Shown here: positions 1 through 46,116 of the stretch, piece after piece | How the letters are laid out: each line of letters starts with the position of its first letter | How positions within the stretch are numbered: the stretch's first letter is position 1 | Assembly (NCBI GenBank): GCA_017451025.1 | Contig: JAFSSM010000054.1 | Location: 1-46,116 of the forward strand | Source: Synergistaceae bacterium | GTDB lineage: Bacteria; Synergistota; Synergistia; Synergistales; Aminobacteriaceae | DNA: 46,116 bases | Direction: 5' to 3' | Made by a program: the position numbers and the translations under genes | The notes under the pieces: model-generated | Seen by the model: the letters and a program-made list of their open reading frames with translations, nothing else | The model's database searches: none | What the model was told of the DNA's origin: nothing

Positions 1-8
1 GATAGCAG

Positions 9-33
9 AAAACCCGCATTGTTAGCGGGTTTT
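9..33. terminator. Bidirectional intrinsic terminator
   Basis: A 9-bp perfect stem (arms 9-17 and 25-33, loop 18-24) is flanked by A residues on the left and T residues on the right, so it can stop transcription in both directions. It sits just downstream of the minus-strand tRNA-Val. Confidence 0.75.
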
Positions 34-65
34 TATCGTGAAACGGTTTATGCCGTGTTATCGTC

Positions 66-141
66 TGGTGGGCAATACTGGATTTGAACCAGTGACCTCT
101 TCCGTGTGAAGGAAGCGCGCTAACCCCTGTGCCAATTGCCC
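66..141 (-). tRNA. tRNA-Val (anticodon CAC)
   Basis: Read on the minus strand this folds into a full cloverleaf: 7-bp acceptor (135-141 with 70-76), anticodon stem CTTCC/GGAAG with loop TTCACAC, a T arm with loop TTCAAAT, and an encoded CCA at 66-68. The anticodon is CAC (106-108), which reads GUG valine codons. The terminator at 9-33 follows it. Confidence 0.93.
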
Positions 142-191
142 GATTAACGGAAAGATTTTACAGCATTAGCACGTAAAGTCAAGTCTATGCG

Positions 192-458
192 TTAATCTTC
201 AAGTTCACGGAGCATTTCGTCCAGTTCATGCATAGCCTGGTAAAACTCTCTTTCCGAACGTTCCGCCTCAATTTGTGCCTGCATCTGAATCAATTGCTGC
301 TGCATCTGCCGAAGCTGCTGCTCCTGCCTTGCAGTCAACTAGCCATGCTGATAGTCATTCCACATGCCCTTAACCGCTGACAAGAGACCTACAATATCAC
401 CGCTCTGATATTTGCTATAGGCATCAGCACCGCCAAGAATCCAATCAAATAACCCCAT
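192..458 (-). pseudogene. Small coiled-coil protein gene interrupted by in-frame TAG
   Basis: Starting from ATG at 458 (ribosome site GGAGG 6 bases upstream), the frame runs 39 codons (begins MGLFDWILGGADAY, ends NDYQHG), meets TAG at 339-341, and continues in the same frame for 48 more codons to TAA at 192. The second part is a Gln- and Glu-rich helix (LTARQEQQLRQM, ending LDEMLRELED). Both halves look like coding sequence, so this was probably one 88-codon gene. It could be inactivated by a point mutation, be read through, or be a 39-residue peptide followed by remnant sequence. The family is not recognised. An alternative upstream TTG start with its own AGGAGG also exists in frame. Confidence 0.5.
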
Positions 459-580
459 TATGTACCTCCATTTGAGCAAAATTTTGGAATACAGCACGCA
501 CAGCAAATCCCCCTATCCTCCTGATTTATGAAGGATATTGACCTGATTTATACTACTGTTCCAATTTGAGGCGATTATAG

Positions 581-611
581 CACAAAAACAAAACCCGTCA
601 TTAGCGGCGGG
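581..611 (-). terminator. Intrinsic terminator after the OB-fold membrane protein
   Basis: On the minus strand, arms 606-611 and 594-599 form a 6-bp stem (one G-T pair) followed by a T-rich run (TTTTGTTTTTG, 593-583). It closes the minus-strand pair of genes that ends at 625. Confidence 0.65.
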
Positions 612-624
612 GCCTCATCGATTC

Positions 625-1215
625 TTACACAGGATACTTCACCATCAGGCAGTCATCCAGCAGATATTTTCCCCGAAGCGTACCTGTGATGCTCACCCTC
701 ACGCCAGTACTCAATGACCTTACCGAACCCTGCGGACACACGCACATAAATACTCCTTCAAGCTCTACATGAGAATGCTTCTCGCCGTTGGTGATCTTCG
801 TTACACGTCCTATCACGTTAAGCGGAGTGTTCGTGTAAACGCGTTCTGCCTCAGCAGGATTCTTCGTGTACTCGTTCACGATCTCCCTGACCGTCATAGT
901 CTGGGCCGTCGAAATATATTCGTCGCCGTCGTCTTCTTCGTCGTTCTTCCTCTTCTTGCGTTTGCGTGAAGGCTTATTGCTTGGCATTGATAGTTCCAGA
1001 ATAAGGCACAGCCCCACAATAATGCACAACAGCATATTCAGCCCGGCCAGAACTATCCACGATTTTGCACGAACACACACTCCGACAATGCCGAACACCA
1101 GCACCATCATCACAGTTACGCCCGCAACTCCGAGTATCTTCCGCGCAACGAAATACGCAGACACTCCGGCGAAACCTAGAACTGCACACAGAGCCAGTAT
1201 GATAACTATGTTCAT
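625..1215 (-). CDS. Membrane protein with C-terminal OB-fold (tRNA_anti-like) domain
   Basis: A 196-residue protein. The first ~75 residues form three closely packed hydrophobic segments. A basic, then acidic linker (KPSRKRKKRKNDEEDDGDE) follows, and then a ~100-residue domain with the pattern of the tRNA_anti-like OB-fold family (TVREIVNEYTKNPAEAERVY, GRVTKI, VSITGTLRGKYL). The function is unknown; such proteins are usually anchored with the OB domain in the cytoplasm or periplasm. The ATG lies 3 bases after the stop of the upstream metallo-hydrolase, so the two are co-transcribed and possibly translationally coupled. A terminator follows at 581-611. Confidence 0.7.
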   Translation of the reverse strand: MNIVIILALCAVLGFAGVSAYFVARKILGVAGVTVMMVLVFGIVGVCVRAKSWIVLAGLNMLLCIIVGLCLILELSMPSNKPSRKRKKRKNDEEDDGDEYISTAQTMTVREIVNEYTKNPAEAERVYTNTPLNVIGRVTKITNGEKHSHVELEGVFMCVCPQGSVRSLSTGVRVSITGTLRGKYLLDDCLMVKYPV

Positions 1216-1218
1216 GGC

Positions 1219-2001
1219 CTAGAATTTCTCGTAGCCCGTTCCTGATTTCTTCACGCTGATTATTCCGGGAGGAGTGATGTGCATTCCGGCAATTGGAATA
1301 TTCTTCCACGCCGCATAATCCAGAATGAATTTGCGGGACTGCACGGCCTTCACAGGGTCAACGTCATACCGAACTGCAACGTCTGGAACCGGAAGCTGTA
1401 TCTCCGGGAAATGCATAATGTCTCCGGCAACAATCAGCTTTTCGCCGTCCGCTTCAACCAGGTAGCTCACGTGTCCGGGAGTATGGCCTGATGTGTCCAT
1501 TGCCCTGACTCCGGGGATAACCTCGTCGCCGAACATGAACGTGCTGACGCGATATTGAGCAAGTGCGGTAATCACGTTCTCATTCTTCAGCTCGTTGACC
1601 CAGTAATCATATTCCGGCTTCGACACAAACACATCGGCTTTCGGGAAACTGGCCCTGCCTTCGGAATCGAGAAGTCCTCCGAAGTGGTCCGGGTGAAGAT
1701 GAGTGATGAGAATAGTGCTCACTTCGGATGCAGCTATCCCGTTTTCGGCTAATTCACTAACGATATGGCCGTCTCTTAATCCTGCATCATAGAGCACTCC
1801 GTTCACCCAGAATGCCAAAATCTGGCTGGGCATTTTTCCGTCGGGGTAATACTTGGCCGCCTGTTCATCACTTGCTCCGACAAGAAGTCCTGTATCGCTC
1901 TGACCTTGAACATCAACCAGCGTAACAGCCTGAAGCCCTGAGGCATAAGCTCCGGAGACCGTGAGAAGACACATAAGCGTAATCGTTAATATCTTGAACA
2001 T
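1219..2001 (-). CDS. Secreted metallo-beta-lactamase-fold hydrolase
   Basis: A 260-residue protein with a typical signal peptide (MFKILTITLMCLLTVSGAYA). The metal-binding signature THLHPDHFGG is complete, followed by the downstream ligands in GHTPGHVSY and GDIMHFP. The order and spacing fit the lactonase-like branch of the metallo-beta-lactamase superfamily (N-acyl homoserine lactonase-type and related hydrolases), not classical antibiotic lactamases. The substrate cannot be read from sequence. The ribosome site AAGGAG is 8 bases before ATG. It is transcribed divergently from the alpha/beta hydrolase at 2073. Confidence 0.82.
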   Translation of the reverse strand: MFKILTITLMCLLTVSGAYASGLQAVTLVDVQGQSDTGLLVGASDEQAAKYYPDGKMPSQILAFWVNGVLYDAGLRDGHIVSELAENGIAASEVSTILITHLHPDHFGGLLDSEGRASFPKADVFVSKPEYDYWVNELKNENVITALAQYRVSTFMFGDEVIPGVRAMDTSGHTPGHVSYLVEADGEKLIVAGDIMHFPEIQLPVPDVAVRYDVDPVKAVQSRKFILDYAAWKNIPIAGMHITPPGIISVKKSGTGYEKF

Positions 2002-2034
2002 ATCAATATCTCCTTCTGTTTTGGGAATATGACG

Positions 2035-2064
2035 TATAATAGCGCAAAAAAAAATTTCAGGAGG
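2035..2064 (+). promoter_or_regulatory. -10 box and ribosome binding site for the alpha/beta hydrolase
   Basis: A consensus TATAAT lies at 2035-2040 and AGGAGG at 2059-2064, 8 bases before a GTG start at 2073. No good -35 hexamer is visible 16-18 bases upstream. The ribosome site is what selects GTG as the start. Confidence 0.5.
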
Positions 2065-2072
2065 TTTTTATT

Positions 2073-2993
2073 GTGAAAAAGTCATTAATCCTGTCTGTGC
2101 TCCTCGTAGTTCTGGCGGCTTCAGTGTCGTGCGCAGAGCTGACACGCGAAGTAGTACCGCTTGAGTACGACGGCATAAAACTTCACCTCGAGTGCTTCAG
2201 GTCAGAGAAGGACGGAGACCCGTTATTGCTGGTTCACGGCCTGACGTATTCGTCGCACGAGTTTGACGTTGATGTTAAGGATTACAGCCTTGCGAGGTTC
2301 TTTGCGCGCAGGGGCTTCAACGTGTGGCTTCTGGACATTGCGGGATACGGGCAGTCTCAGGAAGTGCAGGACGGATTCCTTCCTGACTCGGACTATGCGG
2401 CAGACGACATAGAGGCGGCGGCAAAAGTTATTCTTGAACGTGAAGGACGCAAGAGCCTCGACGTTCTGGGCTGGAGCTGGGGAACAGTAACTGCAGGACG
2501 CTTTGCGGCGAACAACCCCGAACTTGTGCGCAAGGTAGTGCTCTACGCACCGATAGTTGCGGGACTTGGTGATATTGCTGTCGAGAATCCCTTCAACCAT
2601 AATACTTGGGTACATGCCGCCGGAGATTTCCAGACCAATCCTGACGGGAGCATCAACTACGCAATAACCGAGCCTGATGTGGTCAATGCGTTTCAGTCCA
2701 ACTGCTGGCGTTACGACAAGGACTCAAGTCCCAACGGAGGGCGCAGGGATTTGCTCGTAGCTCCTGCTGAGAGGCTGATACCTACAGGGGATATTGAGGT
2801 GCCTGTTCTGCTGATCGCGGGGTCGAAGGACGATTATGTGTCGCCCGAATTGTGCCGCGAGGCGTTCGGGACTCTGACGAACAAGGCTTCAAGGCTGGAG
2901 ATTATCGAGGGAGCCGCACACGCTATGATGATGGAGAAACCGTATTACCGTGTGTTCAGGCAGAAGGTGCTGGAATTTCTGCGGGCAAATTAA
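2073..2993 (+). CDS. Secreted alpha/beta-fold hydrolase
   Basis: A 306-residue protein with an N-terminal signal peptide (MKKSLILSVLLVVLAASVSC; the cysteine at the end could be a lipobox cysteine). The alpha/beta hydrolase elements are in order: oxyanion-region LLVHGLTYSS, nucleophile elbow GWSWGT, acid region GSKDDYVSPE, and catalytic histidine in GAAHAMMM. It is probably an esterase, lipase or peptidase-like hydrolase acting outside the cytoplasm; the substrate is unknown. It starts with GTG. The promoter and tRNA-Leu follow directly, so this is a single-gene unit. Confidence 0.82.
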   Translation: MKKSLILSVLLVVLAASVSCAELTREVVPLEYDGIKLHLECFRSEKDGDPLLLVHGLTYSSHEFDVDVKDYSLARFFARRGFNVWLLDIAGYGQSQEVQDGFLPDSDYAADDIEAAAKVILEREGRKSLDVLGWSWGTVTAGRFAANNPELVRKVVLYAPIVAGLGDIAVENPFNHNTWVHAAGDFQTNPDGSINYAITEPDVVNAFQSNCWRYDKDSSPNGGRRDLLVAPAERLIPTGDIEVPVLLIAGSKDDYVSPELCREAFGTLTNKASRLEIIEGAAHAMMMEKPYYRVFRQKVLEFLRAN

Positions 2994-2994
2994 C

Positions 2995-3022
2995 TTGACG
3001 CAGAAATTTTTGCGGGTATAAT
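2995..3022 (+). promoter_or_regulatory. Promoter of tRNA-Leu
   Basis: TTGACG (2995-3000), a 16-base spacer and TATAAT (3017-3022) form a near-consensus housekeeping promoter about 30 bases upstream of the tRNA. It overlaps the stop codon region of the preceding gene. Confidence 0.85.
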
Positions 3023-3050
3023 ATCTCTCTGTCAAGCTCAAGTGTTTAGC

Positions 3051-3140
3051 GCGGGGGTGGCGGAATTGGTAGACGCGCAAGACTAAGGATCTTGTGGCCA
3101 ATTAAGTGCTGTGGGAGTTCGATTCTCCCCCTCCGCACCA
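3051..3140 (+). tRNA. tRNA-Leu (anticodon AAG)
   Basis: A 90-base class II tRNA with a 7-bp acceptor (one G-T pair), anticodon stem CAAGA/TCTTG with loop CTAAGGA, a long variable arm, T arm GGGAG-TTCGATT-CTCCC and an encoded CCA. The anticodon is AAG at 3085-3087. An A at position 34 is uncommon for bacterial leucine tRNAs, where GAG normally reads CUU/CUC. Confidence 0.93.
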
Positions 3141-3156
3141 TTCAGATAACAATTAG

Positions 3157-3184
3157 TCCCTTCGGTGAAAGCCGGAGGGATTTC
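3157..3184 (+). terminator. Probable terminator after tRNA-Leu
   Basis: A 9-bp stem (3157-3165 with 3172-3180, one T-G pair) with a 6-base loop is followed by a short T-rich stretch. It separates the tRNA from the convergent acetyltransferase gene. Confidence 0.6.
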
Positions 3185-3205
3185 GTTATTCGTTGCTGCA
3201 GATAA

Positions 3206-3754
3206 TTACTTCTCAGTATCGTCCTCTATTTCGCGTATAACCTTTGCGGGCACACCGCCGACGAGTACGTTGCTCGGGACATCCTTAGTTACGACAGCAC
3301 CGGCGGCAATCACTACGTTGTTCCCGATTGTTACGCCCGGCAGAATCGTAACGTTCCCGCCTATCCACACATCAGAACCGATAGTTACGGGCTTGGCCTG
3401 AGCTATACAGAGTCTGCGCTTGGCCGGAGAGAGCGGATGATTTACCGTAGTGATGACGGTGTTCGGGCCGATCATGACGTTATCACCTGCTGTGAATGGA
3501 GCAATGTCCAGAATCGTAACGTTGTGGTTCACGAGGAAGTTATCGCCGACATGAATATTCTTGCCGTTGTCGCAGTTGAAGACGGCGTGAACTGCGGGGT
3601 TTTCCCCGACTGAGCCGAACAGCTCGCGTATTGCTTCCTTCATTGCCTCATAATCAAGCGGGCTTGTTGCGTTAAGTTTACGGCAGCCCTGAATAGCATT
3701 AATCTTCCGCGCTACAACTTCAGGATCCATGAAGCAGTATTCGAAGCCTGTCAT
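3206..3754 (-). CDS. Sugar O-acetyltransferase (maltose/galactoside type)
   Basis: A 182-residue left-handed beta-helix acetyltransferase of the maltose/galactoside O-acetyltransferase group, which uses acetyl-CoA to acetylate sugar hydroxyls. Seen in order are an N-terminal helical Mac-like segment, HVGDNFLVNHNVTILD, the catalytic-histidine region TTVNHPLSPAKRR, and hexapeptide-repeat coils (IGSDVWIGGNVTILPGVTIG). Start chosen at ATG 3754 because AAGGAG lies 7 bases upstream and the resulting length fits the family; a longer upstream frame would run through the preceding gene. It is two bases downstream of the VOC gene stop, so both form one operon. Confidence 0.88.
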   Translation of the reverse strand: MTGFEYCFMDPEVVARKINAIQGCRKLNATSPLDYEAMKEAIRELFGSVGENPAVHAVFNCDNGKNIHVGDNFLVNHNVTILDIAPFTAGDNVMIGPNTVITTVNHPLSPAKRRLCIAQAKPVTIGSDVWIGGNVTILPGVTIGNNVVIAAGAVVTKDVPSNVLVGGVPAKVIREIEDDTEK

Positions 3755-3756
3755 GA

Positions 3757-4128
3757 TTAGCTCCTTACCGGGAGAATCTCCAGCCAGTAACCGTCCGGGT
3801 CCTGTATGAAGTAAATTCCCATTGCAGGATTCTCGAAGCATATACAGCCCATTTCGGAGTGAAGGGCATGTGCCGCATCGAAGTCCTCAGCCTCAAACGC
3901 AAGGTGAAATTCTTCCTCGCCGATGTCGTACTTCTGGGGGTGATCCTTAAGCCAGGTGAGCTCCAGCTCGAAAGGTGTAGTGTCATTGCCGGCGTACACA
4001 ATGATGTATGAGCCGTCGGGAGCAGTTTTGCGCCTATTTTCGGTGAGGCCGAGTGCCTTGTTGTAGAATGCCAGAGAGCGGTCAATGTCTTGGACGTTGT
4101 AGTTTTCGTGAATCATCTTGAACTTCAT
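3757..4128 (-). CDS. Glyoxalase/VOC-superfamily protein (lactoylglutathione lyase-like)
   Basis: A 123-residue single-domain vicinal-oxygen-chelate protein. It has the N-terminal pattern MIHENYNVQDIDRSLAFYNKALGL, the central FELELTW and FHLAFEAEDFDAAHALH, and the C-terminal YFIQDPDGYWLEILP, which together match glyoxalase I-like enzymes: the metal ligands H4 or nearby, E in FELEL, H in FHLAF and E in WLEIL. It may detoxify methylglyoxal, or be another VOC enzyme. An AGGAGG precedes ATG 4128. Confidence 0.85.
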   Translation of the reverse strand: MKFKMIHENYNVQDIDRSLAFYNKALGLTENRRKTAPDGSYIIVYAGNDTTPFELELTWLKDHPQKYDIGEEEFHLAFEAEDFDAAHALHSEMGCICFENPAMGIYFIQDPDGYWLEILPVRS

Positions 4129-4175
4129 TGCGCAATACCTCCTGTAATTTTGGAATGAAACTATTCTACACTAAT

Positions 4176-4634
4176 TCACCTGTATACAAACCGCATACCT
4201 TCAGTGCCAGTTTCGCCCGTCATGGTGAATCCGGCATTGAGGAGCACATTCCGCGAAGGCTTGTTGTCCGGGTCAGCCTCTGCTTCTAATCTGGTAACTC
4301 CTGTCTGGGTCAAAGCCCACCTGGCTATACGACTAACCGCTTCCGTCATGTAGCCGTGTCCGCAATAACCATCCTTGAGCCCGTACCCGATTTCGACCAT
4401 GCCGTCAGCGTTAAGGCCCTTGAAGGAAAACTCGCCGACAATTTCGCCGGGCTGACTCTTCAGTTCAATAAACCACAGCGCAAACCATATTCTGCTTTCA
4501 GGATTTGTTATGCATCCCTCCAGCATCTCCGAATAAGCCTGCTTTAACTCCGAATCCTGCTCATCATCAACAAGCTGCTTCATTTCGCAATCGCTGGCCG
4601 GATAAAGCAATAAACGTTCGCTTTTTATCTTCAT
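4176..4634 (-). CDS. GNAT acetyltransferase (RimJ/RimL-like)
   Basis: A protein of about 152 residues with a GNAT fold of the RimJ/RimL type: MKIKSERLLLYPAS at the start, EIVGEFSFKG, EIGYGLKDGYCGHGYMTEAV (acetyl-CoA pyrophosphate loop G-x-G-x-x-T), and EAEADPDNKPSRNVLLNAGF near the end. The substrate is unknown. The start is uncertain: ATG 4634 (preferred by family alignment), ATG 4643 or TTG 4655 are in frame, and none has a Shine-Dalgarno sequence. A TATAAT on this strand at 4642-4647 lies directly before ATG 4634, so the message may be leaderless. It is divergent from the gene at 4682. Confidence 0.78.
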   Translation of the reverse strand: MKIKSERLLLYPASDCEMKQLVDDEQDSELKQAYSEMLEGCITNPESRIWFALWFIELKSQPGEIVGEFSFKGLNADGMVEIGYGLKDGYCGHGYMTEAVSRIARWALTQTGVTRLEAEADPDNKPSRNVLLNAGFTMTGETGTEGMRFVYR

Positions 4635-4681
4635 GGCGGGCATTATAATACTCAAATCACAATTTTTCAGGAGGCAGGAAC

Positions 4682-5701
4682 ATGAACGAAGTCATCAGGG
4701 CCATAAAGGAACGCAGAAGTATTCGCAGGTTCAAGCCTGACATGCCAAAGCGTGAGGACATTGACGCAATAATCGAGGCAGGGTTGTATGCGGCGAGCGG
4801 TAAGGGCAGACAGTCCCCGATAATAATTGACGTTTCAGACCCGGCATTGCGCGCAAAGATTTCACGCGACAACTGCAGAATAGGCGGCTGGCAGGAAGGC
4901 TTTGACCCGTTTTACGGTGCTCCTGTTGTTCTGGCTGTGCTTGCCGATAAGGAATGCCCGACATACATTTATGACGGCTCGCTGGTAATCGGAAACATGA
5001 TGCTTGCAGCTCATTCATTGGGACTTGGCAGCATATGGATTCACAGGGCAAAGCAGGAGTTCGAGACGGACGAATACAAAAAGATGCTGGAATCTTGGGG
5101 TGTTAAGGGCAATTATGAGGGAATAGGGCACTGCGCAACAGGCTTCATTGATTGCGAAATTCCGGAGGCAGCACCACGGCGTGAAGGAAGGGTATTTCGC
5201 GGATTTATGCCCCGAAGGTTCAGCATCAGGCCCGCTACACCCGATGACCTTGATGCAATCGCAGCTGTTGAAGCTGAATGTTTCCCTGAAGCGGAGGCGG
5301 CAACCCGTGAACAGTTCGCGTCCAGACTTGAGCACTATGCTTCTCATTTTTGGCTGATGTTCGACGGCGGAAAGCTGATCGCGTTTGTTGACGGAATGGT
5401 TAGTGATGAGCCGGACCTGAGTGATGAGATGTACGCGCACCCTGAAATGCACAACGAGTCCGGAAAATGGCAGATGATTTTCGGGGTAAACACTATTCCG
5501 GAATACAGGAGGAAGGGTTATGCGGGACAGCTAATTATGCGGGCAATAGAGGATTCGCGCAATCAGGGCAGGAAGGGAGTCGTCCTGACGTGCAAGGCTG
5601 AATTGGTGAACTGGTACGCAAAATTCGGGTTCGTGAATGAAGGAGTCAGTGAGTCAGTTCACGGCGGTGCAGTGTGGTATCAGATGAGGCTTAGCTTTTA
5701 G
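4682..5701 (+). CDS. Nitroreductase-GNAT acetyltransferase fusion protein
   Basis: 339 residues in two domains. Residues 1 to about 172 are an FMN-dependent nitroreductase fold (IRAIKERRSIRRFKPD, GLYAASGKGRQSP, LVIGNMMLAAHSLGLGSIWIHRA, GIGHCATGF). Residues about 180-339 are a GNAT domain (FSIRPATPDDLDAIAAVEAECFP, EYRRKGYAGQLIMRAIEDSRNQG with the R-x-x-G-x-A CoA loop, LVNWYAKFGFVNEG) similar to the arylalkylamine acetyltransferase-like branch. The frame is continuous with no internal ribosome site needed. It suggests reduction of a substrate coupled to acetylation, but no substrate is known. AGGAGG at 4669-4674 sets the ATG start. Its last 11 bases overlap the end of the convergent giant gene. 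Confidence 0.85.
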   Translation: MNEVIRAIKERRSIRRFKPDMPKREDIDAIIEAGLYAASGKGRQSPIIIDVSDPALRAKISRDNCRIGGWQEGFDPFYGAPVVLAVLADKECPTYIYDGSLVIGNMMLAAHSLGLGSIWIHRAKQEFETDEYKKMLESWGVKGNYEGIGHCATGFIDCEIPEAAPRREGRVFRGFMPRRFSIRPATPDDLDAIAAVEAECFPEAEAATREQFASRLEHYASHFWLMFDGGKLIAFVDGMVSDEPDLSDEMYAHPEMHNESGKWQMIFGVNTIPEYRRKGYAGQLIMRAIEDSRNQGRKGVVLTCKAELVNWYAKFGFVNEGVSESVHGGAVWYQMRLSF

Positions 5702-8700
5702 AGGACATTTTTCCTTGCAATATTAACAGTCCAAGTGCGAGTGTAACAGCATTAATCCTGAGCACAATACCACCGCATCCGCCGGAACTTTCCGGTTCAC
5801 TCTCCGGCAAGTCTTCGCCGGCTTTGGCTCCCAAGAGCGTAACGTCCATGTTCACGTCTTTGAAGCCGGTAACGTAATCATAAGCAATCTTCGCCGGAGA
5901 TTTCCCGAAGTATGCTGTGCCTGATGCCAGATCATAGTCCGCCGTAATTTCCACACCGCCGAAATCCCAAGCCTTAAGGTTGATGATGTGCTCATCCTGG
6001 ACGGCAGAGGCATTAGCCAGTTCCTCAAGGTTGAACTCGCTGGACAGCGGATAGGCGAAAGTTCTGCTCTGGTTTCCGCATTCAAGCTCCGCAAGTTGTG
6101 GGAAAATTGAGGCGTTAAATCTAGTTATGCTGTTGTTTGCGACGTTTATTCTGACGAGAGAGCTGCACCCCGAAAGTTTAAGTGAGGTGATTTTGCAGGA
6201 AGGGCATTCAAGAGTACGAAGACTTTCACACCCTGAAACGTCAATCTCCTCAAGACTGCCGCATCTGGAAGCGTCAACGTATTCTGTCTTGCTTCCGGCC
6301 AAGTTAATTGTGTTGACTGAAGGATTGTCCGCAATATCAACTCTGCTTACTGAATTATTGCCGCTTAGGTCTACTGTTTTGACAGACCTTGCGCTCGTAA
6401 GGTCAATATGCTTGAGGTTAGTGAAGCGTTCAACTCCAGAGAAGTTGTCGATGTTGTCTGCAACTTTGAGTGTCGTAACGGCTTCTATTTCCTGTGTAGT
6501 CATGGTTTGTGCTATATCCGAGAGGCTGATTTTTCCCGGAGAGGAGTCAGCTTCGCCGGTGTCCAGGTAGGAGCTTGGAGCATCTGGCACAATCTCAGCA
6601 TAAGGAGTTTGCGGTTCTGCCTGGAAGGGTTGCGTCTCTGTCTGAAGTTCTGGTTCTGTCTGGAGTTCTGGTTCCTGTTGCGTCTCTATTTCGCGGAAAA
6701 CAGGCTGAGGATTCGGTGCTGTGTCAGGGGAATTTGTGTAGACATCAGGGGCCGGTCTTGACGTAGGGGCTTCGCTTTCAGCATGAGGTGCTGTGTCGGC
6801 AGCAGGAATATTTACTGCGGTGCTGTTGTCTGGGACTGACTGGGCAGGAAGAGCATTCACATTTACAGTTATATTCTTGCTCGTTAAGACCTCGAAATTT
6901 CCGAACTTCACCGCCGCAGAAATAGGGAGGCTGTAAGTTCCGGCCTTAGCTCCTGTTTCCACGCTGAGTACTCCGTCAGAAAATGTTATGCCCTGAATAT
7001 CTGTGCTGGCTGTGCTCCAAGAAACTGCGTAATCCTGTGATGTCAGATAGGTGTAACTTCCGTCAGAGAGGTTTGCTCTGACCGTCAGGCCTGCCGCAAT
7101 TTTCCCTGAACTGCCTTCGTTCACCGAGAGATTTTCGCAGTAAATTTCTGCATCAAGCGAAACAATAGATGCCTGGCTAACAGATATGTTCACGTCCTTG
7201 CTGCAAAATGCTTCAAGAAGTGTATTATCGCCAGATACTTTTACTGCTGCGATGAACCATAATTTTTTAGCAGCTGTTTCTTTGCGTGGTGTACCTGTCA
7301 GCGTAAATTCATGATGATACGCCGAAACCACGTCATTATCGCTGTGAAATGTTGCTCCGGAAGTTTCCAGCCATTCAGGAAGTTCTTTAATGTCCAGAGA
7401 GTAAGTGTAGTTTGTGAAGCCATCAGTCAATAAAGAAATGGCCGTATCGACACAAAATGTCTGAATGAACTGAAGACATGCTGTTGCTCTGAAATCGTTT
7501 GATGCTGAAGTTATCGCCACGTCAACAGATGCAGCAACTGCGCCAGTATTATCCGTAAAAGTTGTTAATGTCGAGGTAATGCTTTCTCCATTGATGCCTG
7601 TCGTAGTACTAGGAGCTTCCTGTTTTTGCTCGATCATTAAGTTTGCTTCTGAAACATTGATAGTTACGTCAGCTTCATCATAGCCGATGTTATTAGCTGC
7701 TGTAATTTTCAGGGTGTAAATTCCAGCAGTTCCAGCTGTGGGAGTTCCCGAAATCGTGAATGTCTTATCATCAGAATATGCGCTCAGGCCGTCAGGAACG
7801 GTACCTGAATATTTCCAGGCTATATTTGTGCCTGCTGAGGCTCTGATTGTCTCGGAAAAAGCTACCCCTTCATGAACATTCCAGCTCACATTTGCAGACG
7901 GCAGGACAGGAACAGTGTCCAGAACATTAATCTTCACTGTAAGGCTGGCACTCCCTGCACTGTTTGAGGCAGTCAGCGTAGCGGTAAAAGTCTTGCCCGC
8001 GTCGTTTTCTCTGGCAGTTCCGCTAATGACGACCGCCTTATCCGCTGAGGACACACTAAATCCCGAAGGCAACTTGCCCGCAACTTTCCAGGCTATATTT
8101 GTCCCTGCTGTAGCTCTGATTGTCTGGGAAAATGCCGCCCCTTCATTTGTGTTCCAGCTCACATTTGCAGAGGGCAGGACAGGAACAGTATCCAGCACAC
8201 TAATCTTTACTGTCAGGCTGGCACTCCCTGCACTGTTCGAGGCAGTCAGTGTAGCGGTAAATGTCTTGCCTGCGTCGCCTTCTCTAGCAGTTCCGCTAAT
8301 GACGACCGCCTTATCCGCTGAGGACACACTAAATCCCGAAGGTAACTTGCCCGCAACTTTCCAGGCTATATTTGTCCCTGCTGTGGCCTTGATTGTCTGG
8401 GAAAATGCGGACCCTTCCTTTGTGTTCCAGTTTATGGTTGCAGACGGCAGGGCAGGAACAGTGTCCAGAACACTAATCTTCACTGTAAGGCTGACACTCC
8501 CTGCAGAATTTAAGGCGGTCAGTGTAGCGGTAAAAGTCTTGCCCGCGTCGCCTTCTCTGGCAGTTCCGCTTATGACGACCGCCCTATCCGATGAGGATAC
8601 ACTAAATCCCGAAGGTAACTTACCCGCAATTTTCCAGGCTATATTTGTTCCCGCTGTGGCCTTGATTGTCTGGGAAAATGCGGACCCTTCCTTTGTGTTC

Positions 8701-10505
8701 CAGTTTATGGTTGCAGACGGCAGGGCAGGAACAGTGTCCAGAACACTAATCTTTACTGTAAGGCTGACACTCCCTGCAGAATTTAAGGCGGTCAGTGTAG
8801 CGGTAAAAGTCTTGCCCGCGTCGCCTTCTCTAGCAGTTCCGCTTATGACTACCGCCTTATCCGCTGAGGATACACTAAACCCGGTAGGCAGCTTACCCGC
8901 AATTTTCCAGACTATATTTGTCCCGGCTGAGGCTCTGATTGTCTGGGAAAAAGCCGCCCCTTCATGAACATTCCAGCTCATGGTTGCAGAGGGCAGGACA
9001 GGAACGGTATCCAGAACATTAATCTTCACTGTCAGGCTGGCACTCCCTGCACTGTTCGAGGCAGTCAGTGTAGCAGTAAAAGTCTTGCCCGCGTCGCCTT
9101 CTCTAGCAGTTCCGCTTATGACGACCGCCTTATCCGTTGAGGATACACTAAATCCGGTCGGCAGCTTGCCCGCAATTTTCCAGACTATATTTGTCCCGGC
9201 TTCAAGCATTACATTCAAATTCACAGCATCTCCGGATACTGCTTTGACATCAATGCTTTCGGCAGAAATTCCCGCAGGAGCAACATCCTTCACATTCACC
9301 TCGATAATTCCATCTGCTGAAGTCTCACAATCTCTGCTGCTTACCGTTGCCTTTAACGGAAATTTATACATACCTGGCTTAGCTTCAGCAGACACTTTCA
9401 GCTTGCCGTCCTCTCTGGAAAAACTTATCCCTGTAACATCTGTGCTCGCCGTGCTCCACTCAACAAAACAGCTTTCCGCATTCAGGCCGCTAATACTTCC
9501 GTCGGTGAATTTACCCTTAACTTCCAGCTCGGCCTTAACTTCCGCAATACTGCCTGCTTCAACGGTAACAGCTTTGCTCAAAATTTTTGCATCTATCGAG
9601 ACCAGCGATGCCTCTAACACAGAGATTTTCACTTCTTTGCTGCAACTAGCAGCCAGCACAGGATTATCACCCGCTAGCCTGACATCAGCAGTAAGCATTA
9701 CGCTGACAGCCTCAGACTCTTCCGCAGGAGTCCCCTTGAGTGTGAACTCATGATGATATGTACCAGCCGCTTTGTCGTCATTGCTGGATACTTCCCCGTC
9801 AATCTCCAGCCAGTCAGGAAGTCCCTCTGCATTGAGCGAATATGTGTACTCTGTGTAATCGTTATCCGTGAGGTCCAGTTCAACGTCAACGCTGAATGTG
9901 TGTGTAAATTCAATGCCTGCAATTCCGGCCAAGTCAATGGAATCTGCCGTAATAGCGACATCTGCAGTCAGGATTGTTCTGTTGTAATTGTCGGTGAAGG
10001 TTGTTGTGGCGGAAGTTATGCTTGTTCCGGTTGTTTGGTCTGTCTCTGTTGAAGGGGCTGAAGGTATTCCGATAAATTCCCCGTCCTTATTCAGGAGTGA
10101 TGTATCTACATTGCTGCCTGTTACTGTTAATTTAATTTCCTGCTCTGTATTTCCCTCATTATTTGAAGCTGTAACTCTGTAGATGTGAGTCCCGGAACTT
10201 AATCCGGAAGGAGTACCGTTTATCGTGTAAATTTTTGTGGTGCTGTCTGCAGTTCCGGTAAGACCGTCAGGCAGGTTGTCAGCCCAAGTTATCCAGTCTC
10301 CTTTTATCGTAGTTATCTTGATTGTATTTACGGGGGCATATTTTTTGAGAGTTTGTTCTGCGTTTTCGGCTCCGAGTTCAGGCTTAAAATTGGGGATTGT
10401 TAGGGTTATTTTCATGGTGCTGGAATCCGAGTCTGATGCATAAGCTGTCTGAAATATCATCACTATGAAAAAAAGAAGCGCAAGCAGCTTATTCCTTATA
10501 CGCAT
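5691..10505 (-). CDS. Giant repeat-containing surface protein with Synerg-CTERM-like anchor
   Basis: About 1,604 residues. The order is: signal peptide (MRIRNKLLALLFFIVMIFQTAYA); a putative-Ig/cadherin-like segment; a first ~290-residue module; about six Ig-like repeats of 91 residues (roughly residues 433-955); a second copy of the ~290-residue module (shared features such as TYSL, AYHHEFTL, SWSTASTD); a Pro/Glu/Gln-rich linker; leucine-rich repeats (~1340-1485, for example LKHIDLTSARSVKTVDLSG); and a C-terminal SSGGCGG motif, hydrophobic segment and short basic tail. That tail resembles the Synerg-CTERM sorting signal. It is probably an adhesin or structural surface protein. Start ATG 10505 is preferred over ATG 10514 because of the distance to a GGGGGT ribosome site. 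It is downstream of a small secreted protein and an asparagine-synthase-like gene. Confidence 0.85.
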   Translation of the reverse strand: MRIRNKLLALLFFIVMIFQTAYASDSDSSTMKITLTIPNFKPELGAENAEQTLKKYAPVNTIKITTIKGDWITWADNLPDGLTGTADSTTKIYTINGTPSGLSSGTHIYRVTASNNEGNTEQEIKLTVTGSNVDTSLLNKDGEFIGIPSAPSTETDQTTGTSITSATTTFTDNYNRTILTADVAITADSIDLAGIAGIEFTHTFSVDVELDLTDNDYTEYTYSLNAEGLPDWLEIDGEVSSNDDKAAGTYHHEFTLKGTPAEESEAVSVMLTADVRLAGDNPVLAASCSKEVKISVLEASLVSIDAKILSKAVTVEAGSIAEVKAELEVKGKFTDGSISGLNAESCFVEWSTASTDVTGISFSREDGKLKVSAEAKPGMYKFPLKATVSSRDCETSADGIIEVNVKDVAPAGISAESIDVKAVSGDAVNLNVMLEAGTNIVWKIAGKLPTGFSVSSTDKAVVISGTAREGDAGKTFTATLTASNSAGSASLTVKINVLDTVPVLPSATMSWNVHEGAAFSQTIRASAGTNIVWKIAGKLPTGFSVSSADKAVVISGTAREGDAGKTFTATLTALNSAGSVSLTVKISVLDTVPALPSATINWNTKEGSAFSQTIKATAGTNIAWKIAGKLPSGFSVSSSDRAVVISGTAREGDAGKTFTATLTALNSAGSVSLTVKISVLDTVPALPSATINWNTKEGSAFSQTIKATAGTNIAWKVAGKLPSGFSVSSADKAVVISGTAREGDAGKTFTATLTASNSAGSASLTVKISVLDTVPVLPSANVSWNTNEGAAFSQTIRATAGTNIAWKVAGKLPSGFSVSSADKAVVISGTARENDAGKTFTATLTASNSAGSASLTVKINVLDTVPVLPSANVSWNVHEGVAFSETIRASAGTNIAWKYSGTVPDGLSAYSDDKTFTISGTPTAGTAGIYTLKITAANNIGYDEADVTINVSEANLMIEQKQEAPSTTTGINGESITSTLTTFTDNTGAVAASVDVAITSASNDFRATACLQFIQTFCVDTAISLLTDGFTNYTYSLDIKELPEWLETSGATFHSDNDVVSAYHHEFTLTGTPRKETAAKKLWFIAAVKVSGDNTLLEAFCSKDVNISVSQASIVSLDAEIYCENLSVNEGSSGKIAAGLTVRANLSDGSYTYLTSQDYAVSWSTASTDIQGITFSDGVLSVETGAKAGTYSLPISAAVKFGNFEVLTSKNITVNVNALPAQSVPDNSTAVNIPAADTAPHAESEAPTSRPAPDVYTNSPDTAPNPQPVFREIETQQEPELQTEPELQTETQPFQAEPQTPYAEIVPDAPSSYLDTGEADSSPGKISLSDIAQTMTTQEIEAVTTLKVADNIDNFSGVERFTNLKHIDLTSARSVKTVDLSGNNSVSRVDIADNPSVNTINLAGSKTEYVDASRCGSLEEIDVSGCESLRTLECPSCKITSLKLSGCSSLVRINVANNSITRFNASIFPQLAELECGNQSRTFAYPLSSEFNLEELANASAVQDEHIINLKAWDFGGVEITADYDLASGTAYFGKSPAKIAYDYVTGFKDVNMDVTLLGAKAGEDLPESEPESSGGCGGIVLRINAVTLALGLLILQGKMSSKS
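7830..9210 (-). repeat. Tandem 273-bp repeats encoding Ig-like domains
   Basis: The same landmark (tcttgcc on the plus strand) recurs at 7991, 8264, 8537, 8810 and 9083, exactly 273 bases apart, equal to 91 codons. Five close units plus a more diverged one lie in frame inside the giant surface gene. Near-identical units of this size can recombine, changing protein length without shifting the frame. Confidence 0.92.
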
Positions 10506-10523
10506 AAAGAACATTACCCCCAG

Positions 10524-10898
10524 TTAGTTTACGTTTATGTTAAGAATGATTTCAACATTGTTTAATTTTACCCTATCATCGAGCGTAAAACATTCGTATT
10601 TCATTATGGCTTTGTGATACCTTCCGCGTTCAAGTTCACGGTTAAGTTCAATTGTGGTCAAAGTTTTGCCTGGAGGGATTACGTCGGAACTCCATATTGC
10701 TTGGCCGTTCTCTAGGAATAAAGTTATCTTGAAGCTGCAAGAATTTTCGTCAGGGTTCCGGAAGTTTACTTTTTGGGTTCTATGTCCGGCAGAGAAATTC
10801 AGGATTTCATAACCAGGTACAAAGATATTTCTGCAGTAAGCATATTTACTCTGCAAGATTATCATTACCCCCAGTATGAGTAACAGCTTATTTTTCAT
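10524..10898 (-). CDS. Small secreted protein of unknown function
   Basis: About 124 residues with a clear signal peptide (MKNKLLLILGVMIILQSKYAYC). The mature part looks all-beta, with a segment IPPGKTLTTIELNRELERGRYHKAIMKYECF that suggests an Ig-like sandwich, as in small secreted proteins found near surface polymers in other anaerobes; this is a pattern impression only. Start ATG 10898 was chosen for the GGAAGAG before it; ATG 10913 in frame has no ribosome site. It lies 10 bases upstream of the giant surface protein gene and is very likely co-transcribed with it, so it may be a partner or chaperone for that protein. Confidence 0.65.
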   Translation of the reverse strand: MKNKLLLILGVMIILQSKYAYCRNIFVPGYEILNFSAGHRTQKVNFRNPDENSCSFKITLFLENGQAIWSSDVIPPGKTLTTIELNRELERGRYHKAIMKYECFTLDDRVKLNNVEIILNINVN

Positions 10899-10936
10899 GA
10901 ATACTCTTCCCATACCAGAGGGTGGTGTTTTTATGA

Positions 10937-12652
10937 TTAGTGCTTCAGCTTGAGAAAACGGAGAATTTTTCCTGCGACTCTTCTGGGGAATGTAAGTACT
11001 TTCTTTCGCAGGAAACGCTTAGCTTTTAGGGCTGAGGTCATAAGGTGGCCGCTTGCTGAAGAGTATGCCGGTTCTGTGAATGAGCAGAGATCGTCAAAAA
11101 GACCTGATGCCGTGCCTTCGCTGATAAGAATATCCTTGAGGGTCTTGGCCACAGCGACCACAGAATGGCACATGGAGATCGGGTAGTGTGTTGTGCGCCT
11201 GAAGTATTCCTCAGCGTAGAGGCATATTTCCTCGTCAAAATATGTAGCGAATAACTTTCTGAGAGGAAGGCTTTCAAATGCCTGCTTGACTAATTTCTGA
11301 GGAGTTCCTTTTTCGAGCGGATGGTTGTTGTGTTCAAGCAGACGAGAAACTTCATGGTCTCTTACCGGAGCAAAAAAGTCTGTAGCTTGCACTTCTTTTG
11401 TTGTGCTGAATGGAAATTTTGCGCTGAGCCTGCGGGCAAAATCTCGGGTCTTCTCATCAATGCTTTCGTTATTAGTGAATTTGAAGTTCAGGAGTTCAGG
11501 AGCATAACGTTCATAAATAACTGCCATGAGTAAATTATTGTCTCCGCAGTCAGGATCATTAAGCTTGAGTTGCTGCAGTTCCCAGTCCATCAGCGGCGAA
11601 ATTTTGTACTCATTAGCTACAAGTGACTCCACTGCTTCCTGTCCATGATGATATCTCTGCCATGTCTCACGGTAAATCAGCGATGAGGGCCACAAACCTG
11701 CAGACAATCCAGTTTTCTGGCTGATTTTGTCTATATGATCCTGCAGTATACGTTTTGTTGAATAGCGAAATTCTGCACGGAGCGAGCCGGAAAATGCCCA
11801 AGCCTGAGATGCCATAGAGACAAAAAAACGTTCCGTTCCGACCATTGAATGCCAGTATTCCCTGAGCGTTTCACCGCCGCCGCCGGTAATCTTGTAGCGT
11901 TTATCCTCGTACTTGCTGTATTTGTGCTGCATCTGGTTATGGGTTGACATTTTTGCATAAAACGGAATTTTTACGCTGTCTTCAAAACTGAAATTCAGAA
12001 TGCCGCCAGTGAAATTTTCATCATTGTTGAGTGTAAAGCCCAGAGCTGAAGCAATCACCGAAGCATTCCTGTAGTCCTGCTCAAATGTATAGCTTTTGCC
12101 CTGATAACAGCGGACGCATATTTTGTTCAGGTCAATCCCAGACTTCAGCAGTGTAACAAATACCATTCTGCTGTCCAGCCCGCCGGATAAATCAGCCTCA
12201 ATATTGGACGTAACACTACTAAGACCGCAGAAGAAGCTCTTCCATCTGGCAAACCACCTGTCGAGAATCTTCATGCCCTCAGGTGAACTAAGCCACACAG
12301 TATTTTCATGGTAGTCAATATATTCGAGTTCATACTTTCCAGCAGAAATGTCAATATGGACGATTGCATTTCTTGGAAGTATCTCGATTTCATTCAGCAT
12401 AGTCTGGGAATAAGACAAGGAAGTCATGCCCGCAGCCAAAAAATGATTCGCGTAATCCCTGTTCAAGCTCAGCCTGACTCTCGTGCGCAGATACTCGCTC
12501 AGCCTCAGGAACGAATTGCTCAGTACAAACCTTCCGCCCTGATGATACAGATAAAGCCCGTAGCACCCTACGAAATCCTGCATAACAGTTATTCTATTTC
12601 CTGCCCTCTCGACATATACATAAGCTCCATTGCCAACAAGCCTATTCTTCAA
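10937..12652 (-). CDS. Asparagine-synthase-like ATP-PPase, frame-disrupted at its start
   Basis: The uninterrupted frame (571 codons from a TTG at 12652) contains the ATP-pyrophosphatase loop EADLSGGLDSRMVF typical of asparagine synthase-like enzymes, and a long C-terminal helical part. The coding pattern clearly continues upstream of 12652 (reads SVEDNFFIIDSQ, then LTKLYGFSVQDNG) up to a (GTGAG)4 tract, but no ATG is in frame there. ATG 12821, just upstream of the tract, is off by one base; one extra repeat unit would give a 629-residue protein starting MAVYTISPHLTSPHANFF. There is no Cys at position 2, so no glutaminase activity is expected. Relatives often amidate or modify cell-surface polysaccharides; this role is inferred. 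It is followed by two secreted-protein genes. Confidence 0.75.
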   Translation of the reverse strand: MKNRLVGNGAYVYVERAGNRITVMQDFVGCYGLYLYHQGGRFVLSNSFLRLSEYLRTRVRLSLNRDYANHFLAAGMTSLSYSQTMLNEIEILPRNAIVHIDISAGKYELEYIDYHENTVWLSSPEGMKILDRWFARWKSFFCGLSSVTSNIEADLSGGLDSRMVFVTLLKSGIDLNKICVRCYQGKSYTFEQDYRNASVIASALGFTLNNDENFTGGILNFSFEDSVKIPFYAKMSTHNQMQHKYSKYEDKRYKITGGGGETLREYWHSMVGTERFFVSMASQAWAFSGSLRAEFRYSTKRILQDHIDKISQKTGLSAGLWPSSLIYRETWQRYHHGQEAVESLVANEYKISPLMDWELQQLKLNDPDCGDNNLLMAVIYERYAPELLNFKFTNNESIDEKTRDFARRLSAKFPFSTTKEVQATDFFAPVRDHEVSRLLEHNNHPLEKGTPQKLVKQAFESLPLRKLFATYFDEEICLYAEEYFRRTTHYPISMCHSVVAVAKTLKDILISEGTASGLFDDLCSFTEPAYSSASGHLMTSALKAKRFLRKKVLTFPRRVAGKILRFLKLKH

Positions 12653-12784
12653 GTCTTCCGGCCTGTTGGACTCATCATAAATCCCATTATCCTGAACGGA
12701 AAAACCATAGAGCTTTGTTAATACGTTGTCCAGACTCTGGGAATCAATTATGAAAAAGTTGTCTTCTACAGAGAAAAAATTAGC

Positions 12785-12804
12785 GTGAGGTGAGGTGAGG
12801 TGAG
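12785..12804. repeat. (GTGAG)4 simple-sequence repeat
   Basis: Four perfect GTGAG units (CTCAC on the minus strand) lie between ATG 12821 and the main asparagine-synthase-like frame. With four units the ATG frame ends at a TAA after 13 codons. With five or two units it joins the main frame. This is the layout of a translational phase-variation switch. Confidence 0.95.
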
Positions 12805-12806
12805 AT

Positions 12807-12870
12807 GGTATACACAGCCATAATTTTTATGTCAACTCTTTTCGTAAAATGAATGCTGTGAATTATACCA
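12807..12870 (-). promoter_or_regulatory. Two candidate promoters of the asparagine-synthase-like gene
   Basis: Upstream candidate: extended -10 TGGTATAAT (12870-12862), which would transcribe ATG 12821. Downstream candidate: TTGACA (12835-12830), 17-base spacer, TATACC (12812-12807), which would start inside the GTGAG repeat and leave ATG 12821 out of the message. Which is used changes the meaning of the repeat. Confidence 0.5.
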
Positions 12871-12877
12871 CAATCAA

Positions 12878-13120
12878 TTACGGCCGGTATATCTGCTTCG
12901 AGCGGTCAGCCCTCTTCCGTTCCGCCTCGCGCCTGTATGCGTTCTCCAGTGCACTCACCACATCCTTCCAGCGCATATTCCACGCAGTTTCGGCCTTGCA
13001 CGGCGCAGAATAATCCGGCCTGTCCACAGCACCAATGTCCTTAGGCTTCTTGTGCACTGTAAAAGACTCTCCGTCAAACGATATGCTCGAACCATCTGGA
13101 AACGGAATGTACACCCTCAT
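12878..13120 (-). CDS. Small conserved-looking protein of unknown function
   Basis: 80 residues, beginning MRVYIPFPDGSSISFDGE and ending in a charged helix (ALENAYRREAERKRADRSKQIYRP). No domain is recognised. Its ATG overlaps the stop of the RimI-like gene as ATGA, so it is translationally coupled and is the last gene of the long minus-strand operon. It lacks a signal peptide or membrane segment and is probably cytoplasmic. Confidence 0.6.
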   Translation of the reverse strand: MRVYIPFPDGSSISFDGESFTVHKKPKDIGAVDRPDYSAPCKAETAWNMRWKDVVSALENAYRREAERKRADRSKQIYRP

Positions 13121-13590
13121 TGTCCCGGCCTCAGAGGCAGATTCGCACTCATCACTATTGCGTCGTCGCCGTTCGAGTAATACCCCTGCCGGACTCTCTC
13201 ACGACGAAACGACAGCCCAGAATACAGCGCAATTGCTCCCTTGTTAGACTTCCTGACCCGCAGACGCAATATCCTCATGTTCAGGTACAGTGCACAGTCG
13301 CTCACAGCAAGCAATAACTGCGTACCGATGCCCTGCCTCTGGTGCCTGCTGTCGACCAAAAGCCACATCAATATACCCGCCCGTTTTTCCCGGCCAAGTA
13401 CTGCATAGCCCAGAAGCGGAGCCTCCGCCGTCGTAGCGAAAGCCCCGATATACGTCGTCTCGTTATTGGAGTCCTGCCCCAAATCCTGACGTATCACTTC
13501 CTCAGGCCATGCATAAGAAGCTCCGGCGTTGAGCCGCAGGATTCCGGGCAGGTCGTTATAGTTCAGAAAATCTATCTCCGGCAGGTACAA
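13117..13590 (-). CDS. RimI-like N-acetyltransferase (GNAT)
   Basis: About 157 residues with a GNAT fold resembling RimI (ribosomal-protein-alanine N-acetyltransferase): PEEVIRQDLG, GYAVLGREKRAGILMWLLVDSRHQRQGIGTQLL (acetyl-CoA loop Q-x-x-G-x-G), and LRVRKSNKGAIALYSGLSFRRE near the end. TTG 13590 is preferred as the start because it lies 4 bases after the purA stop with AGAGGA nearby; a GTG at 13638 would overlap purA by 44 bases. Neighbours are purA upstream and an 80-residue unknown downstream (ATGA overlap). Confidence 0.78.
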   Translation of the reverse strand: MYLPEIDFLNYNDLPGILRLNAGASYAWPEEVIRQDLGQDSNNETTYIGAFATTAEAPLLGYAVLGREKRAGILMWLLVDSRHQRQGIGTQLLLAVSDCALYLNMRILRLRVRKSNKGAIALYSGLSFRRERVRQGYYSNGDDAIVMSANLPLRPGQ

Positions 13591-13594
13591 GCTG

Positions 13595-14887
13595 CTACAT
13601 TCCTCTGTTGATGGTCTGGTTCCTGTCCGCTCCCACACCGATTAATCCTACTGGCACTCCGAGTTTGTCCTCGATGTACTTCACGTAGGACTGTGCATTC
13701 GCCGGAAGCTCCTCGAACGTCTTGCAGTTAGTGATGTCGTAGTCCCAGCCCGGCAGTGTCTCGTACACGGGCTGAAGCTCCGCGAGAGTCCGCGTGTCGT
13801 TCGGCCAAGTCGTGATTCTCTGGCCGTTAAGCTCGTAGGCCGTGCAGACCTTAATTCCGCCCATGCTCGTAAGCACGTCCAGTTTTGTTAGGGCAATAAC
13901 ATTTGCGCCGTTAAGCTCCATCGAGTACTTGAGGCCCGGAATGTCCAGCCATCCGCAGCGTCTCGGACGGCCTGTCGTTGCACCGAACTCTCCGCCGTTT
14001 GCACGGAGCTTTTCGCCCATCTCAGTAAAGTCCTCCGTCGGGAATGGACCCTCGCCGACTCTCGTCGTGTATGCCTTCACAACAGCAATAACCCTTGTCA
14101 AATCGTTGGGGGCTAATCCTGTTCCGGTGAACGCACCCGCCGCAGAAGTTGAAGAACTCGTTACGTAGGGATATGTGCCGTGATCTATGTCGAGCAGTGC
14201 CGCCTGCGCACCCTCAAGCAAAATGTGCTTGCCATCGTCCGCTGCTTTGCGCAACAGTGCCCGCGTGTCGTCAACGTATGGCGCAATTGCCTCGCCCCAT
14301 TTCCTCGCAGGCTCGTAGACTTCGTCGAACGGAAGCGGCTTCTGGTTGTAGAGCCTGGTGAAAATCTGGTTCTTCTCCTCCAGAATGTACGTCAGCCTCT
14401 CCCTCAGAACTTCAGGGTTAATCAGGTCCTCAACCCTAAGGCCGGAACGCGAATATTTGTCCACGTAGCACGGGCCGATCCCGCGTCCTGTCGTGCCGAT
14501 CTTGCGTCCCTTTCCGCGCGCTTCTTCCTGCAGCTTGTCGAGCATCCTGTGATAGGGCATTACTACGTGTGCGTGAGGACTGACCGCTAATCTCGCTCTG
14601 TCCTGTCCGCGTGCGAAAAGCTCTCCGGTCTCCGCGAGGAACTGTTCAGGGTCAAGCACTAAGCCGTTCCCGAGAACGCATAGTTTTCCGGGATAGAGCA
14701 TTCCCGAAGGCAGAAGGTGAAACACCGTCTTCTGGCCGTCGGTTATAACCGTGTGGCCGGCGTTCGCTCCGCCCTGAAAGCGCACGAACACATCAACATC
14801 ACTGCCAAGCATGTCAACTACTTTGCCTTTGCCTTCGTCGCCCCACTGTGCTCCTACAAGCAAGTCTACATTCTTCAATCTCTGCAT
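13595..14887 (-). CDS. purA: Adenylosuccinate synthetase
   Basis: 430 residues, full family length. It joins IMP and aspartate with GTP in the first committed step to AMP. Diagnostic motifs are the N-terminal GAQWGDEGKGK loop, GGANAGHTV, GTTGRGIGPCYVDK, LLEGAQAALLDIDHGTYPYVTSS, TRVGEGPFPTE, TTGRPRRCGWLD, and ALTKLDVL near the base-binding site. It lies 4 bases after the S41 peptidase in the direction opposite to reading on the plus strand (ctpA stops at 14892, downstream of it is purA), in the same operon. It is a housekeeping gene and gives confidence in the strand and frame of the block. Confidence 0.98.
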   Translation of the reverse strand: MQRLKNVDLLVGAQWGDEGKGKVVDMLGSDVDVFVRFQGGANAGHTVITDGQKTVFHLLPSGMLYPGKLCVLGNGLVLDPEQFLAETGELFARGQDRARLAVSPHAHVVMPYHRMLDKLQEEARGKGRKIGTTGRGIGPCYVDKYSRSGLRVEDLINPEVLRERLTYILEEKNQIFTRLYNQKPLPFDEVYEPARKWGEAIAPYVDDTRALLRKAADDGKHILLEGAQAALLDIDHGTYPYVTSSSTSAAGAFTGTGLAPNDLTRVIAVVKAYTTRVGEGPFPTEDFTEMGEKLRANGGEFGATTGRPRRCGWLDIPGLKYSMELNGANVIALTKLDVLTSMGGIKVCTAYELNGQRITTWPNDTRTLAELQPVYETLPGWDYDITNCKTFEELPANAQSYVKYIEDKLGVPVGLIGVGADRNQTINRGM

Positions 14888-14891
14888 CTCC

Positions 14892-16130
14892 TTATCTCCT
14901 GCCTGCTACAGCCCGAAGTGATTTCTTCACCTCTGTGATTGCTCGCTGCAGCTGCTCATCTTTCGTTATGTCTCTGTCGGGTTCGCCCTTTACCTCAATA
15001 TCCGGCGAAAGTCCTACGTGGTCAATCACTTTTCCGGACGGCGTGTAGTACCTCGCTATCGTAACGTACACTCCGCTTCCGTCGGTCAACGGGAATAATG
15101 TCTGAACGCTTCCCTTGCCGAAACTCTTTTCACCGATTAACTTGGCCCGGCCTCTGTCATTGAGTGCTCCGGCTACTATCTCGCTCGCGCTGGCACTCCC
15201 GCCGTTAATCAGCACAACCATCGGTACGTTCGTCAAGTATTGGGACTTGTCGACGTTGTACTTCTCGTTTGCGCGCTCGGAACGTCCCTTAGTCTCAACC
15301 ACTAGGCCGTTGCGCACAAACATGCTCACGATCTTTACGCTGGCATCAAGCAAGCCGCCGCCGTTGTTGCGCAGGTCGAGAATCAGTGCCCTCATTCCCT
15401 GCTTGATGAGGTCGCGGAGTCCGCTCCTGGCTTCCTCGCTGGTGCTGTGCTTGAACTGAGTCAGCTTGAGATAGCCTATGTCGTCCGATAGCATCTCGTA
15501 GCGCACACTCTTGAGCTTGATTATCTCGCGTGTGATCTCAAAGCTGAGGAGTTCATCCTCGCCTTCGCGGCGCACCCACACCGTAACTTTCGTATCGGGG
15601 TCCCCTCTGAGTTTCTGCACTACTCTGTCCGAAGTCCAGCCTACTACCACTTCGTTATCGACCTTCACGATCTGGTCTTTGGGCTTCAGTCCTGCGCGTT
15701 CCGCCGGCGAATCTTCCATAGGGCTTATCACGAGAATTGCTCCGTCCCTGTCTCCTACGTACATTCCCAGTCCGCCGTACTTGCCCTCAAGCTCAATCTC
15801 CTCGTCCTTGAGCTGGCGGGGCGACACGAAACGCGTGTACGGATCCTTCCACGCCTCGACCATTCCTTTAGCCGCACCGTGAAGAAGATCATCCTCTTCT
15901 ACCGGCTTCTCCTCTGCATCAACCTGGTAGCTCTCAATCAGAAGCCTAACTTGGCGCAGAAGCCACAATGAGCGCACGTTGAAGGGGGATATTCTGTTGA
16001 AGTCCGATTCGGAAAATTCCGCCGCCGGAGCACTTACGCCTCCAAATCCGTAGACGAATCCCAGCGCGGCCAGAATTATAATCGCCAGAACATAAAGCCT
16101 GTTCTTGGAATCATTCAATGATTTATGCAC
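14892..16130 (-). CDS. ctpA: S41-family C-terminal processing peptidase
   Basis: 412 residues. An N-terminal membrane anchor (NRLYVLAIIILAALGFVYGFGG) is followed by a PDZ domain (YGGLGMYVGDRDGAILVISPMEDSPAERAGLKPKDQI) and the S41 serine protease core with the catalytic serine in GGSASASEIVAGAL and the lysine in GEKSFGKGSVQTLF. Such enzymes process or degrade envelope proteins and often regulate cell-wall hydrolases, which fits the two EnvC-like proteins encoded immediately upstream. The start is a GTG at 16130; a TTG at 16118 with a better spaced AGGTG is an alternative. The final VKKSLRAVAGRR tail is basic. Confidence 0.93.
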   Translation of the reverse strand: MHKSLNDSKNRLYVLAIIILAALGFVYGFGGVSAPAAEFSESDFNRISPFNVRSLWLLRQVRLLIESYQVDAEEKPVEEDDLLHGAAKGMVEAWKDPYTRFVSPRQLKDEEIELEGKYGGLGMYVGDRDGAILVISPMEDSPAERAGLKPKDQIVKVDNEVVVGWTSDRVVQKLRGDPDTKVTVWVRREGEDELLSFEITREIIKLKSVRYEMLSDDIGYLKLTQFKHSTSEEARSGLRDLIKQGMRALILDLRNNGGGLLDASVKIVSMFVRNGLVVETKGRSERANEKYNVDKSQYLTNVPMVVLINGGSASASEIVAGALNDRGRAKLIGEKSFGKGSVQTLFPLTDGSGVYVTIARYYTPSGKVIDHVGLSPDIEVKGEPDRDITKDEQLQRAITEVKKSLRAVAGRR

Positions 16131-16166
16131 CTGCCTTGTGAGAATAGCAAAAATTATACAGCTTTA

Positions 16167-17387
16167 TCATCGCAAATAGTTCATGGGGTTGACCGCGCTT
16201 CCGTTTTTCCTGACCTCGAAATGAAGCCCGTACTCCGAATCCGTCCCGGTGTTGCCCACTCGACCGATTACTGTTCCTGTTTTGACGCTCGCTCCCTCAC
16301 GGACTGATGCACCGCTGAGGTGTGCGTAGACCGTAGACAAATTCCCGCCGTGATCTATGATTACAACTTGGCCGAAGCCGCGAAGCCATCCCTGATAGAG
16401 CACATCGCCAGGCCCTGCCGCTTTCACTGCAGTACCGGATGCGGCCTTGATGTCTATTCCGGAGTTGAAGATTTTGGTCTTGAACGTCGGGTGCACTCGT
16501 GAGCCGTACTGCATGACCACCTGACCGCTGACCGGCCAAGAAAGTGAAGTTACGCTTTTGGCAGGAACTACCGCTGTGGTCTTCACCGGAACAGCTGCTT
16601 TGGAGCCCTGCACCGTTGTAACTTTCGCTGTAGTTGTGCGCGTAACGGTCTTCTTCTCCTTCTGCTTCATCAGGCTGTTAATCTTGTTGCCTACTGCCCG
16701 CTGTGCACTCTGTAGCTCTTTTGCGGCGGCTTCTGCCTTCTTCTGTTCGCTCTGGACATTTTTTAAGAGGGTATCCGTCTTCTTCACAGCTGTATCAAAC
16801 TCTGCACGCTTCTTCTTGAGTTCGCTGGTCTGAAGTGCTATCTGCGATTTATCCTGTTCCAGTTTCGTGCGGGCTTCAACAAGTTCATGTTCCTTGCGGT
16901 CAAGCTCCGCGAACATTCCCAAATCCTGGTGCACAAAACGCCTCAGCATATACGCTGTGTTCACCGCGTCGTGAGGGCCTTGTGCGTTCAGGATTATGCT
17001 TATGCTGCTTTCGTCGGGCGTGAACTTGTAGATGTCGAGAAGCCTGCCCTTCAGCGTCGAGAGAATTATTGACATCGAAGCACTCACCCTGTCAATTCTG
17101 GTGCTGAGTTCCCCGACTGAATCAGCAAGACGGTTATTCTCCTTCTCCAGATTCGTGATCTGTGCCTGCGACGAATTAGCGTCCTGCTTCAGCCTGGATA
17201 ACTGGCTCAAAAGAGTCTTTGACTGCTTGGATTTTTGGCGGGCTATTTCGTTGTACTGCTGTATCTGTTTCTTCATGTTAGCCTGGCTCTTCTGCTGGGT
17301 CTTGATCTGTTTGTCTATGTTCGCACCCATCGCCGCAGTGTTTACCGCTAACACCATCAATAACGCAATTACCTTCCTCAAACTCAA
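16167..17387 (-). CDS. EnvC-like murein hydrolase activator with degenerate LytM domain
   Basis: 406 residues: signal peptide, a coiled-coil of about 220 residues, a Thr/Val-rich linker, and a C-terminal LytM/M23 domain. The metal ligands are not intact: the first His position reads FNSGIDI (Asn in place of His), and the canonical H-x-H near the end reads YGLHFEVR (Gly for the first His). The YAHLSG histidine remains. By analogy with E. coli EnvC and NlpD this predicts a non-catalytic activator of a cell-wall amidase. It starts with TTG (GGAGG about 10 bases upstream). It follows a paralogue with an intact active site and the FtsEX genes, which in E. coli control EnvC. Confidence 0.88.
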   Translation of the reverse strand: MSLRKVIALLMVLAVNTAAMGANIDKQIKTQQKSQANMKKQIQQYNEIARQKSKQSKTLLSQLSRLKQDANSSQAQITNLEKENNRLADSVGELSTRIDRVSASMSIILSTLKGRLLDIYKFTPDESSISIILNAQGPHDAVNTAYMLRRFVHQDLGMFAELDRKEHELVEARTKLEQDKSQIALQTSELKKKRAEFDTAVKKTDTLLKNVQSEQKKAEAAAKELQSAQRAVGNKINSLMKQKEKKTVTRTTTAKVTTVQGSKAAVPVKTTAVVPAKSVTSLSWPVSGQVVMQYGSRVHPTFKTKIFNSGIDIKAASGTAVKAAGPGDVLYQGWLRGFGQVVIIDHGGNLSTVYAHLSGASVREGASVKTGTVIGRVGNTGTDSEYGLHFEVRKNGSAVNPMNYLR

Positions 17388-17403
17388 AATTCACTGCCTC
17401 CTG

Positions 17404-18576
17404 TCATTTCTTCAAGTACTTGATCGGGTTCACAGGTGTTCCGTAATGCCTCACCTCAAAGTGAAGGTGATAGCCCGTAACATTCCCTGTCTTGCCTACC
17501 CTCGCGATTACCGCTCCGGCTTTGACCTCCTGGCCTTCCTTAACGAGGCTTGCCGAGAGATGTGCATACAGCGTCGAGAATCCGCGACCGTGATCCAGAA
17601 CAACAACCCTTCCGTAGCCTCTAAGCCATCCGTCATAAATTACTTCACCGCCAGCTGGAGCCTTAACAGGGGTTCCGTTCGACGCGGCAATATCTATTCC
17701 TGCATGAAGTATCTTGCGCTTCAAAATCGGGTGCACCCTTTCACCGAAGGGACTCGCCAGCGGTCCGCGCAACGGCCAGTCGAACATTGACCCTTTTCCG
17801 GAGACATAGGCTTTCTTTGCCTGCGATGCCTTCTTTTTCTGCAACGCCGCTATCATCGCTCCGGCGGCCTTCTGTGCCTGTTCAGCCTCAAGTACTGCCT
17901 TCTCCGCCAAGTCCCTCTTGCGCTGAATCGACTTGATGAACGAGTTGGTCTCCTTGATGTTCTTGTTGTACTTGTCGCGCTGGGTCTGGACTGCAAGAGT
18001 CTTCTCCCTAAGACGATTCTGCTGGTCATCCATTGTGCGGCGGGACATGTCCAAATTCTGCACTCTGGTCTGAAGCTGTGAGAGTATCGCCTCGTCCCTC
18101 TGGTTCACTATCTTCAGCAGATACGCTGTCTCCACTGCCTCGAATACACTGCGCGACGCAAACAGAGTCCTCATCGTTCCGGACTGCCCGTACTTGTAGA
18201 TGTCAAGCAGCCGCTCCTCCATTTGACGGGACAGCTCGTCAATTTTGACCTGTTCGTCCTTCATGCTCGCATCAAGCACGTTGATGTTTTCCTGTATCTT
18301 CTGATTCTGAAGTTCCAGCACCGTCAATTCCTGACGTGCAACGCTCTCGTCCTGCTGAAGCGTATTTACCTTAGTGAGCAGTCCCTCGACGCGTGCCCCC
18401 ATCTCCTTAATCTGCTTGCGGTAATTCTGCACCTGCTTGGCCAGGTCCGCGCGCTTCTTTTCCTCTGCGGCTATCTGTGCGTCAATGCTGGGCTTCGCGG
18501 CCTTTTTCGCGGCGGCGTTCACCAGTCCCGGCAAAAGCAGCAGCACCACAACAATCACTGCAGCAAATCTTCTCAT
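17404..18576 (-). CDS. EnvC-like M23 peptidase with intact LytM active site
   Basis: 390 residues from ATG 18576: signal peptide (MRRFAAVIVVVLLLLPGLVNA), long coiled-coil, then a C-terminal M23/LytM domain with all zinc ligands visible (ILHAGIDI, YAHLSA, YHLHFEVR). It therefore probably cuts peptidoglycan peptide bridges in the periplasm. The ATG overlaps the ftsX stop as ATGA, which fixes the start and shows translational coupling with FtsEX; a longer frame back to 18627 would lie inside ftsX. The family precedent is FtsEX-driven hydrolases at the division site. It is a paralogue of the next gene, which has lost the ligands. Confidence 0.92.
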   Translation of the reverse strand: MRRFAAVIVVVLLLLPGLVNAAAKKAAKPSIDAQIAAEEKKRADLAKQVQNYRKQIKEMGARVEGLLTKVNTLQQDESVARQELTVLELQNQKIQENINVLDASMKDEQVKIDELSRQMEERLLDIYKYGQSGTMRTLFASRSVFEAVETAYLLKIVNQRDEAILSQLQTRVQNLDMSRRTMDDQQNRLREKTLAVQTQRDKYNKNIKETNSFIKSIQRKRDLAEKAVLEAEQAQKAAGAMIAALQKKKASQAKKAYVSGKGSMFDWPLRGPLASPFGERVHPILKRKILHAGIDIAASNGTPVKAPAGGEVIYDGWLRGYGRVVVLDHGRGFSTLYAHLSASLVKEGQEVKAGAVIARVGKTGNVTGYHLHFEVRHYGTPVNPIKYLKK

Positions 18577-19469
18577 TCCGGCCTCGTGATTGCGTTGATG
18601 AATCGCGCCACAACAAGATAACTGCACACCCAGCCGAGCGTCGCTCCGAATCCGGTGAGCAGTGCGCAGAATCTCCAGATTATGGCCTTGTCGGTCAGCA
18701 GTATGTTCGTCAGGAGCGGAAGGTTCTCGCGGATAAGCTCAATGCCAGGCAGGTATGCACCGATTATCCCCGCCGCAGCTATTACCGCACCGATAAACGC
18801 AAGAAGCGTCCCCTCGAGCACAAACGGTGTAGCAATGTACGAACGTGTAGCTCCGACCAGGTACATTATGCCGATTTCCTCGCGCCTCGAGTACAGCGAA
18901 ATGTGTATTGTGTTGTAGACGACAAGGGCAGTGATTATCACGGCGAGCACGAACATGATCAACGCTACCTGCGACGAAATTCTGGACAGGGCAGATATTC
19001 TCCGCACCACCAGACCCGCGTAGACCACATCATCAACTTCCGGCATTTCCTTTAGCGCGCTGACCAGAGGCTCAACGTCGGCGGCACTGTGTACGTGTAT
19101 CTCGAAGTTCCAGGGTATTGGGTTGTCGCCGAGCATATCCAGAGCGCGGGACTGACTGCCCATCTTCTCCTGCAGCTTGGCCAGTGAATCAGAAGGAGAA
19201 TAGGCTTTCAGAGAGTAGACGTATTCGAGTGCCTGAATCTTCCCTGCAACTGCTTCAACATCAAGGGTGTTATCCTTCACCAGATATGCCTGAACAACAA
19301 GCTCACTCTCAAGGTGCGAGAGAAGGTTCTCCAGGTTCAGCGAGAACAGCGTAGTTACTCCGAGTATCCAGAGCATTACGCCCGCAGTAATCAGCGTGAG
19401 AATGCCCAGCACCCAGTGATGAACGATCAGCCTCCATGTATCACGGATTATGTATTTCAGCGTTGTCAT
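18573..19469 (-). CDS. ftsX: Cell division ABC transporter permease FtsX
   Basis: 298 residues with the FtsX plan: a short cytoplasmic N-terminus, TM1 (~residues 18-40), a ~110-residue extracytoplasmic loop that in the family contacts EnvC-type hydrolases (LVVQAYLVKDNTLDVEAVAGKIQAL), then three C-terminal membrane segments (VALIMFVLAVIITALVVYN, FVLEGTLLAFIGAVIAAAGII, FCALLTGFGATLGWVCSYLV) with IHISLYSRREEIGIMYLVGAT. The start overlaps ftsE by ATGA and the stop overlaps the EnvC-like gene, a tight ftsE-ftsX-envC chain. Confidence 0.95.
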   Translation of the reverse strand: MTTLKYIIRDTWRLIVHHWVLGILTLITAGVMLWILGVTTLFSLNLENLLSHLESELVVQAYLVKDNTLDVEAVAGKIQALEYVYSLKAYSPSDSLAKLQEKMGSQSRALDMLGDNPIPWNFEIHVHSAADVEPLVSALKEMPEVDDVVYAGLVVRRISALSRISSQVALIMFVLAVIITALVVYNTIHISLYSRREEIGIMYLVGATRSYIATPFVLEGTLLAFIGAVIAAAGIIGAYLPGIELIRENLPLLTNILLTDKAIIWRFCALLTGFGATLGWVCSYLVVARFINAITRPE

Positions 19470-20152
19470 TGGGCTGTGTATGTCCCTCCTTTCTCGTCGC
19501 GGACCAAACGGCCGTCCTCAAGCTCGATTACCCTTTGCCGCGAAGAATTGACGATTGCCTGATTGTGAGTCGACATCACGACAGTTACTCCGGCAGCGTT
19601 TATCGCAAAGAGTATCTTCATCACTTCGCTGGCTGTGTGGAAATCGAGATTGCCCGTAGGTTCGTCCGCAATGAATAACGACGGGGAATTTGCCAGTGCG
19701 CGGGCAATTGCGACTCTCTGCTGTTCTCCGCCGGATAATTGTGCGGGACGCATTCCTCTCCGCCGCCAAAGCCCCACCTGGTTAATCACGTCCTTTGTGC
19801 GTTCTGCAACTATTCTCTTTGGAACCGACATAGCTTCCATTACGAACGCAATGTTCTCGTAGACGGTCAGCGTAGGTATCAGCCGGAAATCCTGAGCCAC
19901 AAGCCCGACATCACGCCGGTAATACGGCACATCAGCATTGCGCATTCTCCGGAGGTCTGCGTCTCCTACAACGACGCTGCCTTTTGACGGCAGAATCTCA
20001 CGCGTAATCAGACGCAGCAACGTGGATTTTCCCGAGCCGGTCTGACCAATTACGTAGACAAATTCCCCCTGCTCAATATTAAGGTTAATATCAACTAATG
20101 CGGCTATGTCGGGGTCAAATATCTTGCTTACTCCTGAAAAGTTTATGTTCAT
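19466..20152 (-). CDS. ftsE: Cell division ATP-binding protein FtsE
   Basis: 228 residues, a single ABC ATPase domain: Walker A GQTGSGKST, Q-loop VAQDFRLIP, signature LSGGEQQRVAIARAL, Walker B LFIADEPTGNLD and the switch histidine in MSTHNQAIV. It partners FtsX to transmit ATP hydrolysis to periplasmic cell-wall hydrolases during division. It overlaps the upstream unknown gene (ATGA) and ftsX downstream (ATGA). Confidence 0.97.
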   Translation of the reverse strand: MNINFSGVSKIFDPDIAALVDINLNIEQGEFVYVIGQTGSGKSTLLRLITREILPSKGSVVVGDADLRRMRNADVPYYRRDVGLVAQDFRLIPTLTVYENIAFVMEAMSVPKRIVAERTKDVINQVGLWRRRGMRPAQLSGGEQQRVAIARALANSPSLFIADEPTGNLDFHTASEVMKILFAINAAGVTVVMSTHNQAIVNSSRQRVIELEDGRLVRDEKGGTYTAQ

Positions 20153-21069
20153 TTGTACTTTGCCCTCTCGTCAAGTGCCTGTGCTGTATCGTACTCGCCC
20201 CATACGGCATTGATGATGTCCTGTATGGCCAGTTTGCGGCGTTCCCTCAAGTCCTGCCATAGTTCATGGTTCACGTATACCCACACGGAAAACATTATGT
20301 CCCTGCTGTTTCCGCGTCCGAACCTTCCGAGAATCAGCCAGCCGGAAAGCGGATTATAGAGCACCAGCGGCGAAATTTTCTGTTCGGACATTCTGCGCAA
20401 TTCCTGGTCTGCGAATGATAATTCCCTCAGTTCGTCAATTGCCTCCTGTTCCGGAAGGTCCTGTATCGAGAACCAAAGCCTTACCGCATTTCTGTCCAGC
20501 GGTCCGGTTTTGAGCCATGACTTCAGCCGTCTCACCGTCTCCATTTCCCCCCGCGCAAGAGCAAATCTAGTTGTCCAGTAAGCCCTGCGGAGAATTTCGT
20601 CGTGCTCCATGAACTGCGCAAAGACCTTCTCGTCGAGGAAACATGAGTCCTCAGAACAGAATACGGCATGTTCGCGCATCATCGTGCGGAGCATGAGTAT
20701 AGCCGCAGAGTGCCGGCCGGGAGGAGGAACCTGCATTGTGAGTTTGCGCAGAAGGGCATTCACCGTACCAGGCGGCAGGATTGTCGGACGGTCTCCTTCA
20801 TTGAAGAGGGACAGGCTCTCGTTGCTGTAGAGATATACGTTCTGCGGAGAAGCACTTTCGAGGCCGAGTTTGCCGTACAGCCATTTATCGCTGGATGTCC
20901 CGAGCAGGTATTTGTTGTGAGGGAGCAGGAGCATCACAGAGTCATCGTCAGGGAGGGGTACGATGTTATCATGCCGGCTGAAATTGTCAGGATTAAGTGA
21001 AATATTTTCTGGAGGAAGTTCAGCCAGTGTGCCATTAGACATTAACTCGAGCAGCAATTTTTCTCTCAC
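20149..21069 (-). CDS. Unknown protein upstream of ftsE
   Basis: 306 residues with no recognised domain, signal peptide or membrane segment. Composition is typical of a soluble helical protein; notable stretches are VPLPDDDSVMLLLPHNKYLLG, YWTTRFALARGEMETVRRL and FSVWVYVNHELWQDLRERR. It is coupled to ftsE by an ATGA overlap, suggesting a role linked to division or envelope growth, but this is inference from position only. The start is unclear: GTG 21069, TTG 21057 or ATG 21042 are in frame. A TATAAT at 21102-21107 (minus strand) may begin this transcription unit. Confidence 0.65.
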   Translation of the reverse strand: MREKLLLELMSNGTLAELPPENISLNPDNFSRHDNIVPLPDDDSVMLLLPHNKYLLGTSSDKWLYGKLGLESASPQNVYLYSNESLSLFNEGDRPTILPPGTVNALLRKLTMQVPPPGRHSAAILMLRTMMREHAVFCSEDSCFLDEKVFAQFMEHDEILRRAYWTTRFALARGEMETVRRLKSWLKTGPLDRNAVRLWFSIQDLPEQEAIDELRELSFADQELRRMSEQKISPLVLYNPLSGWLILGRFGRGNSRDIMFSVWVYVNHELWQDLRERRKLAIQDIINAVWGEYDTAQALDERAKYK

Positions 21070-21097
21070 CTCTTTATATTTTCATGGGATTATGAGT

Positions 21098-22009
21098 TTA
21101 CATTATACTATCATGAATCAGCAGGCCATGCCGTAAACCGTTTATGCTGATTATGCATGAAGGAGCATTCAGGATTCCTAGTGCCGCGAAAATTATGCAG
21201 GCACTTCCAAGAACAACATCTGCCCTTGACGGCGGAAGGCCTATTATGTTTTCGCGCTCCTTCAGCGTGAGCGAAGCATAAAGCCGGATCTGCCTGGTTA
21301 CGTCCTTTCTGGTCAGGATGCTTCCGTGCAGAAGCGGGGGGGTGAAATTTTCGCAGGCATTCTTGACGCTCGCCATAGCTACAGCTCCTCCGCCAACGCC
21401 AATAACCGAAGATGCCGCGAACTCCTCTATGTGATTCTGTCTGAACATTTCCGTTACGTGAGCGACAGCTGAATCGCAGGCTGACTTGCTGACCGTTGAA
21501 GTCTGCGGCAGGAAAAACTTTTCCGACAGATTCACCGCACCAATCGGCACACTAACTATCTTCTTGATTTCCTGGCCGCACCCCAGCACAAACTCGGTGC
21601 TTCCTCCGCCGGAATCAAACATCACAGCATCGCCCTCAAGGTCAAAACCGTCTGCGGCACCCAGCCATGAATATTTTGCTTCATCCTCGCCGGAAAATAT
21701 CTGCACATCGAGTCCGCAGGCATCCTTCACCATTTTCACGAACTCTGAGGCATTTTCGGCAGTCCTTAGTGCCATAGTCCCGACAACATAAATACTCGCT
21801 CCGGCGGCCTTTGCCCTGCGAACCATTCTGCTCACCGTAGCGCAGGATACCTTCATGTTTTCTGCGGCAAGCCGTCCGGTCTCCGACATTCCGCGTCCAA
21901 GCCTCACTACCTCTGTTTCGTCGCGGATAACACGGACATGTTTTCCCATGACATCAGCAATCCGCATCTTTATAGAGTTGCTGCCGATGTCTATTACTGC
22001 CTTAATCAT
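21098..22009 (-). CDS. Ppx/GppA-family exopolyphosphatase/phosphatase
   Basis: 303 residues, the short form of the Ppx/GppA family in the sugar kinase-actin fold. Motifs are IDIGSNSIKMRIADV (first phosphate loop), FSGEDEAKYSWLGA, MFDSGGGSTEFVLG (second loop), and the GVGGGAVAMASV segment. It hydrolyses polyphosphate or pppGpp; which one cannot be told. Its ATG overlaps the end of the YibE/F gene by 8 bases, so they form an operon. A C7 run in the coding strand near 21336-21342 leaves the frame intact. Confidence 0.9.
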   Translation of the reverse strand: MIKAVIDIGSNSIKMRIADVMGKHVRVIRDETEVVRLGRGMSETGRLAAENMKVSCATVSRMVRRAKAAGASIYVVGTMALRTAENASEFVKMVKDACGLDVQIFSGEDEAKYSWLGAADGFDLEGDAVMFDSGGGSTEFVLGCGQEIKKIVSVPIGAVNLSEKFFLPQTSTVSKSACDSAVAHVTEMFRQNHIEEFAASSVIGVGGGAVAMASVKNACENFTPPLLHGSILTRKDVTRQIRLYASLTLKERENIIGLPPSRADVVLGSACIIFAALGILNAPSCIISINGLRHGLLIHDSIM

Positions 22010-23129
22010 TGCGCCTCCTCACCGATTCTTCCAGCACAAAGCTAAACGCAGTAGCAGGTATCGTGAACAGAAGGCCAAGTGTTCCTGCCAGGCTCTGGAC
22101 GATTTCCTGAGCGATATACGGGTCATTCAGTATGCCGGTCAGCTCAACGCCTGCACTGCACACCAGAACCGCCATAGGAAGGGCACTGCCCATGTACGCA
22201 AGGATAAGCGTGTTAATCATGCTCCCGAGAACTTCACTGCCTACGTTCAGGCCAGCAAGCAACAGCCTGTCCAGCGGAATATCGCTGTCGTAATCCACGA
22301 ACTCGGACATTGACGCAGTGATGGAGATTGCCACGTCGAGGACCGCACCGATTGAGCCGATAAGCACCGACGCGAGGAGCAGGCCCCTCATGTTGAGGCC
22401 GGGCAGTGTTGACGCAAGAAGAGCAGCTCCTTCACCTGCAAGGCCGTTAAGCCCCCAGAGATAAACCATCGCCGCACCGCACAGGAATCCGCACAAAACT
22501 CCGCCAAGACTTCCCATCAGCGCAACGAGCCTGTAGCGTGCATGACGCACAACGCACAGAACTGTTACCGTCGAAATGATGAACACCGAAGCGATTGCGA
22601 GCCACACGCAGTCCCATCCGCGAACGGTGAGGGGGATCATCGTGAAGACCAGAACTCCGATTGAGGCGGCCAGGCCGAGAAGCGCAAGAAGCCCGCGAAC
22701 ACCTGTCAGGGAAATCAGGACTGTGCAGACCAGCATAATTATTCCGGCAACGCTCGACACACGATAGGCATCCGCGATTGAGTACTGGACTCGGCCGTCG
22801 CTGAACATGTCCCACACCAGCAAATACCTTCTGCCTGGCTTCACCTCAAGGCCGCTTCCCGAAAGCCGGACCGTCTTCACGGACATAACCTCGTCTGCTC
22901 TCGTCCCGGAGAGAACCTGCAGTACGGTGTTGCGCTCCAGCATCTCATAAGTTTCCTCTTCTTCGTCCTCCGGAGGAATTATGCTCTCCGGACCTGCCTC
23001 AATCACCCTCACGATAAGTGAATCGCTGTTCTCCCAGTTGTGCACGGCGAAATAGTCAACCGCTCCGTAGAACACCCACGAAATTATTGCGGCAATAACC
23101 AGTCTTGCCAGAAAACCCTTAACCCTCAT
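22002..23129 (-). CDS. YibE/F-family membrane protein
   Basis: 375 residues: an N-terminal membrane anchor, a ~110-residue extracytoplasmic domain (VLSGTRADEVMSVKTVRL and RRYLLVWDMFSDGRVQYSIADAYR), then seven or eight membrane segments with the polar-in-membrane motifs of the YibE/F family (IGSIGAVLDVAISITASMSEF, GLNVGSEVLGSMINTLILAYMGSALP). The biochemical function of the family is not established. It overlaps the RluA-type gene upstream (11 bases) and ppx downstream. Confidence 0.88.
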   Translation of the reverse strand: MRVKGFLARLVIAAIISWVFYGAVDYFAVHNWENSDSLIVRVIEAGPESIIPPEDEEEETYEMLERNTVLQVLSGTRADEVMSVKTVRLSGSGLEVKPGRRYLLVWDMFSDGRVQYSIADAYRVSSVAGIIMLVCTVLISLTGVRGLLALLGLAASIGVLVFTMIPLTVRGWDCVWLAIASVFIISTVTVLCVVRHARYRLVALMGSLGGVLCGFLCGAAMVYLWGLNGLAGEGAALLASTLPGLNMRGLLLASVLIGSIGAVLDVAISITASMSEFVDYDSDIPLDRLLLAGLNVGSEVLGSMINTLILAYMGSALPMAVLVCSAGVELTGILNDPYIAQEIVQSLAGTLGLLFTIPATAFSFVLEESVRRRND

Positions 23130-24039
23130 AATGAAGCCTCCTTGCCCCGATAAATTCCTTCATGTCGTCCGGAAGTTCTGCCCTGAATGTCTTTCCGGCA
23201 ATTTCGGTGAGTGAACTGTGCAAGTCATCCGGAAATTCCAGCTCGTACGCGTGAAGAAGAGGACGGTTAATTTCCTTCATTGCCCTGTTCACCCTGAAGT
23301 CGCCGTATTTTCTGTCGCCAAGTATCGGGTGTTTTATGTGAGCCATGTGTACGCGGGCCTGATGTGTCCTGCCTGTGAGGAGTTCCAGTCTCACCAGCGA
23401 GAATTTGCCGTCAGACGAGAGCCTGGTGCACAGAGTTTTTGCGGGCTGTCCTGCTTCCGACACAGTAACCTTGTTGTTCTCAGAGTCCTTGAGGAGCGGA
23501 GCGTCAATCGTTATTTCCGGCGGAACTGTCCCAACAACGACAGCCATGTAGAATTTGCGCACAGTCCTGGCCTTGAAGAGAGCCTCCAGTGCACGCAGAG
23601 CATCGCCGTGAAGCGCAACAGCGAGCACTCCTGTAGTGTTTCTGTCGAGCCTGTGAACTGCGGCGGGTGTCTTTGTGCCGAGCACTCCCCACACTCGCGA
23701 AATTATGCTGTCTCCTCCTGCCTCGTCGGGCTGAACGAGAATCCCCGAAGGCTTGTTGAGAATCAGAACGTTTTTGCCCTGATGAATGACCTTGATTTTT
23801 CCCCACGAGGAATGAGGTGTAACTCTACCGTCATCTTTCAGCGGCCAGGGCACGCACAGCTCATCGCCAGCGTGTACGTGTGCTCCGCACTCTCGGACTC
23901 TCGTTCCATTAATTCGGACTTCGCCCTTGCGGATTGCCTTCATGATTTCGCCGAGAGTTACCCATTTCCACAAAGAGCGAATCGTGCGGTCAAGACGGCG
24001 GTCATCATGATCCTGCGAGAGTTTCAGCGTGTAGCTCAT
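23119..24039 (-). CDS. RluA-family 23S rRNA pseudouridine synthase
   Basis: 306 residues: an N-terminal S4 RNA-binding domain (LDRTIRSLWKWVTLGEIMKAIRKGEVRINGTRVRE) and the RluA catalytic domain with the active-site aspartate in VHRLDRNTTGVLAVAL, plus ELLTGRTHQARVHMAHIKHPILGDRKYG. It converts uridine to pseudouridine in rRNA; the architecture matches RluC/RluD-type enzymes, and the exact site cannot be told. It overlaps the YhaM-like gene by 4 bases (ATGA). Confidence 0.93.
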   Translation of the reverse strand: MSYTLKLSQDHDDRRLDRTIRSLWKWVTLGEIMKAIRKGEVRINGTRVRECGAHVHAGDELCVPWPLKDDGRVTPHSSWGKIKVIHQGKNVLILNKPSGILVQPDEAGGDSIISRVWGVLGTKTPAAVHRLDRNTTGVLAVALHGDALRALEALFKARTVRKFYMAVVVGTVPPEITIDAPLLKDSENNKVTVSEAGQPAKTLCTRLSSDGKFSLVRLELLTGRTHQARVHMAHIKHPILGDRKYGDFRVNRAMKEINRPLLHAYELEFPDDLHSSLTEIAGKTFRAELPDDMKEFIGARRLHYEG

Positions 24040-25052
24040 GCTTGGGGAATCCCCCTCCAGAGTCTGCGGTCAATCAGTGCCAGGTAATCCGTAACGTCGC
24101 TCTGAGGATTCAGCGCGTCAATCTGCAATTTCCAGTAGGCTAACCTGAAATCGAGGTCATCTGCTGTGCTCACGATCATTGCTTCGGGAGCTTCGGGCAG
24201 TACTGGCGATCCAAACTCGCGCCGTCCGTGGTGGCTGGCGATTATGTGGCCAAGTGCAAGCGTCAGGTTTTCGTTGAGCTTCTCCAATTCCGCAAACTTC
24301 ATGAACATGCTGACACCAAGAGTGATGTGCTCAATCACGTTGCCCCTTATTGTCATTGAGGGAACTGGAGCATTTGCGTATGCTTCGAGCTTGCCGATGT
24401 CATGAAGAAGTGCTCCCGCTATCACCAAGTCCATATCGACGGGGATTGCGAAGTCGGAATAGTGATTAGCGATTCCTTTTGCACCCAGAGCAACGGACAC
24501 TGAATGTTCGAGCAGGCCGCCGGTGTAAGCGTGGTGAAGAGAAATTGCGGCGGGCCATACCCTGAATTTTTCCCACAGGTTATGTGTGAAGAACACCGCC
24601 TCGAGAAAACTGCGCAGGTCTTCGCGTTTGACTTCGGCAATGAGATTCTTGAAGGTTTCCTCGAGAAATTCGGGCTTTACCGGAGAATGTCGGCTGAACA
24701 TATGCGGCGGATAGTCGCTCTGATCCAGATAGAACACTGCGTTGAAGTTGTACTGTATCTGCTCTCTGAACTCGGCGATCTTGCCGTCAATTTCGACGGA
24801 TGAACCTTCGAAGCGCAGGCCGCAGTTATCCGGGTCAATCGGGAACTTTTCGCCTCCCTGAGTGTTCCACCAGATTGATGCGGTCCAGACTTTTCCGTCG
24901 AGGTCTCCTGAAGAATCGCTTATCGTCATTTCCCAGAATGGATTATCGTTGCGGTCTTTGCGCCTGGTCAGCTTTGAGACTATTCCGCGCACAATAAAGT
25001 CTGAGTTCTTGGAAAGCTGTTTTACTTCCTTAATGCTGAGAATACTTTTCAT
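24036..25052 (-). CDS. YhaM-like 3'-5' exoribonuclease (OB-fold plus HD domain)
   Basis: 338 residues: an N-terminal OB-fold nucleic-acid-binding domain (DFIVRGIVSKLTRRKDRNDNPFWEMTISDSSGDLDGKVW) followed by an HD phosphohydrolase domain with its metal-binding pattern (HHAYTGGLLEHSVSVA, LLHDIGKLEAY, HIIASHHGRREFGSP). This is the layout of YhaM/CBF1-type exonucleases that trim RNA or single-stranded DNA from the 3' end. First gene of the long minus-strand block; it is divergent from dcd with a 91-base shared upstream region. Confidence 0.9.
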   Translation of the reverse strand: MKSILSIKEVKQLSKNSDFIVRGIVSKLTRRKDRNDNPFWEMTISDSSGDLDGKVWTASIWWNTQGGEKFPIDPDNCGLRFEGSSVEIDGKIAEFREQIQYNFNAVFYLDQSDYPPHMFSRHSPVKPEFLEETFKNLIAEVKREDLRSFLEAVFFTHNLWEKFRVWPAAISLHHAYTGGLLEHSVSVALGAKGIANHYSDFAIPVDMDLVIAGALLHDIGKLEAYANAPVPSMTIRGNVIEHITLGVSMFMKFAELEKLNENLTLALGHIIASHHGRREFGSPVLPEAPEAMIVSTADDLDFRLAYWKLQIDALNPQSDVTDYLALIDRRLWRGIPQA

Positions 25053-25143
25053 GATTGGGAGAAATTTTTTGCCTTTCCTGGTTGAAAATTTTGTATATTA
25101 TATCAGCGTAAGAATTACCCCCTTTAAGGAGAGGACACCGAAC

Positions 25144-25665
25144 ATGATACTTTCAGGACTGTCTATTCTGGAACACATAGGACACGAAATCATAATAGAC
25201 CCTTTTGACCAGTCCAGACTCAACCCCAACAGCTATAACCTGTCTTTGCACCGTGAGCTGCTGGTCTACACGCATAACACTCTGGACATGAAGCACGACA
25301 ACCCCACGCAAAAACTGCTCATTCCTCCGGAAGGCTTTGTGCTCGAACCCGGAAGGCTGTATCTTGGCCGTACTGAGGAGTACACACGAACAGAAGGCTA
25401 TATCCCTATGCTGGAGGGCCGCTCGTCAATCGGCAGGCTGGGGATCTGCATTCACGTAACAGCAGGTTTTGGTGATGTGGGCTTTGCGGGATACTGGACG
25501 CTTGAGCTGTTCTGCGTTCAGCCCGTGAGAATTTACGCCGGAGTCCAGATAGCGCAGATCTATTACCACACAATAAGTGAGCCTTACGAACGCTACGAGA
25601 AGGGCAAGTACCAGAATAACGAGGGCATTCAGGCGAGCAAGTTATACGAAGAGTTCCTGATATAA
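25144..25665 (+). CDS. dcd: dCTP deaminase
   Basis: 173 residues from ATG 25144, chosen because AAGGAGAGG lies 9 bases upstream; the longer frame runs back into the divergent gene. Family features: MILSGLSILEHIGHEIIIDPF, LNPNSYNLSLHREL (substrate contacts), LEGRSSIGRLGI, and the core HVTAGFGDVGFAGYWTLEL. It converts dCTP to dUTP in dTTP synthesis, cytoplasmic. Length is slightly below the common 180-190. It is followed by nadK and recN on the same strand. Confidence 0.93.
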   Translation: MILSGLSILEHIGHEIIIDPFDQSRLNPNSYNLSLHRELLVYTHNTLDMKHDNPTQKLLIPPEGFVLEPGRLYLGRTEEYTRTEGYIPMLEGRSSIGRLGICIHVTAGFGDVGFAGYWTLELFCVQPVRIYAGVQIAQIYYHTISEPYERYEKGKYQNNEGIQASKLYEEFLI

Positions 25666-25702
25666 TAGCGTTTCACTCACAAGGCAGGGAAAAAACTTAA
25701 CC

Positions 25703-26572
25703 ATGAATGAACTCGGAATGATAGTGAATCTCCGCAAGCCCGAAGCCGTAAATATGGCCCGCAGGCTTTTGGACTGGGGAGCGGCTAATAACTGCACGTT
25801 CCTTCTGCCGCATCAGGAGGCAAGTGCTCTGACAACAACCGGCCTCGACGACGAACAGTGGCTCAGGACCGTGAAACTTGCACTGGTGATTGGCGGGGAC
25901 GGTACGTTTCTGCGTGCGGCCCGCTACATTATGGGCACGGATATAATCCTTCACGGAATTAATCTCGGACACTTGGGATTTCTGGCCTCCAGCCGGCCCG
26001 ACGAAGCAGAGCATGACCTGACGAATATTCTGCACGACAATTTCACTGTGCAGGAACGCCGGGTGCTCCAGTGCGTAATCTATCATGATGACGCTCCGCT
26101 TCACAGAATATATGCCCTGAACGATATAGTCCTTACTACAAACGCAATAGCCCGCCTCCTCCAGATAGAGATACGCTTCAACGACGAGTTCTTCTGCGTT
26201 CTGCCGGCAGACGGCGCAATCGTCTCAACCCCTACCGGCTCAACAGCATATGCACTTTCCGCCGGAGGCCCGATAATTCCTCCGCACATGGACGCAATGC
26301 TCCTCGCTCCTCTGTGCGCTCACACTCTCTACTCGCGTCCCCTGATGGCCAGCGAAAATGACTGCATAACGCTAATTCCGCGCGGAGTTTCGCGGGACTT
26401 GATGCTGACTCAGGACGGACAATTAGCCTACGAAGTTTTCCCGAACGACAAAATAGATATTGACCTTGCTGACGGCAGAAAGATTCGCACAGTGAATTTG
26501 CCAGGCCGGAATTTTCTGGACATAGTGCGCGAAAAATTGGGCTGGGGAACGTCAAAGGGTGTGCAAGAGTGA
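25703..26572 (+). CDS. nadK: NAD kinase
   Basis: 289 residues, standard length. It phosphorylates NAD to NADP. Motifs are GGDGTFLRAARY (nucleotide-binding loop), GINLGHLGFLA, ALNDIVLTT, VSTPTGSTAYALSAGGPIIPP and DGQLAYE. The gene precedes recN with a 4-base overlap (GTGA), a pairing known from many bacteria. Confidence 0.96.
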   Translation: MNELGMIVNLRKPEAVNMARRLLDWGAANNCTFLLPHQEASALTTTGLDDEQWLRTVKLALVIGGDGTFLRAARYIMGTDIILHGINLGHLGFLASSRPDEAEHDLTNILHDNFTVQERRVLQCVIYHDDAPLHRIYALNDIVLTTNAIARLLQIEIRFNDEFFCVLPADGAIVSTPTGSTAYALSAGGPIIPPHMDAMLLAPLCAHTLYSRPLMASENDCITLIPRGVSRDLMLTQDGQLAYEVFPNDKIDIDLADGRKIRTVNLPGRNFLDIVREKLGWGTSKGVQE

Positions 26573-28146
26573 TTCAGACACTTCACATCAAGAATATTGG
26601 GGGCATTCGCTCTGCCGGGCTGGAATTTACCGAAGGGCTTAACGTCATTACGGGAGAGAGCGGCGCGGGAAAGAGCAGCGTTGTGCGTTCGCTTGAGCTT
26701 CTGACCGGAGGAAGAGGCGGAGTGAAGTTCATCCGTGCAGGCGAGAAGTCGGGAAGCGTTGAGGCTAAGTTCACCGGAAAAACTATAGCGCGCGAGATTC
26801 TGAGCACTGGACGTTCACGGGCAAAGATTGACGGTGCAGGAATTGGGTTGAGTGAGTGTGCACAGATCGTGAATGAGCTGGTCAGAATACAGAGCCAGTT
26901 TGCGCAGATGGAGCTTCTTGAACCTGATCGACAGCTCGCGATGCTGGATTCATGTCTTCCTGAAAAAATCAGGACAGAAAAATTTGCGGAGTTCCACAGA
27001 ATATTTGACTTGGCCAGGAAAAGCTCAGGAGAACTTCGGGCTATGAAGAAGCGTCGGGCAGAAATTGAGCGCAAGTACTCCGACGCAAAAGAGATATTCT
27101 CGCTGGTGAAGACAGCACAGCTGGAATCCGGGCTTGAGCTCAGGCTTGAGAATCAGTTAGCAGATTTGACGCACAGAATAGCGGCAAGAGAACGCGCGAA
27201 GAATAGTTTTGATGCGTTGACCGGCGGATTGTCGGAGAAGGGGCTTATCGGGAATGTGGAGTCCTGCTGTGAGAATCTCTATGACTTCATGGACGAAGAG
27301 ACTTCCGAAAATGTGAGGACATCACTTGAGATTCTGAGGGAGTCAGTGAGGAATTTGGCGGCTGACCTGCGCGACAGTGAAGGAGATTCTCCCAAACTGG
27401 AAGCTACTGAAGAGAGACTAGGTGCGCTCCGCAGATTGAAGCGGCTGTGCAACATTCCCGACGAGAACGAGCTATTGACGTACTGCGACGAAATTTACAC
27501 CAATCTCGAGTGGCTGGAGAAGAGTTACACGGAGCTTGAGGAGCTTACGGCCAAGTCCCTTGATGAACGCCGAAAAGCAAATGCTCTTGCGATGGAGATA
27601 CGCCACGCCCGCCAGGAGTCAGGAGTTACGCTTGCACAAAGAGTGAACGCAGTTTTGAGTGAGCTTGCGATGGGCGGAATAACCTTCGGGATAAATTTTG
27701 AGGGCCTGCAGAAATTGAGCAGGACAGGCGCGGACTCGGTGGAGTTCACGCTAAGTGATGGGAGCAGGTCGGGACGAGTGGAGAAGATAGCTTCAGGAGG
27801 AGAGTTGAGCAGGCTATTGCTTGCGCTTCAGCTATCGCTTCCGGACGAGTGGCTCCCGCCGACAATAGTGTTTGACGAAGTTGAAGCAGGACTTGGCGGA
27901 AAAGCGGCGGTGCTGTCAGGATTACAGCTGAAGGAATTATCGCGGAAGTGCCAGGTGATTCTGGTTACACATGAGGCGAGCATTGCGGCACTGGGAAATT
28001 CGCACATATTAATTCAGCGCGAGGACGGAGAGACTTTTACGCGGAGCATTTCGGGCACGGACAGGGTGAAGGAGATTGCGCGGATGTTGTCGGGGTCTCC
28101 GGATATGGCGGAAGCTCAGGAACACGCGCGCATACTGCTGGGATAA
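26569..28146 (+). CDS. recN: DNA repair protein RecN
   Basis: 525 residues, slightly short for RecN (usually about 550). SMC-like ATPase: N-terminal Walker A GESGAGKSS with VRSLELLTGGRGG, VRIQSQFAQMELLEP, long coiled-coil halves, C-terminal signature IASGGELSRLLLALQ and Walker B TIVFDEVEAGLGGKAA. It acts in recombinational repair of double-strand breaks. It starts with GTG overlapping the nadK stop. Confidence 0.95.
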   Translation: MIQTLHIKNIGGIRSAGLEFTEGLNVITGESGAGKSSVVRSLELLTGGRGGVKFIRAGEKSGSVEAKFTGKTIAREILSTGRSRAKIDGAGIGLSECAQIVNELVRIQSQFAQMELLEPDRQLAMLDSCLPEKIRTEKFAEFHRIFDLARKSSGELRAMKKRRAEIERKYSDAKEIFSLVKTAQLESGLELRLENQLADLTHRIAARERAKNSFDALTGGLSEKGLIGNVESCCENLYDFMDEETSENVRTSLEILRESVRNLAADLRDSEGDSPKLEATEERLGALRRLKRLCNIPDENELLTYCDEIYTNLEWLEKSYTELEELTAKSLDERRKANALAMEIRHARQESGVTLAQRVNAVLSELAMGGITFGINFEGLQKLSRTGADSVEFTLSDGSRSGRVEKIASGGELSRLLLALQLSLPDEWLPPTIVFDEVEAGLGGKAAVLSGLQLKELSRKCQVILVTHEASIAALGNSHILIQREDGETFTRSISGTDRVKEIARMLSGSPDMAEAQEHARILLG

Positions 28147-28159
28147 GGAGAGGGAATTA

Positions 28160-30052
28160 GTGCGCAGGATATTCTTTGCGATGGTGATGATGCTGTGTGT
28201 TGCGGCTTCAGACCAAGCCAGCGCAACATCTGGTGAATTGCAGAGGCATGTATCATTTCCGGACTGGCGGGGCTATGTTGACGATACATTGGCATTGAAC
28301 AGCATGATCAGCTTCAAGTTCTGGCACGGTCAGGGGAAAATACGCGTCAAGGTTTCGCCGCGCATAAAGAGTTTCAGGATATTCTTGAACGGCAGAAGGC
28401 TCGACACATCCTCAATGCAGGCCGGAGGAACATACGAAGCGGATATTTCGGGCTGTGCTGTCGCCGGCATAAACACCCTGCAGGTCTCGAACATTGAGCC
28501 TTACGGACTGAAGAATGCCGTTGAAGTGTTCATCCCCTATCCTGTAATCATTGATGGAAGTCCGGAAGAAGAGGGTATACGTCCTGAAGCATTGGCATTA
28601 ATCGCGGAGATAATCTCGTCGGACATAGCGCACGGTTTTCCTGGTGCACAGCTCGCGGTAATCCGCAACGGAAGGCTAATATTCTCCGGAGCGTGGGGAA
28701 AAACTGACACCACAAACCCAAACAGCCCCAAAGTATCACGCGAGACACTCTACGACTTGGCTTCGGTGAGCAAGGTTCTGACGGTGAACTACGCAATCCA
28801 GAAAATGGCCAGCGACGGACTTATTGACGTTGACGCAAAAATATCGGACATACTCGGCGGCGATTACACAGCACTTACGGAAAAAGCTCCTTACTGTTCG
28901 GTTGACACAAAGACTATGCGCGAATGGAAGTCGTCAGTAACAATTCGGGATTTGATGTGCCACCGTGCAGGTTATCCTCCTGAAATTCATTATCACGACA
29001 AAAATTACGACCTGTCATCTTTCCGCCACAGCAAGAAAGCTGTGAACCAGTTTTACACCGGCCTTGACGGCAGCAATGAGACCAGGGCCAAGACATTCCG
29101 TGCACTTCTCAGAACACCGTTAATGTACCGTCCGCGCACGAAAATACTCTACTCCGATATAGACTACATGCTGTTGTGCTTTATCGCTGAGAAAATCTCG
29201 GGTCAGCCTCTTGACGAATATCTGTCCAAAAATTTCTGGCGGCCTATGGGCTTAACACACATAACCTTCAATCCGCTGAAGAATGGCTTTACGTCTGGAG
29301 ACTGTGCGGCTACAGAAATTGACGGCAATACTACGACGCGGGGAATTATGGTGAAGTATGCGGGGCTTCGTGATTATGTTTTGAGGGGCGAGGTTCACGA
29401 CGAAAAGGCTTATCACTCGATGGCGGGTGTGTCAGGTCATGCTGGGCTGTTCTCCAGTGCAGAAGATGCCGCTGTTCTTTTGTCGGCAATGCTTAGCGGC
29501 GGTTACGGCGGGCATAAATTCTTCTCGCAGAACGTTATCGACATGTTCACGGCACCGCAGGACAAAACTTCGGGCCAGTGGGGTATAGGCTGGTGGCGGG
29601 AGGGCGATTACGGAAGGGTATGGTATTTCGGGACGCAGGCAGATTCTGGTGCGTTTGGTCATCAGGGATTTACCGGTACTTTCGTGATGGCTGACCCTTC
29701 ACGCAATCTTGTTCTGGCATATTTCACGAACAAGCTGAATATTCCGGCGTTAATGCCTTTGAGCCGGAAGAAGACATTTGCGGGGAACTGGTACACCGCT
29801 TCGACGCTGGGATTTGTGCCGCAGATTTTGGGTGTAGGGATGGACAGCGGTGAAGATGTGGCAGAAGAACTTGGAGCATTGATTGCGGACATGGCAGGAG
29901 AGAGTCTGAAACTGATTCCCAAAGGTGCAGGAAAGAAGCATCCTTCAGTGCAAAATGCTTTGAGCAAGATTGATGTGCTGAAGAATTGGGCAGAGCGTTA
30001 CGGTCTGGACGAATGGAAGGAGTACGCCGAAAAACTGCGGGGCAGGATATAG
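28160..30052 (+). CDS. Secreted serine beta-lactamase-like hydrolase/penicillin-binding protein
   Basis: 631 residues from GTG 28160, chosen for AAGGAG 9 bases upstream and because it gives a signal peptide (RRIFFAMVMMLCVAASDQASA); a longer frame overlaps recN. An N-terminal beta-rich domain (~residues 25-130) precedes the class C/esterase fold: S-x-x-K as LASVSKVLT (S202, K205), the second motif Y-S-D at 331, and a late GHQGFTGTF. It may be a carboxypeptidase, esterase or lactamase; the family includes many cell-wall-related hydrolases of unknown substrate. A short helical C-terminal extension follows. Confidence 0.85.
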   Translation: MRRIFFAMVMMLCVAASDQASATSGELQRHVSFPDWRGYVDDTLALNSMISFKFWHGQGKIRVKVSPRIKSFRIFLNGRRLDTSSMQAGGTYEADISGCAVAGINTLQVSNIEPYGLKNAVEVFIPYPVIIDGSPEEEGIRPEALALIAEIISSDIAHGFPGAQLAVIRNGRLIFSGAWGKTDTTNPNSPKVSRETLYDLASVSKVLTVNYAIQKMASDGLIDVDAKISDILGGDYTALTEKAPYCSVDTKTMREWKSSVTIRDLMCHRAGYPPEIHYHDKNYDLSSFRHSKKAVNQFYTGLDGSNETRAKTFRALLRTPLMYRPRTKILYSDIDYMLLCFIAEKISGQPLDEYLSKNFWRPMGLTHITFNPLKNGFTSGDCAATEIDGNTTTRGIMVKYAGLRDYVLRGEVHDEKAYHSMAGVSGHAGLFSSAEDAAVLLSAMLSGGYGGHKFFSQNVIDMFTAPQDKTSGQWGIGWWREGDYGRVWYFGTQADSGAFGHQGFTGTFVMADPSRNLVLAYFTNKLNIPALMPLSRKKTFAGNWYTASTLGFVPQILGVGMDSGEDVAEELGALIADMAGESLKLIPKGAGKKHPSVQNALSKIDVLKNWAERYGLDEWKEYAEKLRGRI

Positions 30053-30095
30053 CTTCCTGTTTTGTCTTTACACATTTTCTACAAGGGGTACGTTA

Positions 30096-30101
30096 TATAA
30101 T
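30096..30101 (+). promoter_or_regulatory. -10 box of the GTPase operon
   Basis: A consensus TATAAT lies about 45 bases before the TTG start at 30141, with AGGAGG at about 30127-30132. The -35 region is not recognisable, so the promoter may need an activator. Confidence 0.5.
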
Positions 30102-30140
30102 TCTGGTTATCCCATTAAGACAAACAGGAGGACAAGAGAT

Positions 30141-32411
30141 TTGAACCGCGAGAAAATTCAGCGCATTATAGATAAACGCAAGCCATTTGCACGGAGCATC
30201 ACCGAAGCACAAACCAGCCTCGCAAGAATTATCCGCCAGTACAAGGACCTGCGCGGACTATGCCGGAACGTTCTGGCCGACGAAGCCCTCGCAGAAGAGA
30301 GCAGGGCCGCCGACGCAATCCTGAATACATTTTCGCTCGAACGTGCTGAAGAACTGGCACATGACCTCGAGAATATCCAGCGCAGACTCTCGCGCGACAC
30401 ACTGAACATTGCAGTTATCGGCAAGGCCAGGCAGGGCAAAAGCAGGCTCCTCCGCACAATAACAGGCCTCAGCCAGTACGAAATACCCGACAACGACGGA
30501 CCGGTCTGCACCGGAGTCCGCAGCGACATCGTTAATGACCCTGACGCTCCCGAAGCGTGGGCGTATGTCGATTTCCTCAGCGAACACGATTTTGTGCACG
30601 ATGTTGCTGGAAGATATTTCCGTGAACTTCAGAAACACATACCCAACATAATTATTCCCGACACAATAGACGATTTCAGGTATTGCAGGCTGCCCGACAA
30701 GGACACTTTTACGACGGAGGACATCCGCGACGAGACCAGAGTCCGAAACTACATCGGTGAACTCGAAAAACTCAGGGCGCACCTCGACGACTACAGGGAA
30801 TATCTCGGCAGAGGCAGGTCATCCCGAATCCCCAGAGAGCAGATACGCAGTTACGTCATCCAGAAGGACATCGACACCGGCGGCGAATTGTTCCGGCACA
30901 TCGCGGTCGATAAGGTGGAGATACACTGCGAGTTCCCGAAGACCGGCGCGGCATCACTAAGACTGATTGACCTTCCGGGACTCGGTGATACCAGAATGGG
31001 CGACACCGAACGAATGATCGAGGCACTGAGCGATCAGGTAGACCTCGTATTCTTCGTAACCATGCCGAGCGACAAGGGGACTGACGTTTTCGAGGAGGAC
31101 ATCAACTTATACAGCCAGGCCAGGCGTGCGCTCGGAAGAAAGCTCCCGATTGAACGGTGGTCGTTCTGGGTGCTGAACCACAAGCTCAACGAGGACAACA
31201 TCAAGCAGTGCGGAATATTCTCTGAGGCACTGCGCACAAAGAACGTACACGTCGCAAACATAATCACCGCCAACTGCACGAGCGATTCTGAAGTTGCGGA
31301 ACTGCTCATCAATCCTGCGCTGGATTTTCTGGAGGCAAACATTGAGCGCAACGACAGAGAATACGCCCACAGCCTGCAGTCAATGATGAACGACACGGTG
31401 AAGAATTTCCGGGAAGTTCTGACGAAGGCAGGGCAGATTTTCGCGGGAGATAACAACTTCGAGAAGGACAGCGAAATTTTCGACAGGCTCTTCGATGAGT
31501 TGTGGTTCAGGCTCAACGCGGGACTTGGCCGCTGTGTCAGGATAAGCAGCTCAAAACTCGTTGAGAACAGGGAGAAGCCCTGCGAGGCACTGAAGGAGGA
31601 ACTTGGCCGGACAATCGACGCGGAGAAGGAGACAGCCGTTAAGGGAGAGGAGATTAACGGAATTACGCGTGAAGTAGTCGAGGATACATGGCTGAACTCC
31701 AGCGGGTATGAGGCGGCGCATTCTGATTTGCTGACACGTTTACGCTCCGCTCTCTCACGCAGGGTTCAGGAAAATATCGACGAGGTTGTGCGCAGGGAGG
31801 TGCTTATCCCGCTTCAGGAATATTTGTGCGAAGTCTTTTCGGCGGCCGGAAAGCTGAATACACATTTTCACGCGCAGGGTACGGGCATTCTCGATGAGCT
31901 GATAGAGTTTACGGGTATGCACAGGGACGCAATGCCCTCATTGTATGACGGTCTGGTGAAACTCAAGGGAGCCGACATAAACTGCGAGACGCGGATAATG
32001 CCCCTTATCGCCAAACCCCTTGATCTGCTCAACCCAGACAAGGAAGAGTCCAAGCTCATGAAGGGCCGGCTTAACAGTGCGGAGGGAATTTTCGACTCGC
32101 TAATCGAGATGTACAAGGAGTGCCTCGACGAACTGGAAGGGCGGCTTGCTGGCGGGGATATTTATTCGGAGCCGAACAAGATAGCCTTCGAGATTGCGCA
32201 GAACTTTGTTGACAGCATGACCAACCCGGCAAATCCTCCGGTTAAGATAGAAACTCAGTGGAGGGCATTGTACAGATATATACGTTCTGACGTGTGGCCG
32301 GAGGAAATTGGCAGTACGCAGATACGCCGCGACGCTTACAGCAGGATTCGCGAGCCGCTGAACGCCGCGCTGTCGATGTGCTCAAGCCTGAACGTCAAGT
32401 TTGCGGAGTGA
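30141..32411 (+). CDS. Dynamin-like large GTPase
   Basis: 756 residues. A helical N-terminus (about 90 residues) leads to a G domain with G1 IGKARQGKSRLLR, G3 RLIDLPGLGD and a G4-like WVLNHKLNED, and then about 430 residues of predicted helix. The large GTPase followed by long helical arms resembles the dynamin superfamily, though no membrane-insertion paddle can be identified by eye. It starts with TTG behind an AGGAGG. It is the first gene of a four-gene operon with two membrane-anchored coiled-coil proteins and a second GTPase. It may be a membrane-remodelling or defence component; function is not established. Confidence 0.75.
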   Translation: MNREKIQRIIDKRKPFARSITEAQTSLARIIRQYKDLRGLCRNVLADEALAEESRAADAILNTFSLERAEELAHDLENIQRRLSRDTLNIAVIGKARQGKSRLLRTITGLSQYEIPDNDGPVCTGVRSDIVNDPDAPEAWAYVDFLSEHDFVHDVAGRYFRELQKHIPNIIIPDTIDDFRYCRLPDKDTFTTEDIRDETRVRNYIGELEKLRAHLDDYREYLGRGRSSRIPREQIRSYVIQKDIDTGGELFRHIAVDKVEIHCEFPKTGAASLRLIDLPGLGDTRMGDTERMIEALSDQVDLVFFVTMPSDKGTDVFEEDINLYSQARRALGRKLPIERWSFWVLNHKLNEDNIKQCGIFSEALRTKNVHVANIITANCTSDSEVAELLINPALDFLEANIERNDREYAHSLQSMMNDTVKNFREVLTKAGQIFAGDNNFEKDSEIFDRLFDELWFRLNAGLGRCVRISSSKLVENREKPCEALKEELGRTIDAEKETAVKGEEINGITREVVEDTWLNSSGYEAAHSDLLTRLRSALSRRVQENIDEVVRREVLIPLQEYLCEVFSAAGKLNTHFHAQGTGILDELIEFTGMHRDAMPSLYDGLVKLKGADINCETRIMPLIAKPLDLLNPDKEESKLMKGRLNSAEGIFDSLIEMYKECLDELEGRLAGGDIYSEPNKIAFEIAQNFVDSMTNPANPPVKIETQWRALYRYIRSDVWPEEIGSTQIRRDAYSRIREPLNAALSMCSSLNVKFAE

Positions 32412-32424
32412 GGTGTTTTGTGAG

Positions 32425-33408
32425 ATGACTGAGATTAAGATTTGCGTTGAAGGAACAGGCAGGTTATCGCTTCTCGCGGGAATGTTCGATGCTCTCAGAA
32501 AAACTCTTCCGGGATACTTTACGTTACCGGAAGCGAAGGACTTTGACGCTCTGGGCAAAGCAAAAGGCGGACACGAAGATTTCAGCGACGCGAACAATTC
32601 CTGCACGTTCAAGCTGAAGGACGAAGCACTCTTCAGATTTGCAGGCAGTGCCGACAAGAACACAAAAATATTCATCGTAGCTGACGGTGAACAGGAAGTT
32701 TTGGCTGATGCCCTCGAGAACTCGAAGAGCAACATGCTTTTCCTGATAGCCTCCGGTTCTGCGGCGAAGTTTGGCGAATTGGTGGAACTATCACGCACAA
32801 AATACAGAGGACGTTCCGCTGTGGCTGCCTTTGCTGGTGAATGCGCAGACCAGCCCGTCAGGTTCATCGTGAACTTCCTGCTGAATCAGGGGGTGCTGGA
32901 TTCCGACTCCGCCCGGAAAATCGCGGAAGGTACGTTGCTCGACGATGAACGCTGCAACATTCTCTGCGGACATGAACTGCTTGAACCTGTGAGGAGGACG
33001 GAACCTCCCCGAAAGGGCGGTTTCAGCTGGAAGTTTGCGGCGGTTCTTGTGCTTGTACTTGCGATTGCAGGTGCAGGGAGTTTATGGGTGTACAGGCGTG
33101 CGCACCAGACAGTAGTGATTTACGAACAGACAGCCATAGAGTCCCAGACGAAGGCCGACGAGGAAATTTCTGCGGCCAAGTCAGCACAGAGCAGGGCAGT
33201 CCGTGAACGCAACGCCGCCGTCAACGAGCGCAACACAGCAATCAGTGAACGAGATGCTGCACTCCGTGAGCTTGAGACCGCCCGGAAAATAGCGGACCGT
33301 CTCCAGAAGGAAAACGACCAGTTACGGGCGGAGCTTCAGAGGATGCGTGATAACATGCCCAAGAAGGACGGAGCACTCTCCGGAGTCCTCAAGAAGATTG
33401 GCTTGTAG
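32425..33408 (+). CDS. Membrane-anchored coiled-coil protein with P-loop-less GTPase-like domain
   Basis: About 327 residues. The N-terminal domain (~190 residues) begins EIKICVEGTGRLSLLAGMF, which lines up with the start of the next gene's GTPase domain (ELSFTVLGPYACGKTTLLACM) but lacks the GK-S/T loop. A basic stretch then a membrane segment (FAAVLVLVLAIAGAGSLWVY, about residues 203-222) follow, then a coiled-coil with repeated N-E-R-x-x-A units. N-inside topology is predicted from the basic residues, leaving the coiled-coil outside. The start is uncertain (ATG 32425, GTG 32413 or TTG 32401). Confidence 0.65.
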   Translation: MTEIKICVEGTGRLSLLAGMFDALRKTLPGYFTLPEAKDFDALGKAKGGHEDFSDANNSCTFKLKDEALFRFAGSADKNTKIFIVADGEQEVLADALENSKSNMLFLIASGSAAKFGELVELSRTKYRGRSAVAAFAGECADQPVRFIVNFLLNQGVLDSDSARKIAEGTLLDDERCNILCGHELLEPVRRTEPPRKGGFSWKFAAVLVLVLAIAGAGSLWVYRRAHQTVVIYEQTAIESQTKADEEISAAKSAQSRAVRERNAAVNERNTAISERDAALRELETARKIADRLQKENDQLRAELQRMRDNMPKKDGALSGVLKKIGL

Positions 33409-33420
33409 GAGGCAGAAAGC

Positions 33421-34377
33421 ATGAATGAGTTATCGTTTACGGTTCTGGGACCTTATGCCTGCGGAAAGACTACGCTTCTTGCGTGCATGAATGAATGTTT
33501 CGGTGCGTTGATGCCCGGCAACTTCGAGGCAGGAGACCCCGAAACCTTCAGGCTTCTCACTGAAGCGTACAGGCAGCTCGAACGCGACGCTCAAGACGAC
33601 GGCGACTCCCTGTTCTTCAGCGGAGGAGTAACCGGAACTGACACCGACCATCACTACAGGTTCAACGTTAAGGCCGGAAGAAGCCGTATTCCCCTGAAGT
33701 TCACGGATTTTCCCGGTGAATGGCTTGACCCTCACGATCCGGAGAACGGGGCGAAATACTCTGAAGTTGAGAGGATTGCGAGGGAATCTTCAGTGATAAT
33801 TGCGGTGATAGATTCGCCGTACCTGATGCATCACGGCGGAATGTACAGCGACGAGGCCAGAATTGCGGAGATTGAGCACGTAATCGAGAACAGCCTCACG
33901 GACGAAGAGAAGCTGATACTGATTGTGCCGGTGAAGTGCGAACGCTACCTCGAGAGTGAGGAGGATACGGAACTTCTCCTCTCAACGGTGAAGAAGCATT
34001 TTGCGCACACGATAAGCCTTACGTGTGAAGCATCGCCGTATTGCGGGAAACTTGCTGCTGCAATTCTTCCGGTTAAGACGATGGGAAATGTGGTGTTCGG
34101 ACGTTTCGAGAAGAAGGACGGAAGGATTCTTCAGGTCTACCGAAAAATAATCGGCCGGAAATTTCACCCGGAGTATACGGACCAGCCGCTAAGGTATGCG
34201 TTGAGCTTTTTGCTTGAGGGCTACAGGCGGAAAAAGTCCGCTTCACTTCTTGGACGGCTTACGATGAGCAGAGAACTCGAGGACGTAATCGACTCTGTCT
34301 GGTCGGAACTGCGGACGGACATTCCAGGCAGCGAGATATTCTGCCCTGAGCTTCTGGGACTGGAGGAGGACGTGTAA
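33421..34377 (+). CDS. Small GTPase-like P-loop protein
   Basis: 318 residues. Walker A/G1 is GPYACGKTTLL, the G3-like motif is FTDFPGEWLD, and IVPVKCERY is in the G4 position; the pattern is of a TRAFAC-type GTPase and reminiscent of the 'double-GTPase' families described in bacterial GTPase-centred conflict systems, an assignment made from memory of layout and not from a search. It has no membrane segment. Its stop overlaps the next start by one base (taATG). Ribosome sites are good throughout the operon. Confidence 0.68.
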   Translation: MNELSFTVLGPYACGKTTLLACMNECFGALMPGNFEAGDPETFRLLTEAYRQLERDAQDDGDSLFFSGGVTGTDTDHHYRFNVKAGRSRIPLKFTDFPGEWLDPHDPENGAKYSEVERIARESSVIIAVIDSPYLMHHGGMYSDEARIAEIEHVIENSLTDEEKLILIVPVKCERYLESEEDTELLLSTVKKHFAHTISLTCEASPYCGKLAAAILPVKTMGNVVFGRFEKKDGRILQVYRKIIGRKFHPEYTDQPLRYALSFLLEGYRRKKSASLLGRLTMSRELEDVIDSVWSELRTDIPGSEIFCPELLGLEEDV

Positions 34378-35330
34378 TGTTCATGTTCCTGACCCGCTCC
34401 TACGATGAGGGCTTCAAGGTCTTCACCGGTTCAGGGGCAAAAGCCGACGAGGCATCCGCAAAAGATTTCGACGAGGCTATGGCGTATTCTGGTGTTAAGG
34501 ACGTTTCGCAGGCATGTGCTGTTATGTTCAAGCGTAAGGGCAAAGTTTATGTGATTGCCCGCTCGATGGACACGGGCCGCAAGGACAAAAACACCCGGAG
34601 CATTCTGTTCACGTTCTGCGTTGTGCTCGACGAGAGGGACGGCGATTCAGCCCGAAGAATCTTCTCGCACTTGGCCGAACGATGGGGGGAATGCGAGGCG
34701 TTTATGCGCAAATGCCTTGATGAGAAATTCGCACAAGAAAAATTCCAGTCATTCCTGAAGGATTACCCGATAAATGCCGAAATGCCCTCAAAGAATTATG
34801 TGCTTAGGAGCGTTAAAGGCTCTGCACCGGAGCTGAATTACATCAGACCTTCGGGAATTAAGCGGCACTTAAGGTTTGCGGCTGTGTACATGGCCGTAAT
34901 TGCCGTTGTGGTGTACGTAACTTCCGGGCTGAACTACGAGCACAACATCAAGCGTTTCGTTGAAGACGCAACGGTTTACGCGGACAATACCGGCGAAAAA
35001 CTTAGAGGAACTTCCGGAGAACTTGAGGCACTTTCTGCGGACATTCACAGCAAGCTCGTGAAGATGAACACTCAGCTTGCGGAGATGAACGCCCAACTCT
35101 CGGAACTGCAGGAGGCAGAACGGGAACTTGCGGGACTTTACGCTGAGGCCCGGAGTGCTGATGCAGAACTGGAGCTGTCCTATCTGCGCATAAGGTCAAT
35201 GGAGAATGCGGACAGCAGAGAGGCGGAATATCTCTCGAAGAGTTCGGGTGAAGCGGCGGACAGGGCCGGAGAATTTTCGTTGAGGGTGCTGGAAAAGCTG
35301 AAGGCACTTCGCGAAAAGCTGGGAATGTGA
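34377..35330 (+). CDS. Membrane-anchored coiled-coil protein, GTPase operon
   Basis: 317 residues: a soluble N-terminal domain of about 150 residues (KGKVYVIARSMDTGRKDKN, then SILFTFCVVLDERDG), one membrane segment (FAAVYMAVIAVVVYVTSGL, about residues 164-182) preceded by basic residues, and a C-terminal coiled-coil of 120 residues. The layout copies that of the second gene in the operon: cytoplasmic domain, single crossing, external coiled-coil. The N-terminal domain is not recognised. A possible parallel is the GTPase-associated proteins (GAP1 type) of conflict systems, but this is unproven. GGAGGAGG precedes the ATG. Confidence 0.65.
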   Translation: MFMFLTRSYDEGFKVFTGSGAKADEASAKDFDEAMAYSGVKDVSQACAVMFKRKGKVYVIARSMDTGRKDKNTRSILFTFCVVLDERDGDSARRIFSHLAERWGECEAFMRKCLDEKFAQEKFQSFLKDYPINAEMPSKNYVLRSVKGSAPELNYIRPSGIKRHLRFAAVYMAVIAVVVYVTSGLNYEHNIKRFVEDATVYADNTGEKLRGTSGELEALSADIHSKLVKMNTQLAEMNAQLSELQEAERELAGLYAEARSADAELELSYLRIRSMENADSREAEYLSKSSGEAADRAGEFSLRVLEKLKALREKLGM

Positions 35331-35380
35331 AATATAATATTGCACTATCCCACAAGATAAGAAAGGTATGAATAATCAGT

Positions 35381-36616
35381 ATGTCTCTGGCATATGCTTT
35401 TTCCCGTGTATGGCGTGAAACTTCTGCGGCATTCGCAGGCTCCGGTTATTCGCTGTTCACGATTGAGGCAAACATTGTGTGCATAATAATTCTGGCGATA
35501 CTGTTTAACCGTCAGCAAAATTCTTCTGACCAGACAGAATCCGGCATAATTTTGGCGCGTCTGCTTTTTGTGCAGATACTCTACTGTTTCACCGGAATAC
35601 TGCGGGATCTGGCGGATGTCGGGATAATTCCGCAGTCCAACGTTTCGCAGTACATAATAACTGTGCTGAATCTGGCATTGTTCGGTGCGATGTGCTGGCT
35701 GGTGTTTCTGTACATGGAACGTCTGCAGAAGACCGGCTTTCTGGATTCACCGATGCACAGGGTATTTGCCGCCCTGCCTTTTGCGATACATATAGTGATG
35801 CTTCTGGTCTCGTCGTTCTCGTCGTGCTTTATCGACCTGTCAGGCCCCAGAATGAAGCCGGGTGCATTTTTCCCGCTAATGATTGTCGTGAATCTTGTGT
35901 ACCCGTTCACTTCGGCGGCAGTAACTCTTATCCGCAGAAACAGGATGAGCAGGTACGAGCGCGAGGCTGTTCCGGCTACCGCCCTTTATCCGGTATTATT
36001 CACACTTTTTACGCCGATTCAGGCTTTGAACTGGAGAATGCCCCTGCTGTGCTACGTAATAGTTATCTCGGATCTGCTGGTATATGTCTCTCACGCTGAC
36101 AGCCTGGTACTTGTTGACCCGCTCACCAAAATTCCCAACAGGAACGGTCTTATGCGTTCGCTGTCCGAGCGTTTGGGCAAAGGAGAGGCACAGACTCTTC
36201 ACGTATTCGCCGTAGATATTGATGATATGAGCGTGATAAATTCTTCGCTGGGACGAATTGAAGGAGACAGGGCATTAATTATTGTGGCTGGAGCACTGAG
36301 GAAATTTCAGAAGGAAGAACACGAGTGCTATATATCGCGCTACTATGGAGATGAGTTTATTCTTACATCAGATATTCAGGACGAAGAGGAACGAGATCTG
36401 TTCATGGAACACATACGCAACTACGTGAATAACGCCGCGACCGTGAGCCGCCTTCCGTATCACCTGCGTGTTAGCGTAGGGTGGTCGAAGTACGAGCAGT
36501 TCAGCCGGACGGAGAGCATTTCGGGGCTTATCGAGGAGGCTGACCGTGTCTTGACGGAAAACAAAGAGCGCAAGAGATTCTCGAACATGTGGCACGGAAC
36601 TGAGAGCACAGAATAA
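35381..36616 (+). CDS. Membrane protein with degenerate GGDEF domain
   Basis: 411 residues: six or seven membrane segments in the first ~215 residues, then a GGDEF domain starting at the usual DPLTKIPNRNGLMRSL and carrying DIDDMSVINSSLG. The signature reads RYYGDEF at 36338-36358, with Tyr in place of the first Gly, so diguanylate cyclase activity is doubtful. It may be a nucleotide sensor. It is 50 bases downstream of the GTPase operon and has a TATAAT at 35334-35339, so it may be transcribed with it or separately. Confidence 0.82.
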   Translation: MSLAYAFSRVWRETSAAFAGSGYSLFTIEANIVCIIILAILFNRQQNSSDQTESGIILARLLFVQILYCFTGILRDLADVGIIPQSNVSQYIITVLNLALFGAMCWLVFLYMERLQKTGFLDSPMHRVFAALPFAIHIVMLLVSSFSSCFIDLSGPRMKPGAFFPLMIVVNLVYPFTSAAVTLIRRNRMSRYEREAVPATALYPVLFTLFTPIQALNWRMPLLCYVIVISDLLVYVSHADSLVLVDPLTKIPNRNGLMRSLSERLGKGEAQTLHVFAVDIDDMSVINSSLGRIEGDRALIIVAGALRKFQKEEHECYISRYYGDEFILTSDIQDEEERDLFMEHIRNYVNNAATVSRLPYHLRVSVGWSKYEQFSRTESISGLIEEADRVLTENKERKRFSNMWHGTESTE

Positions 36617-36659
36617 TGAAAAAGCGGCTGGCGGGGGAAAAAAGATCTCTGTCAGCCGC
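36612..36659 (-). terminator. Terminator of the flavin reductase gene
   Basis: On the minus strand a 7-bp GC-rich stem (36653-36659 with 36624-36630) with a 22-base loop is followed by TTTTTCATTATT. It lies just after the stop at 36671. It may also slow plus-strand transcription from the GGDEF gene. Confidence 0.6.
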
Positions 36660-36670
36660 AAAATTGACTG

Positions 36671-37243
36671 CTACTTCTTCATGAGGGGGGCACCGACGCG
36701 CCAGGCCTGTGCAAATTCTTTGCCGACGGTGTAGTAGGTGTTCCTGAACTGGTCGAACATCACAGCGTTCAACTTTCCTGCGTCAACCTTGCCCTTCTCG
36801 TCAAGGACTTTCTCATCTGCTAGGACATTAACGATAGTCCCTACGACTCTCATTTCGCCGAAGCACTCCCTGACTTCCTCGAGTTTGCACTCCATAGTAA
36901 CCTTGAACTCCTGAATGACCGGAGCATCGACACGCGAACTTTTCACTGCGGTGAGTCCTGTGCGCTCGAACTTGTCGGACATGACATTTCCGCTGGCTGT
37001 GCCGAGAAAATCTGCTTCCTTGATGTGCGCTTCGTCGGCCAGAGCGACGGTGAAGGCTTTCTTGGCCTGAATGTTCTTGAGGGTCTTGCGGTCGGGAGCG
37101 AGGTTGAGGGCGATTTTGTCCATTCCGCAAATTCCGCCCCAAGCTACATTCATTACGTCGACTTTGCCGTCTTCGCCGTAAGTTGCGACCATGAGTACGG
37201 GCATCGGGAACACTGCAGGCACTGAGCCTAAATCTTTAAGCAT
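36671..37243 (-). CDS. Flavin reductase/flavoredoxin-family protein
   Basis: 190 residues with the FMN-binding split-barrel pattern: PMPVLMVATYGEDGKVDVMNVAWGG, LNLAPDRKTLKNI, AFTVALADEAHIKEADFLGT, and a C-terminal TYYTVGKEFAQAW. Members reduce flavins or act as FMN electron carriers in anaerobes. A good ribosome site (AAGGAGAG) precedes ATG 37243. It is downstream of the glycosyltransferase on the same strand, and a terminator follows. Confidence 0.88.
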   Translation of the reverse strand: MLKDLGSVPAVFPMPVLMVATYGEDGKVDVMNVAWGGICGMDKIALNLAPDRKTLKNIQAKKAFTVALADEAHIKEADFLGTASGNVMSDKFERTGLTAVKSSRVDAPVIQEFKVTMECKLEEVRECFGEMRVVGTIVNVLADEKVLDEKGKVDAGKLNAVMFDQFRNTYYTVGKEFAQAWRVGAPLMKK

Positions 37244-37300
37244 TATGAATAACTCTCCTTTTGGTGTAATGATTCCATTATGGCAGGTGTGTCAAGAGAG

Positions 37301-37723
37301 TTATATCCCTTCAATTTCCTTCAAGTAGTCCGATATACGTTCAAACTTGGCTGTCATATCGACGTTAGCCCAGTTAGAGCTGTTGATGAAGTGTATCCAG
37401 CATGAGTCTAATACGGAGACCAGGCCCTCCTGCATGTTTCTGGCAATGCCGTCATGGAAAATGTTCACGTACTTTTCTTGCGCAAATGAATGTTTATGCT
37501 TTTCGATTGCGCGGAACAATATTTCGTACATTCGAGCTCCGGTATCTCCCCATTCCGTAGTGAAGAAATCGAGATTGCGGAAATCTGCTCCCCTAATGTA
37601 AAAGAAACCTGGCCACACATACCATTTGCCGCCGAATCTATCCTGAATTACGCCGTAAAAGAACTGTCCGTGAGCTTGTTGGACAATATCACATGGTTTG
37701 AATGGCATTACATCCTGGTCCAA
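37301..37723 (-). pseudogene. Phase-OFF glycosyltransferase, C-terminal part
   Basis: The open part has 140 residues from a TTG at 37723, but the same frame extends upstream without stops to the G10 tract at 37839-37848 (reads IYLRLPHNPFKSSQSHAAAL, then NWTCRNVLANNNV and TLILDQDVMPF). The DxD-type motif DQD and the SHAAALNW pattern fit a GT-A family 2-like glycosyltransferase. The N-terminal third is in another frame on the other side of the G tract. With G11 or G8 the halves join into a 277-residue protein. By itself this part lacks the nucleotide-binding start and is presumably not translated. Confidence 0.72.
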
Positions 37724-37827
37724 GATAAGTGTGGAAGTTACATTATTATTGGCTAATACATTCCGGCAAGTCCAATTCAGCGCGGCGGCGTGTGATTGCG
37801 ACGACTTGAAGGGGTTATGAGGCAGTC

Positions 37828-38133
37828 TTAAATAAATACCCCCCCCCCGATAATTTTACGTATTGACGCAGATTCTTCCGGATTGCTGGAATTATCGGCG
37901 ACAAGATAAACATACGGACGCTGAAAATATTTCTGAAGCCTGCTCATTTGCTGGGATATTACCTCTGAATTGTTGAACGCTACAGTTAAGATACACAGCT
38001 CCGCATTGATGATTTTCTCAACATTAAAGCTGTCCAGTGCGTCCATTTTGTAGAATTTTTCCTCAGCATTACTCAATAAGTGCCGGTGCACCCTTCTTTT
38101 CAATCCGGCAACATAACCGCGAATCATGCTCAT
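37828..38133 (-). CDS. Phase-OFF glycosyltransferase, N-terminal part
   Basis: 101 residues starting at ATG 38133 behind AGAGGAGG. After a basic leader it has the start of a family 2-like glycosyltransferase (AELCILTVAFNNSEVISQQM, YVYLVADNSSNPEESA), then reaches the G10 tract and ends in an out-of-frame VFI and stop. In the present state the product is truncated before the DxD motif. It lies between a PTS terminator and the flavin reductase. It probably acts on a surface glycan or flagellin; the acceptor is unknown. Confidence 0.78.
   Translation of the reverse strand: MSMIRGYVAGLKRRVHRHLLSNAEEKFYKMDALDSFNVEKIINAELCILTVAFNNSEVISQQMSRLQKYFQRPYVYLVADNSSNPEESASIRKIIGGGVFI
37839..37848. repeat. 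C10 homopolymer (G10 in the glycosyltransferase coding strand)
   Basis: Ten consecutive C on the plus strand lie inside the glycosyltransferase frame. Ten G puts the frame out; eleven or eight restores it. Long G/C tracts are classic slippage sites. Confidence 0.95.
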
Positions 38134-38153
38134 GAATACCTCCTCTTAAAATA

Positions 38154-38179
38154 TCCCCGCAGTCCGAAAACCGCGGGGA
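38154..38179 (-). terminator. Terminator after the PTS gene
   Basis: A 7-bp stem (38173-38179 with 38154-38160) is followed on the minus strand by a short T-rich run (TATTTTAA). It lies just after the PTS stop at 38209 and before the ribosome site of the glycosyltransferase. Confidence 0.55.
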
Positions 38180-38208
38180 ATGAAAATTTCTTCGTGTTAG
38201 CTCGAAAA

Positions 38209-40074
38209 TTATACGTTCTCTCCGAACTTCACGCCCTCGTAATCGTCGCTGTTCGTCAGAAGAAGTACTACCGTATCAGGATGTCCCGCCGCCTTAATCT
38301 TCGCGCGGTTGAACTTCATCAGCTTCTGGCCCTTCTTGACCTTGTCGCCTTCCTTCACATAGTCCTCGAAACCGTCGCCCTTCATCTCGACAGTGTCGAC
38401 CCCGACGTGAATCAGGACTTCCATATCGTTCTCGCCGCTGATCCCGATTGCGTGCTTGCTCTCCGCCACTGAGGAAATCTCGCCGTCGATCGGAGCATAC
38501 ACGTACTCGTCTTCAGGCACGATACCTACGCCCTGGCCAAGTGTTCCTGCCGCAAACGTCGGGTCAGGAATCTCCGTGTAGGGGATTACTTTTCCGGCCG
38601 TGCACTGTGCAATTTCTCCGGCTGACGATGTGATTACCGTACCGAACTCATGTACACCCTCCGGCTCTGCTGCTGCGGGTGCGGGTGCTGCTTCTGCTTC
38701 AGGCTCGTCTTCCTTCCAGAGAATCCACGCAAGCACAAACGCTATACCGCCGGAAATCGCAAGCAGTATCGAGTACTGTACAGGCTGTGCAATCGTCAGG
38801 TAGCCAGGAATACCAGTAACGCCGTATGCCTTTGCACCGATTCCGGTGAACGCTCCGTAGAATGCTCCGACGGTTCCGCCGATCATTCCGGCGATGATGG
38901 GCTTGAAGAAACGAAGGTTGATACCGAAAATTGCAGGCTCAGTTATTCCGAGTGCCGCAGAGATTGACGAAGGAACTGCTACAACCTTTGTGCGGGCATT
39001 GCGGGCCTTGAAACCGATGGCCAAGCACGCACCGAACTGTGCGAAGTTAGCGGCTGAAGCTATGGGCATCCAAGTATTAAGGCCGCCCTCAACGGAGAGC
39101 ATTCCGGCCTCGATGACGTTGTACATGTGGTGAAGTCCCATAACAACCGTCCAAGGATAGATTGCTCCCATTATTGCCGAGCCGAGCGGGTTCTTCACGA
39201 GTATCTGCGCTCCGGCAAGTACCCACGTCTCAAGCTGTGAGAATATCGGGCCGATGACCGTGAACGTGATGAACGTAGTGAGCAGGACTGTCGTGAAAGG
39301 CACAACAAAGAGGTCGATCATTTCCGGCGTGTGCTTGTGCAGCCATTTTTCGATTGTGCACATCAGCCACACAGCAATAATTACCGGGATAACGTGTCCC
39401 TGATAGCCGACTTTCTGGACTGTAACGATGAAGTTGAAGATGTTGAAGTTCCACGACGGGACCTCTGCAAGTCCGCCGACCACCCACGCGTTCACGAGGT
39501 TTGAGTGAATCATGGCCAGACCGATAACTGCTCCCAAGAAGGTGTTTCCGCCGAAAACTCTTGATGCCGAAATTGCTACGATGACAGGCAGGTACGCAAA
39601 CGCAGTGTTGGCGACCATATCGAGGAAGTCGTACCATGAAGTGCTAGCGAACTCGGGATAAACTTTACCCATTGCCTCGACGAAGCCCATCATAAGGCCC
39701 GACGCAACAATTGCCGGCAGAATCGGTACGAACACGTCGCCAATTGCCTTGAGCATTCTCTTCCAGATCGGCTGGCCTGCGGCGGCGGCGGCTTTAACGT
39801 CGTCCTTCGTGGCCTCTGTCATTCCCGTAACGCTCAGGAACTCAGCGTAGACCTTGTTGACCGTTCCGGTTCCGATGATGAGCTGGAGCTGTCCGTTGTT
39901 CTCGAACATTCCCTTTACGCCGTCGGTGTTCTCGAGTGCCTTCTTGTCGACCTTGCCGTTGTCCTTGATGACAAGCCTTAACCTCGTGGCGCAATGGGCC
40001 GCCTGGACGATATTTTCACGTCCGCCTATGTGCGATACTATTTCTTCCGCACACTTCCTGTAATCCAGTGCCAT
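38209..40074 (-). CDS. PTS permease IIBCA, sucrose/trehalose/beta-glucoside type
   Basis: 621 residues with three fused PTS domains. IIB (residues 1-90) has the phospho-cysteine in QAAHCATRLRLV and the GTGTVNKVYAEF ending seen in sucrose-type permeases. IIC (about 105-460) has ten or so membrane segments and GITEPAIFGINLRF. An Ala/Glu/Pro linker leads to IIA (about 490-621) with the active histidine in EVLIHVGVDTVEM. It takes up and phosphorylates a disaccharide or glucoside using PEP-derived phosphate; sucrose is the best guess from the IIB/IIC patterns. It is downstream of a HAD phosphatase in a two-gene operon with a promoter at 41002-41030. Confidence 0.92.
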   Translation of the reverse strand: MALDYRKCAEEIVSHIGGRENIVQAAHCATRLRLVIKDNGKVDKKALENTDGVKGMFENNGQLQLIIGTGTVNKVYAEFLSVTGMTEATKDDVKAAAAAGQPIWKRMLKAIGDVFVPILPAIVASGLMMGFVEAMGKVYPEFASTSWYDFLDMVANTAFAYLPVIVAISASRVFGGNTFLGAVIGLAMIHSNLVNAWVVGGLAEVPSWNFNIFNFIVTVQKVGYQGHVIPVIIAVWLMCTIEKWLHKHTPEMIDLFVVPFTTVLLTTFITFTVIGPIFSQLETWVLAGAQILVKNPLGSAIMGAIYPWTVVMGLHHMYNVIEAGMLSVEGGLNTWMPIASAANFAQFGACLAIGFKARNARTKVVAVPSSISAALGITEPAIFGINLRFFKPIIAGMIGGTVGAFYGAFTGIGAKAYGVTGIPGYLTIAQPVQYSILLAISGGIAFVLAWILWKEDEPEAEAAPAPAAAEPEGVHEFGTVITSSAGEIAQCTAGKVIPYTEIPDPTFAAGTLGQGVGIVPEDEYVYAPIDGEISSVAESKHAIGISGENDMEVLIHVGVDTVEMKGDGFEDYVKEGDKVKKGQKLMKFNRAKIKAAGHPDTVVLLLTNSDDYEGVKFGENV

Positions 40075-40092
40075 AATATGACCCCCTGAAAT

Positions 40093-40932
40093 TTAGATTA
40101 GATTTAGTTCCGCAAACGCCTTCGCAAGACCGTCCTCACTCACTGACGGGCATACTTTGTCAGAGAGTTCCTTCAGCTTTTCCGAACCGTTCGCCATACA
40201 GACGCTGTAACCTACCGTCTGTATCATCTCCAAGTCATTCATGCTGTCCCCGAAGCCTACTGTGTCAGAAATAGGGACACCAAATTTTTCCGCAATAAGC
40301 CTCACTCCAAGCCCCTTGTTGAAGGCTTTGTTGATGATTTCGCCGTTAATGCAGTGTGAGTCAGAACCGCCGACCTTCACTTCCTGCACAACTATGTTGA
40401 AGTCGTTTCCGAGAGCTTCACGGCAAGCATCGAGCTGTTCCATTTTGTTGCACATGATGACTACCTTGTAGATAGGTGAACCGTCATATGCACTCATAGG
40501 CTTAATGCCCAGATTCTCGGACAGAGCTTTTCTCCAGCGTTCAAGCTCACTGTTGCCCTCGCCCTGACCTTTGAGGAAATCGCCGAGATTCTCGTCGCCC
40601 CAAGAGCCGCCGTAGGCTTCGATGGTGCAGAAGACTCCGCTGTCGTGAAGAGTCTTCAGGGCAATATCCCTCTGTTCGTTCGTCATCGGGTGATCATAAA
40701 TCACGTCGTCGTATTTTTCGCCGACCGCTACGTACCCGCCTGCACAGGAGATGAACCCGTCGAACTGGAAGCGGAGAAGCGGCCTGAGCATGTCCGGGTT
40801 TCTGCCGGTGCACAGGAAAACTTTGTTGCCCTTAGCGCGGGCTTTGACGATAGCATCAACTGCGCTCTGGGGCGGGGTATTTTCGCCTGGTGCGGTCAGA
40901 GTGCCGTCAATATCCAGAAATATCAGCTTCAA
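40093..40932 (-). CDS. Cof-type HAD-IIB phosphatase
   Basis: 279 residues with HAD motifs I FLDIDGTLT, II VFLCTGRNP, III/IV region VGFGDSMNDLEMI. The C2B-type cap is between. Such enzymes dephosphorylate sugar phosphates or other small metabolites; next to a PTS gene a sugar phosphate is a sensible guess. It starts with TTG (AAGGAGG 9 bases upstream). First gene of the operon with the PTS permease, 18 bases apart. Confidence 0.9.
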   Translation of the reverse strand: MKLIFLDIDGTLTAPGENTPPQSAVDAIVKARAKGNKVFLCTGRNPDMLRPLLRFQFDGFISCAGGYVAVGEKYDDVIYDHPMTNEQRDIALKTLHDSGVFCTIEAYGGSWGDENLGDFLKGQGEGNSELERWRKALSENLGIKPMSAYDGSPIYKVVIMCNKMEQLDACREALGNDFNIVVQEVKVGGSDSHCINGEIINKAFNKGLGVRLIAEKFGVPISDTVGFGDSMNDLEMIQTVGYSVCMANGSEKLKELSDKVCPSVSEDGLAKAFAELNLI

Positions 40933-41001
40933 GATAATAATCCTCCTTGCAGTTTTTAGGGTCTGAGCTGAAAAAATGGTTTAGTGTTGGTGAATGGAAA
41001 A

Positions 41002-41030
41002 ATTATATCTGCAAACTTTTTATGAGGCAA
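41002..41030 (-). promoter_or_regulatory. Promoter of the HAD-PTS operon
   Basis: On the minus strand TTGCCT (41030-41025), a 17-base spacer and TATAAT (41007-41002) form a good housekeeping promoter, giving a leader of about 60 bases to the TTG start at 40932. Confidence 0.8.
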
Positions 41031-41168
41031 TAAATAAAAGGCGGGAGTTATTTTTTTGTGAGGAGGCTGATTTTTTGCGGCCAGGTCATCGCAATTTTTT
41101 GTGCGTGATTCTAATTTTGGGATCATCTCTGTAAAAACAGTCTGCATCAAAACTTATGAGGGATTTTT

Positions 41169-41192
41169 GTAGTTGTAAAAGTAGTTGTAAAA
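41169..41192. repeat. 12-base tandem duplication
   Basis: GTAGTTGTAAAA occurs twice in perfect tandem in the intergenic region upstream of the NYN gene. It may be a binding site pair or a simple duplication; no function can be read. Confidence 0.8.
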
Positions 41193-41266
41193 ATGGCCCT
41201 TATTGCTGTTATTTGAGGAATACCTTACACAATATATAGAGACTTAATTAGCCTGTCAAGAATCGT

Positions 41267-41295
41267 TTGCAATTTCAATCTGCCAAAGCTACACT
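41267..41295 (+). promoter_or_regulatory. Promoter of the NYN-MATE operon
   Basis: TTGCAA (41267-41272), a 17-base spacer and TACACT (41290-41295). The expected start near 41302 gives a short leader to the GTG start at 41327. Confidence 0.7.
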
Positions 41296-41311
41296 GTGAA
41301 AAATTTTACAC
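41296..41311. promoter_or_regulatory. Inverted repeat at the transcription start of the NYN gene
   Basis: GTG-A-AAAATTTT-A-CAC forms a near-perfect 16-base dyad over the predicted start site, a good place for a repressor. No regulator is identified. Confidence 0.4.
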
Positions 41312-41326
41312 ATGGAGGCTCAAATT

Positions 41327-42037
41327 GTGCCAATAACTGACCACAAAAAAATAGCCCTGCTGATTGACGCAGAGAACACCTCGCACAAATACATAGAGTT
41401 AATTTTTGACGAGCTTGGTGCGTACGGCTTTGCAACCTACAAAAGAGTTTACGGCAACAACAACGCACTTTCCGGACGGAAGGACGAAATCTTCAAGTAC
41501 GCAATGACCCCAGTCCTGCAGTTCAACTACACCAGCGGCAAGAATGCTTCGGACTCCGCCCTCATCATCGACGCAATGGATATTCTATACACGGGCAATG
41601 TTGACGGCTTCTGCCTTGTAACGTCCGATAGTGATTTCACGAAGCTGGCTATACGTCTGCGCGAGGCCGGAAAGTTTGTTATGGGCATGGGAGAACAGAA
41701 AACGCCGGAGCCACTTGTGCGTGCATGCGAGGAGTTCAAGTACCTTGATGTGCTCAGTAAGGAAGATGTGCAAGATGAGGACGTTTCAGTCAAAGATGAA
41801 GCAGACGATGAACTCAAGGCCAGAATCGCAATGATACTCAGCACAGTTTTTCAGGGCAGTGAATGGGTAAGACTTGCAGACCTTGGGAACGCTCTCCCGA
41901 AATATATTCCAGGCTTCAGCGTCAAGTCTTACGGCTGCAGCAAGCTCAAACAGCTTATGATGAAATTCGGCGATCGTTTCGAGATGCACGAGATGGGAGA
42001 ACCATTGACGGACTTATACGTGAGGGACAAGCAATGA
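41327..42037 (+). CDS. NYN-domain (LabA/DUF88-like) protein with OST-HTH domain
   Basis: 236 residues. The N-terminal NYN (PIN-like) nuclease fold has KIALLIDAENTSHKYIE, the central SALIIDAMDIL and LVTSDSDFTKLAIRLRE with conserved acidic residues; the C-terminal ~75 residues look like an OST-HTH/LOTUS RNA-binding domain (ILSTVFQGSEWVRLADLGNAL, SYGCSKLKQLM). It is probably an RNA-binding or RNA-processing protein. GTG 41327 is preferred because GGAGG sits 8 bases upstream; the in-frame ATG at 41312 overlaps that ribosome site. Its stop overlaps the MATE start (ATGA). Confidence 0.85.
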   Translation: MPITDHKKIALLIDAENTSHKYIELIFDELGAYGFATYKRVYGNNNALSGRKDEIFKYAMTPVLQFNYTSGKNASDSALIIDAMDILYTGNVDGFCLVTSDSDFTKLAIRLREAGKFVMGMGEQKTPEPLVRACEEFKYLDVLSKEDVQDEDVSVKDEADDELKARIAMILSTVFQGSEWVRLADLGNALPKYIPGFSVKSYGCSKLKQLMMKFGDRFEMHEMGEPLTDLYVRDKQ

Positions 42038-43377
42038 TTCACCGCTCACATAACATTGACATGCTTCACGGTTCCCTTCTCGACAAGATACTAATCTTTG
42101 CCCTGCCCTTAGCCGCCAGCATGATGCTTCAGCAGCTCTTCAACTCCGCAGACGTTGCCGTAGTCGGACGCTTCGACTCTCCCCAGGCAATGGCCGCAGT
42201 CGGCAGCAACGGAGCCGCAATCAACCTCATGATTAACCTATTCGTGGGACTCTCGATCGGCGCAAACGTCATTGTTGCCCGCTGTATCGGCAGAAACGAA
42301 AAGGCCGGGATTCACGACGCAGTTCATACAGCTATAGCACTGGCACTTATCGGCGGAGTGATTCTCGTTGCGTGGGGCCTGGCTATGGCGCGCACAATCT
42401 TGACCATGATGGACACACCCGACGACATAATCGAGCTTGCGGTTGTGTACTTCAGAATATATTTCTTGGGAGCACCGTTCATCATGCTCTACAATTTCGG
42501 TGCGGCGATTCTCAGGAGCAAGGGCGACAGCAGAAGGCCGTTAATCTCTCTTGCGGCGGGCGGCATCATCAACGTAATCCTCAACCTGATATTCGTCGTG
42601 GGCTTCAGGTTAAGCGTCGTGGGAGTTGCGCTTGCTACGGTAATCTCCAACGTGATCAGCTCCTTGATGATTATGCGCTGGCTGATGAGCGAGGAAGCAC
42701 CCTTCACCTTCCGGCCAAGTGAACTTATGCTCGGAAAAAGCTACGTAATCGAAATTCTGAAGGTCGGACTCCCTGCCGGAATACAAGGCTCCCTGTTCTC
42801 AATCTCGAACGTTTGCATTCAGACAGCCATCAACCGGATCGGCTCTTATGCTTCGGCGGGAAGTGCTGCTGCGCTGAACTATGACTTCATCGTGTACTAC
42901 ATAGTTGCGGCGTTCACTCAGGCGGCGGTAACTTTCACGTCCCAGAATTTCGGCGCGGGGAACTACAAGCGTTGCGACAGGGTATTTGCTGTGAGTATGT
43001 GCGCGGGCGTGGGTTTTACGGGGCTTGCGTGCCTTGTGTGCTACGTGTGGTGCACTCCGCTACTGAGCTTCTACACGGTCAGCCCTGAAGTCCTGAGCTA
43101 CGGAGAGATCCGAATGATTCACGTTGTGGCGTTCCTGTGGATGACGAACATCTACGAGATTAGCGGGGGATGCCTGCGCGGAATGGGACACTCAACGCTT
43201 CCGTCTGTGATGGTGCTGCTAGGGTGCTGTGCGTTGAGGATAGTGTGGGTGTACACGGTTTTTGCGGCACACCACGACTTCACTACGCTGATGAATGTTT
43301 ACCCTCTGTCTTGGCTGATAACGAGCATAGGGACTCTTCTTGCGTACTACATAATCAGGAAGAAGAGGTTTGCATAA
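42034..43377 (+). CDS. MATE-family efflux transporter
   Basis: 447 residues, the usual MATE length, with twelve membrane segments in two halves: ILIFALPLAASMMLQQLFNSADVAVVGRF at the start, GLSIGANVIVARCIGRNEK, and the second-half VGLPAGIQGSLFSISNVCIQTAINRIG and FTSQNFGAGNYKR. It exports drugs or metabolites using Na+ or H+. ATG 42034 overlaps the NYN stop; a longer frame lies inside that gene. The stop codon TAA at 43375 is the first part of the sigma-28-type promoter for the flagellin locus. Confidence 0.94.
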   Translation: MIHRSHNIDMLHGSLLDKILIFALPLAASMMLQQLFNSADVAVVGRFDSPQAMAAVGSNGAAINLMINLFVGLSIGANVIVARCIGRNEKAGIHDAVHTAIALALIGGVILVAWGLAMARTILTMMDTPDDIIELAVVYFRIYFLGAPFIMLYNFGAAILRSKGDSRRPLISLAAGGIINVILNLIFVVGFRLSVVGVALATVISNVISSLMIMRWLMSEEAPFTFRPSELMLGKSYVIEILKVGLPAGIQGSLFSISNVCIQTAINRIGSYASAGSAAALNYDFIVYYIVAAFTQAAVTFTSQNFGAGNYKRCDRVFAVSMCAGVGFTGLACLVCYVWCTPLLSFYTVSPEVLSYGEIRMIHVVAFLWMTNIYEISGGCLRGMGHSTLPSVMVLLGCCALRIVWVYTVFAAHHDFTTLMNVYPLSWLITSIGTLLAYYIIRKKRFA

Positions 43378-43402
43378 AGTGGATATAGACTGCCTCCGAT
43401 AA
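43375..43402 (+). promoter_or_regulatory. Sigma-28 (FliA)-type flagellin promoter
   Basis: TAAAGT at 43375-43380 and CCGATAA at 43396-43402 match the flagellar sigma-28 consensus (TAAA, then about 16 bases, CCGATAA); the gap here is 17. It lies immediately upstream of the leader peptide and flagellin, and overlaps the MATE stop codon. Confidence 0.75.
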
Positions 43403-43436
43403 TTAAATAACCCAAAATTTCAGGAGGCTTTCTTTC

Positions 43437-43517
43437 ATGGACGTAGTACGTAATTTGCGTAAAGGGGGGGGGGGCTACACAAGTAGCTCTGCTCTCCTAG
43501 AAGGAGGGTTATTATGA
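43437..43517 (+). CDS. Flagellin leader peptide containing a G11 tract
   Basis: 26 residues (MDVVRNLRKGGGGYTSSSAL, then LEGGLL), with AGGAGG 9 bases before ATG 43437. Its TGA overlaps the flagellin ATG as ATGA (43514-43517). With 11 G the leader frame runs through the hairpin that hides the flagellin ribosome site and ends on the flagellin start. With 12 G it would stop at TAG 43484-43486, before the hairpin; with 10 G at the TAG 43498-43500 inside it. It is too short for automatic gene calling. The strong ribosome site, position behind a sigma-28 promoter and exact overlap argue that it is translated and couples flagellin expression to the tract length. Confidence 0.65.
   Translation: MDVVRNLRKGGGGYTSSSALLEGGLL
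43464..43474. repeat. G11 homopolymer in the flagellin leader
   Basis: Eleven consecutive G on the plus strand, inside the leader peptide frame (codons 10-13). Tracts this long slip readily during replication. Confidence 0.95.
43492..43508 (+). promoter_or_regulatory. Hairpin sequestering the flagellin ribosome binding site
   Basis: CTCTCCT (43492-43498) can pair with AGGAGGG (43502-43508) across a three-base loop, with one T-G pair, hiding the whole AGGAGG that serves ATG 43514. Ribosomes reading the leader would open it. Confidence 0.6.
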
Positions 43518-45292
43518 GGATTCTCAATAATCTTCCTGCACTTCATGCATTCACATCACTGAATAAAACCAACAAAGCACTTCAGAAGACCATCAATGCT
43601 CTATCAACTGGGTTGCGCATAAATTCTTCCGCCGATGACGCTGCGGGATTTGCGATAAGCGAGAGGATGCGTTCGCAGATTTCGGGGCTTGATGTTGCGG
43701 TCAGGAACACTCAGGACGGAATAAGCCTGCTTCAGACAGCCGAAGGGGCACTTGGCCAGACGAACAGTATGCTACAGCGAATGATGGAGCTAGCGATTCA
43801 GGCGAGCAGTGATTCGCTGACGAGCCAGGACAGGAGTTATCTTCAGCTGGAGATTGACGAACTGAAGGACCAGATTGACAGGATTGCGGGAACGACGCAG
43901 TTCAACAAGAAGCGTATTTTGGACGGGAGTAGTGGGGCGTTGTGGTCGAGCGATGACCTGAACGTTAAGGCGAAGATTCACGGAGGGCTGGTAACTGTTG
44001 ATGAGTTCGGACAGAAGGTGAACCACGAGGGGAATTTCCGGATCGAGGTTAGTGCTGAGCCTGGATTGCCGCAGGTGCAGAAGAGCAATATCATGCACTT
44101 TACCGAAACAATAACTTCTGTTGAGAACATTATTACTGAAGTGGATCCGCCTACATCAACCGCTCGTGTCGTATTTGTGATTGATGTATCTGGGTCTATG
44201 GGCGGCGAACTCCAGAAGGTCAAGGATAATATTGCCTCCTTCAAGAGCAAAATTGAAGCTGGCGGAGTAGATAGTGTCGAAATCGGAATATGTACATATG
44301 GCACTAATGATGCGTATGATCCAAATTTTGTAGCATACACATACCCAGATGGTTCTTTATGGTCGTCCGATACTAGTGCAATTACAACTCTACTAGAACC
44401 GGTAACTGCTCCCTATGGTTGGGATACGTATAATTATTATGCTGTCCAGAAAGCCGCAGAAACATACAATGATTCCTACGGCACTAACCGTTATATGATT
44501 CTTGTAACAGATGTAGATCACACATATGGTGAAGGTTGGACTGCTCCAATCGGTTCTAAGGAAATATATACGGAAGCTACTCTTAGGTCAGCACTTGAAA
44601 GCGATCCCACAACAGATAAAGATAATATAAAACTTTCTGTAATCTCCCCTAATCCTGATAGAACTTCGGAATTCTATAACTTAGTTAGTGATTCTGGAGG
44701 CAGTATGCTTATGGCAGGGACTGACTGGAGCGATGACCTTAATGTTCTGGCTGATGATATAGCAGAGACCACAGAAACCGATAAAATCATAGATAATGTC
44801 GCGGAATCGTCATTCTCCACTATTGGCAGTATGTCTGCTTTCTATAATGTGAACGGTGTATCTTTAGTCTCTAAGCCTCAAACCCTCACCATCACTCAGG
44901 GAAACGGCAACTCTACTTCCGTCACTCTCTACGAGACCGATACTCTCCAAGACGTAGCCGACAAAATTAACTCAGCAATTGCCGACGGACTCGGTCAGGC
45001 CAAGTACACCAACAACCGCGAAAAATTCTGCACAATATCCGACGGCACAGAAGGTACTTCTGAATCCGTCTACGACCGTCAGCCCATATACGACTCCTAC
45101 GGCAACATCATAGGCTACGATGTCTACGCAACCATGCTCGTACGTTCCGCAATACCCGGCAAAGACGGCGAACTCTACACTTCTCCGGCGATGACGACCT
45201 CCTCCGTGCACTCGGCCTCAACACAATTCAAGAGTCCACCGAATCCACATTCACCGCCTCTGTCTACAACGCTCACTCCGGAAAAATCGTAA
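43514..45292 (+). CDS. Flagellin with inserted von Willebrand factor A domain (N-terminal part)
   Basis: 592 codons in this frame. Residues 1 to about 145 are a normal flagellin D0/D1 domain (STGLRINSSADDAAGFAISERM, NTQDGISLLQTAEGAL, FNKKRILDGS). Residues about 218-430 are a VWA domain: VVFVIDVSGSMGGE with MIDAS D224, S226 and S228, a threonine region ICTYGTND and an acidic VTDVDHTYG. Then flagellin-type sequence resumes (LTITQGNGN, LYETDTLQDVADKINSAI). The frame is lost near 45176-45181 and the rest of this frame is out-of-frame tail. The C-terminal flagellin domain is in the next entry. The VWA region is AT-rich (21 G+C of 60 at 44281-44340) compared with the flanks (33 of 60 at 43681-43740; 35 of 60 at 45361-45420), as if recently acquired. 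Confidence 0.88.
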   Translation: MRILNNLPALHAFTSLNKTNKALQKTINALSTGLRINSSADDAAGFAISERMRSQISGLDVAVRNTQDGISLLQTAEGALGQTNSMLQRMMELAIQASSDSLTSQDRSYLQLEIDELKDQIDRIAGTTQFNKKRILDGSSGALWSSDDLNVKAKIHGGLVTVDEFGQKVNHEGNFRIEVSAEPGLPQVQKSNIMHFTETITSVENIITEVDPPTSTARVVFVIDVSGSMGGELQKVKDNIASFKSKIEAGGVDSVEIGICTYGTNDAYDPNFVAYTYPDGSLWSSDTSAITTLLEPVTAPYGWDTYNYYAVQKAAETYNDSYGTNRYMILVTDVDHTYGEGWTAPIGSKEIYTEATLRSALESDPTTDKDNIKLSVISPNPDRTSEFYNLVSDSGGSMLMAGTDWSDDLNVLADDIAETTETDKIIDNVAESSFSTIGSMSAFYNVNGVSLVSKPQTLTITQGNGNSTSVTLYETDTLQDVADKINSAIADGLGQAKYTNNREKFCTISDGTEGTSESVYDRQPIYDSYGNIIGYDVYATMLVRSAIPGKDGELYTSPAMTTSSVHSASTQFKSPPNPHSPPLSTTLTPEKS

Positions 45293-45855
45293 CCTCAAAC
45301 GCAAAAGCTACCGGCCAAGAATTTGTGAGCCTCATTCCTCCCGAAATCGACATCGAGGTTGACGCAATGGCCGGACTCGCCGCAAATTGGGACGAGAACA
45401 CCAGGCAATTCATGATGGCCACCAAAAACGTCTACACCGCAATGCTCCACCTCAAGAACAACGGCACAATCTTCCAGACCGGCGGAAACATGGGCGAGGA
45501 CTTCATGATTGATCTCGGCGACTCTTCCTGCGACGCACTCAACCTCTCCCGCGTGAATGTCGTTACCCGCGAGACAGCCTCCCGCTCAATCGGCATACTT
45601 GACCGTGCGATTCACGCCATAGCCTCACAGCGAGCGAAGATAGGCTCATACGAAAATGCACTCGACCGCACAATGGAGAACCTGACGATTACCAGCACCA
45701 ACCTGACCGACGCAGACTCCAGAATACGCGACCTCGATATGGCCTCAACCATGATGGACTTCGTGCGCCTGCAAATCCTGAACCAGTCGGGTACGTCAAT
45801 GCTTGCGCAGGCTAACCAGATGCCCAATTCTGTGCTAAGTCTTCTGCAGGGGTAA
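45181..45855 (+). CDS. Flagellin C-terminal domain, frameshifted from the preceding part
   Basis: The frame from 45181 to TAA at 45855 reads FSGDDDLLRALGLNTIQEST, hook-region sequence, and then the C-terminal D1/D0 flagellin helices (TASRSIGILDRAIHAIASQRAKIGSYENALDRT, TNLTDADSRIRDLDMASTMM, and the end SMLAQANQMPNSVLSLLQG). These are needed for filament assembly. The first ATG in frame is not preceded by a ribosome site, so this is the end of the upstream flagellin gene. Reading TACAC at 45176-45180 as TAC (removing one AC) joins the two frames as GELYFSGDDD. It may be a mutation, an assembly error, or another switch. Confidence 0.82.
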   Translation, partial: FSGDDDLLRALGLNTIQESTESTFTASVYNAHSGKIVTSNAKATGQEFVSLIPPEIDIEVDAMAGLAANWDENTRQFMMATKNVYTAMLHLKNNGTIFQTGGNMGEDFMIDLGDSSCDALNLSRVNVVTRETASRSIGILDRAIHAIASQRAKIGSYENALDRTMENLTITSTNLTDADSRIRDLDMASTMMDFVRLQILNQSGTSMLAQANQMPNSVLSLLQG

Positions 45856-45864
45856 AATTGGTGC

Positions 45865-45892
45865 TTGCATTCTGGGAAAATGCGCGTATAAT
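45865..45892 (+). promoter_or_regulatory. Promoter of the rRNA operon
   Basis: TTGCAT (45865-45870), a 16-base spacer and TATAAT (45887-45892), about 115 bases before the 16S gene and right after the flagellin stop. No terminator is visible between flagellin and this promoter. Confidence 0.75.
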
Positions 45893-45900
45893 TTCTCCTT

Positions 45901-45922
45901 GTCGTTGCGAGATAGCGGCGAC
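45901..45922 (+). promoter_or_regulatory. rRNA leader hairpin (boxB-like)
   Basis: GTCGTTGC (45901-45908) pairs with GCGGCGAC (45915-45922), with two T-G pairs and a six-base loop, just after the transcription start. Such stems belong to antitermination leaders of rRNA operons; a boxA is not obvious. Confidence 0.45.
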
Positions 45923-46008
45923 AGAGTTAAAAGGTTAATTGACAAGTGAATACAGCGTATAACATTCGAGCGAAGTACTAAATGCCAAAGAATCGAAATC
46001 TCACAAAT

Positions 46009-46116
46009 TTAACTGAGAGTTTGATCCGGGCTCAGGATCAACGCTGGCGGCGTGCGTAACACATGCAAGTTGAGCGACGGAATTGGAAGTTGGAGACAAC
46101 GGAAGATTTACGGAGC
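46009..46116 (+). rRNA. rrs: 16S ribosomal RNA, 5' end (partial)
   Basis: The conserved AGAGTTTGATC at 46016, followed by GGCTCAGGATCAACGCTGGC and GGCGTGCGTAACACATGCAA, marks the start of a 16S rRNA gene that runs off the window. Position 1 by comparison with E. coli falls near 46009. The bases after GATC read CGGGCTCAG, where CTGGCTCAG is usual. Confidence 0.95.

Follow-up and report, generated by a model that had tools for sequence, protein, structure and literature searches.

The split gene and its reading frames

The window, the whole 46,116-nucleotide stretch of DNA that was analysed, carries a glycosyltransferase-like gene on the minus strand (37301-38133) that is divided into two frames around a tract of ten Gs (G10, 37839-37848). 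The gene is 833 nt long, starting with the ATG at 38133 and ending with the stop codon at 37301-37303. Its 5' part (37849-38133) comprises 95 codons ahead of the tract, with the VAFN and DNS motifs, and is preceded by the AGGAGG at 38139-38144, a strong motif that probably serves the gene as its ribosome binding site. As assembled, the 5' frame terminates shortly past the tract, at 37828, giving a product of 101 aa. The 3' part (37301-37837) consists of 178 codons and a stop and carries NPFKSSQSHAAALNW and LDQD; its frame, a 181 aa ORF that includes SHAAALNW, is open through G10 to the stop. A tract of G11 would fuse the two frames into a product of 277 residues, and G8 into one of 276. When the DNA was read on the minus strand, the coordinates, motifs and adjacent frames described in the first-pass annotation were found to be correct, as was its arithmetic that G11 or G8 joins the frames.

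The codon log-odds were positive in each half for the named frame only, among the three minus-strand frames. When the 3' segment was resampled 20,000 times with a first-order model, only 38 of the resampled sequences were open for at least 150 codons in any of three frames. The possibility was considered that the locus is a decaying pseudogene, in which a simple frameshift or an assembly error chanced on a run of Gs and no switching takes place. The 273 codons of the two halves contain no additional stop or frameshift and both halves keep their codon bias, which argues against decay. A poly-G contingency gene has a homopolymer of at least eight Gs inside the coding frame and on the coding strand, and a change in its length joins or separates two otherwise intact frames. 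Both features were found at 37301-38133, where the tract is G10 as assembled (the real length may differ, homopolymers being easily miscounted).

When the read-through protein was compared with 72,556 plasmid records by tblastn, a single match was obtained, WP_140537617.1 from a plasmid of Mesorhizobium sp. B1-1-8 (24% identity, 82% of the query, E 6e-11). By BLASTP, this protein spans residues 40-266 of the read-through protein and is unbroken at the tract. VAFN, DNS..PE, NP....S.SH..A.NW and LD.D are common to both. Although the two proteins are homologous and have the same motifs, WP_140537617.1 differs in its sequence at most positions, is encoded in one continuous frame and is annotated as a hypothetical protein. 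Because it aligns uninterrupted across both halves, the two halves are shown, at the level of sequence comparison, to be one gene with a single ancestral frame, as the first-pass annotation had proposed. The position of the tract corresponds to a short stretch occupied by other residues in the Mesorhizobium protein, so a few glycines could be tolerable there.

The product and its genomic site

The product was termed glycosyltransferase-like because the family and structure databases were silent, the result of a profile comparison depended on the set used and the fold model was unusable. No family was recognised by Pfam or NCBIfam, with the PF00535 cut-off not reached, and there was no match in PHROGs and no credible match in the PDB, either by sequence or by profile. 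The single-sequence fold model had a pLDDT of 34.8. The order and spacing of the VAFN, DNS, NP..S.SHxxAxNW and LDxD motifs, on the other hand, are the same in WP_140537617.1, and family 2 enzymes of the GT-A type have their motifs in this order.

The two proteins were combined into a profile, which was aligned by hhalign with GT2 proteins of the genus and of the order to which it belongs. The match had an E value of 0.0012, with the motifs in register, against a cleaned set and 0.15 against the uncleaned set; the cleaning dropped six sequences that on inspection were misframed or off-domain, including one from another GT2 subgroup, and the alignment method was also changed. None of 200 column-shuffled profiles did as well against the cleaned set. 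The motif order and this one profile comparison lend moderate support to a GT-A, family 2 assignment. Alternatively, the gene may be phase-variable as proposed but encode another Rossmann-like enzyme rather than a glycosyltransferase. Such an enzyme would fit the lack of matches in Pfam, NCBIfam, PHROGs and PDB sequences and the pLDDT of only 35, but the motif order and spacing common to both proteins and in register with GT2, together with a profile match that no column shuffle equalled (cleaned set only), make it unlikely. The earlier description of a family 2-like glycosyltransferase is thus moderately supported, with a weak GT2 profile match that has the motifs in register but no Pfam or NCBIfam match.

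The gene is flanked upstream by a PTS EIIABC gene (38209-40074) and downstream by a flavin-reductase-like gene (36671-37243), both on the minus strand. A terminator-like hairpin on the same strand (38154-38179) lies between the PTS gene and the glycosyltransferase-like gene, with 2 terminator-like sites found vs. 1.9 expected in shuffled sequence. No promoter stood out in a search ahead of the gene. In congener G003 (L077), the PTS and flavin-reductase-like genes are 120 bp apart and the site is empty: similarity to the window extends through the PTS gene as far as the stop codon and begins again at the fifth base past the stop of the glycosyltransferase-like gene. Unrelated ORFs occupy the site in congeners G022 (L076) and G024 (L090). 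The G+C content of the gene is 0.438 vs. 0.507 for the window.

The source genome is 2.35 Mb in 62 contigs and 97.6% complete. A search of 185 genomes of the phylum with a two-row profile recovered the gene from its own genome and detected no relatives in the 184 others. No second carrier was found in 60 relatives, in a GTDB pattern scan, in IMG/VR or among phages, and the plasmids gave the one homologue described above. Since the site is empty or different in congeners, the G+C content is lower and the gene is confined to one of 185 genomes, the sequence context indicates that the gene was most likely inserted at a variable site as an accessory element. The presence in one genome only (among the 60 relatives and the 185 phylum genomes) and the low G+C content would also suit a decaying pseudogene, as would the neighbouring flagellin gene, which is likewise frameshifted and has no long tract at the break. 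The Synergist_CTERM model TIGR04564 had 10 matches in the source genome and was above cut-off in 33 of 41 genomes (the source genome, 24 from its genus and 16 from its order) vs. none of 14 control genomes, which indicates that the source genome belongs to Synergistota.

Poly-G tracts in the genome and the genus

Windows of eight Gs numbered 7 in the 46-kb stretch vs. 0.49 expected, and as many were seen in none of 100 shuffles. The 2.35-Mb genome contains 59 tracts of at least nine Gs, whereas Markov models predicted about 1.4-5. A chance G run was ruled out by this count. The tracts are 9-23 nucleotides long, with a median of 12. When the tracts were scored as lying between long frames, defined as a start-containing upstream frame of at least 30 aa and an open downstream frame of at least 40 aa, 38 of the 59 qualified on the G strand vs. 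5 on the C strand. The frames were in register in 10 of the 38 tracts flanked on the G strand, which is near one third.

The genes containing the tracts were scanned with Pfam, using 30 pieces from 29 tract genes that were picked for length from the 59, a sample that excludes intergenic and some contig-end tracts. Matches were obtained for 26 of the 29, nine of them to glycosyltransferase families (Caps_synth, GT2, group 1, GT6 and GT11). The other classes were FkbM methyltransferase, LicD, hexapeptide and acyl transferases, epimerase, ATP-grasp, radical SAM and ketosynthase-like proteins. By these family assignments, most of the scanned tract genes are predicted to act in glycan modification. 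Tandem radical-SAM genes (L039, 1851-4210) are 73% identical and have a G12 tract at the equivalent place in each. Three tracts of G12-G13 (L032, L069 and L070) lie within a similar short repeat with frames alike and are probably part of a non-coding repeat.

Tracts of at least nine Gs were present in all 36 congeners searched, with 2-49 apiece. In other families of the order, 17 of 24 genomes had such tracts, with a maximum of 24. The strand bias was weaker in G022 than in the source genome, with 19 tracts flanked by long frames on the G strand vs. 8 on the C strand among the 30 of its 36 tracts that were entered in the count; the frames were in register in 9 of the 19. A Caps_synth tract at the same site is G14 in the source genome and G10 in G022.

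For six of the 59 tracts, a contig end is no more than 60 bp away, vs. 0.19 expected. Contigs C11, C20, C25, C37, C46 and C52 end at a poly-G tract or no more than 42 bases from one. Reads of mixed tract length would explain contig breaks at the tracts, and poor sequencing of poly-G would do so too. The source genome encodes a full-length MutS1; the loss of MutS1 as the origin of the tracts was thus ruled out for this genome.

The tract excess, the strand bias, the distribution of phases and the classes of genes strongly support phase variation and are the best evidence for it. The slipped-strand layout suggested by the first-pass annotation is upheld by the 59 tracts, their coding-strand bias, the near-random phase and the glycan-gene targets. 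Moreover, dozens of similar tracts in unrelated genes, biased toward the coding strand, argue against the decaying pseudogene, which is regarded as highly improbable. The glycosyltransferase-like gene is very probably, to judge from its sequence and setting, a poly-G contingency gene that is OFF at the assembled G10. Slippage would occur at the tract at 37839-37848 during replication and change its length. Lengths that bring the frames into register would yield a glycosyltransferase-like protein of the GT-A type, ~277 residues long, in which the few glycines from the tract would lie in a loop joining the nucleotide-binding half to the SHxxAxNW/DxD half. At any other length, the assembled G10 among them, translation would end just past the tract, and an OFF gene could regain the ON state by a further change in tract length. 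The putative glycosyltransferase is presumably catalytically active, and flagellin is a possible acceptor. Since dozens of genes carry such tracts, this one among them, and most are predicted to build or decorate surface glycans, the cells of one clone would come to display differing surface sugars.

A different role for the tract was also considered, in which leaky slippage of RNA polymerase or the ribosome allows some full-length protein to be made whatever the length of the tract, which would then tune expression instead of switching it on and off. Long homopolymers are known slippage sites, and this tract, encoding glycines only, should be tolerant of its length. Leaky expression was nevertheless given very little weight relative to a contingency gene switched by replication slippage.

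Phase variation by poly-G tracts has been described chiefly in a small number of host-associated genera, Campylobacter, Helicobacter and Neisseria among them. In Helicobacter, glycosyltransferases are phase-variable by homopolymer slippage, and the gene in the window resembles them in its proposed on/off control by slippage of a homopolymer in a glycan gene. The parallel with Campylobacter and Helicobacter drawn in the first-pass annotation is apt for the layout; kinship of sequence forms no part of the likeness. Campylobacter has well-established poly-G contingency genes in surface-structure loci. Poly-G on the coding strand is described in the PhasomeIt survey (PMC6321876) and in a comparison of Campylobacter genomes (PMC539331). 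The genes found here are like them in having a G tract within the ORF, G on the coding strand, both frames open and many surface-structure targets. However, the phylum is different, MutS1 is present here, the gene in the window has no Pfam family and the tracts are longer (median 12 and up to 23, vs. a peak at 9-10 in the PhasomeIt survey). PMC3711429 lists two Synergistetes genomes in a count of frame transitions, and searches of open-access full texts yielded no description of a comparable phasome from Synergistota. Poly-G contingency genes are therefore already known, and Synergistota is a new place for them.

Leader ORFs ahead of flagellin genes

The second tract of the window, a G11 on the plus strand (43464-43474), lies within a short leader ORF (43437-43517) that has an AGGAGG ahead of it. 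At the assembled tract length, the stop codon of the leader overlaps the ATG of a flagellin gene (ATGA). The N-terminal part of this flagellin (43514-45292, plus strand) includes a VWA domain, and its frame breaks near 45170.

Leader ORFs with G tracts were found ahead of accessory flagellin genes in five species (the window copy and L107, L118, L175 in reverse and L113). In four of the five, the leader stop overlaps the flagellin start as ATGA in one tract phase; in the fifth, the leader extends 17 bases into the flagellin gene. The survey covered 70 upstream stretches, in which some genes appear twice (e.g., L113 and L178) and 14 had no start found and were left uncounted. Of 45 tract-free flagellin starts (some genes counted twice), 15 had the corresponding frame open for 60 nt. 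Comparison of 4/5 with 15/45 gave a binomial probability of about 0.045, calculated by hand, and the association of the tracts with leader-flagellin overlap is suggestive only.

Translation of leader and flagellin may possibly be coupled in a manner gated by the tract. In one of the three tract phases, the leader would be read to the flagellin start, where the stop-start overlap would allow translational coupling, and in the other two it would end upstream. It is proposed tentatively, as a conjecture with a lesser chance of being right, that a genus of Synergistota has a genome-wide poly-G phasome that switches surface-glycan genes like the one described here and, by way of leader ORFs with tracts, controls how much flagellin is made. 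If so, each cell would draw its glycan and flagellin identity at random. A genus-wide phasome of this size would mean that a deep and little-studied phylum had evolved the strategy in the presence of MutS1, and it would account for such genomes assembling with seemingly broken glycan genes.

The VWA domain of the flagellin at 43514-45855 is in the middle of the protein, and the break near 45170 occurs at a place with no long homopolymer. In the G011 relative (L106), the frame remains open where the window copy breaks. Flagellin-like matches numbered 6 to 22 per genome in the source genome and 24 congeners, with open frames of about 90 to >1200 aa, which suggests that the genus has many flagellin paralogues with varied middle domains.

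Follow-up and report, generated by a model that had tools for sequence, protein, structure and literature searches.

Homopolymer switches that lie in promoter spacers are known from Bordetella fim and from Neisseria porA and opc. Campylobacter carries poly-G tracts within genes, where slippage shifts the reading frame and one frame is productive (PMC6321876, PMC11955535), and in Helicobacter pylori the sRNA RepG reads a G repeat of variable length that lies in the untranslated leader of tlpB, with repeat length affecting output post-transcriptionally (PMC8295292). Translational coupling between overlapping or closely spaced ORFs is well established, and at 4-nt overlaps it is general in bacteria (PMC12548453). 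Here, we describe a locus from a genus of uncultured Synergistaceae of the ruminant gut at which a slippery G tract within a short leader peptide probably gates an accessory flagellin by phase-variable, translationally coupled control, as judged by comparison of sequences. The window (the whole stretch of DNA that was analysed, 46,116 nt) is one whole contig of a 2.35-Mb draft genome; the features of the locus, and the tract lengths at homologous loci, are collected in Table 1.

Table 1. Features of the flagellin locus in the window, and number of G at each tract locus of the genus (genome and locus handles).
Feature	Position	Strand	Remarks
Sigma-28-type (flagellar) promoter, TAAAG...TCCGATAA	43375..43402	+	TAAAG 43375-43379, TCCGATAA 43395-43402, spacer 15-16 nt
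Leader ribosome-binding site, AGGAGG	43422..43427	+	Similar site before leader ATG in relatives
Leader ORF, 26 codons, MDVVRNLRKGGGGYTSSSALLEGGLL	43437..43517	+	Stop TGA overlaps flagellin start
TACGTAA DNA preface	43447..43453	+	Common to many G tracts of the window's genome
G11 tract, putative length-variable switch	43464..43474	+	8-13 G at homologous loci
Predicted hairpin over flagellin ribosome site	43491..43509	+	Arms 43491-43498 / 43502-43509; not better than shuffles across the set
Flagellin ribosome-binding site, AGGAGG	43502..43507	+	
ATGA overlap, leader stop/flagellin start	43514..43517	+	Frame ending there open in 11/13 loci
Accessory flagellin, N-terminal part, 592 aa	43514..45292	+	von Willebrand A domain ~44168-44731
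C-terminal part of the same flagellin, other frame	45193..45855	+	Flagellin_C by Pfam
Tract loci, number of G			Window 11; G008 L054 13; G009 L102 8; G039 L064 8; G019 L040 12
Tract loci, number of G			G005 L045 9; G005 L425 10; G020 L059 8; G021 L341 10
Tract loci, number of G			G013 L335 9; G036 L334 9 (upstream cut at contig end); G042 L333 9; G007 L405 9

The original prediction, made from the window alone, had named a sigma-28-type promoter, a strong leader ribosome site, a 26-codon leader, a G11 tract and an ATGA overlap, and all of these were found again where it had placed them. The leader TGA (43515-43517) overlaps the flagellin ATG (43514-43516), and no G/C run in the window exceeds the G11 at 43464-43474, the next longest being a C10 at 37839. 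The window leader reaches the ATGA only with 11 G (or with 3 fewer or 3 more); it stops at a TAG at 43498-43500 with 10 G and at a TAG at 43484-43486 with 12 G, giving three different ends for 10, 11 and 12 G and bearing out the claim that 10 or 12 G would end the leader early and at different places (stops at 43500 and 43486, respectively). The -10 element of the sigma-28-like promoter ends at 43402 and the tract begins at 43464, about 60 nt downstream and inside the leader ORF, a position that rules out a promoter role for the leader tract.

This position also sets the locus apart from the promoter-spacer switches of Bordetella and Neisseria, with which it shares a homopolymer upstream of a gene for a surface structure. 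As in the Campylobacter genes, a G tract of 8-13 would slip the frame with one frame productive; here, however, the shifted frame is that of a separate leader peptide, and the flagellin coding sequence is without a tract and would be controlled only through its start. With tlpB the locus shares a motility-related gene whose mRNA leader contains a variable G repeat, the length of which would here also act on output post-transcriptionally, whereas the repeat described here lies in a putative SD-led ORF with a conserved post-tract frame. The 4-nt ATGA overlap, with the downstream ribosome site inside the upstream ORF, matches described stop/start coupling (PMC12548453), but the upstream ORF is in this case a short leader with a hypermutable tract, and mutation would switch the coupling. 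In a partial search of the literature, covering few subscription papers, no published case of a phase-variable leader peptide coupled to a downstream start was found, and a partial search likewise returned no comparable switch for this family of gut bacteria. If the reading given here is true, it would add a placement of a repeat besides the promoter and the gene itself, namely a disposable leader peptide whose frame sets coupled translation. Such placement could permit graded, and not only on/off, output, with the sequence of the surface protein unaltered; flagellin is both a motility organ and an immune target.

Flagellins were located in 43 genomes of the genus (one assembly per species), and their upstream regions were checked for tracts of at least 7 G; because some flagellins escaped the regular expressions by which starts were placed, totals per class are incomplete. 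A tract of G8-G13 was found upstream of a flagellin at 13 loci in 12 of the 43 genomes, with the proviso that tract length in any single assembly can be wrong. At every locus whose upstream sequence is complete, a leader runs into the tract from an ATG preceded by a ribosome site comparable to that of the window. A sigma-28-like promoter precedes the leader in 8 of the 9 loci with enough sequence by pattern, and in the ninth (G005) by eye, while shuffled upstream sequences give this promoter pattern in about 0-1%. None of the 7 other flagellin-like loci in the window's genome has an upstream G tract of at least 7. An invariant tract among relatives would have spoken against a switch; lengths instead vary from 8 to 13 G across the 13 homologous loci, and the leader, ribosome site and overlap proposed for the window recur before the relatives' flagellins, with the ATGA frame open in 11 of 13 and the start overrun in the other two. 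A pattern search of 183 genomes of the order, requiring an MR/MK-type start, matched flagellin starts in this genus only, and the layout was found in no further class among the flagellins located and, with that pattern, in none of the other genera of the order; two more pattern matches, in G148 and G168, do not read like flagellin starts. A plasmid collection gave no match. Records with matching tract contexts are labelled Synergistaceae, Synergistales or Fretibacterium sp., several of them from goat rumen, other stomach compartments and red deer.

The frame between tract and flagellin was compared with shuffled spacers. In 11 of 13 loci no stop interrupts the frame that ends at the ATGA between the tract and the start of the flagellin, where ~5 loci would be expected (P about 0.0006); the count is 8 of 10 (P 0.005-0.006) when each close pair is represented by a single locus. 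All 13 have at least one frame that crosses the flagellin start (P 0.005-0.009). Of 273 codons in the ATGA frame, 5 are stops, compared with 47 of 564 codons in the remaining two frames (P 7e-5). The two exceptions, G019 and G013, have leaders that overrun the flagellin start by 17 and 11 nt, respectively, rather than ending at the ATGA, and the non-crossing frames stop 13-104 nt before the start. The tract as assembled is in the crossing frame at 3 loci (the window, L335 and L425) and out of frame at 9 loci, and a frame that is kept and yet unused by most assemblies is the expected trace of a moving tract under selection. At the level of sequence, these counts demonstrate selection on the post-tract frame.

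Leaders were also found on flagellins that have no tract. At least four accessory flagellins without a tract (those in G026, G017, G002 and G025) have an SD-led leader ending exactly at the ATGA, where shuffling predicts 0.19; among 36 core MRIYHN flagellins there is no SD-led leader that ends at an ATGA. A fifth tract-less leader, in G022, has a weaker ribosome site, that of G007 L050 overruns the start by 14 nt, and some accessory flagellins have no leader at all. In a tree of 125 flagellin N-termini, which rests on few columns and has many open forks, leader-bearing flagellins, with or without a tract, all fall among the accessory flagellins, most of them within a group of 24 that is weakly resolved and four within a further, small group; neither group falls with the core MRIYHN class or with the main MVI class. 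Sister flagellins differ in the presence of the tract (G020 and G007; G008 and G030). Since the tree places leaders with and without a tract together, and sisters differ, the coupled leader may be older than its tract.

In the proposed mechanism, the flagellar sigma factor would transcribe the leader from the sigma-28-type promoter, and ribosomes would load on the leader at its ribosome site. Slippage would alter the number of G and reset the leader frame after the tract, a change seen so far as variation between species. In one length class of three, the ribosome would read over the flagellin ribosome site and stop on the flagellin start (at the ATGA in most species), and the flagellin would be translated by coupling, through re-initiation and/or unfolding of its ribosome site; in the other classes, translation would stop 13-104 nt short of the start, and flagellin would be reduced or absent, low or graded. 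The outcome would be a random, heritable, on/off or graded output of one accessory flagellin, with the other flagellins outside this control. We infer the size and direction of the effect of tract length on flagellin.

The original prediction had also made a 7-bp hairpin over the flagellin ribosome site a part of the switch. These 7 bp are contained in a predicted hairpin of 8 bp, including 2 G-U, which buries the AGGAGG at 43502-43507 only if the fold is begun after the tract. In a fold extended over the tract and 30 nt upstream of it, the flagellin ribosome site of the window has a predicted unpaired fraction of 77%. In folds begun after the tract, the leader loci as a group are more paired at the ribosome site than all other flagellins (P 0.002), and this pairing is not above that of their own shuffles (P = 0.13) or of accessory flagellins without a tract (P = 0.38). 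When the tract is included, it is predicted to take the pyrimidine arm, and the ribosome site is predicted to be freer in several leader loci. The hairpin can thus be drawn in the window, but its conservation is not supported by folding and shuffles, and it is predicted to be out-competed by the G tract; these models leave it a possible functional part. Re-initiation at the overlap is possible without a hairpin (PMC12548453).

The flagellin at the window locus has a VWA domain in its variable middle (Pfam VWA, E 9e-8), and this region has weak similarity in L102 of G009, a relative that also has a poly-G leader. The reading frame of the window flagellin changes near 45177-45190, separating the N- and C-terminal domains by either a real mutation or an assembly error; both parts are one frame in L102, and as assembled the window protein would end at 592 aa without its C-terminal domain. 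At L405 (G007) and L425 (G005), the gene behind the leader is also damaged as assembled. Just past the flagellin, the contig end (46010-46116) resembles by eye the start of a 16S rRNA gene.

The leader tract is one of many. The window's genome has 66 tracts of at least 8 G, many of which lie within long frames, as do those of phase-variable genes. TACGTAA (at most 1 mismatch) starts 14-18 nt before 21 of the 59 tracts of at least 9 G in this genome (0.75 expected), and the exact TACGTAA pattern precedes a G run in 17 of the genus's 43 genomes; the pattern in reverse, used as a control, matched once. These sites lie in various reading frames, between genes and in leaders (in one frame in the window and G008, in another in G005), and the differing frames and positions between genes mark the preface as a feature of DNA and not of a peptide. 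Among the 13 flagellin loci, 6 have no TACGTAA just before the tract (G009, G039, G020, G013, G042 and G007). The idea of a tract private to the flagellin switch gives way to membership in a genome-wide set of G tracts that share an upstream DNA motif. Through the shared preface, one can test whether the sites of hypermutable runs can be set by the bacterium itself.

This wide distribution of tracts raises the possibility that G tracts arise at TACGTAA-type sites across the genome and that one of them landed before a flagellin without regulatory effect. The preface, a DNA-level motif that accompanies tracts of unrelated genes in more than one frame as well as intergenic tracts, would fit such an origin, as would a window flagellin that is broken as assembled. 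The post-tract frame is nevertheless kept, leaders with or without a tract are confined to accessory flagellins, and the tract stands without TACGTAA just before it at nearly half of the loci (6/13), all of which make an idle tract quite improbable. Chance alone is ruled out by the shuffles for both the post-tract frame and the tract-less leaders, and an assembly artefact is unlikely as a full explanation for a layout that occurs in 12 genomes.

A tract could otherwise act on the flagellin as RNA, without a reading frame, if it paired with a C/U-rich sRNA or with the C/U-rich stretch that precedes the flagellin's ribosome site, its length tuning access to that site. H. pylori tlpB and RepG provide a precedent, and the folds in which the tract takes the pyrimidine arm and frees the ribosome site at several loci agree with it, but neither an ATG that has a ribosome site, nor the openness of the post-tract frame, nor leaders that end at the ATGA without a tract would be explained by it, and we regard it as unlikely. 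Because the post-tract frame is kept, a reading of the tlpB/RepG type is disfavoured as the main one. The same sequence facts would be accommodated if the leader were translated and the tract were still a frame switch, with early stops causing premature termination of transcription, Rho-dependent or otherwise; polarity following an early stop is a general phenomenon (PMC12548453), yet the untranslated gap would be short (13-104 nt) and the exact ATGA ends of most loci would not be needed, so that we give polarity very little weight. The length-dependent, coupled leader first proposed for the window, its hairpin apart, is instead strengthened by the comparison, in which the promoter, leader, tract of 8-13 G and ATGA frame recur and tract-less leaders end at the ATGA.

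We consider it possible, although doubtful, that the G tracts of the genus make up a single family of hypermutable elements, set within genes, within leader peptides and close to the ends of genes ahead of ATGA overlaps, whose conserved preface recruits or reflects a dedicated process that makes or maintains G runs; the flagellin leader would then be one use of a general contingency system specified by sequence. The C10 at 37839-37848 is a second poly-G with a TACGTAA preface (37856-37862) in the window, on the minus strand, in a coding frame (37828-38133) that seems to resume in another phase past the C10, as in an in-gene phase-variable gene. In some sugar-metabolism genes, a G tract occupies the final codons, immediately ahead of an ATGA overlap with the gene that follows: this is so in an epimerase pair (L413), in cytidylyltransferase genes (L135) and, within the window's genome, in a ribulose-phosphate-epimerase gene (L126), whose downstream frame is short as assembled. 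One frame reaches the ATGA overlap at L135, L413 and L126, and, judged by its layout, this is the leader arrangement with a full gene replacing the leader. At seven further loci (L416, L417, L418, L419, L406, L407 and L412), G tracts lie between TTGACA-like and TATAAT-like elements, and the products of the genes behind them mostly begin like exported proteins; these are likely promoter-spacer switches in the same genus. Matches to TACGTAA followed by G in termite-gut Planctomycetaceae were set aside as a separate case. One such MAG, Ct408_bin98 (JAIRTV01, L165-L264), has at least 18 copies of a G12-G14 tract at gene starts, and the products of these tract-bearing genes have a pseudopilin-like N-terminus.

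Follow-up and report, generated by a model that had tools for sequence, protein, structure and literature searches.

In other proteins, the von Willebrand factor A (VWA) fold grips ligands via a metal ion, and VWA pilus adhesins sit at the pilus tip or serve as minor pilus subunits. Flagellins, for their part, need their N-terminus for export and packing. The insertion of a domain into flagellin is well documented for a metallopeptidase; in flagellinolysin, a metallopeptidase-bearing flagellin, the functional domain lies in the central hypervariable part (PMC5595980; PMC7643111). Homopolymer phase variation of surface genes has been described in Campylobacter and Neisseria (PMC6321876; PMC5084427), and among frame transitions, phase variation and translational coupling have been classed separately (PMC3711429). 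In the literature searched we came across no VWA flagellin, although one may have been described elsewhere; one paper names VWA and flagellin in close context, there as separate genes.

The flagellin gene described here lies in a window of 46,116 nt (the whole stretch of DNA analysed), which spans contig C40 from end to end; the contig is one of 62 in the 2.35 Mb, 97.6% complete genome of a gut-type Synergistaceae bacterium. For comparison we used a phylum set of 185 Synergistota species genomes, in which the bacterium's own genus is represented by 43 species genomes. A close-relative search also turned up a relative of the gene in the genome of an uncultured member of the Synergistales from red deer.

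A VWA domain between flagellin domains

The gene (43514-45855, plus strand) encodes Flagellin_N, VWA and then Flagellin_C (Table 1). An earlier note on this DNA, made from the sequence alone, had proposed that a flagellin here carries a VWA domain, and the PF00092 match bears this out, lying between the two flagellin ends and exceeding the curated cut-off. The isolated segment matched with E 2.3e-8 and VWA_2 also matched the window flagellin (E 2.1e-6, both Pfam). The gene end near 44850 given in the same note proved too early, however, as the N-terminal frame forms an ORF of 592 aa at 43514-45292 and the frame of the C-terminal domain runs to 45855. Common flagellin sequence restarts at the Flagellin_IN-like motif, and this C-terminal junction is found in relatives as well. 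No HExxH motif was present in either frame of the window flagellin, and a Pfam scan of it gave no peptidase family.

Table 1. Features of the flagellin locus, in order of position in the window
Feature	Position	Strand	Evidence
Sigma-28-like promoter, TAAAGTGG-N12-TCCGATA, preceding the leader ORF	43375..43401	+	Pattern match
Leader Shine-Dalgarno sequence, AGGAGG	43422..43427	+	Sequence; other leaders share the layout
Leader ORF, 26 codons, MDVVRNLRKGGGGYTSSSALLEGGLL, ATG at 43437	43437..43517	+	TGA overlaps the flagellin ATG (ATGA)
Poly-G tract of the leader ORF, 11 G	43464..43474	+	Sequence
Predicted RNA stems holding the flagellin Shine-Dalgarno sequence (43502-43507) and start codon	43490..43540	+	RNA fold
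Flagellin_N (D0/D1) domain, residues 3-139	43520..43930	+	PF00669, E 2.2e-43
VWA domain, residues 219-406	44168..44731	+	PF00092, E 9.1e-8; model and fold matches; alignment of relatives
MIDAS loop 1, D224-V-S226-G-S228	44183..44197	+	Invariant in 12/12
Thr305, tentative MIDAS loop-2 Thr	44426..44428	+	Alignments; not kept in the wider family
MIDAS loop 3, Asp333 of L-V-T-D (residues 330-333)	44510..44512	+	T-D invariant in 12/12
Flagellin_IN-like motif, residues 457-488	44882..44977	+	PF07196, E 0.0015 (curated cut-off not reached)
Coding-frame change in this assembly	45170..45195	+	Three-frame translations; relatives read through in one frame
Flagellin_C domain, second frame (ORF stop 45855)	45592..45846	+	PF00700, E 1.6e-24

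The base composition of the gene is uneven. The central insert has a GC content of 0.41 and a GC3 of 0.33, compared to 0.51 and 0.60 in the upstream flank and 0.52 and 0.62 in the downstream flank, and no comparable dip was seen in any of the six other flagellin genes of the genome. The two flanks are also unlike each other, with third-position G and C of 0.41 and 0.19 in one versus 0.06 and 0.56 in the other, suggesting that the gene is a mosaic. The AT-richness of the insert had been noted before and taken as a sign of recent acquisition. The composition stands, but the VWA cassettes are widespread and diverged within the genus (see below), and the donor is therefore likely to have been a relative rather than an unrelated organism.

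Homology to relatives follows the first frame until ~45180 and the other frame afterwards, up to the stop at 45855; residues of the ORF to 45292 that lie past ~45180 are thus out of frame. In relatives, Flagellin_C is in the same continuous frame with no break. If real, the change would cost the protein the C-terminal domain needed for polymerisation, and polymerisation would be abolished. The window gene might accordingly be a decaying pseudogene or a silent copy, with only the copies of relatives being functional, and its position next to a truncated rRNA operon at the contig end could be taken in the same sense. The contig ends, from ~46010, in what looks like the 5' portion of a 16S rRNA gene, a fragment absent from the Rfam results for the whole window (two tRNAs only, at the gathering threshold); rRNA genes are common break points of metagenome contigs. 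Against decay, the ~220 codons past the frame change stay stop-free and include a strong Flagellin_C match, indicating that the change is either a very recent lesion or a metagenome assembly error, and the leader of the gene is in the coupled length class (see below). We regard decay or silencing of the window copy as unlikely on balance and favor reading the gene as that of an accessory flagellin with a VWA central region.

MIDAS residues and predicted fold

All 12 aligned VWA domains match PF00092 (best E 1.1e-11), and those of the relatives are 27-59% identical to the window copy. Residues D224, S226, S228, T332 and D333 are invariant among the 12; the DVSGS motif of loop 1 is exactly at residues 224-228, where an intact MIDAS had been pointed out in the earlier note. 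The candidate loop-2 Thr is found in the window copy and its two nearest relatives and is replaced in the long-class relatives; Thr305 aligns near a Thr of phage VWA domains.

Sequence-profile matches of the domain included collagen VI A domains, mussel PTMP1, Mfa5 and integrin alpha. While a single-sequence structure model was useless (pLDDT 36), an AF2 model built from a 16-row alignment, which included 15 VWA domains from viral contigs, had a pLDDT of 68 and a pTM of 0.68, with the strand and helix order as expected. VWA folds predominate among the structure matches of this model, with integrin I domains, VWF A1, the pilus adhesins PilB and SpaC, and other VWA proteins matching at Z 10.4-11.6. 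Structure prediction had been named as a check on the VWA proposal, and the model supports rather than proves an alternating beta/alpha, Rossmann-like VWA fold; the result is not fully independent, since the alignment itself consisted of VWA domains. On viral contigs, the nearest VWA domains (L143, L144 and L145) are within very long phage-like proteins, and no flagellin was found there.

Distribution of VWA flagellins in Synergistota

Counting as carriers the genomes with a VWA domain in one protein with Flagellin_N and/or Flagellin_C, we detected VWA flagellins in 15 of the 185 Synergistota species genomes. Fourteen of the carriers are in the bacterium's own genus, and the fifteenth (G064) belongs to a different genus of the same family; in G031 and G064 the copies run off the end of a contig, such that only the part from VWA to the C-terminus is visible. 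With the insert as query, matches were obtained in 17 of 81 family genomes. A profile of the 12 aligned VWA domains gave matches in 20 of 185 phylum genomes and clearly separated the VWA domains of flagellins (E <1e-33) from those of other proteins (E >1e-22).

The search for further VWA flagellins, which the earlier note had also suggested, revealed two architectures across these 15 species: a short one of ~710-790 aa with VWA straight after the N-terminal junction, the type found in the window, and a long one of ~1050-1220 aa with VWA nested in a larger central domain. The five short-class domains form one group in the VWA domain tree (100/99). An assembly chimera was ruled out, since homologues in other species, from independent genomes, have the same N-terminal junction (QVQKS/T, then NIM or similar) together with VWA.

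When flagellins were arranged in a tree by their N-termini, VWA was missing from two conserved clades, which comprise 25 rows, and the VWA flagellins sat among divergent accessory flagellins. The VWA label changes six times on this tree at the simplest, and at least twice by supported branches, which points to exchange of the VWA cassette between flagellin backbones. Across the genus, the same junctions enclose VWA, beta-helix or unassigned central modules; beta-helix repeats (PF18889) are found in other accessory flagellins, including one of the window genome (L037), and another flagellin of that genome (L035) has a weak PF18889 match. By their sequences, the VWA flagellins belong to a divergent accessory class beside the conserved flagellins, with other members carrying swapped central domains. 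Separately, we noted four tandem flagellin genes on one contig of another genome (L063, G043:C33).

The same variability could mean that VWA is merely a variable surface module, exchanged for immune or phage escape and without a specific ligand. Within the genus the central region varies greatly and takes several module types between the same junctions, the VWA label changes as described above, and the loop-2 Thr of the MIDAS is not conserved, all of which would fit such a module. DxSxS and the loop-3 Asp, in contrast, are invariant in 12 of 12 domains while most of the domain diverges, and this counts against a mere spacer, which would not require them. We therefore consider a module without a ligand quite unlikely, and retain the reading of VWA as a metal-dependent binding domain.

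A poly-G leader ORF upstream of the flagellin gene

Upstream of the flagellin start is a short leader ORF with its own Shine-Dalgarno sequence, preceded by a match that we take to be a flagellar promoter, by the known sigma-28 consensus (Table 1). With a tract of G11, the leader stops on the flagellin ATG, whereas in the other two length classes it would stop 13 or 27 nt earlier. The leader thus combines a run of at least eight identical bases in frame with a frame-dependent outcome, two marks of a homopolymer phase-variable gene, and as assembled it reads as the "on" (coupled) length class.

RNA folding of 43418-43540 predicted strong pairing around the flagellin start (z -5.2). The start regions of leader-bearing flagellins were less accessible than those of others (mean 0.32 vs 0.45, p 0.018), a modest difference, with one of the control rows (L091) almost identical to a remnant that bears a leader; low accessibility of the start is what translational coupling would require.

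We scanned the 43 genus genomes for a Shine-Dalgarno sequence, ATG and G8, and found matches in 16, compared to five positions in two genomes for a reversed control pattern. Leaders with a Shine-Dalgarno sequence, ATG and G8-G13 precede flagellin genes in seven further species, giving eight with the window, one of which (L116) precedes a truncated flagellin copy. Comparing G tracts across species, with one genome per species, exactly one frame was open to ATGA in seven of the eight leader genes, or in five of six independent leaders when close orthologues were counted once; dinucleotide shuffles put the chance of a sole open frame to ATGA at 0.16-0.23 per gene. The stop at ATGA is itself given, because these flagellins begin ATGAGR, but the sole open frame is not. 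In the exception (L103), the leader overruns the flagellin start by a few codons without ending on ATGA; apart from L103, only the window copy is in the coupled length class. A leader G tract was found in none of the 25 rows of the two conserved flagellin clades versus 6 of the 26 other rows. Several non-flagellin genes have a G tract in their own first codons, which is the ordinary form of phase variation. A leader open in one length class is what phase variation through translational coupling would predict. That the tract, if active, is instead a transcription spacer is rather unlikely: homopolymer tracts are abundant in the window genome and promoter-spacer tracts control transcription in other bacteria, but the tract here is downstream of the sigma-28-like promoter, within a leader having its own Shine-Dalgarno sequence and ATG, and the sole open frame recurs in most independent leaders despite its low chance in each.

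Other G tracts and neighboring genes

The window genome (G000) has 242 G10 positions, the highest number among the 81 family genomes, and ~300 overlapping G9 positions in its 2.35 Mb; these tracts give Synergistaceae a sizeable stock of potential contingency loci. At 37839-37848 of the window (minus strand), a 10-G tract splits a gene, and the frames before and after it fail to join, as in an "off" phase-variable gene; a sugar-related, glycosyltransferase-like product would be our guess from the sequence. Elsewhere in the genome (L120, G000:C19:6898-6960, minus strand), the initial codons of a gene whose product reads as LicD-type phosphotransferase-like contain a 14-G tract, in the open frame. 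At L116 (G026:C59, reversed), the G-tract leader is followed by a ~50-codon flagellin N-terminal remnant and then by a gene starting MSVWSLQIH, with a full flagellin lacking a leader further downstream; at L140, the same MSVW-type protein comes after a G-tract leader. Another gene of the window, on the minus strand at 5694-10514, codes for a probable surface protein of 1607 residues, in which leucine-rich repeats accompany seven putative Ig (He_PIG) repeats.

A model for the VWA flagellin

We think it fairly probable that the gene encodes an accessory flagellin whose VWA/MIDAS central region acts as a displayed metal-dependent adhesin, switched by the poly-G tract via translational coupling. 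According to this model, a VWA domain and its MIDAS metal site would make up the surface-exposed central D2/D3 region. The subunits would be exported and polymerised like other flagellins, and the VWA domains would stand out from the filament and use the metal site to bind a ligand, thereby making the flagellum a multivalent adhesin. The polymer might be directed at host or mucus ligands, as the earlier note envisaged. Slippage at the leader G tract would turn flagellin production on and off by translational coupling and, since the tract is in the leader and not in the gene, would leave the flagellin N-terminus unaltered.

If this reading of the VWA domain is right, repetition of an integrin-like domain would turn the flagellum into a multivalent adhesin that is possibly metal-dependent, and the leader arrangement, if true, would allow phase variation of a protein that tolerates no change at its N-terminus. 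A swimming organelle may thus double as a switchable sticky surface. More tentatively, the genus might combine housekeeping flagellins with an accessory repertoire of exchangeable ligand-binding domains, some of them stochastically switched by a poly-G leader ORF coupled in translation to the unaltered flagellin start; cells would then differ in the binding domain that coats their flagella.

Comparison with known systems

The window gene belongs neither to the flagellinolysins, which are nearest by architecture, nor to the VWA pilus adhesins, which are nearest by domain. As in flagellinolysin, a putatively functional domain takes the place of the central hypervariable flagellin part and would be displayed along the filament, but the insert of flagellinolysin is a metallopeptidase, whereas that of the window gene is a VWA fold without HExxH. 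SpaC of Lactobacillus rhamnosus, PilB of Streptococcus sanguinis and the minor fimbrium subunit Mfa5 likewise place VWA and MIDAS on a surface filament; these adhesins are tip or minor pilus subunits, while the window VWA is part of flagellin, the repeating flagellar subunit. As for the G tracts of Campylobacter and Neisseria, slippage would shift the frame, and there are many tracts per genome. In those bacteria the tracts are inside the gene, whereas the flagellin tract belongs to a leader ORF of its own, whose stop falls on the flagellin start codon.
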